A DNA stretch of 50,792 nt, taken from Candidatus Dietzia intestinipullorum (GTDB taxonomy: Bacteria > Actinomycetota > Actinomycetes > Mycobacteriales > Mycobacteriaceae). Below are positions 1 to 50,792 of the stretch, piece by piece. Both the position numbers and the translations under genes were made by a program. The DNA is taken from positions 1-50,792 of the forward strand of contig DWWP01000027.1 in assembly GCA_019119635.1 (NCBI GenBank), in the 5' to 3' direction. The notes under the pieces are model-generated. The model ran no database searches, was not told where the DNA came from, and saw nothing but the letters and a program-made list of their open reading frames with translations. How positions within the stretch are numbered: the stretch's first letter is position 1; each line of letters begins with the position of its first letter.

Positions 1-1356
1 CGCGATGAGGCCGCGGGGCCGGTGTTCGTGATCCAGGAGCACCACGCCCGCCGCCTCCACTACGACTTCCGCCTGGAACACGACGGCGTCCTGGTCTCGT
101 GGGCCGTGCCCAAGAACCTGCCGACCGAGCCGCGCGACCGGCGGCTCGCCGTGCACACGGAGGATCACCCACTGGGGTACGAGACGTTCGAGGGTCGCAT
201 CCCGCGCGGCGAATACGGCGCCGGGACCGTGAGCGTCTGGGACCACGGGGTGTATGAGTGCGAGAAGTGGCACGACGACGAGGTGATCGTGTGGCTCAGC
301 GGTGAGCAGGTCTCCGGCCGTTACGTCCTGGTGCGGACGAACGCCGAGAAGAACCAGTGGATCGTGCAGTACATGCTCGATCAGTCCCGGGGTGAGGCGC
401 AGTCGCAGGACCGACCGGCCGCTCCCCCGCTGCCCATGATCCCGACGGCCGGCACGGTCACCACCCTGACGGACGAGAAATGGGCTTTCGAGGGCAAGTG
501 GGACGGCTACCGGGTGACCGCGTCGACCGACGGCGCGCAGACCAGGCTGGTGAGCAGGAACGGCAAGGACATGACGTGGCTGTCCGACGGGTTCCCCGGT
601 CTGGCCGAGGCGCTGGAGGCCCCGGCGGTGCTCGACGGGGAGCTCGTGGTGCCGGACGAGGCCGGTGTGCCCGACTTCGCGTCCCTGGCCAAGCAGGCCG
701 CCGCCGAGGGCAAGGAGCGCTCGGTGAGCCCGGTGGAGCTGTTCGTGTTCGACATCCTCGAATTGGACGAAGTCGGGCTGCGGAACGAGCGGTGGGAGCG
801 TCGTCGTGAGGTGCTGGAGCTGCTCGCTCCGCGATTGCGGGAGGTGGAGCGCGTGCATGTTCCGGCGGTGCTCGAGGGGCCCGGCGATCGTGCGCTCGCC
901 CGGGCCGAGGACGCCGGATGGGAAGGCGTGGTGGCCAAGCGGAGGGACTCGCGCTACCACTCGGGGCGGCGCTCCACGGCGTGGATCAAAGAGAAGCTGC
1001 TCACGACCACCGACGCGGTGGTGGGGGGATGGCGGCCCGGCAAGGGCGGACGGTCGGGCTCGCTCGGATCGCTGCTGCTGGGTGTTCCCGCCGAGACCGG
1101 CCTGACCTACATCGGGCGCGTGGGCACCGGCTTCACCGACAAGCAGCGCGAGGCGATCCTCGACGAGCTCTCGCGCCTGCACCGCAAGTCCAGCCCATTC
1201 GTGGAGGACCTGCCCGGCGAGGCCCGCCGCGACGCACGCTGGGTGCTGCCCGAGCTCGTGGTGGAGGTGCGCCACCAGGGGTTCACCGACGACGGCGTGA
1301 TGCGCCAGCCCATCTGGCGGGACGTGCGGAGGGACAAGCTGCCGGGGGATGTGTGA
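1..1356 (+). CDS. ligD: DNA ligase D, 3' part (phosphoesterase + ATP-dependent ligase domains), 5' end outside window
   Basis: The frame is open from base 1, so the gene begins upstream. The visible part opens with the LigD 3'-phosphoesterase signature (HHARRLHYDFRLE), followed by an ATP-dependent DNA ligase core. The nucleotidyl-accepting lysine lies in EGKWDGYRV (Lys codon 496-498), motif III is DGELVV, motif IV is EGVVAKR and motif V is WIKEK. The OB-fold region runs to the stop. LigD works with Ku in non-homologous end joining, trimming 3' ends and sealing double-strand breaks. Whether a polymerase domain precedes the visible part, as in mycobacterial LigD, cannot be seen. The family call is very secure; only the 5' boundary is unknown. 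Confidence 0.93.
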   Translation, partial: RDEAAGPVFVIQEHHARRLHYDFRLEHDGVLVSWAVPKNLPTEPRDRRLAVHTEDHPLGYETFEGRIPRGEYGAGTVSVWDHGVYECEKWHDDEVIVWLSGEQVSGRYVLVRTNAEKNQWIVQYMLDQSRGEAQSQDRPAAPPLPMIPTAGTVTTLTDEKWAFEGKWDGYRVTASTDGAQTRLVSRNGKDMTWLSDGFPGLAEALEAPAVLDGELVVPDEAGVPDFASLAKQAAAEGKERSVSPVELFVFDILELDEVGLRNERWERRREVLELLAPRLREVERVHVPAVLEGPGDRALARAEDAGWEGVVAKRRDSRYHSGRRSTAWIKEKLLTTTDAVVGGWRPGKGGRSGSLGSLLLGVPAETGLTYIGRVGTGFTDKQREAILDELSRLHRKSSPFVEDLPGEARRDARWVLPELVVEVRHQGFTDDGVMRQPIWRDVRRDKLPGDV

Positions 1357-1400
1357 CGAGGGGCCGCCGGGCGATCATCCCCCGCCCTCGCCTGTCAGGT

Positions 1401-1670
1401 TCAGGCGGCCACCAGGACCTCGGCCTCCAATCGTGCGTAGCCGCCCTCCGTGCCGTCGGTCATGCCGGTGCCGAGGATCATGTCGCGCTGCTCCCGGTTC
1501 TCGTAGGTGATGACCAGCACGAGTAGCGTTCCGCCGTCGGCAGGGGTGAGCGTCTGCACGTTGTGCGAGGGCGGACCGTCGACGTCTTCCATCGTCTCGA
1601 GAAAGACCTCCCGGTGTGGCGGCTCGGATTCCAGGAGTCCCCGGTGCGTTATGCGGTGCGGGCGGGCTGG
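1401..1670 (-). pseudogene. C-terminal remnant of an SRPBCC/AHSA1-family protein
   Basis: The minus-strand frame ending at the stop 1401-1403 reads like the last third of an AHSA1/SRPBCC protein: a PPHREVFLETMEDVDGPPSH stretch, a DGGTLLVLVITY strand, then RDMILGTGMTDGTEGGYARL. The family-like residues continue upstream of the only ATG (1592) to about 1640. The frame is closed by an in-frame stop at 1671-1673, so no start and no N-terminal two thirds are present. This looks like a truncated relic, not a 63-residue gene. The next intact gene on the plus strand appears to belong to a related fold class. Confidence 0.6.
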
Positions 1671-1764
1671 TCAACAGCCGGAGACACACTTCCGCCCTGA
1701 AGACGAGCGACCGCACTGCCGCGAATCGACGAGCGGGGGGCTGCTCGTGCGGCAGACTCGGGCC

Positions 1765-2310
1765 ATGGTCACGCCGTCGAACACCGCAGGCATCGCCACC
1801 GCGACCGGACGTCAGTGGGCGGAATGGGTGCAGATACTCGACGCCGCCGGAGCGCGTGAGAGGAACCACACCGCGATCGCCGAACTGGCGCTCGAGCACA
1901 TGCCCGCGTCCGTCGGGCAACGCGAGTGGTGGGCGCAGGGGACTGCGGTCGCCTACGAACAGCAGGTCGGTCTTCGCGTCCCGGGCCAGAGCTGCGATGG
2001 GGACTTTCACCTCACCGCCTCGCGCACCGTGCCGGGCGACAAGGACTCAGCGCTGACGGCGTGGCTGGCAGTGGTGGACTCTCACGACGAGTTCGGCGGA
2101 GTCCCGGTCGAGTCGCAGGCCGCGACGTCGAGCACTGACAAGTGGCGCTACTGGCGCGTCCCGCTCGCCGACGGCACCCGCGTAGCCGTGAACTTCAGCG
2201 ACACGAGAGGCGGCAAGTCGAGAGTGGGCGTCAATCACACCAAGCTCGACTCCGCCGAGGCCATCGAGTACTGGCGACCGATCTGGAAGAAGCTACTCGA
2301 GCAACTGTGA
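1765..2310 (+). CDS. DUF4287/SRPBCC-like conserved protein
   Basis: 181 residues. The N-terminus has the DUF4287-type pattern (ATGRQWAEWVQILDAAGA, then HTAIAELALEHMP and WWAQGTAVAYEQQVGLRVPG). The C-terminal half resembles an AHSA1-like fold (ASRTV, KWRYWRVPLADGTRVAVNF, ending EYWRPIWKKLLEQL). No catalytic residues are assigned for this family and the biochemical role is unknown. The frame stays open upstream to 1507, but that stretch lies antisense to the SRPBCC remnant and looks non-coding. The ATG at 1765 is chosen because family similarity begins just after it. No strong Shine-Dalgarno sequence is visible. Confidence 0.75.
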   Translation: MVTPSNTAGIATATGRQWAEWVQILDAAGARERNHTAIAELALEHMPASVGQREWWAQGTAVAYEQQVGLRVPGQSCDGDFHLTASRTVPGDKDSALTAWLAVVDSHDEFGGVPVESQAATSSTDKWRYWRVPLADGTRVAVNFSDTRGGKSRVGVNHTKLDSAEAIEYWRPIWKKLLEQL

Positions 2311-2376
2311 ACCGAGCAGGCTCCCGAGTCGGCGCACAGCCGTCCTGCGCGCCGATATGCACAGGACCGGCGCAAA

Positions 2377-2436
2377 CGCAGGCGGTTGCTGCAGCCACAC
2401 GCGTAGCAACGTGGACTTCTACAGCAACCGCCTGCG
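2377..2436. repeat. 14-bp perfect inverted repeat between convergent genes (possible bidirectional terminator)
   Basis: CGCAGGCGGTTGCT at 2377-2390 is matched by its exact complement at 2423-2436, with 32 bases between. A second pairing inside the loop (GTTGCT 2385-2390 with AGCAAC 2405-2410) competes with the outer stem. It sits between the stop of the DUF4287-like gene (2310) and the stop of ccsB (2492), where a two-way terminator would be useful. There is no U-tract. Confidence 0.45.
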
Positions 2437-2491
2437 GGTGTGGTGCCGCCTGCGGATGCGGGCGGGAGGGCCGTGCGCAGCTGCGCCGCCG

Positions 2492-3490
2492 TCAGTTCAG
2501 ACCTGCGTAGGAGTGCAGTCCGGAGATCACGATGTTGATGAAGAACAGGTTGAAGATCAGCACCAGGAACCCGGCGATGTTGATCCACGACGCCCGCTTG
2601 GGGCCCCACCCGGACGTCGCGCGCGCGTGGAGGTACACGGCGTAGAGGACCCACGAGATGAACGAGACGGTCTCCTTGGGATCCCAACCCCAGAAACGGC
2701 CCCAGGCGCTCTCCGCCCAGACGGCGCCCAGGATGATGCCCACGCTGAAGATCGGGAATGCGATCACCGCCGTGCGGTACGCCAGTCGGTCGAGGGTGTC
2801 CGCCTGAGGCAGCGGGCGGGCCAGGCCGGCCGCCCAGCCCTTCTCCTCGCCCTGCGGCTGCCACACCCGGATCAGATGCAGGACCGAGGCGACACCGGAG
2901 ACCAGGAAGATGCCGGAGCCCAGCGACACGATCGACACGTGGATCGGGAACCAGAACGACTGCAGCGCGGGGACGACCGGAGCGGCCTCCGAGTACAGGT
3001 GGGTGCCGCCGAAGTACAGCAGGAGCAGCACCGGCACCAGCACGAACGGCCACGCCACCTGGAAGGCGGGCTTACGCAGGAAGACCAGGGCGGCGACCAC
3101 GCCGAGCGCACACGTCACCGAGATGAACTCGTACATGTTGCCCCACGGGAAGCGGCCGATCGCCAACGCGCGAACCACCAGCGACCCCACGTGGAAGACG
3201 AAGGCCAGGCACACGAAGAGCTGCGTGATCCGCGCCCACCCGGCACCACGCGTCGAGGAGGTCTCCTCGTCGCCGGTGTCGGTGATCGACGACGACTCGG
3301 TGAGCCCTTCGCCGTCCGTGGCGACGAGCTCGCGCGTGGCGGTCTTCTGCACACGGAACCCCGCGTAGTAGACGACCGACGCCAGCAGCGCCAGTGCGTA
3401 CAGCCCGAACGCGGTGCGGTAGGCGAGGTCGCTGTAGTTGGCGAGGTTCTCGTCGACGGGTAAGCCCTGGGCCAGGATCGCTGTGATCAC
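2492..3490 (-). CDS. ccsB: Cytochrome c biogenesis protein CcsB/CcsA (heme handling, system II)
   Basis: 332 residues with about eight membrane segments. It carries the tryptophan-rich heme-binding signature of the family (WGRFWGWDPKE, near residue 275) and conserved histidines in neighbouring helices (FPIHVSIVSLG; YLHARATSG). With ResB it forms the membrane complex that carries heme outward and ligates it to CXXCH motifs of apocytochromes c. The GTG start at 3490 overlaps the resB stop by four bases (GTGA), implying translational coupling. Equivalent to Rv0529 in M. tuberculosis by order. It is the last gene of the resB-ccsB pair. Confidence 0.93.
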   Translation of the reverse strand: MITAILAQGLPVDENLANYSDLAYRTAFGLYALALLASVVYYAGFRVQKTATRELVATDGEGLTESSSITDTGDEETSSTRGAGWARITQLFVCLAFVFHVGSLVVRALAIGRFPWGNMYEFISVTCALGVVAALVFLRKPAFQVAWPFVLVPVLLLLYFGGTHLYSEAAPVVPALQSFWFPIHVSIVSLGSGIFLVSGVASVLHLIRVWQPQGEEKGWAAGLARPLPQADTLDRLAYRTAVIAFPIFSVGIILGAVWAESAWGRFWGWDPKETVSFISWVLYAVYLHARATSGWGPKRASWINIAGFLVLIFNLFFINIVISGLHSYAGLN

Positions 3491-5160
3491 CGGGTGTCGT
3501 CCTTCCTGGAAGTGTCATCGGCGGTGCCGTGACTGGATGCAGTGTCGCCCTTGTCTGCGGGTCCGGGCAACACGGGTGTGGCGGTGGCGACCTTCACGAG
3601 CTTGTCACGCAGCTCGTCGAACTCGCGCCCCCAGCCCGACCTGTCGGTCTTGGCCAGGCCTCCGAGGTCGACCCGCGTCACCTGGTCGTCGTCGGTGGTG
3701 ACCCGGGCCCAGATACGACGACGACGGATCATCAGACTCAGGACCAGCCCGCCCATCATCACCACCGCGGACACGCCGACCCAGATCTGCGTGGGATCGT
3801 CGGAGACCTGGATGTTGATGAACTCGTCGGCGCCGTCGAAGCGGACCTCCGTGCCGTCGGGCAGGGTCGTGGATTCGCCCGGCTCGAGATTGACGCGTGC
3901 CTCCCGCTCCATGGCGCCCGACTCGATGAGTGACTGGTCGAGCGAGAAGATGTTCTGGGGCCGGCCGGAATCCAGGCCGACGTCGCCCTGGTAGACGTCG
4001 ATCGCGACCGCCGGGTCGTCCATGCGCGGGAAGCGCGAACTCAGGATGGTGCCGTCGAACTCCGCGGTGGGGGCGAACAGTCCCTGGATGGCGACCTGGT
4101 TCTGCCGTCGTTCCGCCAGCTCCGGGTACATGCCGGCGGGCGGATCGAAGCGGAGCATGCCCGAGGACAGGAACGTCATCAGGTCCGTCGGCTCCCAGTG
4201 CTGCGTGTCGGTGCGGGTCTCGCCGTTGGGGAACGTCACCGTGAACGTGGGCGCATATCCGTGCCCCTGCAGGTAGACGCGGGTACCGCTCATCCGCAGG
4301 GGATGGTTGACGCGCATCTCGTAGGGCTCCCACGACTCGGGGTCGGTGGTCGTCACCTCCTCGCTGTACCGCACGTTGGAGGTGAACATCTCCGCCTGGC
4401 CGTTGGGCAGGTAGTCGGCGCGGAAGTCCTCGACGTCGATGCAGAACGGCTCCAGGTCCGTCCCGTCCACCAGCAGGCCCGCGCGGAACGAGTCGTACGC
4501 GCTGGGGGTGGTGTTGCAGAACGCGGGCGAGTCCTCGCTGGCGATCACCACCCGCATCCCCTCGGCGTACACGAACTTGCCGGCGGCAAAGAAGATGAGC
4601 AGCGCGAGCAGACCGAAGTGGAAGACGATGTTGCCCACCTCGCGCAGGTAGCCGCGCTCCGAGGAGAACTCGATGGCCCCCTTCACACGCCCGTCACCGT
4701 CGTTGCGGCGGACGCGGAAACCCTTGAGCGCGGCCTCCACCTGATCGGCCGCCTGCTCCGGCGTGGCCGAGGTGCGATACGTGGCGTGATGCGGCATCCG
4801 CGAGAGGTTGCGCGGCGTGACCGGCGGCGGGGTGCGCAGCTGCCTGACCAGCTCGAAGGACCGGGGCGTGAGGCAGCCGATCAGGGAGATGAACAGCAGC
4901 ACGTAGATCGCCGTGAACCACCAGCTGGAGAACACGTCGAACAGTTGCAGCGTGTCGTAGAACTCGCCCAGCCAGCCGTTCTCGGCGATGTACTCGTTGA
5001 CGTTGCCCTCGTTGAGATTGCGCTGCGGCAGGAGGGCCCCCGGGATCGCCGCAATCGCGAGGAGGAAGAGAAGGATCAGGGCCGTGCGCATCGCGGTGAG
5101 CGTGCGCCACGAGTTGCGGAGGAAGGCTCTGACTGAGGCGGTTCTCGACATGGGGTCCAT
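3487..5160 (-). CDS. resB: Cytochrome c biogenesis protein ResB/Ccs1
   Basis: 557 residues. Three N-terminal membrane segments (TALILLFLLAIAAIPGALLP; WWFTAIYVLLFISLIG; VGNIVFHFGLLALLIFF) are followed by a large extracytoplasmic domain and a last helix near residues 465-485. This is the standard ResB topology. The protein partners CcsB in system II cytochrome c maturation. It starts MDPMSRT; an ATG three codons further in is an alternative start. In M. tuberculosis the orthologue directly follows ccdA. Here a two-gene insert on the other strand separates them, so resB-ccsB needs its own promoter. Confidence 0.93.
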   Translation of the reverse strand: MDPMSRTASVRAFLRNSWRTLTAMRTALILLFLLAIAAIPGALLPQRNLNEGNVNEYIAENGWLGEFYDTLQLFDVFSSWWFTAIYVLLFISLIGCLTPRSFELVRQLRTPPPVTPRNLSRMPHHATYRTSATPEQAADQVEAALKGFRVRRNDGDGRVKGAIEFSSERGYLREVGNIVFHFGLLALLIFFAAGKFVYAEGMRVVIASEDSPAFCNTTPSAYDSFRAGLLVDGTDLEPFCIDVEDFRADYLPNGQAEMFTSNVRYSEEVTTTDPESWEPYEMRVNHPLRMSGTRVYLQGHGYAPTFTVTFPNGETRTDTQHWEPTDLMTFLSSGMLRFDPPAGMYPELAERRQNQVAIQGLFAPTAEFDGTILSSRFPRMDDPAVAIDVYQGDVGLDSGRPQNIFSLDQSLIESGAMEREARVNLEPGESTTLPDGTEVRFDGADEFINIQVSDDPTQIWVGVSAVVMMGGLVLSLMIRRRRIWARVTTDDDQVTRVDLGGLAKTDRSGWGREFDELRDKLVKVATATPVLPGPADKGDTASSHGTADDTSRKDDTR

Positions 5161-5237
5161 CTGAGGTTCGCGGCGCGTCTCCCCGGCCCGGACGCCTCGA
5201 GGGCGCCCGTGGGCCGGGGTGACGCCGGTTCCGTACC

Positions 5238-5243
5238 AGATTA
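5238..5243 (-). promoter_or_regulatory. Candidate -10 element for resB-ccsB
   Basis: TAATCT on the minus strand, about 78 bases upstream of the resB ATG, fits TANNNT. No convincing -35 element is seen. A promoter is expected here because the erm-SDR insert has cut resB off from the genes upstream. Confidence 0.35.
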
Positions 5244-5290
5244 GTCGGCACGACCTGAGCGATTTCTGAGGGTCGGCGCCGGTCGGTTGT

Positions 5291-5296
5291 TAGACT
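5291..5296 (+). promoter_or_regulatory. Candidate -10 element of the erm leader transcript
   Basis: TAGACT is followed by seven bases and an ATG at 5304, so transcription would begin at or next to that ATG. The same hexamer and spacing occur in front of the epimerase gene (23858-23863). There is no clear -35 hexamer, which would suit an activator-dependent promoter. Confidence 0.5.
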
Positions 5297-5303
5297 GCCA
5301 CCC

Positions 5304-5534
5304 ATGTGTTGCTGCGCCGCTCACACGATCATCCGGGGGCCGCCGCTTCTAGCGGCGGATCCTTACCTGTCGAAGGACGCATCCGCCGCCCCGCGGTCCA
5401 GCCGGGCGGTGCTCTCGCATGCCCGGACGCACGCACGACATCCGGAGCGTCTCTTCCCATGCCCACCTTCCGGGGCGGTCGTCACGAGCACGGCCAGAAC
5501 TTCCTCACCGACACCCGCACGATCGATTCGATAA
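5304..5534 (+). CDS. Possible leaderless upstream ORF with a poly-cysteine start (erm leader)
   Basis: A frame of 76 codons begins MCCCAAHTIIRG at the predicted transcription start. Three cysteine codons (TGT TGC TGC) come directly after ATG. It runs out of frame through the erm ribosome-binding site and 76 bases into erm. The product resembles no family and the later codons may matter only as ribosome traffic. Short leaderless ORFs starting with cysteine runs are known cysteine-responsive attenuators in mycobacteria. Whether this one is translated is inference. Confidence 0.35.
   Translation: MCCCAAHTIIRGPPLLAADPYLSKDASAAPRSSRAVLSHARTHARHPERLFPCPPSGAVVTSTARTSSPTPARSIR
5340..5478 (+). promoter_or_regulatory. 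Structured leader of erm with competing hairpins
   Basis: Segment 1 (CCGCCGCT, 5340-5347) pairs perfectly with segment 2 (AGCGGCGG, 5351-5358) around a three-base loop. Part of segment 2 (5352-5360) can instead pair over nine bases with segment 3 (ATCCGCCGC, 5381-5389). The overlapping CCGCCCCG (5386-5393) is complementary to CGGGGCGG at 5471-5478, just after the erm start codon. Mutually exclusive stems that can hide the start region are the hallmark of erm translational attenuators; the mechanism here is inferred. Confidence 0.4.
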
Positions 5535-6247
5535 TCAGTGCGGTCGCCGACACGACGGGGCCGATCATCGAGATCGGACCCGGTCACGGCAATCTCACCC
5601 GCCCATTACTAGAACTGGGCCGCCCGCTCACCGCGGTGGAGATCGACGGGCGGGCCATCGAGTACCTGCGCGCCTCCGTGCCCACCGGGGTCGAGCTGGT
5701 GCACGCCGACTTCGTGGACTGGCGCCTACCCGCCACCCCGCACGTGATCGTGGGCAACCTGCCCTTCCACCTCACCACCGCGATCCTCCGCAAGGTCCTG
5801 CACAGTCCGTCGTCGGAGGCAGCGGTCCTGGTGGTGCAGTGGGAGGTCGCCCGGCGGCGCGCCGGGGTGGGAGGCGCGACCATGATGACCGCCCAGTGGT
5901 GGCCGTGGATCGAGTTCACGCTCCACCGGCAGGTGCCCCGTCACGCCTTCGATCCGCGTCCCACGGTCGACGGGGGCCTGCTGGAGCTGACCCGCCGGGC
6001 CACTCCGCTCGTCGCGAGGAGGGAGAAAGGCGCGTACCGCGAGTTCGTCCACGCTGCGTTCGCCGGCAGGGGCCGCGGCATCGCGGCGATCCTGGCAGGC
6101 GCGGTGCCCCGATCGCGCGCGGGCGCGGTCCGCCCGGCCCTCACGCGCGCCGGGGTGCGACCGGACGCGCTGCCCCGGGACCTGACCGCGCAGCAGTGGG
6201 TCTTCCTGTTCGAGACCCTGGCACGGCGGCGGAACGTGCGCTCCTGA
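5459..6247 (+). CDS. erm: Erm-type 23S rRNA (adenine-N6) methyltransferase
   Basis: 262 residues. It would methylate A2058 of 23S rRNA and so block macrolides, lincosamides and streptogramin B. The N-terminus GRHEHGQNFLTD is characteristic of mycobacterial-type Erm. It is followed by SAM motif I (EIGPGHGNLT), motif II (VEID) and the catalytic motif IV NLPFHLTTAIL. The MQWEVARRRA-like segment (VVQWEVARRRAGVGG) and MMTAQWWPW are also typical of the Erm(38)/(39) group. The RsmA/KsgA paralogue normally has NLPYN/NIPY here, so Erm is preferred. The ATG at 5459 follows GGAG at 5444-5447. An in-frame GTG at 5306 would add 51 residues unlike any Erm. The gene sits on the opposite strand inside the cytochrome c biogenesis locus. 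Confidence 0.9.
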   Translation: MPTFRGGRHEHGQNFLTDTRTIDSIISAVADTTGPIIEIGPGHGNLTRPLLELGRPLTAVEIDGRAIEYLRASVPTGVELVHADFVDWRLPATPHVIVGNLPFHLTTAILRKVLHSPSSEAAVLVVQWEVARRRAGVGGATMMTAQWWPWIEFTLHRQVPRHAFDPRPTVDGGLLELTRRATPLVARREKGAYREFVHAAFAGRGRGIAAILAGAVPRSRAGAVRPALTRAGVRPDALPRDLTAQQWVFLFETLARRRNVRS

Positions 6248-6322
6248 TCACCCGACGGAGCCGTGCGCCTGTGCACAGCACGCGCGGGCGGGCTGAGCCG
6301 CCGGTTCGCCGGACGACGAACG

Positions 6323-6334
6323 AGAACACGTTCT
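6323..6334. promoter_or_regulatory. KstR-like operator (AGAACACGTTCT palindrome)
   Basis: A perfect 12-base palindrome, AGAAC-AC-GTTCT. With flanks it matches the mycobacterial KstR consensus TNNAACNNGTTNNA at all but the first position. It overlaps the -10 element of the following dehydrogenase gene, where a bound repressor would block transcription. KstR controls sterol catabolism; the assignment rests on motif similarity only. Confidence 0.5.
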
Positions 6335-6339
6335 AGTCT
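6334..6339 (+). promoter_or_regulatory. -10 element of the SDR gene (leaderless)
   Basis: TAGTCT ends six bases before the ATG at 6346 and overlaps the right arm of the AGAAC/GTTCT palindrome. Transcription would start on the A of the start codon. No purine-rich ribosome-binding site precedes the gene. Confidence 0.5.
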
Positions 6340-6345
6340 CAGGGT

Positions 6346-7185
6346 ATGGATATGCAGGAGAAATCAGTCCTCGTCACCGGCGGCGGCAGCGGAATCGGAG
6401 CAGGGATGGCCGAGGAGATGGCTCGCCGCGGAGCGCTCGTGACGATTGTCGGGCGGCGCGCCGACCGCCTGGACGAGGTGGCGGGACGCATCGGCGAGGA
6501 GACCGGCCGAGCCGGCACCGTCCACGCACACGTCGCCGACGTCACCGACGAAGACGCGGTGGCCGGGGCGGTCGGGGCCGCCATGGAGCACGGGGGCGGG
6601 CTCGACGGCGTGGTCGCCTGCGCCGGAGGAAGTGAGACCATCGGCCCGGTGACGCAGATGGACACCGGGGCATGGAAGCGGACGGTGGATCTCAACGTCA
6701 ACGGCATGATGTACACGCTCAAGCATTCGGCGAGGGCGCTGGTGGCCGCCGGAGGTGGGTCGTTCGTCGCGATCTCATCGATCGCCGCGAGCACGACGCA
6801 CCGATGGTTCGGCGCGTACGGGGTGACCAAGTCCGCGGTCGACCACCTCGTACGGCTGGGCGCGGACGAGCTGGGGCCGAGCAACGTGCGCGTCAACGGG
6901 ATCCGGCCCGGGCTGATAGAGACCGAGCTGGTCGAGCCGGTCCTGGGTGACCCGGCGCTCGCGGAGGACTACCGGGTCAACACGCCCCTGCCCCGGATCG
7001 GCAGGGTCGACGACATCACCCGACTCGCCGCATTCCTCCTCGGCGAAGGCTCCACATGGCTGACCGGACAGGTGATCAATGTCGACGGCGGACAGCAGCT
7101 GCGGCGGGGCCCCGATTTCTCCCCGATGCTCGAGCCACTGTTCGGCGAGGGGGGCCTGCGCGGGGTGGTGGACTCTCAGGACTGA
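6346..7185 (+). CDS. Short-chain dehydrogenase/reductase, possibly steroid or lipid related
   Basis: 279 residues of a classical SDR. The nucleotide-binding glycine motif TGGGSGIG is at residues 11-18, a GRRADR segment follows the second strand, CAGG stands in the NNAG position, the catalytic serine is in AISSIAAS and YGVTK is the YxxxK motif. VNVDGGQ-type residues (INVDGGQQL) close the fold. Substrate specificity cannot be read from sequence. The KstR-like operator over its promoter suggests induction by sterols or related lipids. It lies 98 bases after erm on the same strand, has its own promoter, and completes the insert that splits the ccs cluster. Confidence 0.85.
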   Translation: MDMQEKSVLVTGGGSGIGAGMAEEMARRGALVTIVGRRADRLDEVAGRIGEETGRAGTVHAHVADVTDEDAVAGAVGAAMEHGGGLDGVVACAGGSETIGPVTQMDTGAWKRTVDLNVNGMMYTLKHSARALVAAGGGSFVAISSIAASTTHRWFGAYGVTKSAVDHLVRLGADELGPSNVRVNGIRPGLIETELVEPVLGDPALAEDYRVNTPLPRIGRVDDITRLAAFLLGEGSTWLTGQVINVDGGQQLRRGPDFSPMLEPLFGEGGLRGVVDSQD

Positions 7186-7194
7186 CGCCGGTGC

Positions 7195-7226
7195 GCCTGC
7201 TCGGGCGGGAGTCCGATCGGGCAGGC
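7195..7226. terminator. Candidate two-way terminator between SDR and ccdA
   Basis: GCCTGC (7195-7200) and GCAGGC (7221-7226) form the outer stem, with TCGG/CCGA inside and a small bulge. It lies in the 48-base gap between two convergent stop codons. There is no U-tract. Confidence 0.35.
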
Positions 7227-7233
7227 GGCCGGG

Positions 7234-8094
7234 TCAGATCGGCAGCGTGGTGTCCGAGATGGCGAAGTCGCGCAGCCAGTACACGAACTCGGCCCACAGG
7301 CCCGAGAGCAGCAGCAGGCCCACGATGATCAGCATGACGCCGCCGAAGACCTGGATACGCCGGGTGTTGCGCTGCAGCCAGCCGACCGTCCGCATCGCCC
7401 ACGTGGAGCCGAACGCCACCAGGACGAACGGCAGGCCGAGCCCGAGGCAGTACGCCACGATCAGCAGGACGCCGCGGGCCGCGTCGACACCGGTACCGGC
7501 GGCCACCGAGAGCGCGGCAGCCAGCGTGGGCCCGAGGCACGGTGTCCAGCCGAGGGCGAACACTGCGCCCAACAACGGCGCGCCGACCCAGGTCGACAAT
7601 GCCTTGGGCTGCATCCGGGTATCCCGCTGCAGGGCGGGGACGAGACCGATGAAGACCAGGCCCATGACAATGGTCACCACGCCGCCCAGCCGTTGGAGGA
7701 GCTCCTGCTGGGGCGCGAGGTACTGCACCGTTCCCAGGACCATGGCGCTGAGAAGGACGAACACCACCGTGAAGCCGGCGACGAACAGCAGCGATGCGCC
7801 CACCACGCGCAGGCGCGAGCTCCGCCGGGAGCGACGCTCCTCGAGCGTCATGGTCGCCGCCGCGGCGCGCTGACGCTCGGCGGCGACCGCGGTGACCGGC
7901 GGCCGCTCGGCGCCCACGACGCCGGCCAGGTACGCGACGTAGCCGGGGACGAGCGGGATCACGCACGGAGAGGCGAACGACACCAGCCCCGCGAGCAGGC
8001 AGGCTCCCAGGGCGAGCAGGATCGGCCCGCTGGCCGCCGTCTGCTGGAAGCTCTCCCCCACGCTCTGGGCGAGCACGATCACGTCCGGGCTCAC
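7234..8094 (-). CDS. ccdA: Cytochrome c biogenesis thiol-reductant transporter CcdA
   Basis: 286 residues of the DsbD/CcdA membrane family. Paired cysteines sit in the first and fourth helices (SFASPCVIPLVPGYVAYLAG near residue 35; LGWTPCLGPTLAA near 175). They pass electrons from cytoplasmic thioredoxin across the membrane to ResA, which keeps apocytochrome cysteines reduced. A 50-residue charged loop (about 60-110, rich in R, E and A) between the first helices is longer than in short bacterial CcdA. The GTG start at 8094 shares GTGA with the resA stop; this internal start is preferred because the upstream frame is antisense-like. Same position as Rv0527. Confidence 0.93.
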   Translation of the reverse strand: MSPDVIVLAQSVGESFQQTAASGPILLALGACLLAGLVSFASPCVIPLVPGYVAYLAGVVGAERPPVTAVAAERQRAAAATMTLEERRSRRSSRLRVVGASLLFVAGFTVVFVLLSAMVLGTVQYLAPQQELLQRLGGVVTIVMGLVFIGLVPALQRDTRMQPKALSTWVGAPLLGAVFALGWTPCLGPTLAAALSVAAGTGVDAARGVLLIVAYCLGLGLPFVLVAFGSTWAMRTVGWLQRNTRRIQVFGGVMLIIVGLLLLSGLWAEFVYWLRDFAISDTTLPI

Positions 8095-8693
8095 GCCGGG
8101 CTGACCTCCTCGGACAGCAGGCGCTCGATGGTGTCGTGGAGCTTGTCGTCGGTGATCTCGACCAGGAACACGGCGGCCACGCGATGCTGCTTGTCCAGCA
8201 GCAGAGTCGTGGGCACGACCGAGGTAGGGAACCCGTGCAGCGCAGCGACGGCGGCGTTGCTGGGGTCCCAGATCGACGGGTAGGTGACGCCGTTGTCCTC
8301 GATGAAGTCGACGGGCTTCTGCCTGTTGGGGTCCCGCAGGTTGATGCCGAACACGGTGGCGCCCTGCGGGCCGAACTCGTCCTGCAGTCGTTGCAGATCG
8401 TCGACCTCGGCCCGGCACGGCCCGCACCACTGGCCCCAGGTGTTGAGGACCACGACCTCCCCCGCGTGGTCCTCCTGCAGGTTGAGCGTGGTGTCGGGGT
8501 CGAGTATGTCCGGGCCGGTGATCTGGTCGACCGGCTTACGATCGGCCGGCGGGTCGTAGTAGATCTCGAGCTGGCCGTCGGGGCTGATGAACTCGAATGT
8601 CTCGCCCTGCGCCACGGCGTCCGTGCCGGTGGCGCAACCGGCACCGAGGACACCGACCATCAACAGGGCGCCGAGAGTGGACTTGAGGCGCAT
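8091..8693 (-). CDS. resA: ResA/TlpA-like thiol-disulfide lipoprotein
   Basis: 200 residues. A lipoprotein signal ends in the lipobox LGAGC (Cys20), so the protein should be anchored on the outer face of the membrane. The thioredoxin-like domain has its redox centre WCGPC at residues 89-93 and the cis-proline region SVVPTTLL near residue 158. Partnering CcdA, it reduces the CXXCH cysteines of apocytochrome c before heme attachment. It starts three bases after the stop of the phosphatase gene and overlaps ccdA by four bases. Equivalent to Rv0526. Confidence 0.92.
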   Translation of the reverse strand: MRLKSTLGALLMVGVLGAGCATGTDAVAQGETFEFISPDGQLEIYYDPPADRKPVDQITGPDILDPDTTLNLQEDHAGEVVVLNTWGQWCGPCRAEVDDLQRLQDEFGPQGATVFGINLRDPNRQKPVDFIEDNGVTYPSIWDPSNAAVAALHGFPTSVVPTTLLLDKQHRVAAVFLVEITDDKLHDTIERLLSEEVSPA

Positions 8694-8696
8694 CGG

Positions 8697-9599
8697 TCAG
8701 GCTCCTGTCTGCGACGGATCGGAGGCACCCGCCGGCTCCGAGTAGACGATGTCGCGGAGCGTGCGTCCCTCGAACACCAACGAGGTGATCGACGCAAGAG
8801 AGCACTGACGGGACCGCGGGTCGTGCCACAGCCGCCGGCCCTCGAGGAACCGCCGGGTGGTGTACACGGGCAGCTGGTGGCTCACCAGCACCGCCTCGTG
8901 GCCGCGGGCGGCGTCGAGGACGGAGTACACGGACCCGATCATGCGGTGCGCGATCTGCAGGTACGGCTCACCCCACGACGGCCGCAGCGGGTTGACGAGC
9001 ACGGGCCAGTAGCGGGGATTGCGCAGTGCGCCGTCGCGCCCGCCGACCTTGTTGCCCTCGAAGCGGTTCTCGGCCTCGATGATGTCCTCGTCGATCCCGA
9101 CCGGCAGACCCAGCGTCTCCGCGAGCGGCGCGGCGGTCTCCTGGGCCCGCTGCAGCGGGGAGGCGACGATCGAGACGATGTCGTGCCCCTGCCCCAGCAC
9201 CCGGCCCACGGTCTCGGCCTGACTGCGGCCCAGCTCGGACAGTCGGAAGCCGGGCAGGCGACCGTAGAGGACCCCCTCCGGGTTGTGGACCTCGCCGTGC
9301 CGCACCAGGTGCACGATGGTCTGCGTCTCGGTGCCGCGGGCGGACGCGTCACGGGGCGCCGACGACGGTGACGACGACGAGCCGGGCTCGCCCGGCGCGG
9401 CGATCGTGCCGGGCTCGGCGCCATAGACCTCGGCCCCCTCGGTCGGCCGGCCGGTGGTGTCGACCGCGGGGGCGGCCGGGGCGGCGAGGCCTCCGAGCGC
9501 GGGCGGCTCGTCTGCGGGGCCGGGGTGTTCTCCGCGCAGGGGGATGGGCAATGAGGTGGGTCCGGCCTTGGGCACGGAGAGCCGACCGCGCAGGCTCAT
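8697..9599 (-). CDS. Histidine phosphatase (phosphoglycerate-mutase-like) with long disordered N-terminus
   Basis: 300 residues. The catalytic core begins [18 protein letters not shown], with the RHG phosphohistidine motif at residues 100-102. A second histidine lies in [18 protein letters not shown], and the substrate is unknown. About 90 residues rich in Pro, Ala, Gly and Ser precede the core. The M. tuberculosis homologue Rv0525, as remembered, starts almost at the core. The ATG at 9599 overlaps the hemL stop (ATGA), which supports the long form. A shorter product from an internal start cannot be excluded. It lies in the hemL-resA-ccdA operon. Confidence 0.85.
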
Positions 9600-10945
9600 C
9601 GCGCGCCCTCCGGCGGGGTCGCGGCCGCAGCGGCCTCCGCGGCGACCGGCAGGGCGTCCGCGATGTGCTGGAAGTCGTCGTCCGTCAGCGCCGTGGACAC
9701 GAACCACGTCTCGAACGCGCTCGGCGGCGCGTACACGCCCCGATCGAGCAGCGTGTTGAAGAACGGCGCGTACCGGAACGACTCGGCGGCCGCGGCGCCT
9801 GCGTAGTCCGTCACCTGCTGGTCGGTGAAGAACACGCTGAGCATGGTGCCCGCCCGCTGGACGGTGTGCGCGACGCCCGCCGCGTGCAGGGCGTTGCCGA
9901 GCAGGTCCTCGAGCCGGTCCGCGTTGGTCTGCAGCGTGTAGTAGCAGGAGTGGTCGGCCAGCTGCAGCGACTTCAGACCCGCGGCCACGGCGACCGGGTT
10001 CCCCGCCAGGGTGCCCGCCTGGTAGACGGGGCCCGCGGGCGCGAGGTGGGACATCACGTCGGCACGCCCACCGAACGCGGCGGCCGGGAGGCCACCGGAC
10101 ATGACCTTGCCGAAGGTGGTCAGGTCGCCGGCCACGCCGTCGATCCCCCACCATCCGCGTTCGCCGGCGCGGAAGCCGGTCATGACCTCGTCCACCACCA
10201 GCAGGGCGCCGTTGTCGGAGCAGAGGGTGCGCAATTCCTCGTTGAACCCGGGCAGCGGCGGCACGGTGCCCATGTTCCCGGCGGCCGCCTCGGTGATCAC
10301 GCACGCGATCTCGCTGCCGTGGTTGGCGAAGACGAGTCGGACGGCCTCGATGTCGTTGTAGGGCACGACGATTGTGTCGTTGGCCGTGGCGCCGGTGACG
10401 CCGGGCGAATCCGGGAGCGCGAACGTGGCGACTCCCGAGCCGGCGTCCGCGAGCAGTGCGTCCACGTGGCCGTGGTAGCAGCCGGAGAACTTGACCACCT
10501 TGGTGCGCCCGGTGAACCCGCGCGCCAGCCGGGCGGCGCTCATGGTGGCCTCCGTGCCCGAGTTCACGAGCCGGACCTCCTCCACGGAGGTGCGGGAGAT
10601 GATCTCGCGGGCCAGGTCCACCTCGCCGGCGGCGGGCGTGCCGAAGCTCAGCCCGCGGGCGGCGGTCTCGCGGACGGCGTCGACGATCTCGGGGTGCGCG
10701 TGGCCGTGGATCATCGGCCCCCACGAGCACACGAGGTCGATGTAGGAGTTGCCGTCGACGTCCGTCATACGGGAACCCCGCGCCTCCTGCATGAAGCGCG
10801 GGGTTCCGCCCACGGAGTCGAACGCTCGCACCGGGGAGTTGACCCCGCCGGGGATCAGCTCGCGGGCCTCGGCGAACAGTGCCGCCGATCGTGTGGTGCC
10901 GGCCAGGCCGGTCGGGGTCGGGAGGGGCTCACTCGCAGACTTCAC
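9596..10945 (-). CDS. hemL: Glutamate-1-semialdehyde 2,1-aminomutase
   Basis: 449 residues, full length. The PLP enzyme converts glutamate-1-semialdehyde to 5-aminolevulinate, the step after HemA in the C5 heme pathway. The PLP-binding lysine is Lys280 in [36 protein letters not shown] and [11 protein letters not shown] are class III aminotransferase landmarks. It starts with GTG at 10945 and is the first gene of hemL-phosphatase-resA-ccdA, linking heme supply to cytochrome c assembly. HemA, C, D and B are encoded separately about 3.5 kb away. Confidence 0.96.
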
Positions 10946-10951
10946 GCCCCC

Positions 10952-10957
10952 AGTGTG
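10952..10957 (-). promoter_or_regulatory. Candidate -10 element of the hemL operon (leaderless)
   Basis: CACACT on the minus strand ends six bases before the hemL GTG. The first base departs from TANNNT. Spacing matches the other leaderless starts in the window. Confidence 0.35.
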
Positions 10958-10966
10958 TCAAAGGTG

Positions 10967-12925
10967 TCAGCCCTGGGGCGCCGCGGGCGGGGCCGGCGGG
11001 GTGAACAGGGACTTGGCGGCCTCGTCGATCTGGCCCGCCACGTCCTGGACCGCCTGCTCCGCCTGCTGCTGTAGCTCCTGCGGGCTCGGCACCACCGGCG
11101 CGGGAGCCGGCGCGGGAGCCGGGGCGGGGGCAGGGGTCGCCTCGGCAGCGGGGGCCGCGACCGAGCCTGCCATCGGCGCCGGGGCCTGCTCCGGTGCCTG
11201 GGCCTGCTGCGGCGCGGGCGCCTCACCGGCGTCGCGGTGGATGCCGTACCAGTCGTCCGCGCCGTCGACGGGCTGCGCGGCCATCCCGGCCTGCTCGGCG
11301 GCCTCACGCTCGGCCTGGCTCCACTTGGGCAGCGGGTCGGGCGTGGGGTGCCCCTCGACCGTGGTCTGGTCGACGGTGCCGTTCTCCAGGAAGTTCATCA
11401 CCAGGTCGTCGACGGCCTCGTTGCCGGTCCGGAAGTGACCGTGGTCCCCACCGCTGACGGTCACCAGGTGACCGCCGAGTGCGTCGAGCACCGCCTCGGC
11501 ACCGGCGATGGGCGTGACGGCGTCCTTCTCGGCGTGCAGGATCAGTGGCTTCTCGTCGAGCTCGTCGCCGTTCGGGGTGATGGTCTCCGCCACCGGCTCC
11601 CAGCCCACACAGTCGTCACCGGCGGCCTCGGCGGCGGCGCGGGTCGTGAGCTGGTTGCCGCCCGTGGCCTTGTCGACGGACGCCGCCATCACGCCCAGCT
11701 GAGAGGGGGACTCGGCCGTCTCGTTGCACGTGATGATCGAGTTCATCTCGACATCCGTCCGCAGGACCGGTGAGCGGTTCTCCTTGGCGTCGACGATCTT
11801 GGCTGCCGTCGGGTAGTCGACCCGGGCGATGGTGCCGCCGTCGTTGTAGTACTTGAGCATGTGGGCCAGCATCGGCCACGCCTGCTCGGAGTACGTGGCA
11901 CCGACGGTCGAGTCGAACAGGCCGGTCGTGGCGTTGTTGGTCAGCCCCTGCAGCGCGGCTGCGCGGGCGAACCCCTCGACCCGGGCGCGCGTCGGCGCGG
12001 TCCCGTTGATCACGTCGATCGCGGGCTGCTCGATCTGCGTGCCGCGGAGCTCGACGGGCAGGTCGCGGGTCTCGGCCGGCGGCGGGGTCAGGTTGGCGGG
12101 CCCGCCGACCTCCTGGTCGGTGACCCACTTCCACGAGTGGAACACCTTGAGCGGGGTGTCACCGAGCCCGTAGTAGTCGTCCCGCTCGGCGATCCAGGAG
12201 AAGATGTCGTTGATGCGGTCCTCCTGGGCGAGCGCCCCCTGCTCGGCCTGCTCGGACCACCGCCAGTCCGGATGCGTGTTGGAATCCAGCACCATGCGCC
12301 CGGTGTGCTCGGGGAACAGGGTGGCGTAGTCGGTGCCGATCGCGGTGCCGTAGGAGACACCCACGTAGTCGATCTCGGCGTGGCCGAGCGCCTCGCGCAC
12401 CGCGTTCATGTCGCGGGCGGCGTTCTCGGTGGTCATCGACGCCATGTAGTCGGGGTCGGTGCCGTAGCAGGCGTCGTGCAGCTGGTTCTGCGAGGTGGGG
12501 CCCACGAAGGAGGCGTCGCACACCATCGGGTCGGAACCGAACAGCCCGCGCGGCTGCACCGCGACCAGATCGTGGTTGTTGTAGAGCCCCGCGGGCTGGG
12601 CGCCGTCCGGGCCGGGGTTCCAGAAGTTGAGGGCGTAGACGCCGGGGCCGCCGGGGTTGCCGAACACGGTGGACCGTGACTGGCCGGACGAAGCCTTGAT
12701 GCGGGTCAGTGCGATCCGGGTCTGTTCGGCGTCCGGCTCCGAATAGTCGACCGGGACCTCCAGGGTGCCGCACTCGAGTCCGTCGGGCGTGTACTCCGCC
12801 TCGACCCCGAGCATGTCCGTGCACTCTTCCCACTCGATCGGGGCGGCCGAAGCCATCCCCGTCCCCATGAGTGCGACCGCTCCCACGACCGCGGTGGCGC
12901 CAACGAAAGTGCTAGACGGCTGCAC
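10967..12925 (-). CDS. Secreted TAP-like alpha/beta hydrolase (tripeptidyl-peptidase-type)
   Basis: 652 residues. The signal peptide (AVVGAVALMGTGMASAAP) is probably cut near residue 27. The alpha/beta fold has the oxyanion loop GNPGGPG (about 89-95), the nucleophile elbow GVSYG (Ser191), and a C-terminal TAP-like domain with acid and histidine regions HAEKDAVTP and GGDHGHF. A low-complexity Ala/Pro/Gln tail of about 90 residues follows. Related actinobacterial proteins cleave tripeptides or act on cell-envelope substrates; the true substrate is unknown. The GTG at 12925 is chosen because it has a GGGGA stretch upstream and gives a clean signal peptide; the frame continues upstream to 13057. 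Confidence 0.85.
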   Translation of the reverse strand: MQPSSTFVGATAVVGAVALMGTGMASAAPIEWEECTDMLGVEAEYTPDGLECGTLEVPVDYSEPDAEQTRIALTRIKASSGQSRSTVFGNPGGPGVYALNFWNPGPDGAQPAGLYNNHDLVAVQPRGLFGSDPMVCDASFVGPTSQNQLHDACYGTDPDYMASMTTENAARDMNAVREALGHAEIDYVGVSYGTAIGTDYATLFPEHTGRMVLDSNTHPDWRWSEQAEQGALAQEDRINDIFSWIAERDDYYGLGDTPLKVFHSWKWVTDQEVGGPANLTPPPAETRDLPVELRGTQIEQPAIDVINGTAPTRARVEGFARAAALQGLTNNATTGLFDSTVGATYSEQAWPMLAHMLKYYNDGGTIARVDYPTAAKIVDAKENRSPVLRTDVEMNSIITCNETAESPSQLGVMAASVDKATGGNQLTTRAAAEAAGDDCVGWEPVAETITPNGDELDEKPLILHAEKDAVTPIAGAEAVLDALGGHLVTVSGGDHGHFRTGNEAVDDLVMNFLENGTVDQTTVEGHPTPDPLPKWSQAEREAAEQAGMAAQPVDGADDWYGIHRDAGEAPAPQQAQAPEQAPAPMAGSVAAPAAEATPAPAPAPAPAPAPVVPSPQELQQQAEQAVQDVAGQIDEAAKSLFTPPAPPAAPQG

Positions 12926-13022
12926 CGATCCCCGTTTCCCTGTGGTGTAGATGATTCTCCTGCGGGCCGGACGCCGTGGGATCCCGCTTTCACGACCGCC
13001 ACACGCGTTCCGAACCGTCACA

Positions 13023-13028
13023 AATGTA
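13023..13028 (-). promoter_or_regulatory. Possible -10 element of the TAP-like hydrolase gene
   Basis: TACATT on the minus strand, about 97 bases upstream of the GTG. The -35 region is weak. It lies in a 214-base gap in which no gene is seen. Confidence 0.25.
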
Positions 13029-13139
13029 GCCGGTGACCCACCGCACGGGGAACGCACCGGCGGGCCCTCAGGGAACCGTCATCCGATCGTTACCGGACCG
13101 GGCGCGCGCCTCCTGAAATGCCCTCGAACAGTTGCTGTA

Positions 13140-13394
13140 TCAGCGAAGATGGGGCGAGCGGGACCTGAGGATCGCGAGCGACGCCGACAGCAGCGCCACC
13201 CCCGCCGCCACGGTGGCCGCGACGAGGAACCAGGGGTCGGTGACGGTGCGCTCGATCTGCCCCTCGACCGGCGGGCCACCGGCCGGATCGACCATCGGGG
13301 GGTCCACCATCACGACGTCCCGCGCGAGCCACCACAGCACGATCGCGAGGAGCAGGGCGACGACGGCCACCGCGGCGGGGCGCCGGGCACTCAT
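13140..13394 (-). CDS. Small two-helix membrane protein
   Basis: 84 residues with helices at about 7-25 (AAVAVVALLLAIVLWWLA) and 55-75 (FLVAATVAAGVALLSASLAIL). The linker is rich in proline and acidic residues. No family is recognised and no function is assigned. It overlaps the preceding gene by four bases (ATGA) and ends the heme operon. M. tuberculosis has small membrane genes (Rv0513, Rv0514) at the same place. Confidence 0.7.
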   Translation of the reverse strand: MSARRPAAVAVVALLLAIVLWWLARDVVMVDPPMVDPAGGPPVEGQIERTVTDPWFLVAATVAAGVALLSASLAILRSRSPHLR

Positions 13395-13861
13395 GCGCGG
13401 CCCTCCCCCACGGCGGATTCGAGCGCGGCGTGCAGCGCGGGGGCATCGCGGGCCCAGGCGCGGACCTCGCCACCGGTATCCAGTCGCAGCCCCACCGAGC
13501 GACGCCGGCGCGGGACCTGTCGCAGCTCACCGAGCGTGCGCGCGGTCTCCCATGACGCCTCGGGGTCACCGTCCGCCGGCAGCGGCAGCACCTCGGCCAC
13601 GCGGTCGAGCTCCACGTCCTCGGTGCCCTGCGTGTACGTGGTCTCCGTGAGCCGGACATGGCCGTGGACGCGGGTGGCCGCGATCATCACGCCGTGGCAG
13701 AGGGCCGAGGCGATCGCGCAGACCGTGAGCATGAGCCAGTGCACCGGGGCGCCGGTGACCACTTCGAACAGTGCGGCGGCCAGGCAGAACAGCGGCGCGG
13801 CGAAGATCCACGCCCAGCTCCAGCCGTCCTCGGCGTAGAGAACGCGCTCAGGCGCCGGCAC
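13391..13861 (-). CDS. Membrane protein with two helices and cytosolic C-terminal domain
   Basis: 156 residues from GTG at 13861 (VPAPERVLYAEDGWSW). Two adjacent helices (WAWIFAAPLFCLAAALFEVV; HWLMLTVCAIASALCHGVMI) precede a soluble half with a basic RRRRSVGLRL strand. The C-terminal part suggests a small beta-rich domain, but no family is recognised. It overlaps the upstream gene by 14 bases and the downstream one by four, so the three are probably co-translated with hemB. The frame is open to 13963 but the earlier codons lie inside the upstream gene. Confidence 0.65.
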   Translation of the reverse strand: MPAPERVLYAEDGWSWAWIFAAPLFCLAAALFEVVTGAPVHWLMLTVCAIASALCHGVMIAATRVHGHVRLTETTYTQGTEDVELDRVAEVLPLPADGDPEASWETARTLGELRQVPRRRRSVGLRLDTGGEVRAWARDAPALHAALESAVGEGRA

Positions 13862-14429
13862 GGGGGCCTCCGCTGGTGAACTGCATGGACTCGGCGGTGT
13901 GCTGACGCCACACGGCGGTGGCCGCGCACAGGCCGGCGAGGATCCGGCACGAGAGCGCGACAAAGGTGACCACCTCGCCGCCGGAGGAGGCGATCGCCAT
14001 GCCTCCGAAGACGCCCACCACCACCGAGACGGCGTCCACCAGGAGGAAGATCGCGGCGAGGTCGAGCAGGGTGCGTGCCCAGCCCTTTCCGGCCCGCATG
14101 CGGAAGGCCAGCCACACCGTCAGGGCGGCGACGACGACGGCCAGTCCCGCACCGATGACCATGGCGGCGGTGAACACCCCGTCGATCGACGGCGCGGCAT
14201 CTCCCGCCTCCGCCGCCGCGTCCTCGACGACCTCCCGGGTGGCCGCGGGCATGTCCTCGAACCGCGAGGTGAGGGCATTGAGGAGCATGCCGACGAGCGC
14301 GAAGCCGGCCGCCGCCATCCACAGGACCCACGCCGTGTGGATGTCGTCGGGTGGCGGGGGCGTCGGTTCGGTGTCGTCCCGCTCGGTCTGGGCGGGCGGG
14401 CGCCAGGGGCCGTCCTGGGCCGCCATCAC
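13848..14429 (-). CDS. Multi-pass membrane protein downstream of hemB
   Basis: 193 residues. A Pro- and Glu-rich cytosolic head (to about 30) is followed by four predicted helices, near 33-51, 86-110, 122-142 and 150-170. Sequence and place are like the membrane proteins that follow hemB in mycobacteria. Function is unknown. The GTG at 14429 shares GTGA with the hemB stop; the ATG directly after it is an equally good start. Confidence 0.7.
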   Translation of the reverse strand: MMAAQDGPWRPPAQTERDDTEPTPPPPDDIHTAWVLWMAAAGFALVGMLLNALTSRFEDMPAATREVVEDAAAEAGDAAPSIDGVFTAAMVIGAGLAVVVAALTVWLAFRMRAGKGWARTLLDLAAIFLLVDAVSVVVGVFGGMAIASSGGEVVTFVALSCRILAGLCAATAVWRQHTAESMQFTSGGPRAGA

Positions 14430-15442
14430 ACCCGCCAGCCGTCGGCGAGGAGGCGGGCGGCGTGCAGGGCCCAGTAGGTCAGGACGATGTCGGCCCCCGC
14501 GCGACGGATGGAGGTCAGTGACTCCATGACGGCCGGGTCGTGGTCGATCCAGCCCCGCTCGACTGCGGCACTGATCATCGCGTACTCCCCGGACACCTGG
14601 TAGGCGGCCACCGGCACATCGGAGACCTCCGCGGTCTGCCGCAGGATGTCCAGGTAGGACAGGGCGGGTTTGACCATCACCATGTCCGCCCCCTCCTCGA
14701 GGTCCAGCCGGACCTCGCGGAGCGACTCGCGCGCATTGGCCGGGTCCTGTTGGTAGGTGCGGCGGTCGCCGCGGAGCGAGGAGCCCACGGCTTCACGGAA
14801 GGGGCCGTAGAAGGCGCTCGAGTACTTGGCGCTGTAGGCGAGGAGCGCCACGTCGTGGTGGCCGGCGGAGTCGAGCGCCTCGCGGATCCGACCGATCTGG
14901 CCGTCCATCATCCCGCTCGGGCTAACGACGTGCGCGCCGGCGGCCGCCTGGGCCACCGCCAGCTCGCCGTAGGCGGCGAGCGTGGCGTCATTGTCGATCA
15001 CCTGCTCGCCCCGGGCGTCCGTGCCGAGGACACCGCAGTGGCCGTGGTCGGTGAACTCGTCGAGGCACGTATCCGCCATCACCAGCAGGTCGTCGCCGAC
15101 CTCGTCGCGCACGGCGGTGAGCGCCCGGTTGAGGATCCCGTCCGCCGCGGCGCCGCAACTGCCGGTGGCGTCCTTGTCCTCGTCCCGGGGGACGCCGAAC
15201 AGCATGATCCCGCCGAGCCCGGCCTCCGCGGCGGCGGCGGCCTCTCGGCGCAGCGAGTCGACGGTGTGCTGCGAGACCCCGGGAAGGGAGGAGATCGCCC
15301 GCGGCTCGTCGATCCCGTCGGCGACGAACGCCGGGAGGACCAACTGCTGCGCGCGGAGGGAGGTCTCGGACACCAACCTGCGCATCGCGGGGGTCGTACG
15401 CAGGCGACGGGGACGGACTACGGGACCGGTCTCAGCACTCAC
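14426..15442 (-). CDS. hemB: Porphobilinogen synthase (delta-aminolevulinate dehydratase)
   Basis: 338 residues. It condenses two 5-aminolevulinates into porphobilinogen. The two active-site lysines are Lys206 (SAKYSS) and Lys258 (VKPALSYLD). The metal loop reads DTCLDEFTDHGHC, with Cys126, Asp128 and Cys136. One of the three cysteines that bind catalytic zinc in E. coli HemB is therefore aspartate, which points to a different or mixed metal requirement. It sits last among the heme genes of the hemA-hemC-hemD-hemB run, 27 bases after hemD, and is coupled to the next gene by a four-base overlap. Confidence 0.96.
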   Translation of the reverse strand: MSAETGPVVRPRRLRTTPAMRRLVSETSLRAQQLVLPAFVADGIDEPRAISSLPGVSQHTVDSLRREAAAAAEAGLGGIMLFGVPRDEDKDATGSCGAAADGILNRALTAVRDEVGDDLLVMADTCLDEFTDHGHCGVLGTDARGEQVIDNDATLAAYGELAVAQAAAGAHVVSPSGMMDGQIGRIREALDSAGHHDVALLAYSAKYSSAFYGPFREAVGSSLRGDRRTYQQDPANARESLREVRLDLEEGADMVMVKPALSYLDILRQTAEVSDVPVAAYQVSGEYAMISAAVERGWIDHDPAVMESLTSIRRAGADIVLTYWALHAARLLADGWRV

Positions 15443-15469
15443 GGGTCCCAGGGTAGTCGTGGCCCCGCG

Positions 15470-17113
15470 TCAGCGGCGGCGGGCCCGCCGGCGGGGAGGC
15501 GGCAGCTCGCCGGCTTCGCGCAGGTGCTCGGCGTGCACTGCCAGGGCGTCGACCAGCTCGAGCACCGAGGCGTTCTCCGGCTGCACGTCCACGCGCAGTC
15601 CGAACTCCGCGGCGGTCTCGGCGGTCCGCGGGCCGATACACGCGATGAGCGTGCGGGCGTGCGGCTTGCCCGCGATCCCGACGAGATTGCGGACGGTGGA
15701 GGAGCTGGTGAAGAAGACGGCGTCGAACCCGCCGGTCTTGATCATCTCGCGGATCTCGGCGGCCGGGGGCGCGGCGCGCACGGTGCGGTACGCGGTGACG
15801 TCCTCGATCTCCCATCCCTGGTTGCTCAGCCCCTCGGCCAGTGTCTCCGTGGCGATGTCCGCACGGGGCAGCAGGACGCGGTTGACGGGGTCCAGCACGT
15901 CGTCGTACGGCGGGAACACCTCGAGCAGCCCCAGGCTGGACTGCTCACCCGACGGCAGCAGCTCGGGCTCGATGCCCAGTTCCCGGACGCGGGCGGCGGT
16001 CCCCTCCCCCACGCAGGCGATCTTGACGCCGGAGAAGGCACGCGCGTCCAGGCCGAACTCGCAGAACTTCTCCCACACCGCGCGCACGGCGTTGGTGGAG
16101 GTGAACACGACCCACTGGTAGCGGCCGTCGACCAGCCCCTTGACCGCCCGCTCCATCTGCGCCGGGCTGCGGGGCGGCTCCACCGCGATCGTGGGGACCT
16201 CGACGGGCACGGCACCGTGCTCGGCGATCCGGTCGCTCATCTCGGCGGACTGCGCCTTGGTGCGCGGGACCAGCACGTTCCAGCCGAACATGGCGCGGGA
16301 CTCCCACCACTGGTGACGGTGGCGCTCGCCGGCGGACTTACCGATCGTCACCACCAGGTCGCCCTCCATCTCGCGGCCGACCTCGGCCATGGTGGCCAGG
16401 GTGCCGTCGGCCGACTTCTGGGCGCACAGCGACCCCGAGCCGGTGACGGTGACGGGGGTCCCCGCGGCCAGTCCCTGCTCGGCCATCGCGGAGGCGGCCT
16501 CGGCGAGGTACGGGGCGGCGGTGCGCAGCACGATCGGGCCGGGCCCCGCGACCAGCGACGTCCAGTCGATCTTGCCGCGGCCGTCGGCGAAGACGTAGTT
16601 GGAGCCGAGCGCGATCCCGGCGAACGCCGGCACGGCGGTGGCCTCGGCGACGCCGGGCACCACCTCGAACGGCACGACCGTGCGGCCGATACCGGCGATC
16701 TCGCTGACGGTCGCGTCGGCGGTCATCGGGTCACCGGTGACCAGGCGCACCACGTCGTGGCCCTTCTTGGCCTCCGTGGCGACCTGCTTGGCGACGGCGG
16801 CCGGCTCGCCCAGCACGGGCCGGATGTCGGCGGCGGTGGGGGCGGGCAGCGCCTTGAGCCGCTTGACCTCGGCCTTGTTCTCGTCGGCGACGGCGGCGTC
16901 CATCTCGGCCTGCCGCTCGTCGAGCAGCTCCTGCGGCACGGGGACCTCGGTGGCGACGAGCGCCAGCACCTCGGCGGAGACGTCGGCGTCCGCGAAGACG
17001 ATCGCGGTGCCGGCGAGGACCTCGCGGGCCCGGCAGGTGAGCATCCCCGCGTTGCCTGGTCCGCCGCCCACGAAGCGGACGGTTCCGGGGCGGGTGTTAC
17101 GTGCTCGAGTCAT
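15470..17113 (-). CDS. hemD: Bifunctional uroporphyrinogen-III C-methyltransferase / synthase (CobA-HemD fusion)
   Basis: 547 residues. The N-terminal half has SAM-dependent tetrapyrrole methylase features: VRFVGGGPGNAGMLTCRA at the start, LVTGDPMTADATV near 125, and VPGVAEATAVPAFAGIALG. The C-terminal half (from about 270) is uroporphyrinogen-III synthase, with VFTSTNAVRAVWE and FFTSSSTVRNLVG. The first activity leads to siroheme or cobalamin, the second to heme. This fusion is usual in Mycobacteriales (Rv0511). The tail is very basic (RRRARRR). The ATG at 17113 lies 64 bases after hemC. Confidence 0.93.
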   Translation of the reverse strand: MTRARNTRPGTVRFVGGGPGNAGMLTCRAREVLAGTAIVFADADVSAEVLALVATEVPVPQELLDERQAEMDAAVADENKAEVKRLKALPAPTAADIRPVLGEPAAVAKQVATEAKKGHDVVRLVTGDPMTADATVSEIAGIGRTVVPFEVVPGVAEATAVPAFAGIALGSNYVFADGRGKIDWTSLVAGPGPIVLRTAAPYLAEAASAMAEQGLAAGTPVTVTGSGSLCAQKSADGTLATMAEVGREMEGDLVVTIGKSAGERHRHQWWESRAMFGWNVLVPRTKAQSAEMSDRIAEHGAVPVEVPTIAVEPPRSPAQMERAVKGLVDGRYQWVVFTSTNAVRAVWEKFCEFGLDARAFSGVKIACVGEGTAARVRELGIEPELLPSGEQSSLGLLEVFPPYDDVLDPVNRVLLPRADIATETLAEGLSNQGWEIEDVTAYRTVRAAPPAAEIREMIKTGGFDAVFFTSSSTVRNLVGIAGKPHARTLIACIGPRTAETAAEFGLRVDVQPENASVLELVDALAVHAEHLREAGELPPPRRRARRR

Positions 17114-17177
17114 TGTTCGTCTCTCCGTGGTGTGGGTGCCGCGCGCTGGCTGCGCGCGAAAATGGGAGTACCGGGGG

Positions 17178-18176
17178 TCAGGATTCGCCGACGGTCGGTG
17201 GCGCCGTCGTGGATTCTCGCGGTACGAGCGGGTCCCGTTCCTCGGACTGCTCGTTGGCCATGAGGTCGCGCGCCCCCCTGCCGAGCAGGTCCGCCGCGAG
17301 GCGGCGTCCCAACTCGTCGGCGGCGGCCACCGGGCCGTCGGGATGCTCTGCCGTACGGCTGGTGCCCTCGGCGCGCAGCACGGTCGACCCGTCGTGGGCG
17401 GCCACCACCGCATACAGCGTCAGCTCGCCGTCCCGGAGTTCGGCGCGCGCCCCGACGGGGGCGGTGCAGCCGGCCTCGAGGTCCGCGAGCAGGCGCCGTT
17501 CGGCGACGACACGGGTGCGCGAGGGGAGGTGGTCCAGCAGCGCGACGGCGGCCGCCGCCTCGTCGTCGTCGGCGCGGGCCTCGACGGCGAGGGCGCCCTG
17601 CGCCGGGGACGGCAGCATCTGGTCGATCCCGAACCGCTGGGTGGCGCGCTCGCCCACCCCCACGCGGTCGAGGCCGGCGGCGGCGAGGACCACCGCGTCG
17701 AGCTCCCCGTCCGTGACGTATCCCATGCGCGTGTCGATGTTTCCGCGCAGCGGGCGCAGGTCCAGGTCGGGTCGCACGGCGGCGAGCTGGGAACGACGAC
17801 GAGGAGCCGACGTCCCCACGCGCGCGCCCTCGGGCAGCGTGTCCAGCGTCAACCCGTCGCGGGCGATGAGCACGTCCGACGGGTCCACGCGCGGCGGCAC
17901 CGCGATGGGCGCGAAGCGCTCGTCGCGCGCCGTGGGCAGGTCCTTGTACGAGTGGACGGCCACGTCACAGTCGCAGCGTTCGAGCGCCGCCCGCAGTTCC
18001 ATGGTGAACACGCCCACGCCGATCCGCTCGACCGGCGCCATCACCACGTCGCCCCTGGTCCGCACGATCACCAGCTCGGCCGGGTACCCGGCCGCGATGA
18101 GCGCGTCGCGGACGTGCCCCGCCTGGGTGGTGGCGAGGTTGCTCCCCCGCGTGCCCACCTTGAGTGTCCTGCTCAT
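17178..18176 (-). CDS. hemC: Hydroxymethylbilane synthase (porphobilinogen deaminase)
   Basis: 332 residues. It joins four porphobilinogens into hydroxymethylbilane. The dipyrromethane cofactor attaches to Cys237 in [11 protein letters not shown]. Substrate-binding motifs [24 protein letters not shown] and RGNIDTR are present. The C-terminus, after about residue 305, adds a short acidic and proline-containing tail. The ATG at 18176 overlaps the hemA stop (ATGA). Confidence 0.96.
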
Positions 18177-19474
18177 GACGCCTCCTCGTCCACGCTGTCG
18201 AGGTCGAACAGGGTGCGGACCACCTCGGCGTAGTTCTCTCCGTCCGGGCGGGCGGCGAGCTCCTTGAACCGCACCGTGGGCGGGTGCAGCAGCTTGTCCA
18301 CCACCCGGCGCACGGTGTTGGCCACCTCGTCGCGGTCCTTGGGATCCAGGTCCGGCAGCCGGGCCTCCAGCCGACGCATCTCGGCGGCGACCACCTGGCC
18401 GCCGCGGCCACGCAGCCGGCCGATGAGCGGACCGACGCCGGCCATCCGCTCGGCCTGCATGTACGCGTCCAGCTCGGCGTCGACGATCGTCCGGGCGGCG
18501 TCGGCGTCCGCCGCGGCCGCCGACGTCTCCGGGTCGGCCTTGAGCGCCTCGATGCCCAGCACGGTGACGCCGGGCAGCCCCGCGACCGCCGGGTCGACGT
18601 CCCGGGGCATGCCGAGATCGCAGATCACGAGAGGCCGCTCGGCGTCGCGTCGGGACAACGCCGTGTGGACGTCGCCCAGCGTGACCACGGTTCCGACGGC
18701 ACCGGTGCAGGTGAAGAGGATGTCGGCCCCGGCCACCCTGTCGGCGAGCTCGTCGATCGGGAACGCCTCGGCCTCCGTGCCGGCGTCGCGGGCGATCTCC
18801 GACAGTCGCTCGGCGCGCTCCGGGGTGCGGTTGGTGACCTCGATGTGCTCGATCCCGTTACGACTCAGGTGTGCGACGGCGAGTCCGCCCATCGCGCCGG
18901 CGCCGAGTACGACCGCCCGTCGCCCGTCCAGGGTGTCGCCGTCGAGGATCTGCGCGGCCCGATCCAGGGCCACCGAGACCACCGAGGCCCCGGCGGAGTC
19001 GATACCCGTCTCCGTGTGCACCCGCTTGCCCACGTGCAGCGCCTGCTGCGCGAGCCGGTGCAGGGTGGTGCCCGCGGTGCCGATGTCCGAGGCGGACTGG
19101 TACGCGGTGCGGATCTGACCGATGATCTGCTGCTCCCCCACGACCATCGAGTCCAGACCCGATGCCACGGAGAACAGGTGCTCGGCGGCGGACTCGGAGT
19201 ACCGGACGTAGAGGTGCCGGCTCAGCTCGTCCAACGACAGGCCCGAGTGGCGGGACAGCAGGCCCACCACGTCGTCGAGCGCCGGATGGAAGGCGCCCAC
19301 GGCCGCGTAGACCTCGACGCGGTTACAGGTGGCGACGATCATCGCCTCGCCGACGTGCGCTCCCGTCGTCAGTTCCTCGGTGAGTGCGTCCCGGTCGGAC
19401 TCGGCCACCGCCGCCGCCTCGAGAAGGGCGACCGGCGCACTGTGGTGGGACATGCCCACGAGAAGAATGCTCAC
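18173..19474 (-). CDS. hemA: Glutamyl-tRNA reductase
   Basis: 433 residues. It reduces glutamyl-tRNA to glutamate-1-semialdehyde with NADPH, the committed step of the C5 heme pathway. The catalytic cysteine is Cys50 in [19 protein letters not shown] opens the protein, EQQIIGQIR lies in the tRNA/substrate domain, and the NADPH domain has [12 protein letters not shown]. The C-terminal dimerisation helix follows. It starts with GTG at 19474 as the first gene of hemACDB. No rex gene precedes it, unlike in many other actinobacteria. Confidence 0.96.
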
Positions 19475-19700
19475 CTACGACCCCCGGGCGCGGGCGCGAA
19501 ATCGCCCCGTGCCAGAATTGACGGGAGACCGCCGGACACACACGCGGAACGCTGGTCCACAGTCGGTCGTCTCCTGTCGATGTGCACGGCTGTGTTCAGA
19601 CGAGAACCGAATGGTCTTCGCCCTCCGGGACGGCCGTGGCCGGAGCCTTCGTTCGACCCGCAACGCGATCCACCGTAACCCGCATGACACCCCGGGACAA
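19475..19700 (-). promoter_or_regulatory. hemA promoter and about 190-base leader
   Basis: On the minus strand, TTGTCC (plus coordinates 19695-19700) and TACGGT (19672-19677) are 17 bases apart, the best -35/-10 pair in this part. Transcription would start near 19665 and leave about 190 untranslated bases before the hemA GTG. No known riboswitch is recognised. The short open frames here are not gene-like. The region also carries the promoter of the divergent gene at 19762. Confidence 0.5.
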
Positions 19701-19748
19701 AACCGTCCCCGGGGCGGATGCTATGCCCGGCGCCCGGCCCCCGAACCG

Positions 19749-19754
19749 TAGAAT
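19749..19754 (+). promoter_or_regulatory. -10 element of the 115-residue membrane protein gene (leaderless)
   Basis: TAGAAT followed by seven bases and GTG at 19762. No ribosome-binding site is present. Confidence 0.5.
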
Positions 19755-19761
19755 CGGGCCC

Positions 19762-20109
19762 GTGACTACCCTTTATGACATTCTTGTCCTCCTGCATCTG
19801 CTGTTCATGGCCGCACTCATCGGCGGCTATTTCGTCGCCGCCACGCAGCGCAGCGGCATCAACACCGTCATGGTGTGGGGTGCACGGCTCCAGCTGCTCA
19901 CCGGGCTGGCACTGATGGGCGTGGCCATCGCCGACGATCTGGACGTGAACCACACCAAGCTCGGCATCAAACTGCTCATCGCGCTGGCCGTGGTGGCACT
20001 GGCCGAGATCTCGGCGGGCAAGCAGAAGCGCGGCGCGGCCAACCCCACGCTCGTGCACATCGCCGGCGTGCTCGCGTTGGTGAACGTCGTCATCGCCGTC
20101 TTCGTCTAG
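19762..20109 (+). CDS. Small four-helix membrane protein
   Basis: 115 residues from GTG (TTLYDILVLLHLLFM). Four helices fill the protein: about 5-25, 36-56, 66-84 and 94-114. It resembles small conserved hydrophobic proteins of Mycobacteriales, but no function is known. It diverges from hemA and converges on the glutaredoxin-like gene. The upstream part of the open frame (from 19582) is antisense to the hemA leader and lies before the predicted transcription start. Confidence 0.75.
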   Translation: MTTLYDILVLLHLLFMAALIGGYFVAATQRSGINTVMVWGARLQLLTGLALMGVAIADDLDVNHTKLGIKLLIALAVVALAEISAGKQKRGAANPTLVHIAGVLALVNVVIAVFV

Positions 20110-20140
20110 ACCCTGCCCGTTCCGGGACGGCCGGGGCGCC

Positions 20141-20404
20141 TCAGTCTGTGAAGCGCTCCGGCCGGGCCAGGTCCGCGGCGAGCTCGTCGTCGTCGACCTC
20201 CCAACACGAGTGTTCGGCACCGTCCACCAGGACGACGGGGAGGCGGTCGCCGTACTCGAGGGCGAGCTCCCGGTCCCCGGCCAGGTCCACGTCCACCACC
20301 TCCACGGCCGCGCCCGCCGCCGCGCACAGCGGGGCGATCTGATCGTGGACGCGGACGCAGCTCCCGCAGCCCTCGCGTGTCAGCAGGGTCACCGTGTGCA
20401 CCAT
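20141..20404 (-). CDS. Glutaredoxin-like thiol protein (Rv0508-type)
   Basis: 87 residues of the short glutaredoxin/DUF836 type. It begins [21 protein letters not shown], with the CGSC redox centre near residues 13-16. The cis-Pro motif RLPVVLVDG is near 55. It probably handles small disulfides, perhaps with mycothiol, which MshA in this window would help to make. The M. tuberculosis homologue immediately precedes hemA; here the small membrane protein gene lies between. Confidence 0.85.
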
Positions 20405-20438
20405 GCCTCGATAGTGCCCGACCGCTACGGGCCTGCCC

Positions 20439-20466
20439 TAGGATGGGGTGCGACGACCTGAGGAGG
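20439..20466 (+). promoter_or_regulatory. -10 element and strong ribosome-binding site of the SerB-type gene
   Basis: TAGGAT at 20439-20444, then AGGAGG at 20461-20466, nine bases before GTG 20476. This is a leadered gene and the perfect Shine-Dalgarno decides the start. Confidence 0.6.
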
Positions 20467-20475
20467 TCCATCCCG

Positions 20476-21495
20476 GTGAACGAGAGTCACGACGAGGACG
20501 CGACCGGCTTCCGGTTCCCGGGGAGAGCGGACATCATCGGGGCCGCCAGCCGGCTGATCTGGCGCCGCCGCAATGCCCGTGACCAGCGTGTGGCCGGTGA
20601 GGCCTCCGCCAAGAACGCCGTCAAGATCGAGGGCCCGGCGGAGCCGCCGGTCGAGGCGCCGGAGGTCGCCGAGGCGGACGAGGACCACGCGGTCGAGCCC
20701 TTTGTGCCCGACCCTCGCGTCGCCGCGTTCTTCGATGTGGACAACACCCTCATCCAGGGCGCCTCGATCCTCCTGCTGGCGCGCGGGCTGGCCAAGCACA
20801 AGTTCTTCACCGGTCGCGACGTGGCGGGCATGGCCTGGACGCAGCTCAAGTTCCGGGTCTCGGGCAAGGAGAACGCCGACGACGTGGCGGCGGGCCGGGA
20901 GAAAGCACTGAGCTTTGTCGAGGGGCACACGGTCACCGAGCTGACGCAGCTGAGCGAGGAGGTCGTGGACGGCTCGATGCTCGACCGGGTCTGGCCCGGC
21001 ACCCGGGCCCTCGTGCAGATGCACCTCGACGCCGGCCAGCAGGTGTGGCTGGTGACGGCCACCCCCGTCGAGCTGGCCCGCGTCATCGCGACGCGACTGG
21101 GACTGTCCGGCGCGCTCGGCACCGTCGCGGAGAACGAGGGCGGGGTCTACACCGGGCGCCTCGTGGGCGACATCCTGCACGGCCCCGGCAAGGCGCACGC
21201 CGTGGCCGCGCTCGCCGACTCCGAGGACTTCGACCTGTCCAGGTGCTACGCCTACTCGGACAGCTTCAACGACATGCCCATGCTGACGCAGGTCGGGAAC
21301 CCGGTGGCCATCAACCCGGATTCCAAGCTGCGCAAGTACGCGGCCGAGAACGGCTGGGACATCAAGGATTTCCGCACCGTGCGCAAGGCCGCCAAGAAGG
21401 CGATGCCCGGTGTGCTCGCGGTCGGCGGTGTGGCCGCGGCGGCCCGCTCCCCCTACGGGATCCGCGCACTGGGCCGGGCCCGACGCCTCTTCTGA
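20476..21495 (+). CDS. serB1: HAD-family hydrolase, SerB-like (Rv0505c type)
   Basis: 339 residues. The HAD core starts at [11 protein letters not shown], with nucleophile Asp87 and Asp89. Motif II is in VTATPVE, and motif IV is [13 protein letters not shown] with the metal-binding aspartates. The group is annotated as phosphoserine phosphatase SerB1; the real substrate may be another phosphomonoester, for instance a lysophospholipid-type molecule. An 80-residue N-terminal extension, first basic then acidic, precedes the core. The C-terminus is basic ([11 protein letters not shown]...RARRLF). It converges on the acyltransferase gene. Confidence 0.85.
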
Positions 21496-21565
21496 GCCGC
21501 GCGCTGCCCGCCCGCGCCGACCGGCGACACAGGGGTCTGTGGCCAGTACAGCTAGTCGGGTGGTC

Positions 21566-22699
21566 TCAGCCGAAGAAGACGCTGCTGCGCCGCGCGAGAT
21601 TGCGGAACAGGGTGTTCTGGATGGTCTCGCGCACCTGGTCCGTGATCTCGAAGACCACCATCGGGTCGTCGGCGGCGTCGGGGCTGAGATGCCCGGTCTC
21701 GATGGGCTCGCCGAACTCCATGGTCCATTTGGTGGGCAACGGGATCCCGCCGAGGCCGCCGAGCAACGGGAACGTGGGCGTAATGGGCATGTACGGCAGG
21801 CCCAGCAGCCGGGCGAGGGCGGGGATCTCGCCGAGCTTGGGGTAGATCTCCTCCGAGCCCACGACCGAGCACGGGATGATCGGCGAGCCCGCCGCCAGCG
21901 CGGTGGCCACGAACCCGCCGCGGCCGAACCGCTGCAGCCGGTAGCGGTCGGCGAACGGCTTGCCCAGCCCCTTGAAGCCCTCGGGCCACACGGCCACCAC
22001 ATGGCCCGCCTCGAGGAGCCGTTCCGCATCGGCCGCGCAGGCCAGCGTGGCGCCGGCCCGCCGGGCGAACGGGGCGGACACCGGCAGCGTCATCGCGAGG
22101 TCCGCGGCGAGCAGCCTCAGGGGGCGGCCGCCGTGGTCGTTGACCGCGACGGTGGTCATGAGCCCGTCCAGCGGGAGCACGCCCGCGTGGTTGGACACGA
22201 TCAGTCCGGAGTCGGTGGCGGGGATGTTCTCCGCGCCGATCACCTCGACGCGGAACCAGTGCTCGAAGAGCGGGCGCCAGAGGGGCAACCACACGGTGCG
22301 GTGGAAGTGCTCGTCGAACCCGAACTCGTCGACCTCGTACCCGCCGGTCACCCGCGCGGCGACGATCTCGCCCGCCGTCTGGATGGAGTCGACCAGACCG
22401 GAGAGCATGCTCACGTCGCCGGTGGCCAGCGCGGTGTCGACCGTGCGGGCGATGTCGCGCACGGGGGCCAGGGTCTCGGCGTCGACGGGCAGCGCCTCGA
22501 GCACCTGCCCGAGCGCGGCGCGCATCGAGCCCAGGAAGTCGTCGACGATCCGCCCGATCTCGGTCGCGGCGGCATCGCTGCTGGTGGTGGCGCCGAGGAA
22601 GCCCTCGCCCACCACGCGGTCGCTGCGGGAATCACGACGTCCCTCGCCCCAGCGTGGGCCACCGAGGGGCTGACTCAGGTCGAATTCGGGGCCCTTCAC
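21566..22699 (-). CDS. Lysophospholipid-type acyltransferase (PlsC superfamily, Rv0502 type)
   Basis: 377 residues. A 140-residue N-terminal region, partly disordered and acidic, precedes the acyltransferase domain. The catalytic block is SNHAGVLPLD (His171, Asp178), a longer H-to-D spacing than the classical HX4D. Motif III is WPEGFKGLGKPFADRY in place of EGTR. The pattern fits the mycobacterial Rv0502 group, thought to acylate envelope lipids; the substrate is unknown. GTG at 22699 shares GTGA with the epimerase stop, and GAGGAGG lies just upstream inside that gene. Confidence 0.82.
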   Translation of the reverse strand: MKGPEFDLSQPLGGPRWGEGRRDSRSDRVVGEGFLGATTSSDAAATEIGRIVDDFLGSMRAALGQVLEALPVDAETLAPVRDIARTVDTALATGDVSMLSGLVDSIQTAGEIVAARVTGGYEVDEFGFDEHFHRTVWLPLWRPLFEHWFRVEVIGAENIPATDSGLIVSNHAGVLPLDGLMTTVAVNDHGGRPLRLLAADLAMTLPVSAPFARRAGATLACAADAERLLEAGHVVAVWPEGFKGLGKPFADRYRLQRFGRGGFVATALAAGSPIIPCSVVGSEEIYPKLGEIPALARLLGLPYMPITPTFPLLGGLGGIPLPTKWTMEFGEPIETGHLSPDAADDPMVVFEITDQVRETIQNTLFRNLARRSSVFFG

Positions 22700-23850
22700 G
22701 CGGGTTCCTCCTCGATCGGGTCGGGCAGTGCGCCCAGTGCCTCCAGCTCGGTCACGGTCCGGTCCAGCGACCGCTTCAGGCGCGCGGCCACGGGCCTCGG
22801 GAGCACGGCCGCCACCTTGGCGGTGCTGCGTTCGAGCGAGGCACGCGTCACCAGCGGCTCGGTTCCGGAGTCCACGAGATAGGCCTGCAGCGCCTCCTCG
22901 GTGGTGTACTGCGGCGTGAACCCGAACTGCTCCCGCATGCGCGTGGTGTCCACGACGCGGCCGAAGCGCAGGTACCGCAGCTGTGACGGGCCGATGTCGC
23001 GCATCCCCTGACTGGACAACATCCGTGCGGCGATCTTGAAGGCGGGAGAGAGCACTGGCAGCGGGACGTGTCCGGCGCGGCGGATGGCCTGCGTGAGCGT
23101 GAGGACCCCGTCCGCGGCGATGTTGTAGGTGCCGGGTGGCGCCATACCGGACGCGGCGCGCAGCAGGGCGTCGAGCGCATCCTGCGGGTGCAGCAACTGG
23201 ATCCGTGGGTCGTAACCCGCCAGCACGGGTGTGATCGAGGGCGCGAGCAGCTCCCCGAACACAGTCGGCTCGGGCAGGCCGAGGATGGCGGGGATGCGCA
23301 TGATGGTCACGTCGATGTCCGGGCGCTTGCGGGACATCCCACGCACATACCCCTCGACAGACAGGTGATCGAGCGGGATGCCGCCGCTGGGTTGGCGTCG
23401 GGCCGCCATGTCCTCGGTGAACATCGCCGGGTCGACCCCGGAGGAGCCGTACACGGTGGTCGAGGAGATGAGCACGAACCGGCTGACCGTGGCCGCCCGA
23501 CCGCACGCGGCGATCACGTGCATGGAGCCCATGATGTTGGCTTCCTTGACGGCGGCGCGTCCACCGGTCGCGAAGTCGGTGTGGTGCAGCCCGGCGTGGA
23601 CCACCGTGTCGATCTCGGCGTCGCGCAGGATCCCCTGGAGCCGTGGCGACTGCGGGTCCAGTCGCACGAACTCGGCGTCGCGCATCCGGCGCCGGTGCTG
23701 CGGCGAGGGCTTGACCGAATCGATCGCCAGCACCCTCTCCACACCGTCGGTGCGCAGCAACATCCCCACGAGGTGCGCCCCGAGGTAGCGGCTGCCACCC
23801 ACGACCGCGACGGCGCGTGACGGTCGACGAGTGGGGGCTGCGGAGTTCAC
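22696..23850 (-). CDS. NAD-dependent epimerase/dehydratase-like protein (Rv0501 type)
   Basis: 384 residues of the extended SDR fold. The Rossmann motif is VVGGSRYLGAHLV (about 17-29), with LISSTTVYGSSG in the active-site strand. The Tyr-x-x-x-Lys pair expected about 25 residues later is not evident: the stretch reads LDHLSVEGYVRG. M. tuberculosis Rv0501 is labelled galE2, but the altered dyad argues against a simple UDP-galactose epimerase. It is co-transcribed with the acyltransferase, so a lipid or envelope-sugar role is possible. GTG at 23850 is chosen from the leaderless promoter. Confidence 0.8.
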   Translation of the reverse strand: MNSAAPTRRPSRAVAVVGGSRYLGAHLVGMLLRTDGVERVLAIDSVKPSPQHRRRMRDAEFVRLDPQSPRLQGILRDAEIDTVVHAGLHHTDFATGGRAAVKEANIMGSMHVIAACGRAATVSRFVLISSTTVYGSSGVDPAMFTEDMAARRQPSGGIPLDHLSVEGYVRGMSRKRPDIDVTIMRIPAILGLPEPTVFGELLAPSITPVLAGYDPRIQLLHPQDALDALLRAASGMAPPGTYNIAADGVLTLTQAIRRAGHVPLPVLSPAFKIAARMLSSQGMRDIGPSQLRYLRFGRVVDTTRMREQFGFTPQYTTEEALQAYLVDSGTEPLVTRASLERSTAKVAAVLPRPVAARLKRSLDRTVTELEALGALPDPIEEEPA

Positions 23851-23857
23851 CCGCCCC

Positions 23858-23863
23858 AGTCTA
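23858..23863 (-). promoter_or_regulatory. -10 element of the epimerase-acyltransferase operon (leaderless)
   Basis: TAGACT on the minus strand, seven bases before GTG 23850. It lies downstream of the bS22 terminator hairpins, so the operon is independent of bS22. Confidence 0.55.
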
Positions 23864-23917
23864 GTCGTGCACCACCCCGCCACGGGGCTTGGTCCCGCGA
23901 CTGCCCCGAAGACACCG

Positions 23918-23947
23918 ATGCCCGCCACCGATCGACGGTGACGGGCA
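23918..23947 (-). terminator. Second hairpin after bS22
   Basis: ATGCCCG (23918-23924) pairs with CGGGCAT (23941-23947), and ACCG with CGGT inside, separated by one two-base mismatch and a short loop. It follows the first bS22 hairpin and precedes the epimerase promoter. Confidence 0.55.
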
Positions 23948-23960
23948 TCCGCTACAGGCG

Positions 23961-23996
23961 TGAGTCCGGGCGCCTACCGGCGCGCCGCCGGACTCA
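23961..23996 (-). terminator. Terminator hairpin overlapping the bS22 stop codon
   Basis: TGAGTCCGG (23961-23969) pairs with CCGGACTCA (23988-23996) over nine bases. A nested GCGCC/GGCGC stem sits within (23970-23974 with 23979-23983). The outer arm includes the stop codon of bS22. There is no clear U-tract, as is common in high-GC actinobacteria. Confidence 0.6.
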
Positions 23997-24095
23997 CTTA
24001 CCGAGTTTACGACGCTGCACGCGGGTCCGACGCAGCATCTTGCGGTGCTTCTTCTTGGACATACGCTTGCGGCGCTTCTTGATCACAGAACCCAT
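23994..24095 (-). CDS. Ribosomal protein bS22 (AURKAIP1/COX24-domain small basic protein)
   Basis: 33 residues: [17 protein letters not shown] followed by [16 protein letters not shown]. From memory this is nearly identical to the mycobacterial 33-residue protein Rv0500B, found in mycobacterial ribosome structures on the small subunit and named bS22. More than half of the residues are basic. AGGTGA lies five bases before the ATG. It sits between the HTH gene and the epimerase gene, as in mycobacteria, and is short enough to be missed by length-filtered gene callers. Confidence 0.93.
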
Positions 24096-24139
24096 AGGGG
24101 GTCACCTACCTGTCGACTGCTGGTCGTGGCTTACGGCCC

Positions 24140-24176
24140 GCCGGCGTCTGCGCCGGCACGGAACCCGTTCAGAATA
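24140..24176 (-). promoter_or_regulatory. bS22 promoter and leader hairpin
   Basis: TATTCT on the minus strand (24171-24176) is a good -10 element, giving a leader of about 70 bases. A seven-base-pair hairpin with a four-base loop (GCCGGCG 24140-24146 with CGCCGGC 24151-24157) lies in that leader. It could stabilise the short mRNA or take part in ribosomal-protein feedback. Confidence 0.45.
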
Positions 24177-24239
24177 GCCGCACGGCGGTCCTGCCACGAA
24201 AACGGACCCCGGGGGAGACGACCTGACGGTCGGGCGCGG

Positions 24240-24461
24240 TCAGCCGGCCGAGTAGTACGAGGTGTCGAGATATTCGTGCACGGCCTTGGAGTGCACACGG
24301 AACGAGCGTCCCACCCGCACGGCGGGCAGTTCTCCCGAGTGCACGAGACGGTAGACCGTCATCTTGGACACGCGCATCAGCGCAGCGACCTCGGCGACGG
24401 TGAGGAACTGGGATCCTCCGCCCGCCTGCGCGCCGCTTTCGTTCTTGTCGGTGCTCGACAT
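24240..24461 (-). CDS. BldC/excisionase-like helix-turn-helix protein (Rv0500A type)
   Basis: 73 residues. After a flexible 18-residue head comes FLTVAEVAALMRVSKMTVYRL, a MerR-type winged helix-turn-helix, then VHSGELPAVRVGRSFRVHSKAV and a short tail ending SYYSAG. Proteins of this group (BldC in Streptomyces, Rv0500A in M. tuberculosis) bind DNA, and BldC does so in head-to-tail arrays. The targets here are unknown. The ATG at 24461 is chosen because similarity starts there; the longer frame to 24617 runs through the promoter and leader hairpin. Confidence 0.87.
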   Translation of the reverse strand: MSSTDKNESGAQAGGGSQFLTVAEVAALMRVSKMTVYRLVHSGELPAVRVGRSFRVHSKAVHEYLDTSYYSAG

Positions 24462-24490
24462 TGTCACAACCCTTCGTTGCACGCGTCGTG

Positions 24491-24562
24491 CCGCAGGCTT
24501 CCCCTCCTGCGGTACGGACACGCACGTGCTGGCAATGAGCCTAGCGTGAATGGTGTGGTCAA
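24491..24562 (-). promoter_or_regulatory. Promoter region and 5' leader hairpin of the HTH gene
   Basis: TAGGCT (plus 24538-24543) is the likely -10 element. TTGACC (24557-24562) lies upstream but only 13 bases away, so it is not an ideal -35. The leader holds a seven-base-pair hairpin (CCGCAGG 24491-24497 with CCTGCGG 24506-24512) whose loop, read on the minus strand, contains AGGGGAAG. Between this region and the proC stop (24731) nothing else is seen. Confidence 0.4.
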
Positions 24563-24730
24563 TGCGACGGGAGTGGGCAAATAACTTCTCCGACACGCCG
24601 CCCTGTCCGAGCCTCACGCGCCCTGACCTGCGCCTGTGTTATCCGCGCCGTATCAGCACGTGGGTGATCTCTCACATGCTGAACACGGCGACGGGGCGCC
24701 CCCGGCCTCACCCGCGACCGCCACGACGTC

Positions 24731-25570
24731 TCACCCGTCGGCCTCGTCGTCGTCCCGTGTCGACGCAGCCGCCAACAGCGCCGACTTCGACGCCGCCGCC
24801 TCCACCGCGTCCGCGACCGCCGAGCGGTACCCACCGGCCTCGAGGCGCCTGATCGCCGCCGCGGTGGTGCCCCCGGGCGAGCTGACCGCGGCCCGCAGGC
24901 CCGCGGGCCCGTCCCCGCCGGCGGCGAGCATGGCGCCCGCCCCGTACGCCGTGCCCACCGCCAGCTCCGTCGCGACCTGCCGCGGCAGGCCCTGCTCGAC
25001 GGCGGCGTCGATCATCGCCTCCGCGAGGAGGAAGAAATAGGCGGGGCCGGAGCCCGACACCGCGGTGACGGCATCCATCTGCGTCTCGGTGACGACGACG
25101 ACGGCGCCGACACTCTTCATGACGGTGACGACCTGCTCCAGGTGCTCATCACGCGCAAAGCGCCCCTTGCAGACGGCGGAGACGCCACTGCCGACGAGCA
25201 TGGCCGTGTTGGGCATGACGCGCACCACGGGCGATCCCGCGCTGAGCTTGGTCTCCAACACCTCCGTGGGCACGCCGGCCGCCAGCGACACGACGATCGA
25301 CTCGTGCACGCTGTCGGAGATGGCGTCGCCGATCCGGTCGACCACTGCGGGCACGTCGCCGGGCTTGACCGCCACGGCGATCACGTCCGCGCCCTCGCAG
25401 CCGATCTCGAGTCCGGTCGACAGGATGTTGTACTTGCGGCTCAGTTCGGCGGCGCGGGCCTCGACGGCCTCGATCACCACGATGTCCTGCGGCGGTGTGC
25501 CCGCCTCCCGGAGCCCCGAGATGAGGGCCTCACCGATGCGTCCGCCTCCGACAACTGCGATTCTCGTCAT
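24731..25570 (-). CDS. proC: Pyrroline-5-carboxylate reductase
   Basis: 279 residues, full length. It catalyses the last step of proline synthesis, reducing pyrroline-5-carboxylate with NAD(P)H. The nucleotide motif IAVVGGGRIGEAL is at residues 4-16, RVMPNTAMLVGSG lies mid-protein, and the substrate and dimer region is AVSGSGPAYFFLLAEAM, then SPGGTTAAAIRRLE. The C-terminal tail is acidic (TRDDDEADG). Same neighbourhood as M. tuberculosis Rv0500. Confidence 0.95.
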   Translation of the reverse strand: MTRIAVVGGGRIGEALISGLREAGTPPQDIVVIEAVEARAAELSRKYNILSTGLEIGCEGADVIAVAVKPGDVPAVVDRIGDAISDSVHESIVVSLAAGVPTEVLETKLSAGSPVVRVMPNTAMLVGSGVSAVCKGRFARDEHLEQVVTVMKSVGAVVVVTETQMDAVTAVSGSGPAYFFLLAEAMIDAAVEQGLPRQVATELAVGTAYGAGAMLAAGGDGPAGLRAAVSSPGGTTAAAIRRLEAGGYRSAVADAVEAAASKSALLAAASTRDDDEADG

Positions 25571-25577
25571 GGGCCCA

Positions 25578-25583
25578 ACACTG
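25578..25583 (-). promoter_or_regulatory. Candidate -10 element of proC (leaderless)
   Basis: CAGTGT on the minus strand is seven bases before the ATG at 25570. It fits NANNNT but not the first T. Confidence 0.3.
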
Positions 25584-25702
25584 CCACACGCCCGTGCCGC
25601 CCCCTCCCGCTCCGCAGGCCCGGCCCCGGTCCCAGCCCGGCCACTCGGGATGCGCTGGCGGAATGGACCAGACCCGCAGCGTAGACCCCCGCACGTCGGG
25701 CA

Positions 25703-25759
25703 CAGCGGCAGCGCATCTGTGGGGACGGGCGCAGCGGCAGCGCATCTGCAGGGGACGGG
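25703..25759. repeat. Two tandem copies of a ~28-bp unit upstream of proC
   Basis: The unit CAGCGGCAGCGCATCTG plus a GGGGACGGG end occurs at 25703-25729 and 25732-25759, differing by a T versus CA. Period is 29 bases. It lies in the 255-base gap between the proC start and the Rv0497-like stop, about 130 bases before proC. No gene is seen in the gap. Confidence 0.7.
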
Positions 25760-25825
25760 TGGCCAACGAGCTCCGCCCGCACCATCAGGCGCGGGCGGAG
25801 CGGTGTCGTGCTGCGGGAGCGGGCG

Positions 25826-27418
25826 CTACGTGATGGCTCTCAGGAGCAGCGGCCCACAGGTCACACCCAGGCCGACGATCACGGCGAGCGCGATGCTCAC
25901 CCAGTCGTTGGACCGGCGCAGGACCCGGACCATGGCGACCAGGCCCACGATCACGACGACCGCCAGCGCCATGGCGACCCACGGCAGGTCGCGCCACAGC
26001 AGCTGGAAGCCGATGAACAGTGCAGCGCCGGCCAGCGCCGAGGCGACGACCTGCGCCGCCAGCACCGCCCACTGGGCGACGGGCGAGCGCTCGTCGGAGG
26101 CTCCCTCGCGGGTGGCGTCGAGGCTCCGGACGTCGGCGTCCTCGGGTGTGTCCGCACCAGCGGGTGTCTCCGTGGCCGCCGCAGCGCCGGTGCCGGGCGT
26201 GCCCGTGGCCGCCGCAGCACCGGTGCCCGGTCCGGCCGCGGTGTCCGGAGTCGTTGCGCCCGACCCGGCCGAGGTGTCGGTCCCCGCAGGAGCGTCCTTG
26301 CTTCCGGTGGCGGCCGCGGTCATCCCGGCCACGCCCGCACCCGCGGCCGCTGCGCCACCGACCTTCGCGGCGGTCGACGACGACGCGTCGTCCTCGGTCG
26401 CCTCGGGAGCGGAGTGGGAGGTCGATCCCGAGCCGGACGGCAGCCCCCATCCGGTGCCGGGTGTAGTGGGGGCGGCAGCGGCGGGCGCATCGGGGGCGGT
26501 CTTCGTCTCGGCGGTAGCGGGTGTGCCGGCGTCCGGGGCGGCATCATCGCCGGGCTCCTCGTCGGAGGACTTGCCCGCGGCGAACGCACCCGCGCCGACA
26601 GCTCCGGCCGTCGCGGCGCCTGCTGCCGCAGCCGTGCCCGGGACACCCCTCGACCTGTCCTCGGACGTCTCCCCCGCGGTGGAGCCCGAGGGCGCCGCCT
26701 CGTCCTTGCGATTGCGACCGAACAGCCCCCGCAGGCCGCCCTTGCGGCCGGAGCCCGCCGATTCGGTGGGCTCCTCGGTGCTTCCGCCGGCCGGTGCCTC
26801 CGGGGCGGCCCCAGCCCGGGACGGCGCGCCGCGCATCGGCGCGGTCGGTGCCCCCTGGGTCGGCGGGGTCGGTGCCCCCTGGCTCGACGGGGTCGGCGCG
26901 GTCGGCGCCCCCTGGGCCGACGGGGTCGGCGCGGTCGGCGCTCCGTGGCTCGGCGTGGTGGGTGCAGATGTGGAGGGGGCGGACGGCGCCGCCGGGGGCG
27001 CGTCCCGGGGATCCGGCGTCTGCGGGGCGCCGGCGGGGGTCGACCTCGTCGTCGTCTCCCGGGCGCTCGTCCCGGACGGCGCTGACGCGGCCGGCGTCTC
27101 GGATGTGCCGTCCGTGGCGCCCTCGCCCGAGTCGGCCTCGACACCCGCGCCCGGGTCGGCCCCGGCGCCCGCGGCGGACGCCTGCTCTCTCTCGGCGGCC
27201 TCCTCTGCCTCGCGGGCACGCCGGCGCGCGGCGCGACCACTCAACACCGTGTCGTCGGTGACCTTGGGGAGCTCGCCCGTCAGCTCGGAGACGCTCACAC
27301 CGTCGCCCTCGCCGGCGCGGCGTCGCCTCCGGCCCGTCGACGCGGCAGGCTGATCAGCGCCCATGCGCTTCAGCAGATCCGCCACGGTGATCTGCTGACC
27401 GTCCTGATCCTCGGCCAT
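25826..27418 (-). CDS. Rv0497-like membrane protein with long disordered Ala/Pro/Thr region
   Basis: 530 residues. The conserved head (TVADLLKRMGADQP, about 11-24) is followed by RRRRR and a short conserved SELTGELPKVTDD stretch. About 340 residues of low-complexity Ala, Pro, Thr and Ser come next, including four imperfect GAPTAPTPS-type repeats at about 157-199. The C-terminus has three membrane helices, near 450-467, 472-492 and 503-525. The conserved head and tail match M. tuberculosis Rv0497 in place, but the linker appears much longer. The head probably lies in the cytoplasm. Two bases separate it from ppx, so they share an operon. Confidence 0.78.
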   Translation of the reverse strand: MAEDQDGQQITVADLLKRMGADQPAASTGRRRRRAGEGDGVSVSELTGELPKVTDDTVLSGRAARRRAREAEEAAEREQASAAGAGADPGAGVEADSGEGATDGTSETPAASAPSGTSARETTTRSTPAGAPQTPDPRDAPPAAPSAPSTSAPTTPSHGAPTAPTPSAQGAPTAPTPSSQGAPTPPTQGAPTAPMRGAPSRAGAAPEAPAGGSTEEPTESAGSGRKGGLRGLFGRNRKDEAAPSGSTAGETSEDRSRGVPGTAAAAGAATAGAVGAGAFAAGKSSDEEPGDDAAPDAGTPATAETKTAPDAPAAAAPTTPGTGWGLPSGSGSTSHSAPEATEDDASSSTAAKVGGAAAAGAGVAGMTAAATGSKDAPAGTDTSAGSGATTPDTAAGPGTGAAAATGTPGTGAAAATETPAGADTPEDADVRSLDATREGASDERSPVAQWAVLAAQVVASALAGAALFIGFQLLWRDLPWVAMALAVVVIVGLVAMVRVLRRSNDWVSIALAVIVGLGVTCGPLLLRAIT

Positions 27419-27420
27419 CG

Positions 27421-28368
27421 TCAGCTCCCCTTCCCGTCGCTGCCCACGTCCCGGTCGAGACGTTGCAGTATAAGTCCCTCACGCAGGGCCCACGGACAGA
27501 TTTTCACAGATTCCAGCCCGAGTGCACGCATCGACGACTCCGCCACCAGCGCTCCCGCCACCACTTGGTGTGAACGATCAGAGCTGATTCCCTCCAACTC
27601 TGCCCTGTCAGCCGCCGTCATGCGAGAGATGAACGCGATCACCTGCCGCAGACCCGACGCCGTGAGCGTACGTTCCACGCGCGGACCCGCCGACGACGGC
27701 GCGGCCCCCGTCAGCCTGGCCAGCATGCGGAACGTCTTGGAGGTGGCGGACGCGAGGTCCGGCTCACCGAGCGCGCGCATCGCCTTGGCGGGGCGCTCGA
27801 GCTCCGCGTCGATGTAGTCCCGCAGCTGGTTGATGCGCTTGCGCTCCGGCGGATCGGACTGGAACCAGTCGTGGGTGAGCCGGCTGGCGCCCAGTTGCAG
27901 ACTCCGCGCCTGCTCGGGCAGCTCGTCCTCGCCGCTCGTCAGCTCGAGTGAGCCCCCACCGATGTCGAGGTTGACGATCCGGCCCGCACTCCAGCCGAAC
28001 CACCGGCGGGTCGCGAGGAACGTCATCCGTGCCTCGTCCTCTCCCTCGAGCACACGCAACTCGACGCCGGTCTCCTTCTCGACCCGCGCCAGCACCGCAT
28101 CCGAGTTGGCACAGTCGCGCACCGCCGAGGTGGCCAGCGCCATCACCTCTCCGCACTTGGTGGCCTTGGCCAGATCCGCCGCCTCGTGGACGGCCTCCAC
28201 CAGTCGGGCGATCCCCGCCTCGGAGATGTTGTCGTGCTCGTCGAGGTACTCGATCAGTCGCAGCCGGGTCTTGGAGTCGTTCATCGGCGTCGGGTGGGCG
28301 CCACGGTGCGCGTCGACCACGACGAAATGCACCGTGTTGCTCCCGACGTCCAGGACACCTAATCGCAC
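27421..28368 (-). CDS. ppx: Exopolyphosphatase / Ppx-GppA phosphatase
   Basis: 315 residues, the short Ppx form. It removes terminal phosphates from polyphosphate or acts on pppGpp. Actin-like phosphate loops are LGVLDVGSNTVHFVVVDAH (about 3-21) and VNLDIGGGSLELTSG (about 140). TSAVRDCANS is typical. It lacks the C-terminal HD domain of the long forms, like Rv0496. Starts with GTG at 28368. The polyphosphate role fits the nearby phosphate-sensing SenX3-RegX3. Confidence 0.92.
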   Translation of the reverse strand: MRLGVLDVGSNTVHFVVVDAHRGAHPTPMNDSKTRLRLIEYLDEHDNISEAGIARLVEAVHEAADLAKATKCGEVMALATSAVRDCANSDAVLARVEKETGVELRVLEGEDEARMTFLATRRWFGWSAGRIVNLDIGGGSLELTSGEDELPEQARSLQLGASRLTHDWFQSDPPERKRINQLRDYIDAELERPAKAMRALGEPDLASATSKTFRMLARLTGAAPSSAGPRVERTLTASGLRQVIAFISRMTAADRAELEGISSDRSHQVVAGALVAESSMRALGLESVKICPWALREGLILQRLDRDVGSDGKGS

Positions 28369-28374
28369 GCATCC

Positions 28375-28393
28375 ACAGTAAACGGTCTACGGT
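28375..28393. promoter_or_regulatory. Back-to-back leaderless promoters of ppx and the Rv0495c-like gene
   Basis: On the minus strand, TACTGT (28375-28380) ends six bases before the ppx GTG. On the plus strand, TACGGT (28388-28393) ends eight bases before GTG 28402. Only 33 bases separate the two start codons, so the -10 regions nearly touch and polymerases should exclude each other. Confidence 0.5.
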
Positions 28394-28401
28394 CGCAGGT
28401 T

Positions 28402-29241
28402 GTGACCGCCACCGAACGCACCAGCATGCCGGGCGCGCCCCTCCCGGAGGTCCCCCTCGACTTCCCGCGCGAGTGGTACACGTTCTCGGACCCCTCCAAC
28501 GACCAGCACGTCATCTCCGCCGACATGACCTGGCTCCTGTCCCGCTGGACCTGTGTGTTCGGCACCCCCGCCTGTCACGGGATCGACGCGGACCAGCCGG
28601 ACTCCGGCTGTTGCACCAACGGGGCGTTCCTGAGCGACGACGACGACCGCGCGCGACTGCTGGAGAACGTCGAGCTGTTGGGCGAGGACGAGTGGCAGCA
28701 CCGGTCCGCCTGCCGGGAGATCGCGGAGGCCGGGGAGAGCGACCTGGAGCCGTGGCTCGAGGTGGATGAGCTGACGGGCGACGACGGCGAGCCCGAGCAG
28801 GCGCTACGGACCCGCAGGCACAACGGTCGCTGCGTGTTCTTCAACGACGTCGGCTGGCCGGCCGGCTCCGGCTGCGCCCTGCACCACATGGCGGGCCGGA
28901 CCGGCCGCTCACTGCCCGATTCCAAGCCGGACGTGTGCTGGCAACTGCCCCTCCGTCAGACCCAGGAGTGGGAGACCCGGGCCGACGAGGGCGAGGTGCT
29001 GCACACCCGCATCAGCGAGTACGACCGCCGCGGCTGGGGGCCGGGCGGCCTGGACCTGGATTGGTACTGCACCGGTTCGCCCGAGGCGCACGTGGGCAGC
29101 GAGCCCGTCTACGTCTCGATGCGCGACGAGCTGGTGGCCCTCCTGGGCCAGGAGGTCTACGACGTGCTGGCCGCCGCGTGCCGTCGCCGCGCGCAGCTGG
29201 GGATCGTCGCGGTCCACCCGGCCTCCGACCACAGCGGCTGA
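28402..29241 (+). CDS. Conserved cysteine-rich protein (Rv0495c type)
   Basis: 279 residues with ten cysteines, including WTCVFGTPACHG (51, 58), a CC pair (70-71), Cys104, Cys144, Cys158, Cys179 and Cys223. The spacing suggests a metal or iron-sulfur site of the DUF3109/YkgJ kind, but no cluster type can be asserted. It lacks a signal peptide. The mycobacterial homologue keeps the same place next to ppx. Function is unknown. The tail-to-tail gap to regX3 is 45 bases and GC-rich. Confidence 0.8.
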   Translation: MTATERTSMPGAPLPEVPLDFPREWYTFSDPSNDQHVISADMTWLLSRWTCVFGTPACHGIDADQPDSGCCTNGAFLSDDDDRARLLENVELLGEDEWQHRSACREIAEAGESDLEPWLEVDELTGDDGEPEQALRTRRHNGRCVFFNDVGWPAGSGCALHHMAGRTGRSLPDSKPDVCWQLPLRQTQEWETRADEGEVLHTRISEYDRRGWGPGGLDLDWYCTGSPEAHVGSEPVYVSMRDELVALLGQEVYDVLAAACRRRAQLGIVAVHPASDHSG

Positions 29242-29286
29242 ACCCGGCCGCCCCCGGGCCCGCGGGTCCGGGCGAGAGCCTTCAGG

Positions 29287-29976
29287 TCAGGACTCGAACT
29301 TGTAGCCCAGGCCCCGCACCGTCACCAGGTGGACGGGTTTGCCCGGATCTGGCTCGATCTTGGCGCGCAGGCGCTTGACGTGGACGTCCAGGGTCTTGGT
29401 GTCGCCGACGTAGTCCGATCCCCACACGCGGTCGATGAGCTGCCCGCGCGTGAGGACGCGGCCGGAGTTACGCAGCAGGTACTCGAGTAGGTCGAATTCC
29501 TTGAGCGGCAACGTGGTGCCGTCGCCGCGGACGGTGACGGTGTGCCTCTCCACGTCCATGCGGACGGGGCCGGCCTCGAGTACGCCGAGCTCCTCGGCCT
29601 GCTCGGCCTCCACGTCGGCGCCCCGGCGCAGGACGGCGCGGATCCGCGCGATGAGTTCGCGGGCGGAATACGGCTTGGTCACGTAGTCGTCGGCGCCCAA
29701 CTCCAGTCCGACCACCTTGTCGATCTCACTGTCCCGGGCGGTCACCATGATCACCGGCACGCTGGAGGTCACGCGGAGTCGCTTGCACACGTCGGTGCCG
29801 GACATCCCGGGAAGCATGAGGTCCAGCAGGACGATGTCGGCACCCTCCGCGTCGAAGGCCTCCAATGCGGTGGGGCCGTCACCGGCGATGGTGACGTCGA
29901 AGCCCTCCTTGCGGAGCAGGAAGGCCAGCGGGTCGGCGAGCGACGCCTCGTCCTCCACGATCAACACCCTGGTCAC
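29287..29976 (-). CDS. regX3: Phosphate-responsive response regulator RegX3
   Basis: 229 residues of the OmpR/PhoB family. The receiver domain has VEDE (7-10), phospho-acceptor Asp52 (LLDLMLPG) and the lysine of TKPYSAREL. The C-terminal winged-helix domain ends LVTVRGLGYKFES. RegX3 activates phosphate-uptake genes and is involved in envelope and redox control in mycobacteria. GTG at 29976 overlaps the senX3 stop by four bases; in M. tuberculosis a repeat-containing spacer separates the two genes, here there is none. Confidence 0.95.
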   Translation of the reverse strand: MTRVLIVEDEASLADPLAFLLRKEGFDVTIAGDGPTALEAFDAEGADIVLLDLMLPGMSGTDVCKRLRVTSSVPVIMVTARDSEIDKVVGLELGADDYVTKPYSARELIARIRAVLRRGADVEAEQAEELGVLEAGPVRMDVERHTVTVRGDGTTLPLKEFDLLEYLLRNSGRVLTRGQLIDRVWGSDYVGDTKTLDVHVKRLRAKIEPDPGKPVHLVTVRGLGYKFES

Positions 29977-31199
29977 TGCACGTGATCCTCTCGTTGTATG
30001 ACGTTCTCGGCGAGCTCGCGCCCGACCGTGTTCGCGGCGGCGGAGGGCGGGGCCTCGCCGTCGCCCGACTCCACGTGAGCCGGAAGTTCGAGCGTGAAGG
30101 TCGACCCGGTTCCGGGCCGGCTCCACAGGGTCACCAGGCCGTTGTGGTTCTGGGCGACGTGCTTGACGATCGCCAGGCCCAGCCCGGTCCCCCCGGTGGC
30201 ACGGGAGCGGGCCTTGTCCACGCGGAAGAAGCGCTCGAAGACGCGGCCCTGGTGCTCGGGGGCGATGCCGATGCCGCGATCGGTGACGCGCAGCGACACG
30301 ACGTTGCCGTCGATGGCGCGCGTGATGGACACCGGCGTGCGCTCGGGCGAGTAGTTGACGGCGTTGGACACGAGGTTGGACACCGCGGTGACGAGCAGCA
30401 TCCGGTCACCGCGGACCTCCAGCCCCGACGGCGCGTCCGTGATGATCTCGATGCCGGCCGACTCGGCCACGGAGGCGGAGCGCGTGACGGCCTCGTGCAC
30501 CAGGTCGTCGACATCCACCGGCTCGGGGTCACGGATCCGCTCGGCGCCCTGGAGACGGGACAACTCGATGAGCTCGGAGACCATGTTGCCCAGCCGATGG
30601 GTCTCGTTCACCACGCGGCCGCCGAAGTACTCGACGGATTCCGGATCGTCCTTGGACTCGAGCAGCGCCTCCGCCAGGACCGCCATGGCGCCGACCGGCG
30701 TCTTGAGTTCGTGCGAGACGTTGGCGACGAAGTCGCGGCGTGCGGACTCCATGCGTCGGTGCTCGGAGTCGTCGTCGGCGAACACCACCACGAACTGCGC
30801 CCCGTGGCCCTCGAGGATCTCGCCGCGCCCGCTCACCGAGGGGATCCGGCGCCGCCCCACGGTCGTCTTGGCCGGCAGGTCGAAGCCCGCCGGACGCCCG
30901 TCGGCGAAGATGCCGCGCGCGACGCGCCACACGGGCTCGATGAGCAGCCGGTCGTCGACGATCCCCAGGTCCGCGGCCCGGCGGTTGTAGAGGACGACGT
31001 CCTGGTGCCGGTCCACCACGGCCAGCGCGTACGGCGCCTGGTGGTACACCGAGCGCAGGACCTCGAGGCGGCTCGGTCCGGCCTTCTCGGCGAGCCTGCG
31101 CTCCCTGCGTGCGGTAAACGCGGGGGCCACGAATCCACCGATCGCGACCCCGATCACGGCGGCGACGATCGCGATGGCGATCCCGAGACTGACCTGCAC
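29973..31199 (-). CDS. senX3: Sensor histidine kinase SenX3
   Basis: 408 residues. One N-terminal helix (GIAIAIVAAVIGVAIGGFVAPAF), then a PAS-like sensor domain (about 45-145), and the DHp helix with the phosphorylated His163 in FVANVSHELKTPVGA. The HATPase domain has the N box (NLVSNAVNYSP), DRGIGIAPEHQ and GGTGLGLAIVKH. It phosphorylates RegX3 when phosphate is low. The short C-terminal tail is unstructured. GTG start at 31199 with a leaderless promoter. Confidence 0.95.
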   Translation of the reverse strand: MQVSLGIAIAIVAAVIGVAIGGFVAPAFTARRERRLAEKAGPSRLEVLRSVYHQAPYALAVVDRHQDVVLYNRRAADLGIVDDRLLIEPVWRVARGIFADGRPAGFDLPAKTTVGRRRIPSVSGRGEILEGHGAQFVVVFADDDSEHRRMESARRDFVANVSHELKTPVGAMAVLAEALLESKDDPESVEYFGGRVVNETHRLGNMVSELIELSRLQGAERIRDPEPVDVDDLVHEAVTRSASVAESAGIEIITDAPSGLEVRGDRMLLVTAVSNLVSNAVNYSPERTPVSITRAIDGNVVSLRVTDRGIGIAPEHQGRVFERFFRVDKARSRATGGTGLGLAIVKHVAQNHNGLVTLWSRPGTGSTFTLELPAHVESGDGEAPPSAAANTVGRELAENVIQREDHVQ

Positions 31200-31206
31200 G
31201 CGTCAG

Positions 31207-31212
31207 ATACTA
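31207..31212 (-). promoter_or_regulatory. -10 element of senX3-regX3 (leaderless)
   Basis: TAGTAT on the minus strand, seven bases before GTG 31199. TTGTGG lies 19 bases further upstream and could act as a -35. Confidence 0.5.
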
Positions 31213-31251
31213 CGGGGCGGCCACGCGGAGGCCACAACGGGAAACCCCCGG

Positions 31252-31276
31252 CCACCTGCGGGAAATTCGCAGGTGG
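31252..31276 (-). terminator. gpmA terminator hairpin
   Basis: CCACCTGCG (31252-31260) and CGCAGGTGG (31268-31276) form a perfect nine-base-pair stem with a seven-base loop, 43 bases after the gpmA stop. It would isolate gpmA transcription from senX3. It could also work as an operator. Confidence 0.55.
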
Positions 31277-31293
31277 GCGGGGATTCGTGCGGC

Positions 31294-31315
31294 GTTCACC
31301 GACTCGTCACCCGGC
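31294..31315. promoter_or_regulatory. PHO-box-like direct repeat upstream of senX3
   Basis: GTTCACC at 31294 and CGTCACC at 31305 are 11 bases apart, the unit spacing of actinobacterial PHO boxes (GTTCACC repeats). It lies about 100 bases upstream of the senX3 start, in the gpmA-senX3 gap, and suits RegX3 autoregulation. The second unit matches only in part. Confidence 0.35.
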
Positions 31316-31318
31316 GCC

Positions 31319-32065
31319 CTACTTGGCACCCTGCTCGGCCACCGCCGCCGCGCCGGCCGCCGCCGCCTCGGGGTCCAGGTAGGTGCCGCCCGGGTTGGCC
31401 ACCGCGCCCGACTCGTCGAACCGGTACACCAGCGGGATCCCGGTGGGGATGTTGAGGCCGGCGATCTCCTCGTCCGAGATGGAGTCGAGGTGCTTGACCA
31501 ACGCGCGCAGCGAGTTGCCGTGCGCGGCCACCAGCACCGTCTTGCCCTCCGCGATCAGGGGCGCGATCTCGGCCGTGTAGTACGGGATGAACCGGTCCAC
31601 CACGTCCTTGAGGCACTCGGTGAGCGGCACCTCCGGGAGGTCGGCGTAGCGCGGGTCCGAGGTCTGCGAGTACTTGTCGTCCGCGGAGATCGTCGGCGGC
31701 GGGGTGTCGTAGCTGCGGCGCCAGAGCATGAACTGCTCCTCGCCGTACTCCTCCTTGATCTCCGCCTTGTCCAGCCCCTGGAGCCTCCCGTAGTGGCGCT
31801 CGTTGAGCTTCCAGTGCCGCACGACCGGGATCCAGTGGCGATCGCACGCGTCCAGCGCGATGTTGGCGGTGGTGATGGCCCGACGCAGCAACGACGTGTA
31901 CGCGATGTCCGGGAGGAGTCCCTCCTCGGCGAGGAGCTGACCGCCGCGGACCGCCTCCTCGCGACCCTTGTCGGTCAGGTCGACGTCGACCCAGCCGGTG
32001 AACTGATTGGACGCGTTCCACAGGGACTGCCCGTGACGCAACAGGACGAGGGTTCCGTAAGCCAT
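31319..32065 (-). CDS. gpmA: 2,3-bisphosphoglycerate-dependent phosphoglycerate mutase
   Basis: 248 residues. It interconverts 3- and 2-phosphoglycerate in glycolysis and gluconeogenesis. [20 protein letters not shown] carries the phosphorylated His11. [12 protein letters not shown] and [16 protein letters not shown] (second histidine) complete the site. Full length for the dPGM family. The neighbours senX3 and YbjN are as in mycobacteria (Rv0489). The C-terminus is Ala-rich. Confidence 0.96.
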
Positions 32066-32071
32066 GGGCCC

Positions 32072-32077
32072 ATTATG
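32072..32077 (-). promoter_or_regulatory. -10 element of gpmA (leaderless)
   Basis: CATAAT on the minus strand, six bases (GGGCCC) before the ATG at 32065. Confidence 0.45.
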
Positions 32078-32128
32078 ACCCCTGCCCCACGGTCGCCGTG
32101 TGGCGAGTGAGGGATGGAGGCCGAAAGC

Positions 32129-32644
32129 TCACTCGGGCTGCGGGAGGTCCTCGGTGAGATGGCGGAACGCCTGCAGATTGTGGAGGGGCTCCCCGCGGGC
32201 CACGCGCCACTCCCACTCCCGACGGATCGACGTGTGGAATCCGGTCTCCAACAGGACGTTGAAGTCGTGGTCGGCCGCCTCGAGCACCTGGCCCAGCACG
32301 CGGTCCAGCTCCTCCTCGGTCACCGACACCAGCGGCATCCGGCCCACCAGGTAGATGTCGCCGTTGTTGTCCAGCGTGTAGGCCACCTGGTACAGCCGCC
32401 GGTTGCGCCGCAGCATGTACTTGTAGACCTTCTCGTGGTCCTCGTCCGGATTGCGGCACACGAACGCCTCCACGCGCACGCTCTCCCGCGCGACCGTGAG
32501 GTGGCACGCCGTCTTGAGCCGCTTCTCGCCCGGCAGCTGCACCACGAAGGTGCGCCCGTCGGCCAGGGTGGACTCGATCTCGCGGTCCACCAGGAAGGCG
32601 CGGATCCGCTCGATGGTGGGGGCGTCCGGGCTGTCGTCGCTCAT
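32129..32644 (-). CDS. YbjN-domain protein (Rv0487 type)
   Basis: 171 residues of the YbjN fold, which resembles type III secretion chaperones and has been linked to stress tolerance. The landmarks are RAFLVDREIESTLADGRTFVVQLPGE, VYKYMLRRNRRLYQVAYTLDNNGDIYLVGRMPL and the acidic tail LTEDLPQPE. The molecular role is unknown. It follows mshA by 28 bases with GAGGAG before its ATG, so mshA-ybjN is an operon. The same pairing in mycobacteria suggests a link with mycothiol metabolism that is still unproven. Confidence 0.88.
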   Translation of the reverse strand: MSDDSPDAPTIERIRAFLVDREIESTLADGRTFVVQLPGEKRLKTACHLTVARESVRVEAFVCRNPDEDHEKVYKYMLRRNRRLYQVAYTLDNNGDIYLVGRMPLVSVTEEELDRVLGQVLEAADHDFNVLLETGFHTSIRREWEWRVARGEPLHNLQAFRHLTEDLPQPE

Positions 32645-32672
32645 GGTCGTGACTCCTCTCGGATGGCGTGCG

Positions 32673-33983
32673 TCATGACGCGGTGGCCGACGATCGCCGT
32701 GCCCGATACGCGGCCATGGTGCGCGCGTACGAGGCCAGCAGTCCGTCGGCGGTGCTGTCCCAGGAGAACCCCCGGGCGTGGAGCGGGGCGTTCCGCGACA
32801 TCGACAGGCGCTTCTCGTCGTCGTCGAGGAGCCCGATGAGTGTCCGCGCCCAGTCCCGCGGGTCGTGACCCGCCACCGTGAGCCCCGTCCGTCCGTGCTC
32901 GACGGCGGTGGGCAGCCCGCCCACCTCGGCGGCCACGACCGGGGTCCCGCAGGCCTGCGCCTCGAGCGCCACCAGTCCGAACGACTCGGAGTACGAGGGC
33001 ACCGTCACCACGTCCGCCGCCCGATAGACGTCGACCAGTTCGGACGGCGGGCGCGGGGCGAGGAAGTTCACCCGGTCGGCCACACCCAGCTGCTCGGCCA
33101 GCTCCATGAGCGACCGCGGCCGTTCCAGTCCGGAGCCGCTCGGGCCGCCCACCACCACCAGCCGCACGTCGCGCTGGGGCTGCGCCCGCACCATCTCGGC
33201 CAGCGCGCGCACGATCACGTCCGGGGCCTTGAGCGGCTGGATCCGCCCGATGAAGGCGATCACCTCGGTCCGTTGGCCCAGGCCCAGCCTGCGCCGGGCG
33301 CTCTCCGTGCCGCGCTGCGTGCCGGGCGAGTACTGCTCCAGGTCCGCGCCGGGCGGCACCACGTCGATGTCGCCCGGGTCGGCGTCGTAGTAGCCCACGA
33401 GCTCGTCGCGCTCACCGGTCGTGTTGACCACCAGCCGGTCCGCGGAGTCGACGACCTGCTGCTCGCCGATCCGCCGGCTCTCGGGCTCGGGGACGTCCCC
33501 CTCGGTGAGGACCGCGTTCTTGACCGCGGCCAGCGTGTGCGCGGTGTGCACGAGCGGGACGCCGAAGTGCTCCGCCGCCACGAGCCCCGCCTGCCCCGAC
33601 AGCCAGTAGTGGGAGTGGATGAGGTCGTAGTGCCCCGGCGCGTGGCCCGCCTCGGCCCGCATCACGCCCGCCATGAACGGGCACAACTGGGTGGGCAGGT
33701 CCTCCCTGCTCAGCCCCTCGAAGGGCCCGGCGACGATGTTGCGCACCAGCACGCCGTCGCCGGCCTGCTCGACCGACGGCTGCGAGGAGTGCGTGGCACG
33801 CGTGAAGATCTCCACCTCCACCCCGCGGCGGGCCAGCCTGCACGCCGCCTGCAGGACGTACACGTTCAGCCCGCCGGCGTCCCCCGTGCCGGGCTGCGCG
33901 AGCGGCGAGGTGTGGAAGGACAGCACGGCCACGCGCCGCGGGGGTCCGGCGGCGCCGCCGGTGTCGAGATCGGTGACGGTCAC
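32673..33983 (-). CDS. mshA: D-inositol-3-phosphate glycosyltransferase (mycothiol synthesis)
   Basis: 436 residues of a GT-B glycosyltransferase. MshA joins GlcNAc from UDP-GlcNAc to inositol-3-phosphate, the first step of mycothiol synthesis. Landmarks are [50 protein letters not shown], the donor-site block [13 protein letters not shown] and the E(x7)E motif in [23 protein letters not shown] at 33983 is chosen because a CACAAT element ends seven bases before it. This gene is a good marker for Actinobacteria. Confidence 0.94.
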
Positions 33984-34037
33984 GTGCCCGATTGTGCCCC
34001 CGACGACGACGACGTGCACACCCGCCGCCGGGTCCGC

Positions 34038-34892
34038 TCAGAGTCCGTCGGCGAACTCGCCGAGTTCCGCCAGGAACCGCGACGGCTCCTCGAGGAACGG
34101 GGCGTGCGCAGACTCCGCGAACTCCACGTAGCGCGCGCCCGGGATCATCTCGGCGTTCGCCCGGCCCGTGTCCGGCGGGATGACGCCGTCGTGGGCCCCG
34201 TGGAGCACCAGCGCGGGCACGGTCAGCGCGCGCAGCGTCTCGTCGTTGTCCACGCGCCGCGTGAGCAGCTTCTGCCGGACCGCGGGCGGGGTGGCCAGCG
34301 ACAGCCCGAAGACCCGCTGGCGGGCGGTCCCGGAGCCGCCGCGCATCATGGCCGTGCCGAAGCCCGCGAACGCCTTGAGCGCGGTCGCCGGGTCCTCGTC
34401 GAACGCCCCGCCCGAGGTCACCTCGACCATCGCCGGGCCGATCGCCCCGCCCGCGGACCGGGAGACCGAGGTGACCGCACCGCACAGGACGACACCGGCC
34501 ACCCGGTCCTCGCCCCGCGATGCGAGGTAGTCGGCGACGACGATCCCGCCGTACGACCACCCCAGCAGGACGGCTCCGTCCCGCACGTCGGCGGCGTCGA
34601 GCACCGCGGCCAGGTCGTCGGCCCACTGCTCGGCCGAATCGTAGCCGGACCCGGCGACGCCGGAGTGCCCGTGGCCGCGCAGGTCCACGGCCACCACGCG
34701 GTACCGCTCGGCCAGCGGGGCCAGCAGCTCCGGCCCCCAGCACGCGCTCGACTGCGACCAGCCGTGTACCAGCACCAACGGCCGGGCGGCGGGGTCGCCC
34801 AGCACGCGGTAGGCGAGGGTCGTGCCGTCGGAGGAGACGGTGGACGACACCGTGGCGGAGGGGTCTGCGGCAGTGGGGTGGGGAGAGCTCAT
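34038..34892 (-). CDS. Alpha/beta hydrolase
   Basis: 284 residues. The oxyanion region is LVLVHGWSQSSACWGPE, the nucleophile elbow GWSYGG (Ser113), the acid is in LHGAHDGVIPPDT and the histidine in AESAHAPFLEEP. The triad is complete, but the substrate is unknown. Similar proteins include lactone and ester hydrolases. The ATG at 34892 is used; another ATG three codons upstream (34901) is possible. The frame continues to 35687, but that part is antisense to the next gene. It is divergent from the limonene-epoxide-hydrolase-like gene with 48 bases between. Confidence 0.8.
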   Translation of the reverse strand: MSSPHPTAADPSATVSSTVSSDGTTLAYRVLGDPAARPLVLVHGWSQSSACWGPELLAPLAERYRVVAVDLRGHGHSGVAGSGYDSAEQWADDLAAVLDAADVRDGAVLLGWSYGGIVVADYLASRGEDRVAGVVLCGAVTSVSRSAGGAIGPAMVEVTSGGAFDEDPATALKAFAGFGTAMMRGGSGTARQRVFGLSLATPPAVRQKLLTRRVDNDETLRALTVPALVLHGAHDGVIPPDTGRANAEMIPGARYVEFAESAHAPFLEEPSRFLAELGEFADGL

Positions 34893-34928
34893 GGCCGCCA
34901 TCCTGCCACCGCCCGGGCGGCCGGGCGT

Positions 34929-34934
34929 TACGGT
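34929..34934 (+). promoter_or_regulatory. -10 element of the LEH-like gene (leaderless)
   Basis: TACGGT followed by six bases and ATG 34941. Confidence 0.5.
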
Positions 34935-34940
34935 TCGACC

Positions 34941-35387
34941 ATGCGCACCCACATGCTCACCGAGCCCGATGTCGTGGTCCACGAGTTCTTCGACGCACTG
35001 GCATCGGGGTCCACCGCGGCCGCCGCGAACCTTCTCGCCGACGACGTCTGGTGGGAGAACGTCGGCCTGCCCGTCGTCCGGGGCAGGCGCGCCGTGGTCA
35101 AGGCCATCGGGGCGATGCACCGTCGCGTCCGGTTCGACGTCCGCACCCACCACCTGGCCGTCGGCGCCCCGGCCGATCCCACGGATCCGCGCGTCCCGAC
35201 CATCGTGCTCACCGAGCGCACCGACACCCTCGCCGTGGGGCCCCTCGCCGTCGACTTCTGGGTCTGCGGCCGACTCGAGGTCCGGGGCGGCGTGATCTGC
35301 GGCTGGAAGGACTACTTCTCCACCACCAACGTGGCCATGGGCGTGGCCCTCGGGACCCTGCGGATGCTCACCGGCGGCGGACGCTGA
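34941..35387 (+). CDS. Limonene-1,2-epoxide-hydrolase-like / SnoaL-fold protein
   Basis: 148 residues of the cystatin-like alpha+beta barrel. The Asp-Arg-Asp catalytic set of limonene-epoxide hydrolases can be placed: Arg and Asp in LTERTDTLAVG, the last Asp in CGWKDYFST. The WENVG motif resembles the water-binding Asn region, though tryptophan stands where the LEH tyrosine usually is. Family members open epoxides; mycobacterial EphG acts on lipid or sterol epoxides. The substrate here is unknown. Confidence 0.78.
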   Translation: MRTHMLTEPDVVVHEFFDALASGSTAAAANLLADDVWWENVGLPVVRGRRAVVKAIGAMHRRVRFDVRTHHLAVGAPADPTDPRVPTIVLTERTDTLAVGPLAVDFWVCGRLEVRGGVICGWKDYFSTTNVAMGVALGTLRMLTGGGR

Positions 35388-35408
35388 CCTCGTCGTCGTC
35401 GCCTGTTC

Positions 35409-35414
35409 TACCCT
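35409..35414 (+). promoter_or_regulatory. -10 element of the SDR gene (leaderless)
   Basis: TACCCT followed by six bases and ATG 35421. Confidence 0.45.
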
Positions 35415-35420
35415 GATCCC

Positions 35421-36200
35421 ATGAGCACCGACCACACCGCCGCCCACGAGCGGCTCGCCGCCCTGCCCGAGTCGACCAGGGTCGCCGTGGTGACCGGCGC
35501 GTCCTCCGGGATCGGCGAGGCCACCGCCCGGGAGCTCGCCGGGCAGGGCTTCCACGTGGTCGTGGGCGCGCGCCGCGTGGACCGGCTCGAGACGCTGGCC
35601 TCCGAAATCGACGGCACCGCGCTGCCCCTGGACGTCACCGATGTGGCCTCGTGCGAGGCGTTCTGCGCGGCGGTCCCCCGGCTGCACGTGCTGGTGAACA
35701 ACGCCGGCGGCGCCAAGGGCTCGACCTCAGTCATGGACGCCGACGAGGACCAGTGGCGCTGGATGTGGGAGACCAACGTCCTCGGCACCCTCCGGATGGT
35801 GCGGGGTCTGATGCCGGCCCTGGTGGCCACCGGCGACGGGCTCGTGGTGACCATCACCTCCGTGGCCGCGCTCGAGGCCTACGACAACGGGTCCGGCTAC
35901 ACCTCCGCCAAACACGCCCAGGCCGTCCTGCACCGCACACTGCGCGGCGAGTTCCTCGGCCGGCCCGTGCGGTTCACCGAGATCGCGCCGGGCATGGTCG
36001 AGACCGAGTTCTCGTTGGTGCGCTTCGACGGTGACGACGACAAGGCCAGCGCCGTCTACCGCGGCATCACCCCGATGGTCGCCCGCGACGTCGCGGAGAT
36101 CGTCGGGTTCGCCGCGAGCCGCCCCTCGCACGTGAACCTCGACCAGATCGTGGTGAAGCCGCGCGCCCAGCACTCCGCGATGCGGGCGCACCGCGACTGA
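35421..36200 (+). CDS. Short-chain dehydrogenase/reductase (Rv0484c type)
   Basis: 259 residues. The glycine motif is TGASSGIG (25-32), then GARRVDRLE, NNAGGAKG, ITSVAALEAYDNGSGYTSAKHAQAV (catalytic Ser, Tyr, Lys) and EIAPGMVETEFS. RVDRLE after the second strand suggests NADP(H). The L-allo-threonine or 3-hydroxy acid dehydrogenase (YdfG) group is the closest recognised type, but the substrate is open. In M. tuberculosis the homologue lies near mshA, as here. Confidence 0.86.
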   Translation: MSTDHTAAHERLAALPESTRVAVVTGASSGIGEATARELAGQGFHVVVGARRVDRLETLASEIDGTALPLDVTDVASCEAFCAAVPRLHVLVNNAGGAKGSTSVMDADEDQWRWMWETNVLGTLRMVRGLMPALVATGDGLVVTITSVAALEAYDNGSGYTSAKHAQAVLHRTLRGEFLGRPVRFTEIAPGMVETEFSLVRFDGDDDKASAVYRGITPMVARDVAEIVGFAASRPSHVNLDQIVVKPRAQHSAMRAHRD

Positions 36201-36249
36201 ATCGGGGCCGAGTCGGCACCGGATCACGACGCTCCGGCGGCACTACAGA

Positions 36250-36306
36250 AGGTGAGGCTAGGCAACGTCAGGTTAGGCTTCACACCGGCAGGTTAGGCTA
36301 ACTGAC
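36250..36306. promoter_or_regulatory. Three tandem IdeR/DtxR-type iron boxes upstream of ferritin
   Basis: The half-site AGGTTAGGCT or close variants occur three times: AGGTGAGGCTAGGCAAC (36250), CAGGTTAGGCTTCAC (36269) and CAGGTTAGGCTAACTGAC (36289). The last matches the 19-base IdeR consensus TTAGGTTAGGCTAACCTAA at 14 positions. The spacing is about 20 bases. In M. tuberculosis, iron-loaded IdeR activates bfrB through tandem boxes, and the same is expected here. Confidence 0.75.
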
Positions 36307-36310
36307 CTGG

Positions 36311-36316
36311 TACGAT
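36311..36316 (+). promoter_or_regulatory. -10 element of the ferritin gene
   Basis: TACGAT just downstream of the third iron box, giving a leader of about 85 bases. GAAAGG at 36395-36400 is the ribosome-binding site, seven bases before ATG 36408. Confidence 0.5.
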
Positions 36317-36407
36317 GCCGCCGGCAGACCTATTGTGGGACCCCTCGGGAGAAACCCTCCCGGTACGTCTCGGCACTTGTCGAGGCGGTCTCACGAAAGG
36401 CGCCCCC

Positions 36408-36944
36408 ATGACCCAGAGCAGCAGCACCTACGCCGAACTCCTCTCCGAGCAGGTCGGCCACGAGTTCGCCGCCAGCCAGCAGTACATCGCGATCGCCGTG
36501 TGGGCGGACGCGCAGGACCTGCCCCAGCTGGCCGCCCGCTTCTACCAGCACAGCCTGGGCGAGCGGAACCACGCCATGATGATGGTCCAGTACATGCTCG
36601 ACCGGGACATCCCCACCGTGATCCCCGCCGTGCCGGCGCCCCGGGCCGAGTTCGACGGGCCCGTGGCCGCGCTCTCGCTCGCGCTTGAGCAGGAGAAGGA
36701 GGTCACCCGGCAGATCGAGGCACTGTTCCAGGCCGCGCGCGCCGAGTCCGATCCGCTGGGCGAGCAGTTCATGCTCTGGTTCCTGCGCGAGCAGGTCGAG
36801 GAGGTCGCCAACATGAACACGCTGGTGACCATCGCCGAGCGCGCCGACGACGACTGGTTCCGCATCGAGGAATACCTCGCCCGCGAGGCCAACGCCTCCA
36901 CCAACACGGGCACCCCGCCCTCGGTGGCCGGCGGCGCGGTCTGA
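36408..36944 (+). CDS. Ferritin (iron storage, BfrB type)
   Basis: 178 residues of a four-helix-bundle ferritin. Ferroxidase-centre ligands can be placed: Glu19 (GHEFAASQQY), Glu52 and His55 (LGERNHAMMM), Glu94 (ALEQEKE) and the REQVEEVA segment near 127-134. No heme-binding methionine typical of bacterioferritin is evident, so this is a heme-free ferritin like M. tuberculosis BfrB. It stores Fe(III) when iron is plentiful. The C-terminal tail (NASTNTGTPPSVAGGAV) is flexible. The frame upstream of ATG 36408 is leader. Confidence 0.93.
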   Translation: MTQSSSTYAELLSEQVGHEFAASQQYIAIAVWADAQDLPQLAARFYQHSLGERNHAMMMVQYMLDRDIPTVIPAVPAPRAEFDGPVAALSLALEQEKEVTRQIEALFQAARAESDPLGEQFMLWFLREQVEEVANMNTLVTIAERADDDWFRIEEYLAREANASTNTGTPPSVAGGAV

Positions 36945-36982
36945 GCCTGACCCGCCGGGGCCGTCGAGTGCTCGAGGCCGCC

Positions 36983-37086
36983 GCGCAGTCGGGCCACTGC
37001 GCAGTCGGGCCACCGCGCCATCGAGCCGTCGCGCCGCCGCGCAGTCGGGCCACTGCGCAGTCGGGCCACCGCGCAGTCGAAGCGGC
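36983..37086. repeat. 16-bp tandem repeat array
   Basis: The unit GCGCAGTCGGGCCAC(T/C) occurs at 36983, 36999, 37039 and 37055 exactly or nearly so. Diverged units lie at 37015 and 37071, and a half unit of eight bases at 37031. It lies in the 315-base gap between the convergent ferritin and DHFR-like genes, which contains no gene. Confidence 0.85.
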
Positions 37087-37109
37087 GGCTCACCTAGCGG
37101 GCTGCGATA

Positions 37110-37131
37110 CACCTATGGGATCCCATAGGTG
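37110..37131. repeat. 22-bp perfect palindrome
   Basis: Arms CACCTATGG and CCATAGGTG flank a self-complementary GATC. A single-arm relative (GATCCGATAGGTG) follows at 37138-37150. It could be an operator, a bidirectional terminator hairpin or a cruciform. Both flanking genes point towards it. Confidence 0.8.
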
Positions 37132-37153
37132 GCGTGCGATCCGATAGGTGTCG

Positions 37154-37209
37154 TCGCGGAGCGCAGAGCGCGGAACGCGGAGCGGGGAGCGCGGATCACG
37201 GAGCACGGG
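37154..37209. repeat. 7-bp tandem repeat array
   Basis: Eight consecutive heptamers with consensus GCGCGGA (TCGCGGA, GCGCAGA, GCGCGGA, ACGCGGA, GCGGGGA, GCGCGGA, TCACGGA, GCACGGG). It is strongly purine-rich on the plus strand. Confidence 0.8.
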
Positions 37210-37259
37210 CCCCGGCGAGTGGCAGCCGCCTCTCCGGGCGCGGGGCCCGGCCATCGCGA

Positions 37260-37877
37260 CTATGCCGAGCGGGCGTACTCCACATATGTCACGCCGCTCT
37301 CGAACGCCCGGCTCATCCGCCGCGTGAACGGTATCGCCGCCGCGCCTGGTTTCGCGGACGTCGCACCCGGCCGCGCGGCGGCAGCGCCGATGAGCGGGAT
37401 GCCGTCGCCGAGCACGAGCGGGTTGACCTTGAGCCGGAGTTCGTCGATCTCGTCGATCAGCGTCGCCGCGAGTGCGCCGCCACCGCAGAGCCAGATGTCC
37501 AGACCCGACTGCTCCGCCTTGAGCCGGCGGACCGCGGCCAGCGGGTCGTCCGAGGTGATGGTCAGCCCCTCCTCTGCGGGCAGGTCATCGGGATGGCTGG
37601 TGAACACGTACTGCCGCAGGTGCGGATAGCCGCTGGCCAGCCCCTCGTCCACGGCCACCTGATGCGTGGCCCGCCCCATCAGGACGGTGTCGAACACCCG
37701 CGGGGGCGCCTCGGCCAGGCCGAGCTGTCCGCGCAGGTGCCCGGGAACGGACTCGGGATAGTGCTCGACGACCCAGGGCCCGTGGTCCCCCTCGAGCGGG
37801 AAGAAATCGAACCTGCCGTCGGGGTCGGCGATGTAGCCGTCAAGGGTCACGGCCACGTAATAGATGAGCTTTCGCAT
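37260..37877 (-). CDS. Dihydrofolate-reductase-like / RibD C-terminal domain protein
   Basis: 205 residues. MRKLIYYVAVTLDGYIADPDGRFDFF is the N-terminus of the RibD-C/DHFR-like family, with VLMGRATHQVA and DIWLCGGGALAATLIDEIDEL as the NADP-binding parts. Members of this group are predicted NADPH-dependent reductases, and few have a known substrate. The C-terminus (RRMSRAFESGVTYVEYA) is complete. The ATG at 37877 is chosen from family similarity; upstream codons overlap the ABC-F gene. It follows the ABC-F stop by 37 bases and may be co-transcribed with it. Confidence 0.83.
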   Translation of the reverse strand: MRKLIYYVAVTLDGYIADPDGRFDFFPLEGDHGPWVVEHYPESVPGHLRGQLGLAEAPPRVFDTVLMGRATHQVAVDEGLASGYPHLRQYVFTSHPDDLPAEEGLTITSDDPLAAVRRLKAEQSGLDIWLCGGGALAATLIDEIDELRLKVNPLVLGDGIPLIGAAAARPGATSAKPGAAAIPFTRRMSRAFESGVTYVEYARSA

Positions 37878-37914
37878 GATGGTTCCTCTGATCGGATTCC
37901 GGAGTGGTCGCAGG

Positions 37915-39477
37915 TCAGGCGAGGATGAGCACGTCGTCCACCCCCACGCGGTCGCAGAACCCGTCATCGTGGCTGACCAGCAGCAGGGCACCCCGCCACA
38001 GCGCGAGCGCGTCGGCGAGCACTTCCACCCCGCCGAGGTCGAGGTTGTTGGTCGGCTCGTCGAGGATCAGCAGCTGCGGCACCGGCCGCGCGAACAGCTC
38101 CGATGCCAGCGCCGCGCGCAGCCGCTCGCCGCCGGACAGGTCGCCGAGCCGGCGGAACCCGGCGTCGCCGATGAACAGCATCCGCGCCGCGTGGGCGTGG
38201 GCCTGCTCCGCCGACGCCGAAGGGCGCACCGCACGTATAGCGTCGACGACCGACCAGCCAGGATGCTCGACACGTAGGTCCTGGGGCAGGAACGCCCACG
38301 GGACGCGGGCCGAGTCGCCCCCGACGAGGCGGCGCAGCAGCGTCGTCTTGCCGCTCCCGTTCGGGCCGGCGAGTCGCACCCGGGCCGGGCCCGCGAGGTG
38401 GACGCGGCCGGCGACGGGGTCCTCGGCGTCCAGCACCACCCGGCCGGCGGGCAGCCCCGGATCAGGCAGTTCGACGCGCAGCAGCTCCTCGCGCCGGACC
38501 TCGGCGTCGGCCTCCCGCATCCGCGCCTGCGCCTGCTCGACGCCGCGCTCGTGGGTGGCCCGGTACTTCGCGGCCGACTCCTGCGCGGCCCGCTTGCGCG
38601 CCCCCATGACGATCTTGGGCTCGCGCTTGGTGGCCGACATCTTCCGGCCGTACCGCTCGCGCCGGGCCAGCGCCACCTGAGCCTCGGCCTTGTCCCGCTT
38701 CTCGGACCTCAGCTCGTTGCGGGCACCGGTCAGCTCCTGCAGCGCCGCTGACTGCTCGGCGTCCACCACCTCGCGGTGGTGCTCGTAGTTCCCGCCGAAC
38801 ACGCGGGTCCGGCCCGCGCGGAGTTCCACGGTGGTGTCGGCGCGGTCGAGGAGCTCGAGATCGTGGCTCACGACCAGCGCGATGCGGTCCCCGCCGGAGA
38901 CGAACCGCTCGAGCGCGCCGAACAGCCTGCCGCGCGCCCGGGTGTCGAGGTTGTTGGTGGGCTCGTCCAGCAGCAGCACCCGCGGATGCCCGAGGAGCCG
39001 CCCCGCCAGCGCGGCCAGCGTGCGCTCCCCGCCGGACAGCGCGGCCACGGTTCTGTCCAGATCTGTGGGGAGGCCCAGCTCACCGAGCTGCGCGATCGTC
39101 CGCTCGGTGACGGACCAGTCGTCGTCGAGGAGCGCGAAGTCGTCATCGTCGCCCTCCCCCGCCTCGATCCGCGCCAACGCGGCCAGTCGGGCGCCCACCC
39201 CGAGCTCGTCGGCGAGGGTGCGGTCGGCGGGGGCGTCGGCGAGCAGCTGCGACAGGTAGCCGATCGTCGGGGGCCCGGCGGGCGCACCACCGACACCGAT
39301 CGATCCACGCGTGGGCCGCAGCTCGCCGGCGATCAGCCGGAGAAGTGTGCTCTTGCCGGCGCCGTTGCGGCCGACCAGAGAGGTCAGGCCGGGACCGATC
39401 GCGAGGTCGAGTCCGGTGAACAGTGGGGTGTCGTCGGGAAACGCGTACGCGACGTCCGACAGGACAAGGGAAGACAA
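37915..39477 (-). CDS. ABC-F family ATPase (ribosome-protection or translation factor)
   Basis: 520 residues with two ABC domains and no membrane part. Domain 1: Walker A GRNGAGKST (36-44), signature LSGGERT, Walker B VLLLDEPTNNLD. The linker, about 230-330, is strongly charged (RSEKRDKAEAQVALARRERYGRK) and would reach the ribosomal P-site region. Domain 2: GPNGSGKTT, LSGGERL, LLILDEPTNNLD. Both glutamates after Walker B are kept. ABC-F proteins rescue stalled or antibiotic-blocked ribosomes; those with leaders are often resistance genes. Starts with TTG at 39477 preceded by GGAG. Substrate drug unknown. Confidence 0.88.
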   Translation of the reverse strand: MSSLVLSDVAYAFPDDTPLFTGLDLAIGPGLTSLVGRNGAGKSTLLRLIAGELRPTRGSIGVGGAPAGPPTIGYLSQLLADAPADRTLADELGVGARLAALARIEAGEGDDDDFALLDDDWSVTERTIAQLGELGLPTDLDRTVAALSGGERTLAALAGRLLGHPRVLLLDEPTNNLDTRARGRLFGALERFVSGGDRIALVVSHDLELLDRADTTVELRAGRTRVFGGNYEHHREVVDAEQSAALQELTGARNELRSEKRDKAEAQVALARRERYGRKMSATKREPKIVMGARKRAAQESAAKYRATHERGVEQAQARMREADAEVRREELLRVELPDPGLPAGRVVLDAEDPVAGRVHLAGPARVRLAGPNGSGKTTLLRRLVGGDSARVPWAFLPQDLRVEHPGWSVVDAIRAVRPSASAEQAHAHAARMLFIGDAGFRRLGDLSGGERLRAALASELFARPVPQLLILDEPTNNLDLGGVEVLADALALWRGALLLVSHDDGFCDRVGVDDVLILA

Positions 39478-39511
39478 GGGTGCTCCAGGGAGGTGGCGGA
39501 TGGGCCGGGTC

Positions 39512-39656
39512 TCACCTGATGTCGAGCACTGTCCTGGGATCTCCTCGGTAGCTGTTCTCGGCCTCGCGCCCCTCGCCCGGCGGGTCTCCCCTGCCGGGCG
39601 CCGTGCGCTGCCGACGTGTGAGGGAGCACGCTACGCCGGCCCGTCGACTCGCACAA
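39512..39656 (-). promoter_or_regulatory. ABC-F promoter and attenuator-like leader with a five-codon ORF
   Basis: TTGTGC (39651-39656) and TAGCGT (39628-39633) on the minus strand are 17 bases apart. The leader of about 145 bases holds a seven-base-pair hairpin (39575-39581 with 39593-39599). AGGAG (39541-39545) precedes GTG 39529 by 11 bases. That frame, 39512-39529, codes for M-L-D-I-R and stops 34 bases before the ABC-F start. Short leader peptides of this sort often control resistance ABC-F genes. The rest of the 39478-39711 gap holds no gene. Confidence 0.45.
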
Positions 39657-39711
39657 GCCCTCCCGGCCGCACGACCCCGGCGGGCCGGAGCAGGGCCGGG
39701 CGGCGGGCGCG

Positions 39712-40758
39712 CTACATGAACGCGCTCGGCGGGAGGCCTTCCTTACTGGTCATGGGCAGCTCCTTCTCGAGGCGCTCCATGAAGAAGTGCGACTGCACCG
39801 CGGTCCAGATGTTGTTGGTGAGCCAGTACAGGCCGATCGCGATGGGGAAGTTCAGGAAGTACGCGCCCACGATCGGGAAGAACGGGAACAGGTACATCAT
39901 GATCTTCATGGACTGGTTCATCGATTCGCTGATCGACTCCGTGAGCGACGGCAACTCCTGCGGCTTGTCGCCGGGCTTGCCCTCGCCGTCCCCGGTGGTG
40001 GCGGGCGTGGGGGCCGCGGGGGCCTGACCGTCCACCTCGAGCACCTCGCCGTCGACCGTGGGTCCGCCGGCCTTGTCGTCGGCGTCGACCTGCGCGAGCG
40101 CCTCCTGCTCGGCCGCCTTGGCCGCCTTCTGTCGGCGGAAGGAGTTCCACATGTTGATGAAGGTGGCGATGCCGGCGAGCACGAACAGGGGCACGGCCAG
40201 CATGAGGATGTCGCCGCGCTCGAGGCCCGGGTGCAGGGAGTCCATGACCTCCTGCGGCATCCGGATGTACGAGGCCAGCGGGACGCCGAAGATCTCGGCG
40301 TTGAGGAACGAGGACACCTGATCCGGGCCGAACGCGCCGTTGGTCAGCTGCTGCGCGTCCTCGATCGAGACGCCGCGCGGCGAGAAGTTGAGCAGCACGT
40401 GGTACAGGCCGATGAACACCGGGATCTGCACGAACATCGGCAGGCAGCCGGCCGCGGGATTGACCCCGGCGCCGGAGTACAGGGCCTGCATCTCCTTGGC
40501 CTGTTCCTGCTTGTCCTCGGGGGACTTGCGATCCTTATATTTGTTCTGCAGTTCCTTCATCTTGGGCGCCAGTTGCGCCATCTTGCGCATGGAGTACTGC
40601 TGCCGCCACATCGAGCGGAGCAGCAGCAGGCGCACGGTCACCACCAGCAGCAGGACCGACCCGACCCAGGCGATGCCGGAGTCGGGATCCACCACGAAGC
40701 CGAGTGCCCAGTGCCAGAACTTCATGACGAGCGACACCGGATAGGCGAAAATGTCCAC
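39712..40758 (-). CDS. yidC: YidC/Oxa1-family membrane protein insertase
   Basis: 348 residues. It has the YidC core helices without a large periplasmic domain: IAWVGSVLLLVVTVRLLLLRSM with the groove arginine Arg43, a charged coiled hairpin (KMAQLAPKMKELQNKYKDRKSPEDKQ), then GCLPMFVQIPVFIGLYHVL, DILMLAVPLFVLAGIATF and the C-terminal IMMYLFPFFPIVGAYFLNFPIAIGLYWLTNN. The insertase releases membrane proteins into the bilayer with or after SecYEG. An insertion of about 70 residues, acidic and proline-rich (VDGEVLEVDGQAPAAP), divides the last two helix groups. The GTG at 40758 is chosen because the earlier codons overlap murB. It is not beside rnpA-rpmH, so it may be a second copy. Confidence 0.9.
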   Translation of the reverse strand: MDIFAYPVSLVMKFWHWALGFVVDPDSGIAWVGSVLLLVVTVRLLLLRSMWRQQYSMRKMAQLAPKMKELQNKYKDRKSPEDKQEQAKEMQALYSGAGVNPAAGCLPMFVQIPVFIGLYHVLLNFSPRGVSIEDAQQLTNGAFGPDQVSSFLNAEIFGVPLASYIRMPQEVMDSLHPGLERGDILMLAVPLFVLAGIATFINMWNSFRRQKAAKAAEQEALAQVDADDKAGGPTVDGEVLEVDGQAPAAPTPATTGDGEGKPGDKPQELPSLTESISESMNQSMKIMMYLFPFFPIVGAYFLNFPIAIGLYWLTNNIWTAVQSHFFMERLEKELPMTSKEGLPPSAFM

Positions 40759-40801
40759 GGAACCAGAGTGCCAGGAACCCACGCCTTCCCGCCGGTCGGG
40801 G

Positions 40802-41980
40802 TCAGATGGCGCACTCCACCCAGACGGGCTCGGGCCGCAGCTCCACGCCGAACGCATCCCGGACGCCGTCACGGACCTCCCGCGCGAGCGCGATCACGTC
40901 GTCGGCCGTGGCCGCCCCCCGGTTGGTCAGCGCCAGGGCGTGCTTGGTGGACAGGCGGGCGGGCGACGACGACGAGGGGTGCCCCTTGCCGAAACCGGCC
41001 CGTTCGATGAGCCACCCGGCGGACAGTTTGACCCCTCCGGGGGCGTCGAACGCGGGCATGCGTCCGGACTCGGCCTCGCCGAGACGCTCGCCGACGCGTC
41101 GCCGGACGTCCGCGACCTGCTCGGCGGGCACCACGGGGTTGGTGAAGAACGATCCGGCGGACCAGGTGTCGTGGTCGTCGTCGTCCAGGACCATCCCCTT
41201 TCCGCGGCGCAGACCCAGGACGGTGTCCCGGACGAGGGCCGCGTCCGCGCGCTCCCCCGGTGCCACGCCCAGGCGGGCGGCGAGTTCGGCGTAGCGGATC
41301 GGCTCGCTGAGGCCGTCGGCCCGGAGGTCGAACTCCACCTCGAGTACCACCGCGCGGTCCGTGTTCTTGAGCACCGAGGTGCGGTAGGCCAGCCCGAGTT
41401 CCGAGGGCGGGACCCACGCGTCGACGCCGGTGGCGCGGTCGTGGAGCCGGACGCGGCGCAGGACCTGCGCCACCTCGACGCCGTACGCGCCCACGTTCTG
41501 GACGGGCGTGGCGCCGACGCTGCCCGGGATGCCGGACAGGCACTCGAGCCCACCCCGGCCGCGCGCGACCGTGTCCGCCACGAGCTCGTCCCAGGTCAGT
41601 CCCGCCCCGGCGCGGACGGTCGCGGGCTCGTCCCCGTACGCCACGTCGCGGTTGCGGACGGCCACCACGACCATCGGCAGGTCGCCACCGCCCACCACGA
41701 GGTTGGAGCCGCCCCCCAGCACCAGCACAGGGACCCCGGCGCCGTCGAGGATCCCCACCGCGCGGGAGACGGCCTCCGGCGTCGCGCACTCCAGCAGCGC
41801 GCGCGGACGACCGCCGACGCGCAGGGTGGTGAGCTCGGCGAGCGGGGACCCGGCCGCCACCGTGAGGCCGGGGACCTCGGAGAGAGCTGCGGGCAGGCCG
41901 GCGAGTGCGGCGGGCGGTCCGGCCGCTGACGCGCCGGACGGCGGGCCGGAGGGGGACGATCCGGGTGCGGGCGAGTTCAC
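40802..41980 (-). CDS. murB: UDP-N-acetylenolpyruvoylglucosamine reductase
   Basis: 392 residues. This FAD enzyme makes UDP-N-acetylmuramic acid for peptidoglycan. FAD-binding VLVLGGGSNLVVGG and GLECLSGIPGSVGATPVQNVGAYG are present. The catalytic serine lies in SAGSFFTNPVV and the glutamate in PEPVWVECAI at the C-terminus. About 30 proline- and alanine-rich residues precede the conserved region. GTG at 41980 is chosen from the leaderless -10 element; the frame remains open upstream inside the divergent DUF2505 gene. Confidence 0.94.
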   Translation of the reverse strand: MNSPAPGSSPSGPPSGASAAGPPAALAGLPAALSEVPGLTVAAGSPLAELTTLRVGGRPRALLECATPEAVSRAVGILDGAGVPVLVLGGGSNLVVGGGDLPMVVVAVRNRDVAYGDEPATVRAGAGLTWDELVADTVARGRGGLECLSGIPGSVGATPVQNVGAYGVEVAQVLRRVRLHDRATGVDAWVPPSELGLAYRTSVLKNTDRAVVLEVEFDLRADGLSEPIRYAELAARLGVAPGERADAALVRDTVLGLRRGKGMVLDDDDHDTWSAGSFFTNPVVPAEQVADVRRRVGERLGEAESGRMPAFDAPGGVKLSAGWLIERAGFGKGHPSSSSPARLSTKHALALTNRGAATADDVIALAREVRDGVRDAFGVELRPEPVWVECAI

Positions 41981-41987
41981 AGCGTCG

Positions 41988-41993
41988 AGCGTA
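41988..41993 (-). promoter_or_regulatory. -10 element of murB (leaderless)
   Basis: TACGCT on the minus strand, seven bases before GTG 41980. Confidence 0.5.
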
Positions 41994-42004
41994 ACCGGCC
42001 CTTG

Positions 42005-42010
42005 TACTGT
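42005..42010 (+). promoter_or_regulatory. -10 element of the DUF2505 gene (leaderless)
   Basis: TACTGT, seven bases before ATG 42018. It lies only 12 bases from the murB -10, so the divergent promoters overlap. Confidence 0.5.
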
Positions 42011-42017
42011 TCCTGCC

Positions 42018-42518
42018 ATGGCAACTCGCTTCTCGCACTCCACCCGCATCGGCGCCCGGCTCGAGGTCGTCCACGCGACGCTCGCGGACGAGGCGTTCTG
42101 GGTCGACCGCCTCCGCACCGTGGGCAGCCCCGCCGACACCCTCGACGATTTCGTCCTGAGCGGGGACTCCATCGACGTCACCGTCACCCAGGTCATCCCG
42201 GAGTCCGAGATCCCCGACCTCGCCCGCAAGGTGCTGCCCGGCGAGCTGAGCCTGGTCCGGACCGCGAACTACAGCGCGGTCAGCGGGGACCGCCTCACCG
42301 GGTCGTCCCGCGCCGAGGCCGCCGGCGGCCTGGGCGTGATCACCGGTTCGGGCGAGACGGTCGCCGAGGGAGAGGAGTCGGTCGAGACGCTGGAGGGGCA
42401 GGTCAAGGTCTCCGTGCCGCTGATGGGCGGCAAGCTCGAGAAGCTGGTCGTGGGGTATCTGGACGAGCTGTTCACCACGGAACACGAGCATCTCGGCCGC
42501 TGGATCGCCGCCCGCTGA
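42018..42518 (+). CDS. DUF2505 family protein (Rv0481c type)
   Basis: 166 residues. The pattern MATRFSHSTRIGARLEVVHATLADEAFWVDRL, a central beta-rich part and KVSVPLMGGKLEKLVVGYLDELFTTEHEHLGRWI fits DUF2505, whose predicted fold is SRPBCC-like with a hydrophobic cavity. The ligand is unknown. As in mycobacteria it is divergent from murB, which hints at an envelope role but does not show it. Confidence 0.87.
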   Translation: MATRFSHSTRIGARLEVVHATLADEAFWVDRLRTVGSPADTLDDFVLSGDSIDVTVTQVIPESEIPDLARKVLPGELSLVRTANYSAVSGDRLTGSSRAEAAGGLGVITGSGETVAEGEESVETLEGQVKVSVPLMGGKLEKLVVGYLDELFTTEHEHLGRWIAAR

Positions 42519-42562
42519 AGCCCCGCTGAACCCGTGACACTGCAGCGACCCCGCGAATATGT

Positions 42563-42568
42563 GACAAT
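42563..42568 (+). promoter_or_regulatory. Candidate -10 element of the LmeA-like gene (leaderless)
   Basis: GACAAT, seven bases before ATG 42576. It has the A and final T of TANNNT but not the first T. Confidence 0.35.
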
Positions 42569-42575
42569 CGGTCCA

Positions 42576-43424
42576 ATGGAGCCGTCCCATCACACCCAGC
42601 GCCTCCCTGCCCAGGACCGGCCGGAGAACCAGTACGCGGTGACCGAACAGATCCCCGCGGCCGACTCCGGCGGGCGCCCCGGCGGGCACACGGGCGCGCG
42701 CACCGGATGGGGCACGGGAACGAAGGTCGCCGTCGGCGCGGCGGTCGTGCTGATCCTGCTCGTGGTGGCGGCCATCGGGCTCGAGCTGGGCCTGCGCAAG
42801 TCGATCGGCGACCGCCTCGACCGGGAGATCACCACCAGCATGGGCTCCCAGGCCGACGTCGACCTGGGAGCCCGACCCGTCCTGTTGTCGTACTTCTCGG
42901 GCTCGCTCGAGACCGTCCACATCACGACCGACGGCACGCCCGCGGAAGGCGTGGCCGGCCCCGTCCCCGCGATCGACATCACCGCGGAGGGAGTGCGCGA
43001 GGAGGGCGACGTCACCCACGTGGACTCCCTCAGCGGCACCGTGTTCGTCTCCGACGAGGCCATGGTCGCCGCCGCGCAGTCGGAGACCGACTCCGGCGCG
43101 GGCGGCATGCTGGGCGGACTGATGCAGGTCCAGGACATCACCTCGGACCCGGATGCGGGGACGCTGCGCGTGTCCATCAGCGGGCTCGCCGAGGCCGTCG
43201 TCACACCCCGGCTGACCGGCGGCGAGCTGGAGCTCGAGCCCGAGACCGCCTCCGTGTTCGGCTTCGAACTGCCGTCCGAGCTGCTCGGTGGCACCCTGTC
43301 GATGATGGATTCCGCGATGGCCCAGCTCCCGCCGGGCGTCGAGCTCACCGGCGTCCATGTGGTCCCCGGCGGAATGACCGTGGACCTGGGCGGCCGGGAC
43401 GTGGTCCTGGAGTCGGACAGCTAG
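42576..43424 (+). CDS. LmeA-like / DUF2993 membrane-anchored protein
   Basis: 282 residues. A cytosolic Pro- and Gly-rich head (1-45) is followed by a single helix (VAVGAAVVLILLVVAAIGLELGL) and an extracytoplasmic DUF2993 domain (TSMGSQADVDLGARPVLLSYFSGSLETVHIT...). LmeA in mycobacteria binds phospholipid and is needed for full lipomannan elongation, so a role in envelope lipoglycan assembly is possible. A downstream ATG at about 42840 would lose the anchor and is unlikely. The stop shares a CTAG tetramer with the stop of the convergent TetR gene. Confidence 0.78.
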   Translation: MEPSHHTQRLPAQDRPENQYAVTEQIPAADSGGRPGGHTGARTGWGTGTKVAVGAAVVLILLVVAAIGLELGLRKSIGDRLDREITTSMGSQADVDLGARPVLLSYFSGSLETVHITTDGTPAEGVAGPVPAIDITAEGVREEGDVTHVDSLSGTVFVSDEAMVAAAQSETDSGAGGMLGGLMQVQDITSDPDAGTLRVSISGLAEAVVTPRLTGGELELEPETASVFGFELPSELLGGTLSMMDSAMAQLPPGVELTGVHVVPGGMTVDLGGRDVVLESDS

Positions 43425-44152
43425 CCGGCTGCCGTCCGCTCGAGGCGGAACGCCAGGCCGTCGAGGACGAGCTGCACCTTCTCGCGCCACCAGTCCTCGG
43501 CGCCTCCGGGCGAGCCGAGCGCCTCGTGGAGCACCGTCACGTAGTCCTGCGGCGCCGGTGCGCCGTCCGGATCGAGGGCGTCCAGGGCGCGGTCCCGCTG
43601 CGTGCGGTGCGGGTCCGACGTCGACGGCCCCTCCAGTCGCGCGATCGTCAGGAACGAATCGATCACCGTATCGCCGACCGTGTCGGTCACCAGGGCGGCC
43701 TGGAACACGTCCAGGCCGAAGCGCTCGCGCAGCGTGGCGACCACCTGCGCCGACCTCGCCATCAGGGCCGGCGGGATGCTCTGCATTCCGCGCAGGTGCA
43801 CGGCCAGGCCGGGGTGGTCACGGTAGAGCCGCCACAGCGAGTCCGCGATCGCGGTGAGGAAGGCGCGCCAGTCGCCCTCGGCCTCGCTCGGCCACCGGGC
43901 CCGGGCCACCGCGGCGTCCGCGGCCACCGCGAGCATGTGGTCCCGACTGTCCACGTGCCCGTAGAGCGTGGACGGGTCCACGCCCAGACGCTCGGCGACG
44001 CCGGCGATCGTCGCGCGGTCGATCCCCATCTCCAGGACCGCGTCGACGACCCGCCCGCGCGAGATGCGCGGGGGTCGACCGACCGGTCTGCCGCGACGGC
44101 GCCCCTCGTCGTCGTCAGCCTCCAACTTAGGTTCCCCTATCCTTGCCGGCAT
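43421..44152 (-). CDS. TetR-family transcriptional regulator
   Basis: 243 residues. After a basic head (EGRRRGRPVGRPPRISRGR) the DNA-binding helix-turn-helix is ATIAGVAERLGVDPSTLYGHVDSRDHML (about 48-75). The C-terminal ligand domain is of the TetR_C kind with LYRDHPGLAVHLRG. It diverges from an ABC transporter gene 42 bases away, the usual layout of a drug- or metabolite-exporter repressor. ATG 44152 is chosen since the upstream in-frame start (44182) would lie inside the operator and promoter. Confidence 0.85.
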   Translation of the reverse strand: MPARIGEPKLEADDDEGRRRGRPVGRPPRISRGRVVDAVLEMGIDRATIAGVAERLGVDPSTLYGHVDSRDHMLAVAADAAVARARWPSEAEGDWRAFLTAIADSLWRLYRDHPGLAVHLRGMQSIPPALMARSAQVVATLRERFGLDVFQAALVTDTVGDTVIDSFLTIARLEGPSTSDPHRTQRDRALDALDPDGAPAPQDYVTVLHEALGSPGGAEDWWREKVQLVLDGLAFRLERTAAG

Positions 44153-44153
44153 T

Positions 44154-44187
44154 CCTACTCTATCGTAGGGGCGGTTTCCCACGGAGG
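44154..44187. promoter_or_regulatory. Shared operator-promoter between TetR gene and ABC transporter remnant
   Basis: CCTAC (44154-44158) and GTAGG (44165-44169) form an inverted repeat with a six-base spacer. It contains TACTCT (44156-44161), the plus-strand -10, and TACGAT (minus strand, 44162-44167), the -10 of the regulator gene. GGAGG at 44183-44187 is the ribosome-binding site for the transporter. A bound regulator would block both promoters. Confidence 0.5.
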
Positions 44188-44194
44188 TTGAGTA

Positions 44195-45240
44195 ATGCCG
44201 GAGAGCAGTGTCATGAGCACATCACCCGACGAGCGGTCGTCGGCCAAGGAGGCCCGCGCCCGGGAGCAGGCCGCCCATCGCGCGGTGCTCGCCCGGATCC
44301 GCCCGCACCTCGCCGTCGCCAATATCCTCGTACTGCTGTCCGCGGTGTGCTCGGTGGTGCCGTTCCTGCTCATCGTCGAGGCCGCGCGCGTGCTTCTCGA
44401 CGGGCGCGACGAGGTCTGGACCCTGCTCGGCTGGGCGCTCGCGGTCTTCGCCGCCCGGGCACTGCTGTACTCGGGCGCGTTGTTCTGGACCCACCTCGTC
44501 GACGCCGACAACCAGCTCCACCTCCGTCGCCTCGTGGCCGACAAGCTCCGGAGCGTGCCGCTGGGGTGGTTCGGTGACCGCCGCTCCGCGGACGTCAAGA
44601 AGGTGCTGCAGGACGACGTCGAGGCGATCCACTACCTCGTGGCGCACGCGCAGGTCGAGTTCGTCGCCGCCGTCACCACGCCCGCGCTCACGCTCGGATA
44701 CCTGTTCTGGGTGGACTGGCGCATCGCCCTCGCCCTGCTGGTGCCGCTGCTGGGCTACAGCGTCGCGCTGGCGGCGATGATGGGGCGCGAGCACGCGCAG
44801 AAGATGCAGGCCTACGAGGAACTGGAGAAGCAGACGGAGGCCGCGACCATCGAGTTCGTCGACGGCATCCAGGTCATCCGCACCTTCGGGGCGGCGCCGC
44901 ACTCTCGGGTGGCGAGCGCCAGCGGGTCTCGGTGGCCCGCGCCCTGCTCAAGGACGCGCCGATCGTGCTGCTCGACGAGGCGACGAGCGCCCTCGACCCG
45001 CAGAACGAGGCCGCCGTCGTCAGCGGGATCCGCGAGCTCACGCGCGACAAGACGGTCCTGGTGGTCGCGCATCGGCTGCCGACCATCCGGCACGCCGATC
45101 AGATCCTGTTCCTCGACCGGGGCCGGGTCGTCGAGCGGGGCACCCACGAGGAGCTCGTCGACCTCGACGGCCGGTACGCGGACTTCTGGCACCAGCGCAA
45201 CCGCGCCACGGGCTGGCGGCTCGCCGGGCATGGCGCCTGA
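44195..45240 (+). pseudogene. ABC transporter (exporter/IrtAB-like) destroyed by internal deletion and frameshift
   Basis: Frame 2 (44195 to about 44892) codes for TM helices 1-4 of an ABC-type membrane domain (VANILVLLSAVCSVVPFLLIV; WTLLGWALAVFAARALLYSG; and so on) and breaks off at [11 protein letters not shown]. Frame 1 then begins directly with [20 protein letters not shown] (signature motif), goes on to [11 protein letters not shown] (Walker B) and the H-loop [13 protein letters not shown], and ends at 45240. Helices 5-6, Walker A and the Q-loop, about 250 residues, are missing, and the two parts are out of frame. The junction lies near 44888-44893. Promoter, ribosome-binding site and regulator are intact. 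It could instead be the fused ends of two neighbouring half-transporter genes. Confidence 0.85.
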
Positions 45241-45265
45241 CCGCCCGGGCTGACACCCTGGGGGC

Positions 45266-46216
45266 ATGAGCAGTGACACCAGCATGCGTGCAGTAGTCCA
45301 GCGCTCCCTCGGCGAGCCCGATGTCCTCGAGGTGGTCGACACCCCGCGCCCGAAGCCCCGCACCAACGAGGTGCTGGTGCGGGTCAAGGCCGCCAGCGTC
45401 AACCCGACCGATTGGAAGCACCGCGAGAACGGCGGGTTCCTGGGCGAGCCACCGTTCGTCCTCGGCTGGGACCTGTCCGGCGTGGTCGAGGAGGTCGGGA
45501 TCGGGGTCGCGCGTTTCCGGCCCGGCGACGAGGTGTTCGGCATGCTGTCCTATCCGTTCGGGCACGGTGCCCACGCCGACTACGTGGCCGCGCCCGCGAG
45601 CTGGTTCGCCCCCAAGCCGGAATCACTGGACCACGTGCAGGCGGCCGCGCTGCCGCTGGTGTCGCTGACCGCGTGGCAGGCGCTCGTCGAGTACGCCGAT
45701 GTCCAGCCCGGTCAGCGGGTGCTCGTCCACGCCGCGGCCGGCGGTGTCGGCCACGTGGCCGTCCAGATCGCCAAGGCCCGCGGCGCGTACGTGATCGGCA
45801 CGGCAAGCGCGGCCAAGCACGACTTCCTGCGGGAGCTGGGCGCCGATGAGGTGGTCGACTACCGCGACCGGGACGTCGAGGAGATCGCCCACGACGTCGA
45901 CGCGGTGCTCGACACCCTCGGCGGCGACACCTCCACCCGGTCCCTGCATACTCTGCGCCCCGGCGGCATCGTGGTCTCGCTCCTGCCCGTGGGCTCCGGC
46001 GACTTCTACCGCGAGGCCGACGAGCTCGGGGTGCGGGCGGTCCGGATGCTCGTCGACTCCTCGCGGCACGAGCTGCTCTCGATCACCGACCTCGTGGAGC
46101 AGGGCGCGCTACGCGCCACGATCGCCGAGGTGTTCGGACTCGACCAGGCCGCCGAGGCGCATCGGCGGGGTGAGACCGGCCGGACCACCGGCAAGCTGGT
46201 CCTCACCACTGACTGA
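45266..46216 (+). CDS. NADPH:quinone oxidoreductase-like protein (MDR superfamily, zinc-free)
   Basis: 316 residues. It has the medium-chain reductase pattern without zinc ligands: MRAVVQRSLGEPDVLEVVD, VKAASVNPTDWKHRE, GWDLSGVVEEVG and the Rossmann motif HAAAGGVGHVAVQIAK. C-terminal SSRHELLSITDLVEQGALRATIAEVFGLDQAAEAHRR is typical. Such enzymes reduce quinones or enones with NADPH. The gene lies 25 bases after the wrecked transporter, so it may have belonged to the TetR-controlled operon. CACCCT six bases before its ATG could be a promoter of its own. Confidence 0.86.
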   Translation: MSSDTSMRAVVQRSLGEPDVLEVVDTPRPKPRTNEVLVRVKAASVNPTDWKHRENGGFLGEPPFVLGWDLSGVVEEVGIGVARFRPGDEVFGMLSYPFGHGAHADYVAAPASWFAPKPESLDHVQAAALPLVSLTAWQALVEYADVQPGQRVLVHAAAGGVGHVAVQIAKARGAYVIGTASAAKHDFLRELGADEVVDYRDRDVEEIAHDVDAVLDTLGGDTSTRSLHTLRPGGIVVSLLPVGSGDFYREADELGVRAVRMLVDSSRHELLSITDLVEQGALRATIAEVFGLDQAAEAHRRGETGRTTGKLVLTTD

Positions 46217-46299
46217 CCGCGCTGCGCTCATCGCTGACCGCGCTCACCACTGCCGGCGCTCGTCACCGCCCTGCCCCGCACAGCGCGCGGGCACCGCGG

Positions 46300-46989
46300 T
46301 CAGGCGTCGAAGCCCTCGAGCACCGCGCGGCTGCCACTGAGCCCCAAGCGGGTGGCGCCGGCGTCGATCATCGCGCGGGCGGTGTCCGCGTCGCGGATCC
46401 CGCCGGAGGCCTTGATGCCCAGCCGGCCGCCCACGGCCCGGTGCATCGCCTCGACGGCACGCACGCTCGCCCCGCCGGCGGGGTGGAACCCCGTGGAGGT
46501 CTTGACCAGATCGGCGCCGGCCTCGGCGACGGCCCGGCAGACGGCCTCGATCCGCTCATCGCCCGCCTCGTCGCCCAGCGCGCGGTGGATCGCCGCACTC
46601 TCGAGGATCACCTTGATCCTGATCGGCGGCGGCACGGCGTCGCGCACGGTCAGCACCTCCGCCATCACCTCGTCGACCAGTCCGGCGATCGCGGCCCCCA
46701 CATCGATGACCATGTCCACCTCGGTCGCGCCCTGATCCACCGCCAGGCGCCCCTCCATCGCCTTGACCAGCGCATGGTGCTTGCCCGAGGGGAAGCCCGC
46801 GACGGTCACCACGGTGAGGCCCGCCGCCCGGACCGGCAGCATGGCCGGACTCACGCAGACGGCCTTGACCCCGAGGTCCTGCGCTTCGGCGACGCACGCC
46901 GCCACGTCGTCGCGGGAGGCGTCCGGGGAGAGCAGGGTGTGGTCGATCATCGCGGCGACGCGGTCACGGGTCAGCGGGGTGGATGCCAT
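46300..46989 (-). CDS. deoC: Deoxyribose-phosphate aldolase
   Basis: 229 residues. It cleaves 2-deoxyribose-5-phosphate to acetaldehyde and glyceraldehyde-3-phosphate in deoxynucleoside breakdown. [11 protein letters not shown] opens the fold. The Schiff-base lysine is in [14 protein letters not shown], and the second lysine in [11 protein letters not shown]. The ATG at 46989 is given by the leaderless promoter; the longer frame to 47049 would run into purU. Same gene order as Rv0476-Rv0478. Confidence 0.94.
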
Positions 46990-46996
46990 GCCCGCC

Positions 46997-47002
46997 AGCC
47001 TA
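46997..47002 (-). promoter_or_regulatory. -10 element of deoC (leaderless)
   Basis: TAGGCT on the minus strand, seven bases before ATG 46989. A weaker CAGAAT (47029-47034) faces the other way, eight bases before the purU ATG. Confidence 0.5.
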
Positions 47003-47042
47003 GCGGGGCCCGGTCTGCGGCCTGGTGGCAGAATGAGCACCC

Positions 47043-47909
47043 ATGTCACGCCGCTTCGTCCTCTCCCTGGGCTGCCCCGACCGCATCGGCATCGTCGCCC
47101 GCATCGCCACGTTCCTCGCCGAGCTCGGCGGCACCATCGTCGAGGCCGCGTACCACGCCGACGAGGACTCGCGGTGGTTCTTCACCCGCCAGTCCGTGGA
47201 CGCGGACTCGATCGGTATGGACCTCGACGAGCTTCGCCGCCGCTTCGGACGGGTCGCCGAGGAGCTGGGCCCCGAGACGGACTGGCAGATCGCGGACTCC
47301 GCCGAGCCCAAGGACGTGGTGGTCCTGGCCTCCAAGGAGGGGCACTGTCTGCACGACCTGCTCGGCCGGGTGGAGGGCGGCGACTTCCCCGCTCGGATCC
47401 GGGCGGTCGTGGGAAACCACGAGAACCTGCGCGCGATGACGGAGGCCCACGGGGTGCCGTTCCACCACGTGCCGTTCCCGTCGGACCCCGCCGAGCGCGG
47501 CCCCGCGTTCGAAGAGGTGGCTTCGCTCGTCGACGACATCGATCCGCGGGCGATCGTCCTGGCCCGCTTCATGCAGGTGCTGCCGCAGCACCTGTGCTCG
47601 AGGTGGGCGGGGCGGGCGATCAACATCCACCACAGCTTCCTGCCGAGCTTCGTGGGCGCCCGCCCTTACCACCAGGCGCACGCGCGCGGCGTCAAGCTGA
47701 TCGGCGCCACCTGCCACTACGTGACCGCGGATCTGGACCAGGGGCCGATCATCGAGCAGGACGTCATCCGGGTCAACCACGCGTCGACCGTGCAGGACAT
47801 GGTGCGCCAGGGCCGCGACGCGGAGAAACTGGTACTCGCCCGGGGGCTCCGGTGGCATCTCGAGGACCGGGTCCTGGTGCACGACGCGCGGACGGTCGTC
47901 TTCAACTGA
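47043..47909 (+). CDS. purU: Formyltetrahydrofolate deformylase
   Basis: 288 residues. It hydrolyses 10-formyl-THF to formate and THF, balancing one-carbon pools. An N-terminal ACT domain ([26 protein letters not shown]) is followed by the formyltransferase-fold domain with catalytic Asn/His/Asp in [10 protein letters not shown] and [20 protein letters not shown] and HVPFPSDP are also typical. It is divergent from deoC with 53 bases between starts. In M. tuberculosis purU lies elsewhere, so it is an insertion relative to that order. Confidence 0.94.
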
Positions 47910-47972
47910 AGACGGCGCGCCTCGTCGTCGTCGATCCGTCGTCGTCCCTCGCCGGCCCGTCGGCCCGTCGAC

Positions 47973-48683
47973 TCAGGTTACCGTGAGCCCGTGGAGATCG
48001 ATGAGCCGACTGGTCACCGCGGACAGGAAGATCAGCCGGACCGCCCCGCCCGCCCGCGGGAGCAGCGTGTCCACCCGCGCCGCGATCTCGGCCTGATCCG
48101 CGCCGGCCGACCGGAGGGCCGCCACCACCACGTCCGATGCCTCGGCAGCCGTGCGTTGCCCCTCGAGGATCAACTCGCCGACGCGCTCGATGCCCTGCCT
48201 GTCCACCCCGAGCTCGACGAGTTCCGCGAAGAGTCGGTACATGTGGGCGTCCGCGAAGAAGTCATCCGTGGACCCGCGTCCACCGACGAGGCCGATCTCC
48301 TCCCCCAGCCCGACGAGCTGCTCCGGCATGGCGAAGCCCGCGAGCACCTCCGCGTCCGAGCGGGAGTACCGCCTGCGCCCCTTGCCCATCCGGCGCACGG
48401 CCGCACCGCTCTCCAGGTCGAGCAGTTCCGTCAACGACATCCCGTGGCGCTCGGCCGCGAAGAGCTCGCCGATCGTCGCGAAGGTGTACCCGCGGTCGAG
48501 GAGCCGGAGGACCAGTCGGAGCCGGCGGCGGTGCTCGGGTCCGTAGAGCGCGGAGCGACCCCGCCTGACGGGCGGCGGGAGGAGCCCCTTCTCCTGGTAG
48601 AGACGGATGTTGCGCACGGTGGTGCCGGCCTCGGCCGCCAGGTCCTCGATCCGCCGCAGTGGATCCGACCCCGACCGGGTCAC
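47973..48683 (-). CDS. MerR-family transcriptional regulator
   Basis: 236 residues. The winged helix-turn-helix is RIEDLAAEAGTTVRNIRLYQEKGLLPPPVRRGRSALYG, and the second part RLRLVLRLLDRGYTFATIGELF. The long C-terminal domain has no recognised ligand-binding signature or metal-binding cysteines. It may sense an organic compound. GTG at 48683 overlaps the DUF2516 stop (GTGA), so both share an operon. M. tuberculosis has an unrelated gene (Rv0477) at this place. Confidence 0.82.
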   Translation of the reverse strand: MTRSGSDPLRRIEDLAAEAGTTVRNIRLYQEKGLLPPPVRRGRSALYGPEHRRRLRLVLRLLDRGYTFATIGELFAAERHGMSLTELLDLESGAAVRRMGKGRRRYSRSDAEVLAGFAMPEQLVGLGEEIGLVGGRGSTDDFFADAHMYRLFAELVELGVDRQGIERVGELILEGQRTAAEASDVVVAALRSAGADQAEIAARVDTLLPRAGGAVRLIFLSAVTSRLIDLHGLTVT

Positions 48684-48961
48684 CTCCGTCGACCACCCAC
48701 AGCAGGTCGGACGTCCGCGAAGAACACCCCGACGGCCACCATTCCGACCAGGCTGATCAGGCCGAACGGCAGGACCCAGAAGGCGAGCGCGGAGACCGCG
48801 CAGATCCCGATCCACGCCGGCTTGGGCCACTTGCCCTCGATCGAGTAGGCGGAGGCGGGCGGCAGCACGGCCAGCACCACGCCGGCGAGCGCCCACGCGA
48901 CCAGGGCCAGCCGGGCCACGGTCAGTACCTGGCCCCAGATCCCGGGCAGAGTGTCGATCAC
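48680..48961 (-). CDS. DUF2516 membrane protein (Rv0476 type)
   Basis: 93 residues with three helices (about 12-33, 49-65, 66-83). The KWPKPAWIGIC motif between the first two is characteristic of DUF2516. Function is unknown. The conserved place next to hbhA and the XRE regulator suggests an envelope role. GTG start at 48961. Confidence 0.82.
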   Translation of the reverse strand: MIDTLPGIWGQVLTVARLALVAWALAGVVLAVLPPASAYSIEGKWPKPAWIGICAVSALAFWVLPFGLISLVGMVAVGVFFADVRPAVGGRRR

Positions 48962-48967
48962 GCCCTC

Positions 48968-48973
48968 ATCCTA
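48968..48973 (-). promoter_or_regulatory. -10 element of the DUF2516-merR operon (leaderless)
   Basis: TAGGAT on the minus strand, six bases before GTG 48961, downstream of the strong hairpin that ends the hbhA transcript. Confidence 0.5.
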
Positions 48974-49000
48974 CTGGTCCGGCGGCCGGGCGAAATGCAC

Positions 49001-49044
49001 GGCGCCCCGCCGACACTCCACTCTCGGGGTGTCGGCGGGGCGCC
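49001..49044 (-). terminator. Strong hairpin terminator of the hbhA-like gene
   Basis: A perfect 16-base-pair stem (49001-49016 with 49029-49044; arm GGCGCCCCGCCGACAC) that extends by three more pairs, two G-C and one G-U, to leave a six-base loop. It lies 37 bases after the stop of the hbhA-like gene. This is the strongest hairpin in the window and lacks a long U-tract. Confidence 0.75.
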
Positions 49045-49080
49045 GGAGGGCCTGAGCTCGGAGCGCTCAGGCCCGGTTGA

Positions 49081-50136
49081 TCACTTGTCGTCGGACTTGC
49101 CGGTCGACGAGGTGCTCGCCGGCTTCGAGGCCGAGCCCGAGGTCGACGAGGAGGTGCTCGACGACGACGTGCTGGTCGGCTTCGAGGCCGAGGCCGACTT
49201 GCCGGACGTGCTCGACCCGGTGGTCGAGGTCGACTTGGTCGCGGTGGAGGACTTGGCCGCCGGCTTGCTGGCGGTCGACTTCGACGCCGTCTTCTTGGCC
49301 GGGGTCTTCTTGGCCGGGGCCTTCTTCGCGGGGGCCTTCTTGGCCGGGGCGGTGCGGGCCTCGACCTTGCCGGCGCCGCTCTGGACCTCGTCCGAGACCG
49401 CGTAGGCGGCGTCGTCGACCCGGTCCGCGGCCTTGTCGGCGGCGTCGCCGGTCGCCTCGGCCGCCTGGCGGGCGCCCTTGGAGACGCGGCCCGCGGCCTT
49501 CACGCCGATGGAGCGCGTCTGGCGGGACACGGTGCCGAGGGTCTCCTCGCCGACCTCGACGCGGTCGTCGACGACGTCGGCGGCGCGGGAGACCTGCTCG
49601 TTCACACGGGCGAGGCCGGCCTCCAGCTGCGGGTTCTCCTCACGCAGCCGGGTGACGACGTCCTCGCCGCGGGCGGCGAGCCCACCGTAGATGCCGGCGG
49701 CCACCTCGACGTAGGCATCGGCGACCTTGCGCAGCTCGTCCGGGCGGAAGCGGCCGACCAGCTCCTCGACCTCGTTCGGGAACGACTGGACGCGCTCGGG
49801 CACCTCGTTCACGCGGTTCTGGACGTCGGACACGCGCTCGGAGACCTTGCTCTGCGCCTCGGTCACGGCCTCCTCCGCCCGGCGACGCAGGTCGCTGACC
49901 AGGCCGGTCACGGCCTCGACGGCGAGATCGTTGACGCCAACGTAGGCGTAGACCGGGGTACGGACGGCGGCGAGCGCCTGGCCGAGCGGGCCGTCGAAGC
50001 CCGGGTCCTTGGCCACGGACTTGCGCGGCGCGGACTTGCCCGAGCCGGACACCGCCTTGGCGGACTTCGCCTTGCTCGGGGCCTTGTCGGCGGCCTTGGC
50101 CGGGGACTTCTTGGACGTGGGCTTCTTGTCTGTCAT
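49081..50136 (-). CDS. hbhA: Heparin-binding hemagglutinin-like protein (HbhA family), extended
   Basis: 351 residues, against about 199 in M. tuberculosis HbhA. A Lys/Ala/Ser-rich head (KKPTSKKSPAKAADKAPSK) is followed by a family core at about 45-250 with a long amphipathic coiled coil (LVSDLRRRAEEAVTEAQSKVSE; FRPDELRKVADAYVEVAAGIY; LGTVSRQTRSIGVKAAGR). Next comes the lysine-rich PAKKAPAKKAPAKKTPAKKT repeat. The last 65 residues are Ser/Thr/Lys-rich. HbhA binds glycosaminoglycans and also lipid inclusions and DNA in various actinobacteria. GAGGAG precedes ATG 50136. Confidence 0.85.
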   Translation of the reverse strand: MTDKKPTSKKSPAKAADKAPSKAKSAKAVSGSGKSAPRKSVAKDPGFDGPLGQALAAVRTPVYAYVGVNDLAVEAVTGLVSDLRRRAEEAVTEAQSKVSERVSDVQNRVNEVPERVQSFPNEVEELVGRFRPDELRKVADAYVEVAAGIYGGLAARGEDVVTRLREENPQLEAGLARVNEQVSRAADVVDDRVEVGEETLGTVSRQTRSIGVKAAGRVSKGARQAAEATGDAADKAADRVDDAAYAVSDEVQSGAGKVEARTAPAKKAPAKKAPAKKTPAKKTASKSTASKPAAKSSTATKSTSTTGSSTSGKSASASKPTSTSSSSTSSSTSGSASKPASTSSTGKSDDK

Positions 50137-50216
50137 GTCGACTCCTCGGATTGTCTCGTCGGTTCGTGGTGGTGCGTCTGTGGGGAGTGGCCCGGGCGGG
50201 GCCGCCGTCGACTCCG

Positions 50217-50723
50217 CTATCGGACGTCGACGACCTGGTCGGCGGCGGTCGCGTTGTTGGCCAGGAACGACTCATAGATCTCCACGAGCACTTCCCGCTG
50301 CCGTTCGGTCAGGTCGGGGGCCGTGAGGATCGCGTCACGCACCGGGCTCCCCTCCCGTAGTTCGAGGATCCCCGCACGGGAATAGAGCACCTCGGCCGAC
50401 AGCCTGAGCCCTCGGGCGATCTGCGACAGCACCTCCGCGGAGGGCTTGCGGAGACCACGTTCGATCTGGCTCAGGTACGGGTTCGAGACGCCGGCACGCT
50501 CGGCGAGCTGCCGGATGGACACCTCGGCCGCCTCACGCTGGGCGCGGATGAACGGCCCGATGTGCTGCGACTCGGACGAGCGCTTCGCCTCGTCTCCGTC
50601 CCGGGGCACCTCGCCCGTGGGCTTGTTGCCCCGGGCCAGCGTCCCCTCGCTCGGTTCGACGGCCGACCCGGTGGCGGATTCGGACCTGGCCTTGCGATCG
50701 CGCTGCGCAGCCAACTCATCCAC
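50217..50723 (-). CDS. XRE-family transcriptional regulator (Rv0474 type)
   Basis: 168 residues from GTG 50723. A variable, charged 60-residue head precedes IGPFIRAQREAAEVSIRQLAERAGVSNPYLSQIERGLRKPSAEVLSQIARGLRL, a classical Cro/C1 helix-turn-helix. A conserved tail follows (AEVLYSRAGILELREGSPVRDAILTAPDLTERQREVLVEIYESF). It very closely resembles M. tuberculosis Rv0474, which also lies before hbhA. The target is probably its own promoter and perhaps hbhA, 80 bases downstream. A TTG at 50714, better spaced from GGAGGGGG, is an alternative start. Codons upstream of 50723 lie in the promoter. Confidence 0.87.
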   Translation of the reverse strand: MDELAAQRDRKARSESATGSAVEPSEGTLARGNKPTGEVPRDGDEAKRSSESQHIGPFIRAQREAAEVSIRQLAERAGVSNPYLSQIERGLRKPSAEVLSQIARGLRLSAEVLYSRAGILELREGSPVRDAILTAPDLTERQREVLVEIYESFLANNATAADQVVDVR

Positions 50724-50757
50724 CCCCTCCGGTCGTCGTCTGATGCCGTCGGGTCCA

Positions 50758-50786
50758 ACGCTAGCAACGCGTGCTAACTGCAGCAA
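50758..50786 (-). promoter_or_regulatory. Promoter with palindromic operator of the XRE gene
   Basis: On the minus strand TTGCTG (50781-50786) and TAGCGT (50758-50763) are 17 bases apart, a good promoter. The spacer and the -10 contain the inverted repeat TAGCA-ACGCG-TGCTA (50762-50776), placed to block polymerase when bound. Autoregulation by the XRE protein is the simplest reading. Confidence 0.55.
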
Positions 50787-50792
50787 GCGCTA

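What the first reader, a model, noticed from the sequence alone, without database searches (positions are those of the whole stretch)
5291..5534. Leaderless poly-cysteine upstream ORF overlapping erm
TAGACT ends seven bases before an ATG followed at once by three cysteine codons. The frame runs 76 codons through the erm ribosome-binding site and start, out of frame. Leaderless poly-cysteine ORFs act as cysteine-responsive attenuators in mycobacteria, but for sulfur metabolism genes. Here the same device could tie erm expression to cysteine (mycothiol precursor) level or to ribosome stalling by antibiotic.
Basis: partly seen in the sequence, partly recalled or inferred. Interest (0 to 1): 0.74.

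Follow-up and report, generated by a model that had tools for sequence, protein, structure and literature searches.

The report
Leaderless erm leader, frame altered
The short gene in front of this antibiotic-resistance gene is this strain's version of a macrolide-sensing leader peptide that sits, apparently without any untranslated leader, in front of most related resistance genes examined in actinobacteria, but here its reading frame runs past the usual stop, which probably changes how the resistance gene is switched on.

Summary
In detail: TAGACT 5291-5296, seven bases, ATG 5304, three Cys codons, open frame to 5534 across the start of an Erm methyltransferase. The interpretation changes. 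In 106 of 118 other actinomycete Erm loci (88 of 100 distinct stretches) the same place holds a 10-25-codon ORF starting 6-8 bases after TAnnnT and ending in an Arg-X-Arg tail (86) or Arg-Pro-Leu (20 near-identical copies). Controls: 0 of 4000, 0 of 1092, 0 of 17. Only close relatives were sampled; the one distant Erm checked (L139) has none. Arg-X-Arg is required for telithromycin arrest on ErmDL (PMC8298421). So this is an Erm attenuator with a probably leaderless leader, not a cysteine attenuator: 37 of 67 distinct leaders lack Cys. In the window the ATG frame and the conserved tail and stop (5350) are in different frames, so the 76-codon ORF is a derived run-through form. Sampled genes of the assembly show no convincing frame error (64 genes), so the change is probably real. 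By analogy with ermC frameshifting (PMC5009743) I predict leaky or constitutive erm. New variant of a known kind; nothing tested at the bench.

The parts
5291..5296 (+). -10-like hexamer TAGACT, 7 bases before the leader ATG
   Evidence: Among 187 distinct candidate leader starts in Erm loci, TAnnnT ends 7 bases before the start in 58, 6 before in 19, 8 before in 5, 1 before in 9, and 0-4 at every other offset from 0 to 35.
5304..5534 (+). Leader ORF as it stands in the window: 76 codons, starts Met-Cys-Cys-Cys, crosses the erm start out of frame
   Evidence: no Pfam match.
5350..5352 (+). TAG that aligns with the leader stop of the closest relatives; not in frame with ATG 5304 in the window
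5340..5358 (+). Hairpin 1:2 (arms 5340-5347 and 5351-5358), around the conserved stop
   Evidence: I6; fold of 5336-5364 -19.6 kcal/mol, z -3.3; 80.0% of cells paired in 33 leaders.
5352..5389 (+). Competing pairing 2:3 (arms 5352-5360 and 5381-5389)
   Evidence: I4; fold of 5350-5394 -20.7 kcal/mol, z -3.35; 83.8% of cells paired, 5 of 9 pairs with changes on both sides, 0 of 500 shuffles reach the covariation score.
5386..5478 (+). Possible pairing 3:4 (5386-5393 with 5471-5478, inside erm) enclosing the erm ribosome-binding site and start
   Evidence: I8; fold of 5381-5485 (z -0.9, weak).
5402..5426 (+). Conserved spacer hairpin (5402-5408 with 5420-5426)
   Evidence: 99.6% of cells paired in 33 sequences, but nearly invariant, so covariation is silent.
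5444..5447 (+). GGAG, likely erm Shine-Dalgarno
   Evidence: Sequence; a GGAG-like stretch stands upstream of erm in the relatives of alignment A1 (by eye).
5459..6247 (+). erm, 23S rRNA (adenine-2058-N6) methyltransferase, 262 aa
   Evidence: NF000499 equivalog 272.6 bits, cut-off 212; best named relative Erm(46) 333.4 bits, below that model's own cut-off of 503.

Best explanation
This is the attenuator of an erm gene. A transcript starting at or next to ATG 5304 (inferred) is translated at once as a leaderless leader peptide. In relatives the drug-bound ribosome is expected to stall at Arg-X-Arg just before the stop, covering hairpin arm 1. Arm 2 then pairs with arm 3, which frees the erm ribosome-binding site. 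In the window the ATG frame leaves the conserved frame before the Arg-X-Arg tail and the stop, so ribosomes run through the hairpins and over the erm start. I predict that they unfold the block without needing drug arrest, giving leaky or constitutive erm with weaker inducibility, as described for ketolide-induced frameshifting on the ermC leader. Shown: sequence, conservation, pairing, frame difference. Inferred: transcription start, stalling, direction of the effect.
For: A leaderless-type ORF with an Arg-X-Arg tail stands upstream of 106 of 118 other Erm loci examined: 86 with strict [RK]x[RK], and 20 near-identical erm(X)-type copies with Arg-Pro-Leu, a motif I admitted after seeing them. 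Without identical stretches it is 88 of 100. The same rule gives 0 of 4000 random points and 0 of 1092 upstream regions of coding-like ORFs in one genus relative (G015), and 0 of 17 KsgA-like loci, one place counted twice. In this genus 9 of 9 other genomes with a strong Erm match keep a short in-frame leader. Competing pairings 1:2 and 2:3 are present, with compensatory changes in 2:3. The +X+ motif is required for telithromycin arrest on ErmDL (PMC8298421 passages). Frameshifted translation into the spacer permits ermC initiation (PMC5009743 passage). No convincing frame break in 64 genes, 28,065 codons of the assembly.
Against: No transcript or ribosome data exist here. The altered leader is seen in one copy among the 119 loci examined. 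Sampling leans to close relatives: one search kept 80 of 128 loci, and one search gave loci for 30 of 64 matches; the 34 more distant ones were not fetched, and the only one of that group examined (L139, 39-40% identity) has no leader. Hairpin 3:4 over the erm start is weakly supported (55.8% of cells for the version tested; z -0.9). A ribosome crossing the erm start could block initiation instead of helping it. Erythromycin arrest on ErmDL tolerates loss of the Arg residues (PMC8298421 passages), so some inducibility may remain.
Confidence: 0.68

Rival explanations
1. The frame difference is a sequencing or assembly error, and the strain has an ordinary short inducible leader.
For: All 9 other genus copies have a short frame. 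The ATG-to-stop distance is one base off a whole number of codons, beside a run of G; G or C runs of exactly five occur 107 times in the window. Only one assembly of the species was reachable.
Against: No convincing frame break in 64 genes / 28,065 codons of the same assembly, 25 of the genes in this window; at that rate an error inside about 15 codons is unlikely. One flagged break was dismissed by me as non-coding.
Confidence: 0.2
2. A cysteine-responsive attenuator: slow decoding of Cys codons ties erm to cysteine or mycothiol supply.
For: Three Cys codons at positions 2-4; Cys enriched in the leaders (45 of 970 against 0.76%); Cys-rich uORFs are described in mycobacteria (PMC4633059 passages).
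Against: 37 of 67 distinct leaders lack Cys; 44 of 45 Cys lie 8 or more codons before the stop, away from the hairpin; the gene is not sulfur metabolism.
Confidence: 0.03
3. Frame choice is the switch: ribosomes normally read 76 codons, and drug-bound ribosomes slip near the G run into the frame of the conserved tail and stop, or the reverse.
For: The ATG lies in one frame and the conserved tail and stop in another, on either side of a G run; ketolide-induced frameshifting regulates ermC (PMC5009743 passage).
Against: No second copy of this arrangement among the 119 loci; I did not test the site for slipperiness; a simple indel explains it as well.
Confidence: 0.05
4. A chance ORF; erm is expressed from another start and the leader is dead.
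For: Frames of 76 or more codons are common here (149); two relatives have lost the leader start (L031, L048).
Against: Promoter spacing, ATG, hairpin arms and the aligned leader sequence are retained.
Confidence: 0.04

Closest known systems
ErmDL-type macrolide-arrest leader (Arg-Leu-Arg; PMC8298421, passages read)
   Same: Relatives share a short ORF with +X+ before a hairpin switch upstream of erm.
   Different: Here initiation looks leaderless; the ErmDL cassette printed in that paper has a Shine-Dalgarno-like GGAGG. The window's own frame has no [RK]x[RK].
erm(X) leader of Corynebacterium (PMC3350403, passages read: leader gene 'might be involved' in translational attenuation)
   Same: erm(X)-type loci (name recalled, not scanned) have the same position, size, spacer hairpin and TAnnnT-N6/7-ATG.
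   Different: The widespread near-identical copy ends Arg-Pro-Leu; the window runs on to 76 codons.
Ketolide-induced frameshifting on the ermC leader (PMC5009743 passage; original paper not held)
   Same: Translation beyond the leader stop into the spacer and its hairpins.
   Different: There drug-induced; here written into the DNA.
Leaderless amino-acid attenuators of Streptomyces lividans (PMC8079986, passages read)
   Same: Leaderless leader peptide before a hairpin.
   Different: They are assigned to amino-acid and tRNA-ligase genes; the gene here is a drug-resistance methyltransferase.
Cys-rich uORFs of mycobacteria (PMC4633059, passages read; the later attenuator paper was not held)
   Same: uORF with Cys codons.
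   Different: cysA2 uORF has the Cys cluster at its C-terminus; others stand upstream of hypothetical or cysteine-metabolic genes.

Membership tests
Erm 23S rRNA methyltransferase | Match to the curated Erm model above its cut-off | tested here: met
   NF000499, 272.6 bits, cut-off 212.
Macrolide-inducible erm attenuator (leader peptide plus hairpin switch) | Short leader ORF ending upstream of erm | tested here: not met
   Window ORF ends at 5534, 76 bases into erm; met in 106 of 118 other loci with the promoter spacing, and in 5 more without it.
Macrolide-inducible erm attenuator (leader peptide plus hairpin switch) | Arrest motif in frame before the stop | tested here: not met
   No [RK]x[RK] in the 76-residue product; strict motif in 86 of the 106 leaders.
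Macrolide-inducible erm attenuator (leader peptide plus hairpin switch) | Mutually exclusive hairpins 1:2 and 2:3 | tested here: met
Macrolide-inducible erm attenuator (leader peptide plus hairpin switch) | Sequestered erm ribosome-binding site in the off state | tested here: inconclusive
   Predicted for 5381-5485, but z -0.9; alternative RBS pairing in 55.8% of cells.
Macrolide-inducible erm attenuator (leader peptide plus hairpin switch) | Induction by macrolide | not testable with these tools
   Needs an experiment.
Cysteine-responsive leaderless attenuator | Cys codons at the pause point near the stop or hairpin | tested here: not met
   Codons 2-4; in the leaders 44 of 45 Cys are 8 or more codons from the stop.
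Cysteine-responsive leaderless attenuator | Cys conserved in orthologues | tested here: not met
   37 of 67 distinct leaders have none.
Cysteine-responsive leaderless attenuator | Downstream sulfur or cysteine gene | tested here: not met
   Erm.
Leaderless ORF | Transcript starts at the start codon | not testable with these tools
   Only indirect: TAnnnT spacing 7.

The most novel reading that the evidence does not exclude
The window shows a natural frame-based erm switch: the leader's two frames meet next to a G run, and the share of ribosomes taking the run-through frame, changed by macrolide, sets erm output, instead of classical stalling. More broadly, actinomycetes would share an old leaderless class of drug-sensing leader peptides.
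Probability: 0.06. Interest if true: 0.8.

Novelty: new variant of a known kind. Interest (0 to 1): 0.5.

Why it matters
A 2024 survey of erm genes judged uORFs not universal, with some forming families but no pattern common to all (PMC11264731, abstract and section 15 read; the word leaderless does not occur in its main text). The loci examined here show one consistent design in close actinomycete relatives: no visible 5' leader, a peptide usually ending in Arg-X-Arg, a stop beside or inside a hairpin. If leaderless initiation is confirmed, drug sensing in this group starts with a different kind of initiation from that of ErmDL as tested. The window adds a natural variant that could test whether run-through is enough to turn erm on. 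I found no description of leaderless erm leaders (10 papers holding erm, leaderless, leader peptide and macrolide: passages of one, PMC4128351, and the listing only for nine) nor in the listings; the library holds open-licence papers only.

Tried and rejected
Cysteine sensing: rejected. Sigma-70 and terminator scan of 5100-5600: one promoter-like site inside erm (5508-5535), none at the leader, no terminator. Rfam: no match in 5150-5700. Plasmids: 34 records, all 60-80% identity, none covering 80% of the query. Pfam on the 76-residue product: none. Whole-leader fold: only z -1.5, so I rely on pairings and comparison. Covariation over 1:2, the tested 3:4 and the spacer hairpin together is not above shuffles; only 2:3 is. 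RNAalifold finds little covariation (term -0.56) and puts 2:3 in a register three columns away from mine; sliding by 3 also pairs 62-69% of cells, because the arms are repetitive. A first frame audit (22 genes, 2 flagged) used untrimmed ORFs. I then kept only ORFs with a coding GC pattern (64 genes, 1 flagged), and dismissed that one because its first piece has a non-coding GC pattern by codon position (0.54, 0.72, 0.95). Misses, 12 of 118: L086, L043, L111, L125 and L138 have the tail ORF but no TAnnnT at 6-8; L006, L007 (contig edge), L031, L048, L075, L124 and L139 have none. In one search the L075 row is spurious. 18 of the 119 stretches repeat another exactly, in part probably the same genome reached twice (L003/L084, L004/L087). 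Paper searches that gave nothing on leaderless erm leaders, listings only: (0 papers).

Full report
WHAT IS THERE. The sequence facts of the finding hold. TAGACT lies at 5291-5296, seven bases follow, ATG is at 5304, and codons 2-4 are Cys. The frame is 76 codons and ends at 5534, 76 bases into erm, in another frame. The downstream gene is an Erm methyltransferase: NF000499 at 272.6 bits against a cut-off of 212; the best named model is Erm(46), below that model's own cut-off. The length alone means little, because 149 ATG-start frames of 76 or more codons exist in this GC-rich window, and the stretch upstream of erm lacks a coding GC pattern.

RELATIVES. I compared upstream regions of 90 Erm loci and 29 more from across the class. 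The 119 include the window itself as L083. They are the nearest matches: one search kept the best 80 of 128, and one search gave loci for 30 of 64 matches. A leader was defined without reference to the promoter: an ORF of 8-30 codons whose last [RK]x[RK] (or Arg-Pro-Leu, added after seeing the erm(X)-type copies) lies within 5 codons of its stop. Among 187 distinct candidate starts, a TAnnnT hexamer ends exactly 7 bases before the start in 58, 6 before in 19, 8 before in 5, 1 before in 9, and in 0-4 at every other offset up to 35. At locus level 106 of the 118 others have a leader with spacing 6-8: 86 with strict +X+ and 20 near-identical copies ending Arg-Pro-Leu. Leaving out identical stretches it is 88 of 100. 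There are 67 distinct peptides of 10-25 residues, 46 of them 12-15. The 12 misses are listed under Tried and rejected; among them is L139, the only member examined of the more distant group (34-40% identity), so the design may stop at the boundary of the close relatives. The same rule gives 0 of 4000 random points and 0 of 1092 upstream regions of coding-like ORFs in G015, and 0 of 17 KsgA-like loci (L001 and L105 are the same place). The nearest named record is Dietzia cercidiphylli (L003), whose leader region is identical to that of L084, a same-genus genome; so the window is probably from Dietzia.

THE GENUS. Of 23 genus genomes, 10 have a strong Erm match, the window's included. The nine others all have a short leader in frame, in the closest ones ending Ile-Arg-Asp-Arg-Arg-Phe (or Ile) and stop; one of them (L086) has a -10 that reads GACACT. 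In the window the aligned tail and stop (TAG at 5350) are present in the DNA but not in the frame of ATG 5304: the distance from ATG to stop is 46 bases, not a whole number of codons. The two frames part near the run of G before hairpin arm 1. This is why the frame runs on to 76 codons, and the product contains no Arg/Lys-X-Arg/Lys.

IS THE FRAME DIFFERENCE REAL. I compared 271 kb of this assembly with 2.0 Mb of a genus relative (G015). In 64 genes and 28,065 aligned codons, 25 of the genes in this window, one break was flagged, and its first piece has a non-coding GC pattern. An earlier, looser pass had flagged 2 of 22. So assembly error is unlikely but not excluded; no second isolate was reachable.

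HAIRPINS. Arms 5340-5347/5351-5358 (1:2) and 5352-5360/5381-5389 (2:3) compete, and both fold well in isolation (z -3.34 and -3.35). In 33 aligned leaders (chosen by me from the loci with leaders, plus the window and L086) 2:3 is kept in 83.8% of cells, with both-side changes in 5 of 9 pairs, and no shuffle of 500 reaches its covariation score; RNAalifold prefers a register three columns away. 1:2 is kept in 80.0% of cells without covariation, and a spacer hairpin (5402-5408/5420-5426) in 99.6% with hardly any variation. A lid over the erm start (5386-5393 with 5471-5478) is predicted but weak. No Rfam family matches.

MECHANISM. The +X+ motif is needed for telithromycin arrest on ErmDL with the middle residue in the P site; with erythromycin it is less critical (PMC8298421, passages). 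In the relatives a ribosome arrested there would cover arm 1 and let 2:3 form, as in other erm attenuators. In the window the arrest motif and early stop are out of frame, and ribosomes would traverse the spacer. For ermC, frameshifted translation into the spacer unfolds the mRNA and permits initiation (PMC5009743, section 28 passage). I therefore predict leaky or constitutive erm; blocking of erm initiation by traversing ribosomes is the opposite possibility. The leader start is missing in L031 and L048 (by eye), so leader decay occurs elsewhere among the relatives.

CYSTEINE. Cys is 45 of 970 non-initiator residues in the 67 leaders, against 0.76% in ORFs of a relative. It is most frequent at codons 2 (11 of 67) and 3 (10 of 67). 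But 37 of 67 leaders have none, and 44 of 45 Cys lie 8 or more codons before the stop. The mycobacterial cysA2 uORF has the cluster at the C-terminus (PMC4633059, passages). The poly-Cys start is thus a recurring but dispensable trait; a preference for small residues near the drug, as for Ser4 of ErmDL (PMC8298421 passages), is one possible reason (inference).

NOVELTY. Erm attenuation, +X+ leaders, an erm(X) leader and leaderless amino-acid leaders are known (PMC8298421, PMC3350403, PMC8079986, passages). A 2024 survey found erm uORFs not universal and without a pattern common to all families (PMC11264731, abstract and section 15). A leaderless erm leader design shared by actinomycetes was not found in the listings, which cover open-licence papers only. 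I call this a new variant of a known kind.

Noticed in passing
L072, L060, L063, L066, L080 and other erm(X)-type loci, 149 bases upstream of erm: 20 near-identical leaders in several genera end Arg-Pro-Leu-Thr-Ser/Asn-Arg instead of Arg-Leu-Arg, so this widespread (probably mobile) form has lost the +X+ motif kept in L059, L079 and L082.
   Followed up: partly
Leaders in L116, L119, L123, L034, L050, L135, L127 and others: Cys is about six times more frequent in Erm leader peptides than in ORFs of a relative, mostly in the first half; the reason is unknown.
   Followed up: partly
L050, L113, L114, L119, L123, L130 and others, within 45 bases upstream of the leader -10: 17 of 106 promoters match a loose AAAH..GG pattern resembling a WhiB7/WblC site (recalled motif; at least one match, L082, looks spurious); the window does not obviously.
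   Followed up: partly
window 3487-8693: erm and a short-chain dehydrogenase (6346-7185) sit between cytochrome c maturation genes ResB (3487-5160) and CcdA/TlpA-like (7234-8693); in G015 the ResB-CcdA gap is about 9 kb, so this spot looks variable.
   Followed up: partly
L031, L048: L048 keeps the leader tail and stop, and L031 only the stop and the hairpin arm after it, but the leader start is missing in both: other natural losses of the leader (by eye).
   Followed up: no
L086, L088, upstream of the leader: A palindrome like ACTGTACCGTACGGTTGGTACAGT lies next to a possible divergent gene, perhaps a repressor site.
   Followed up: no
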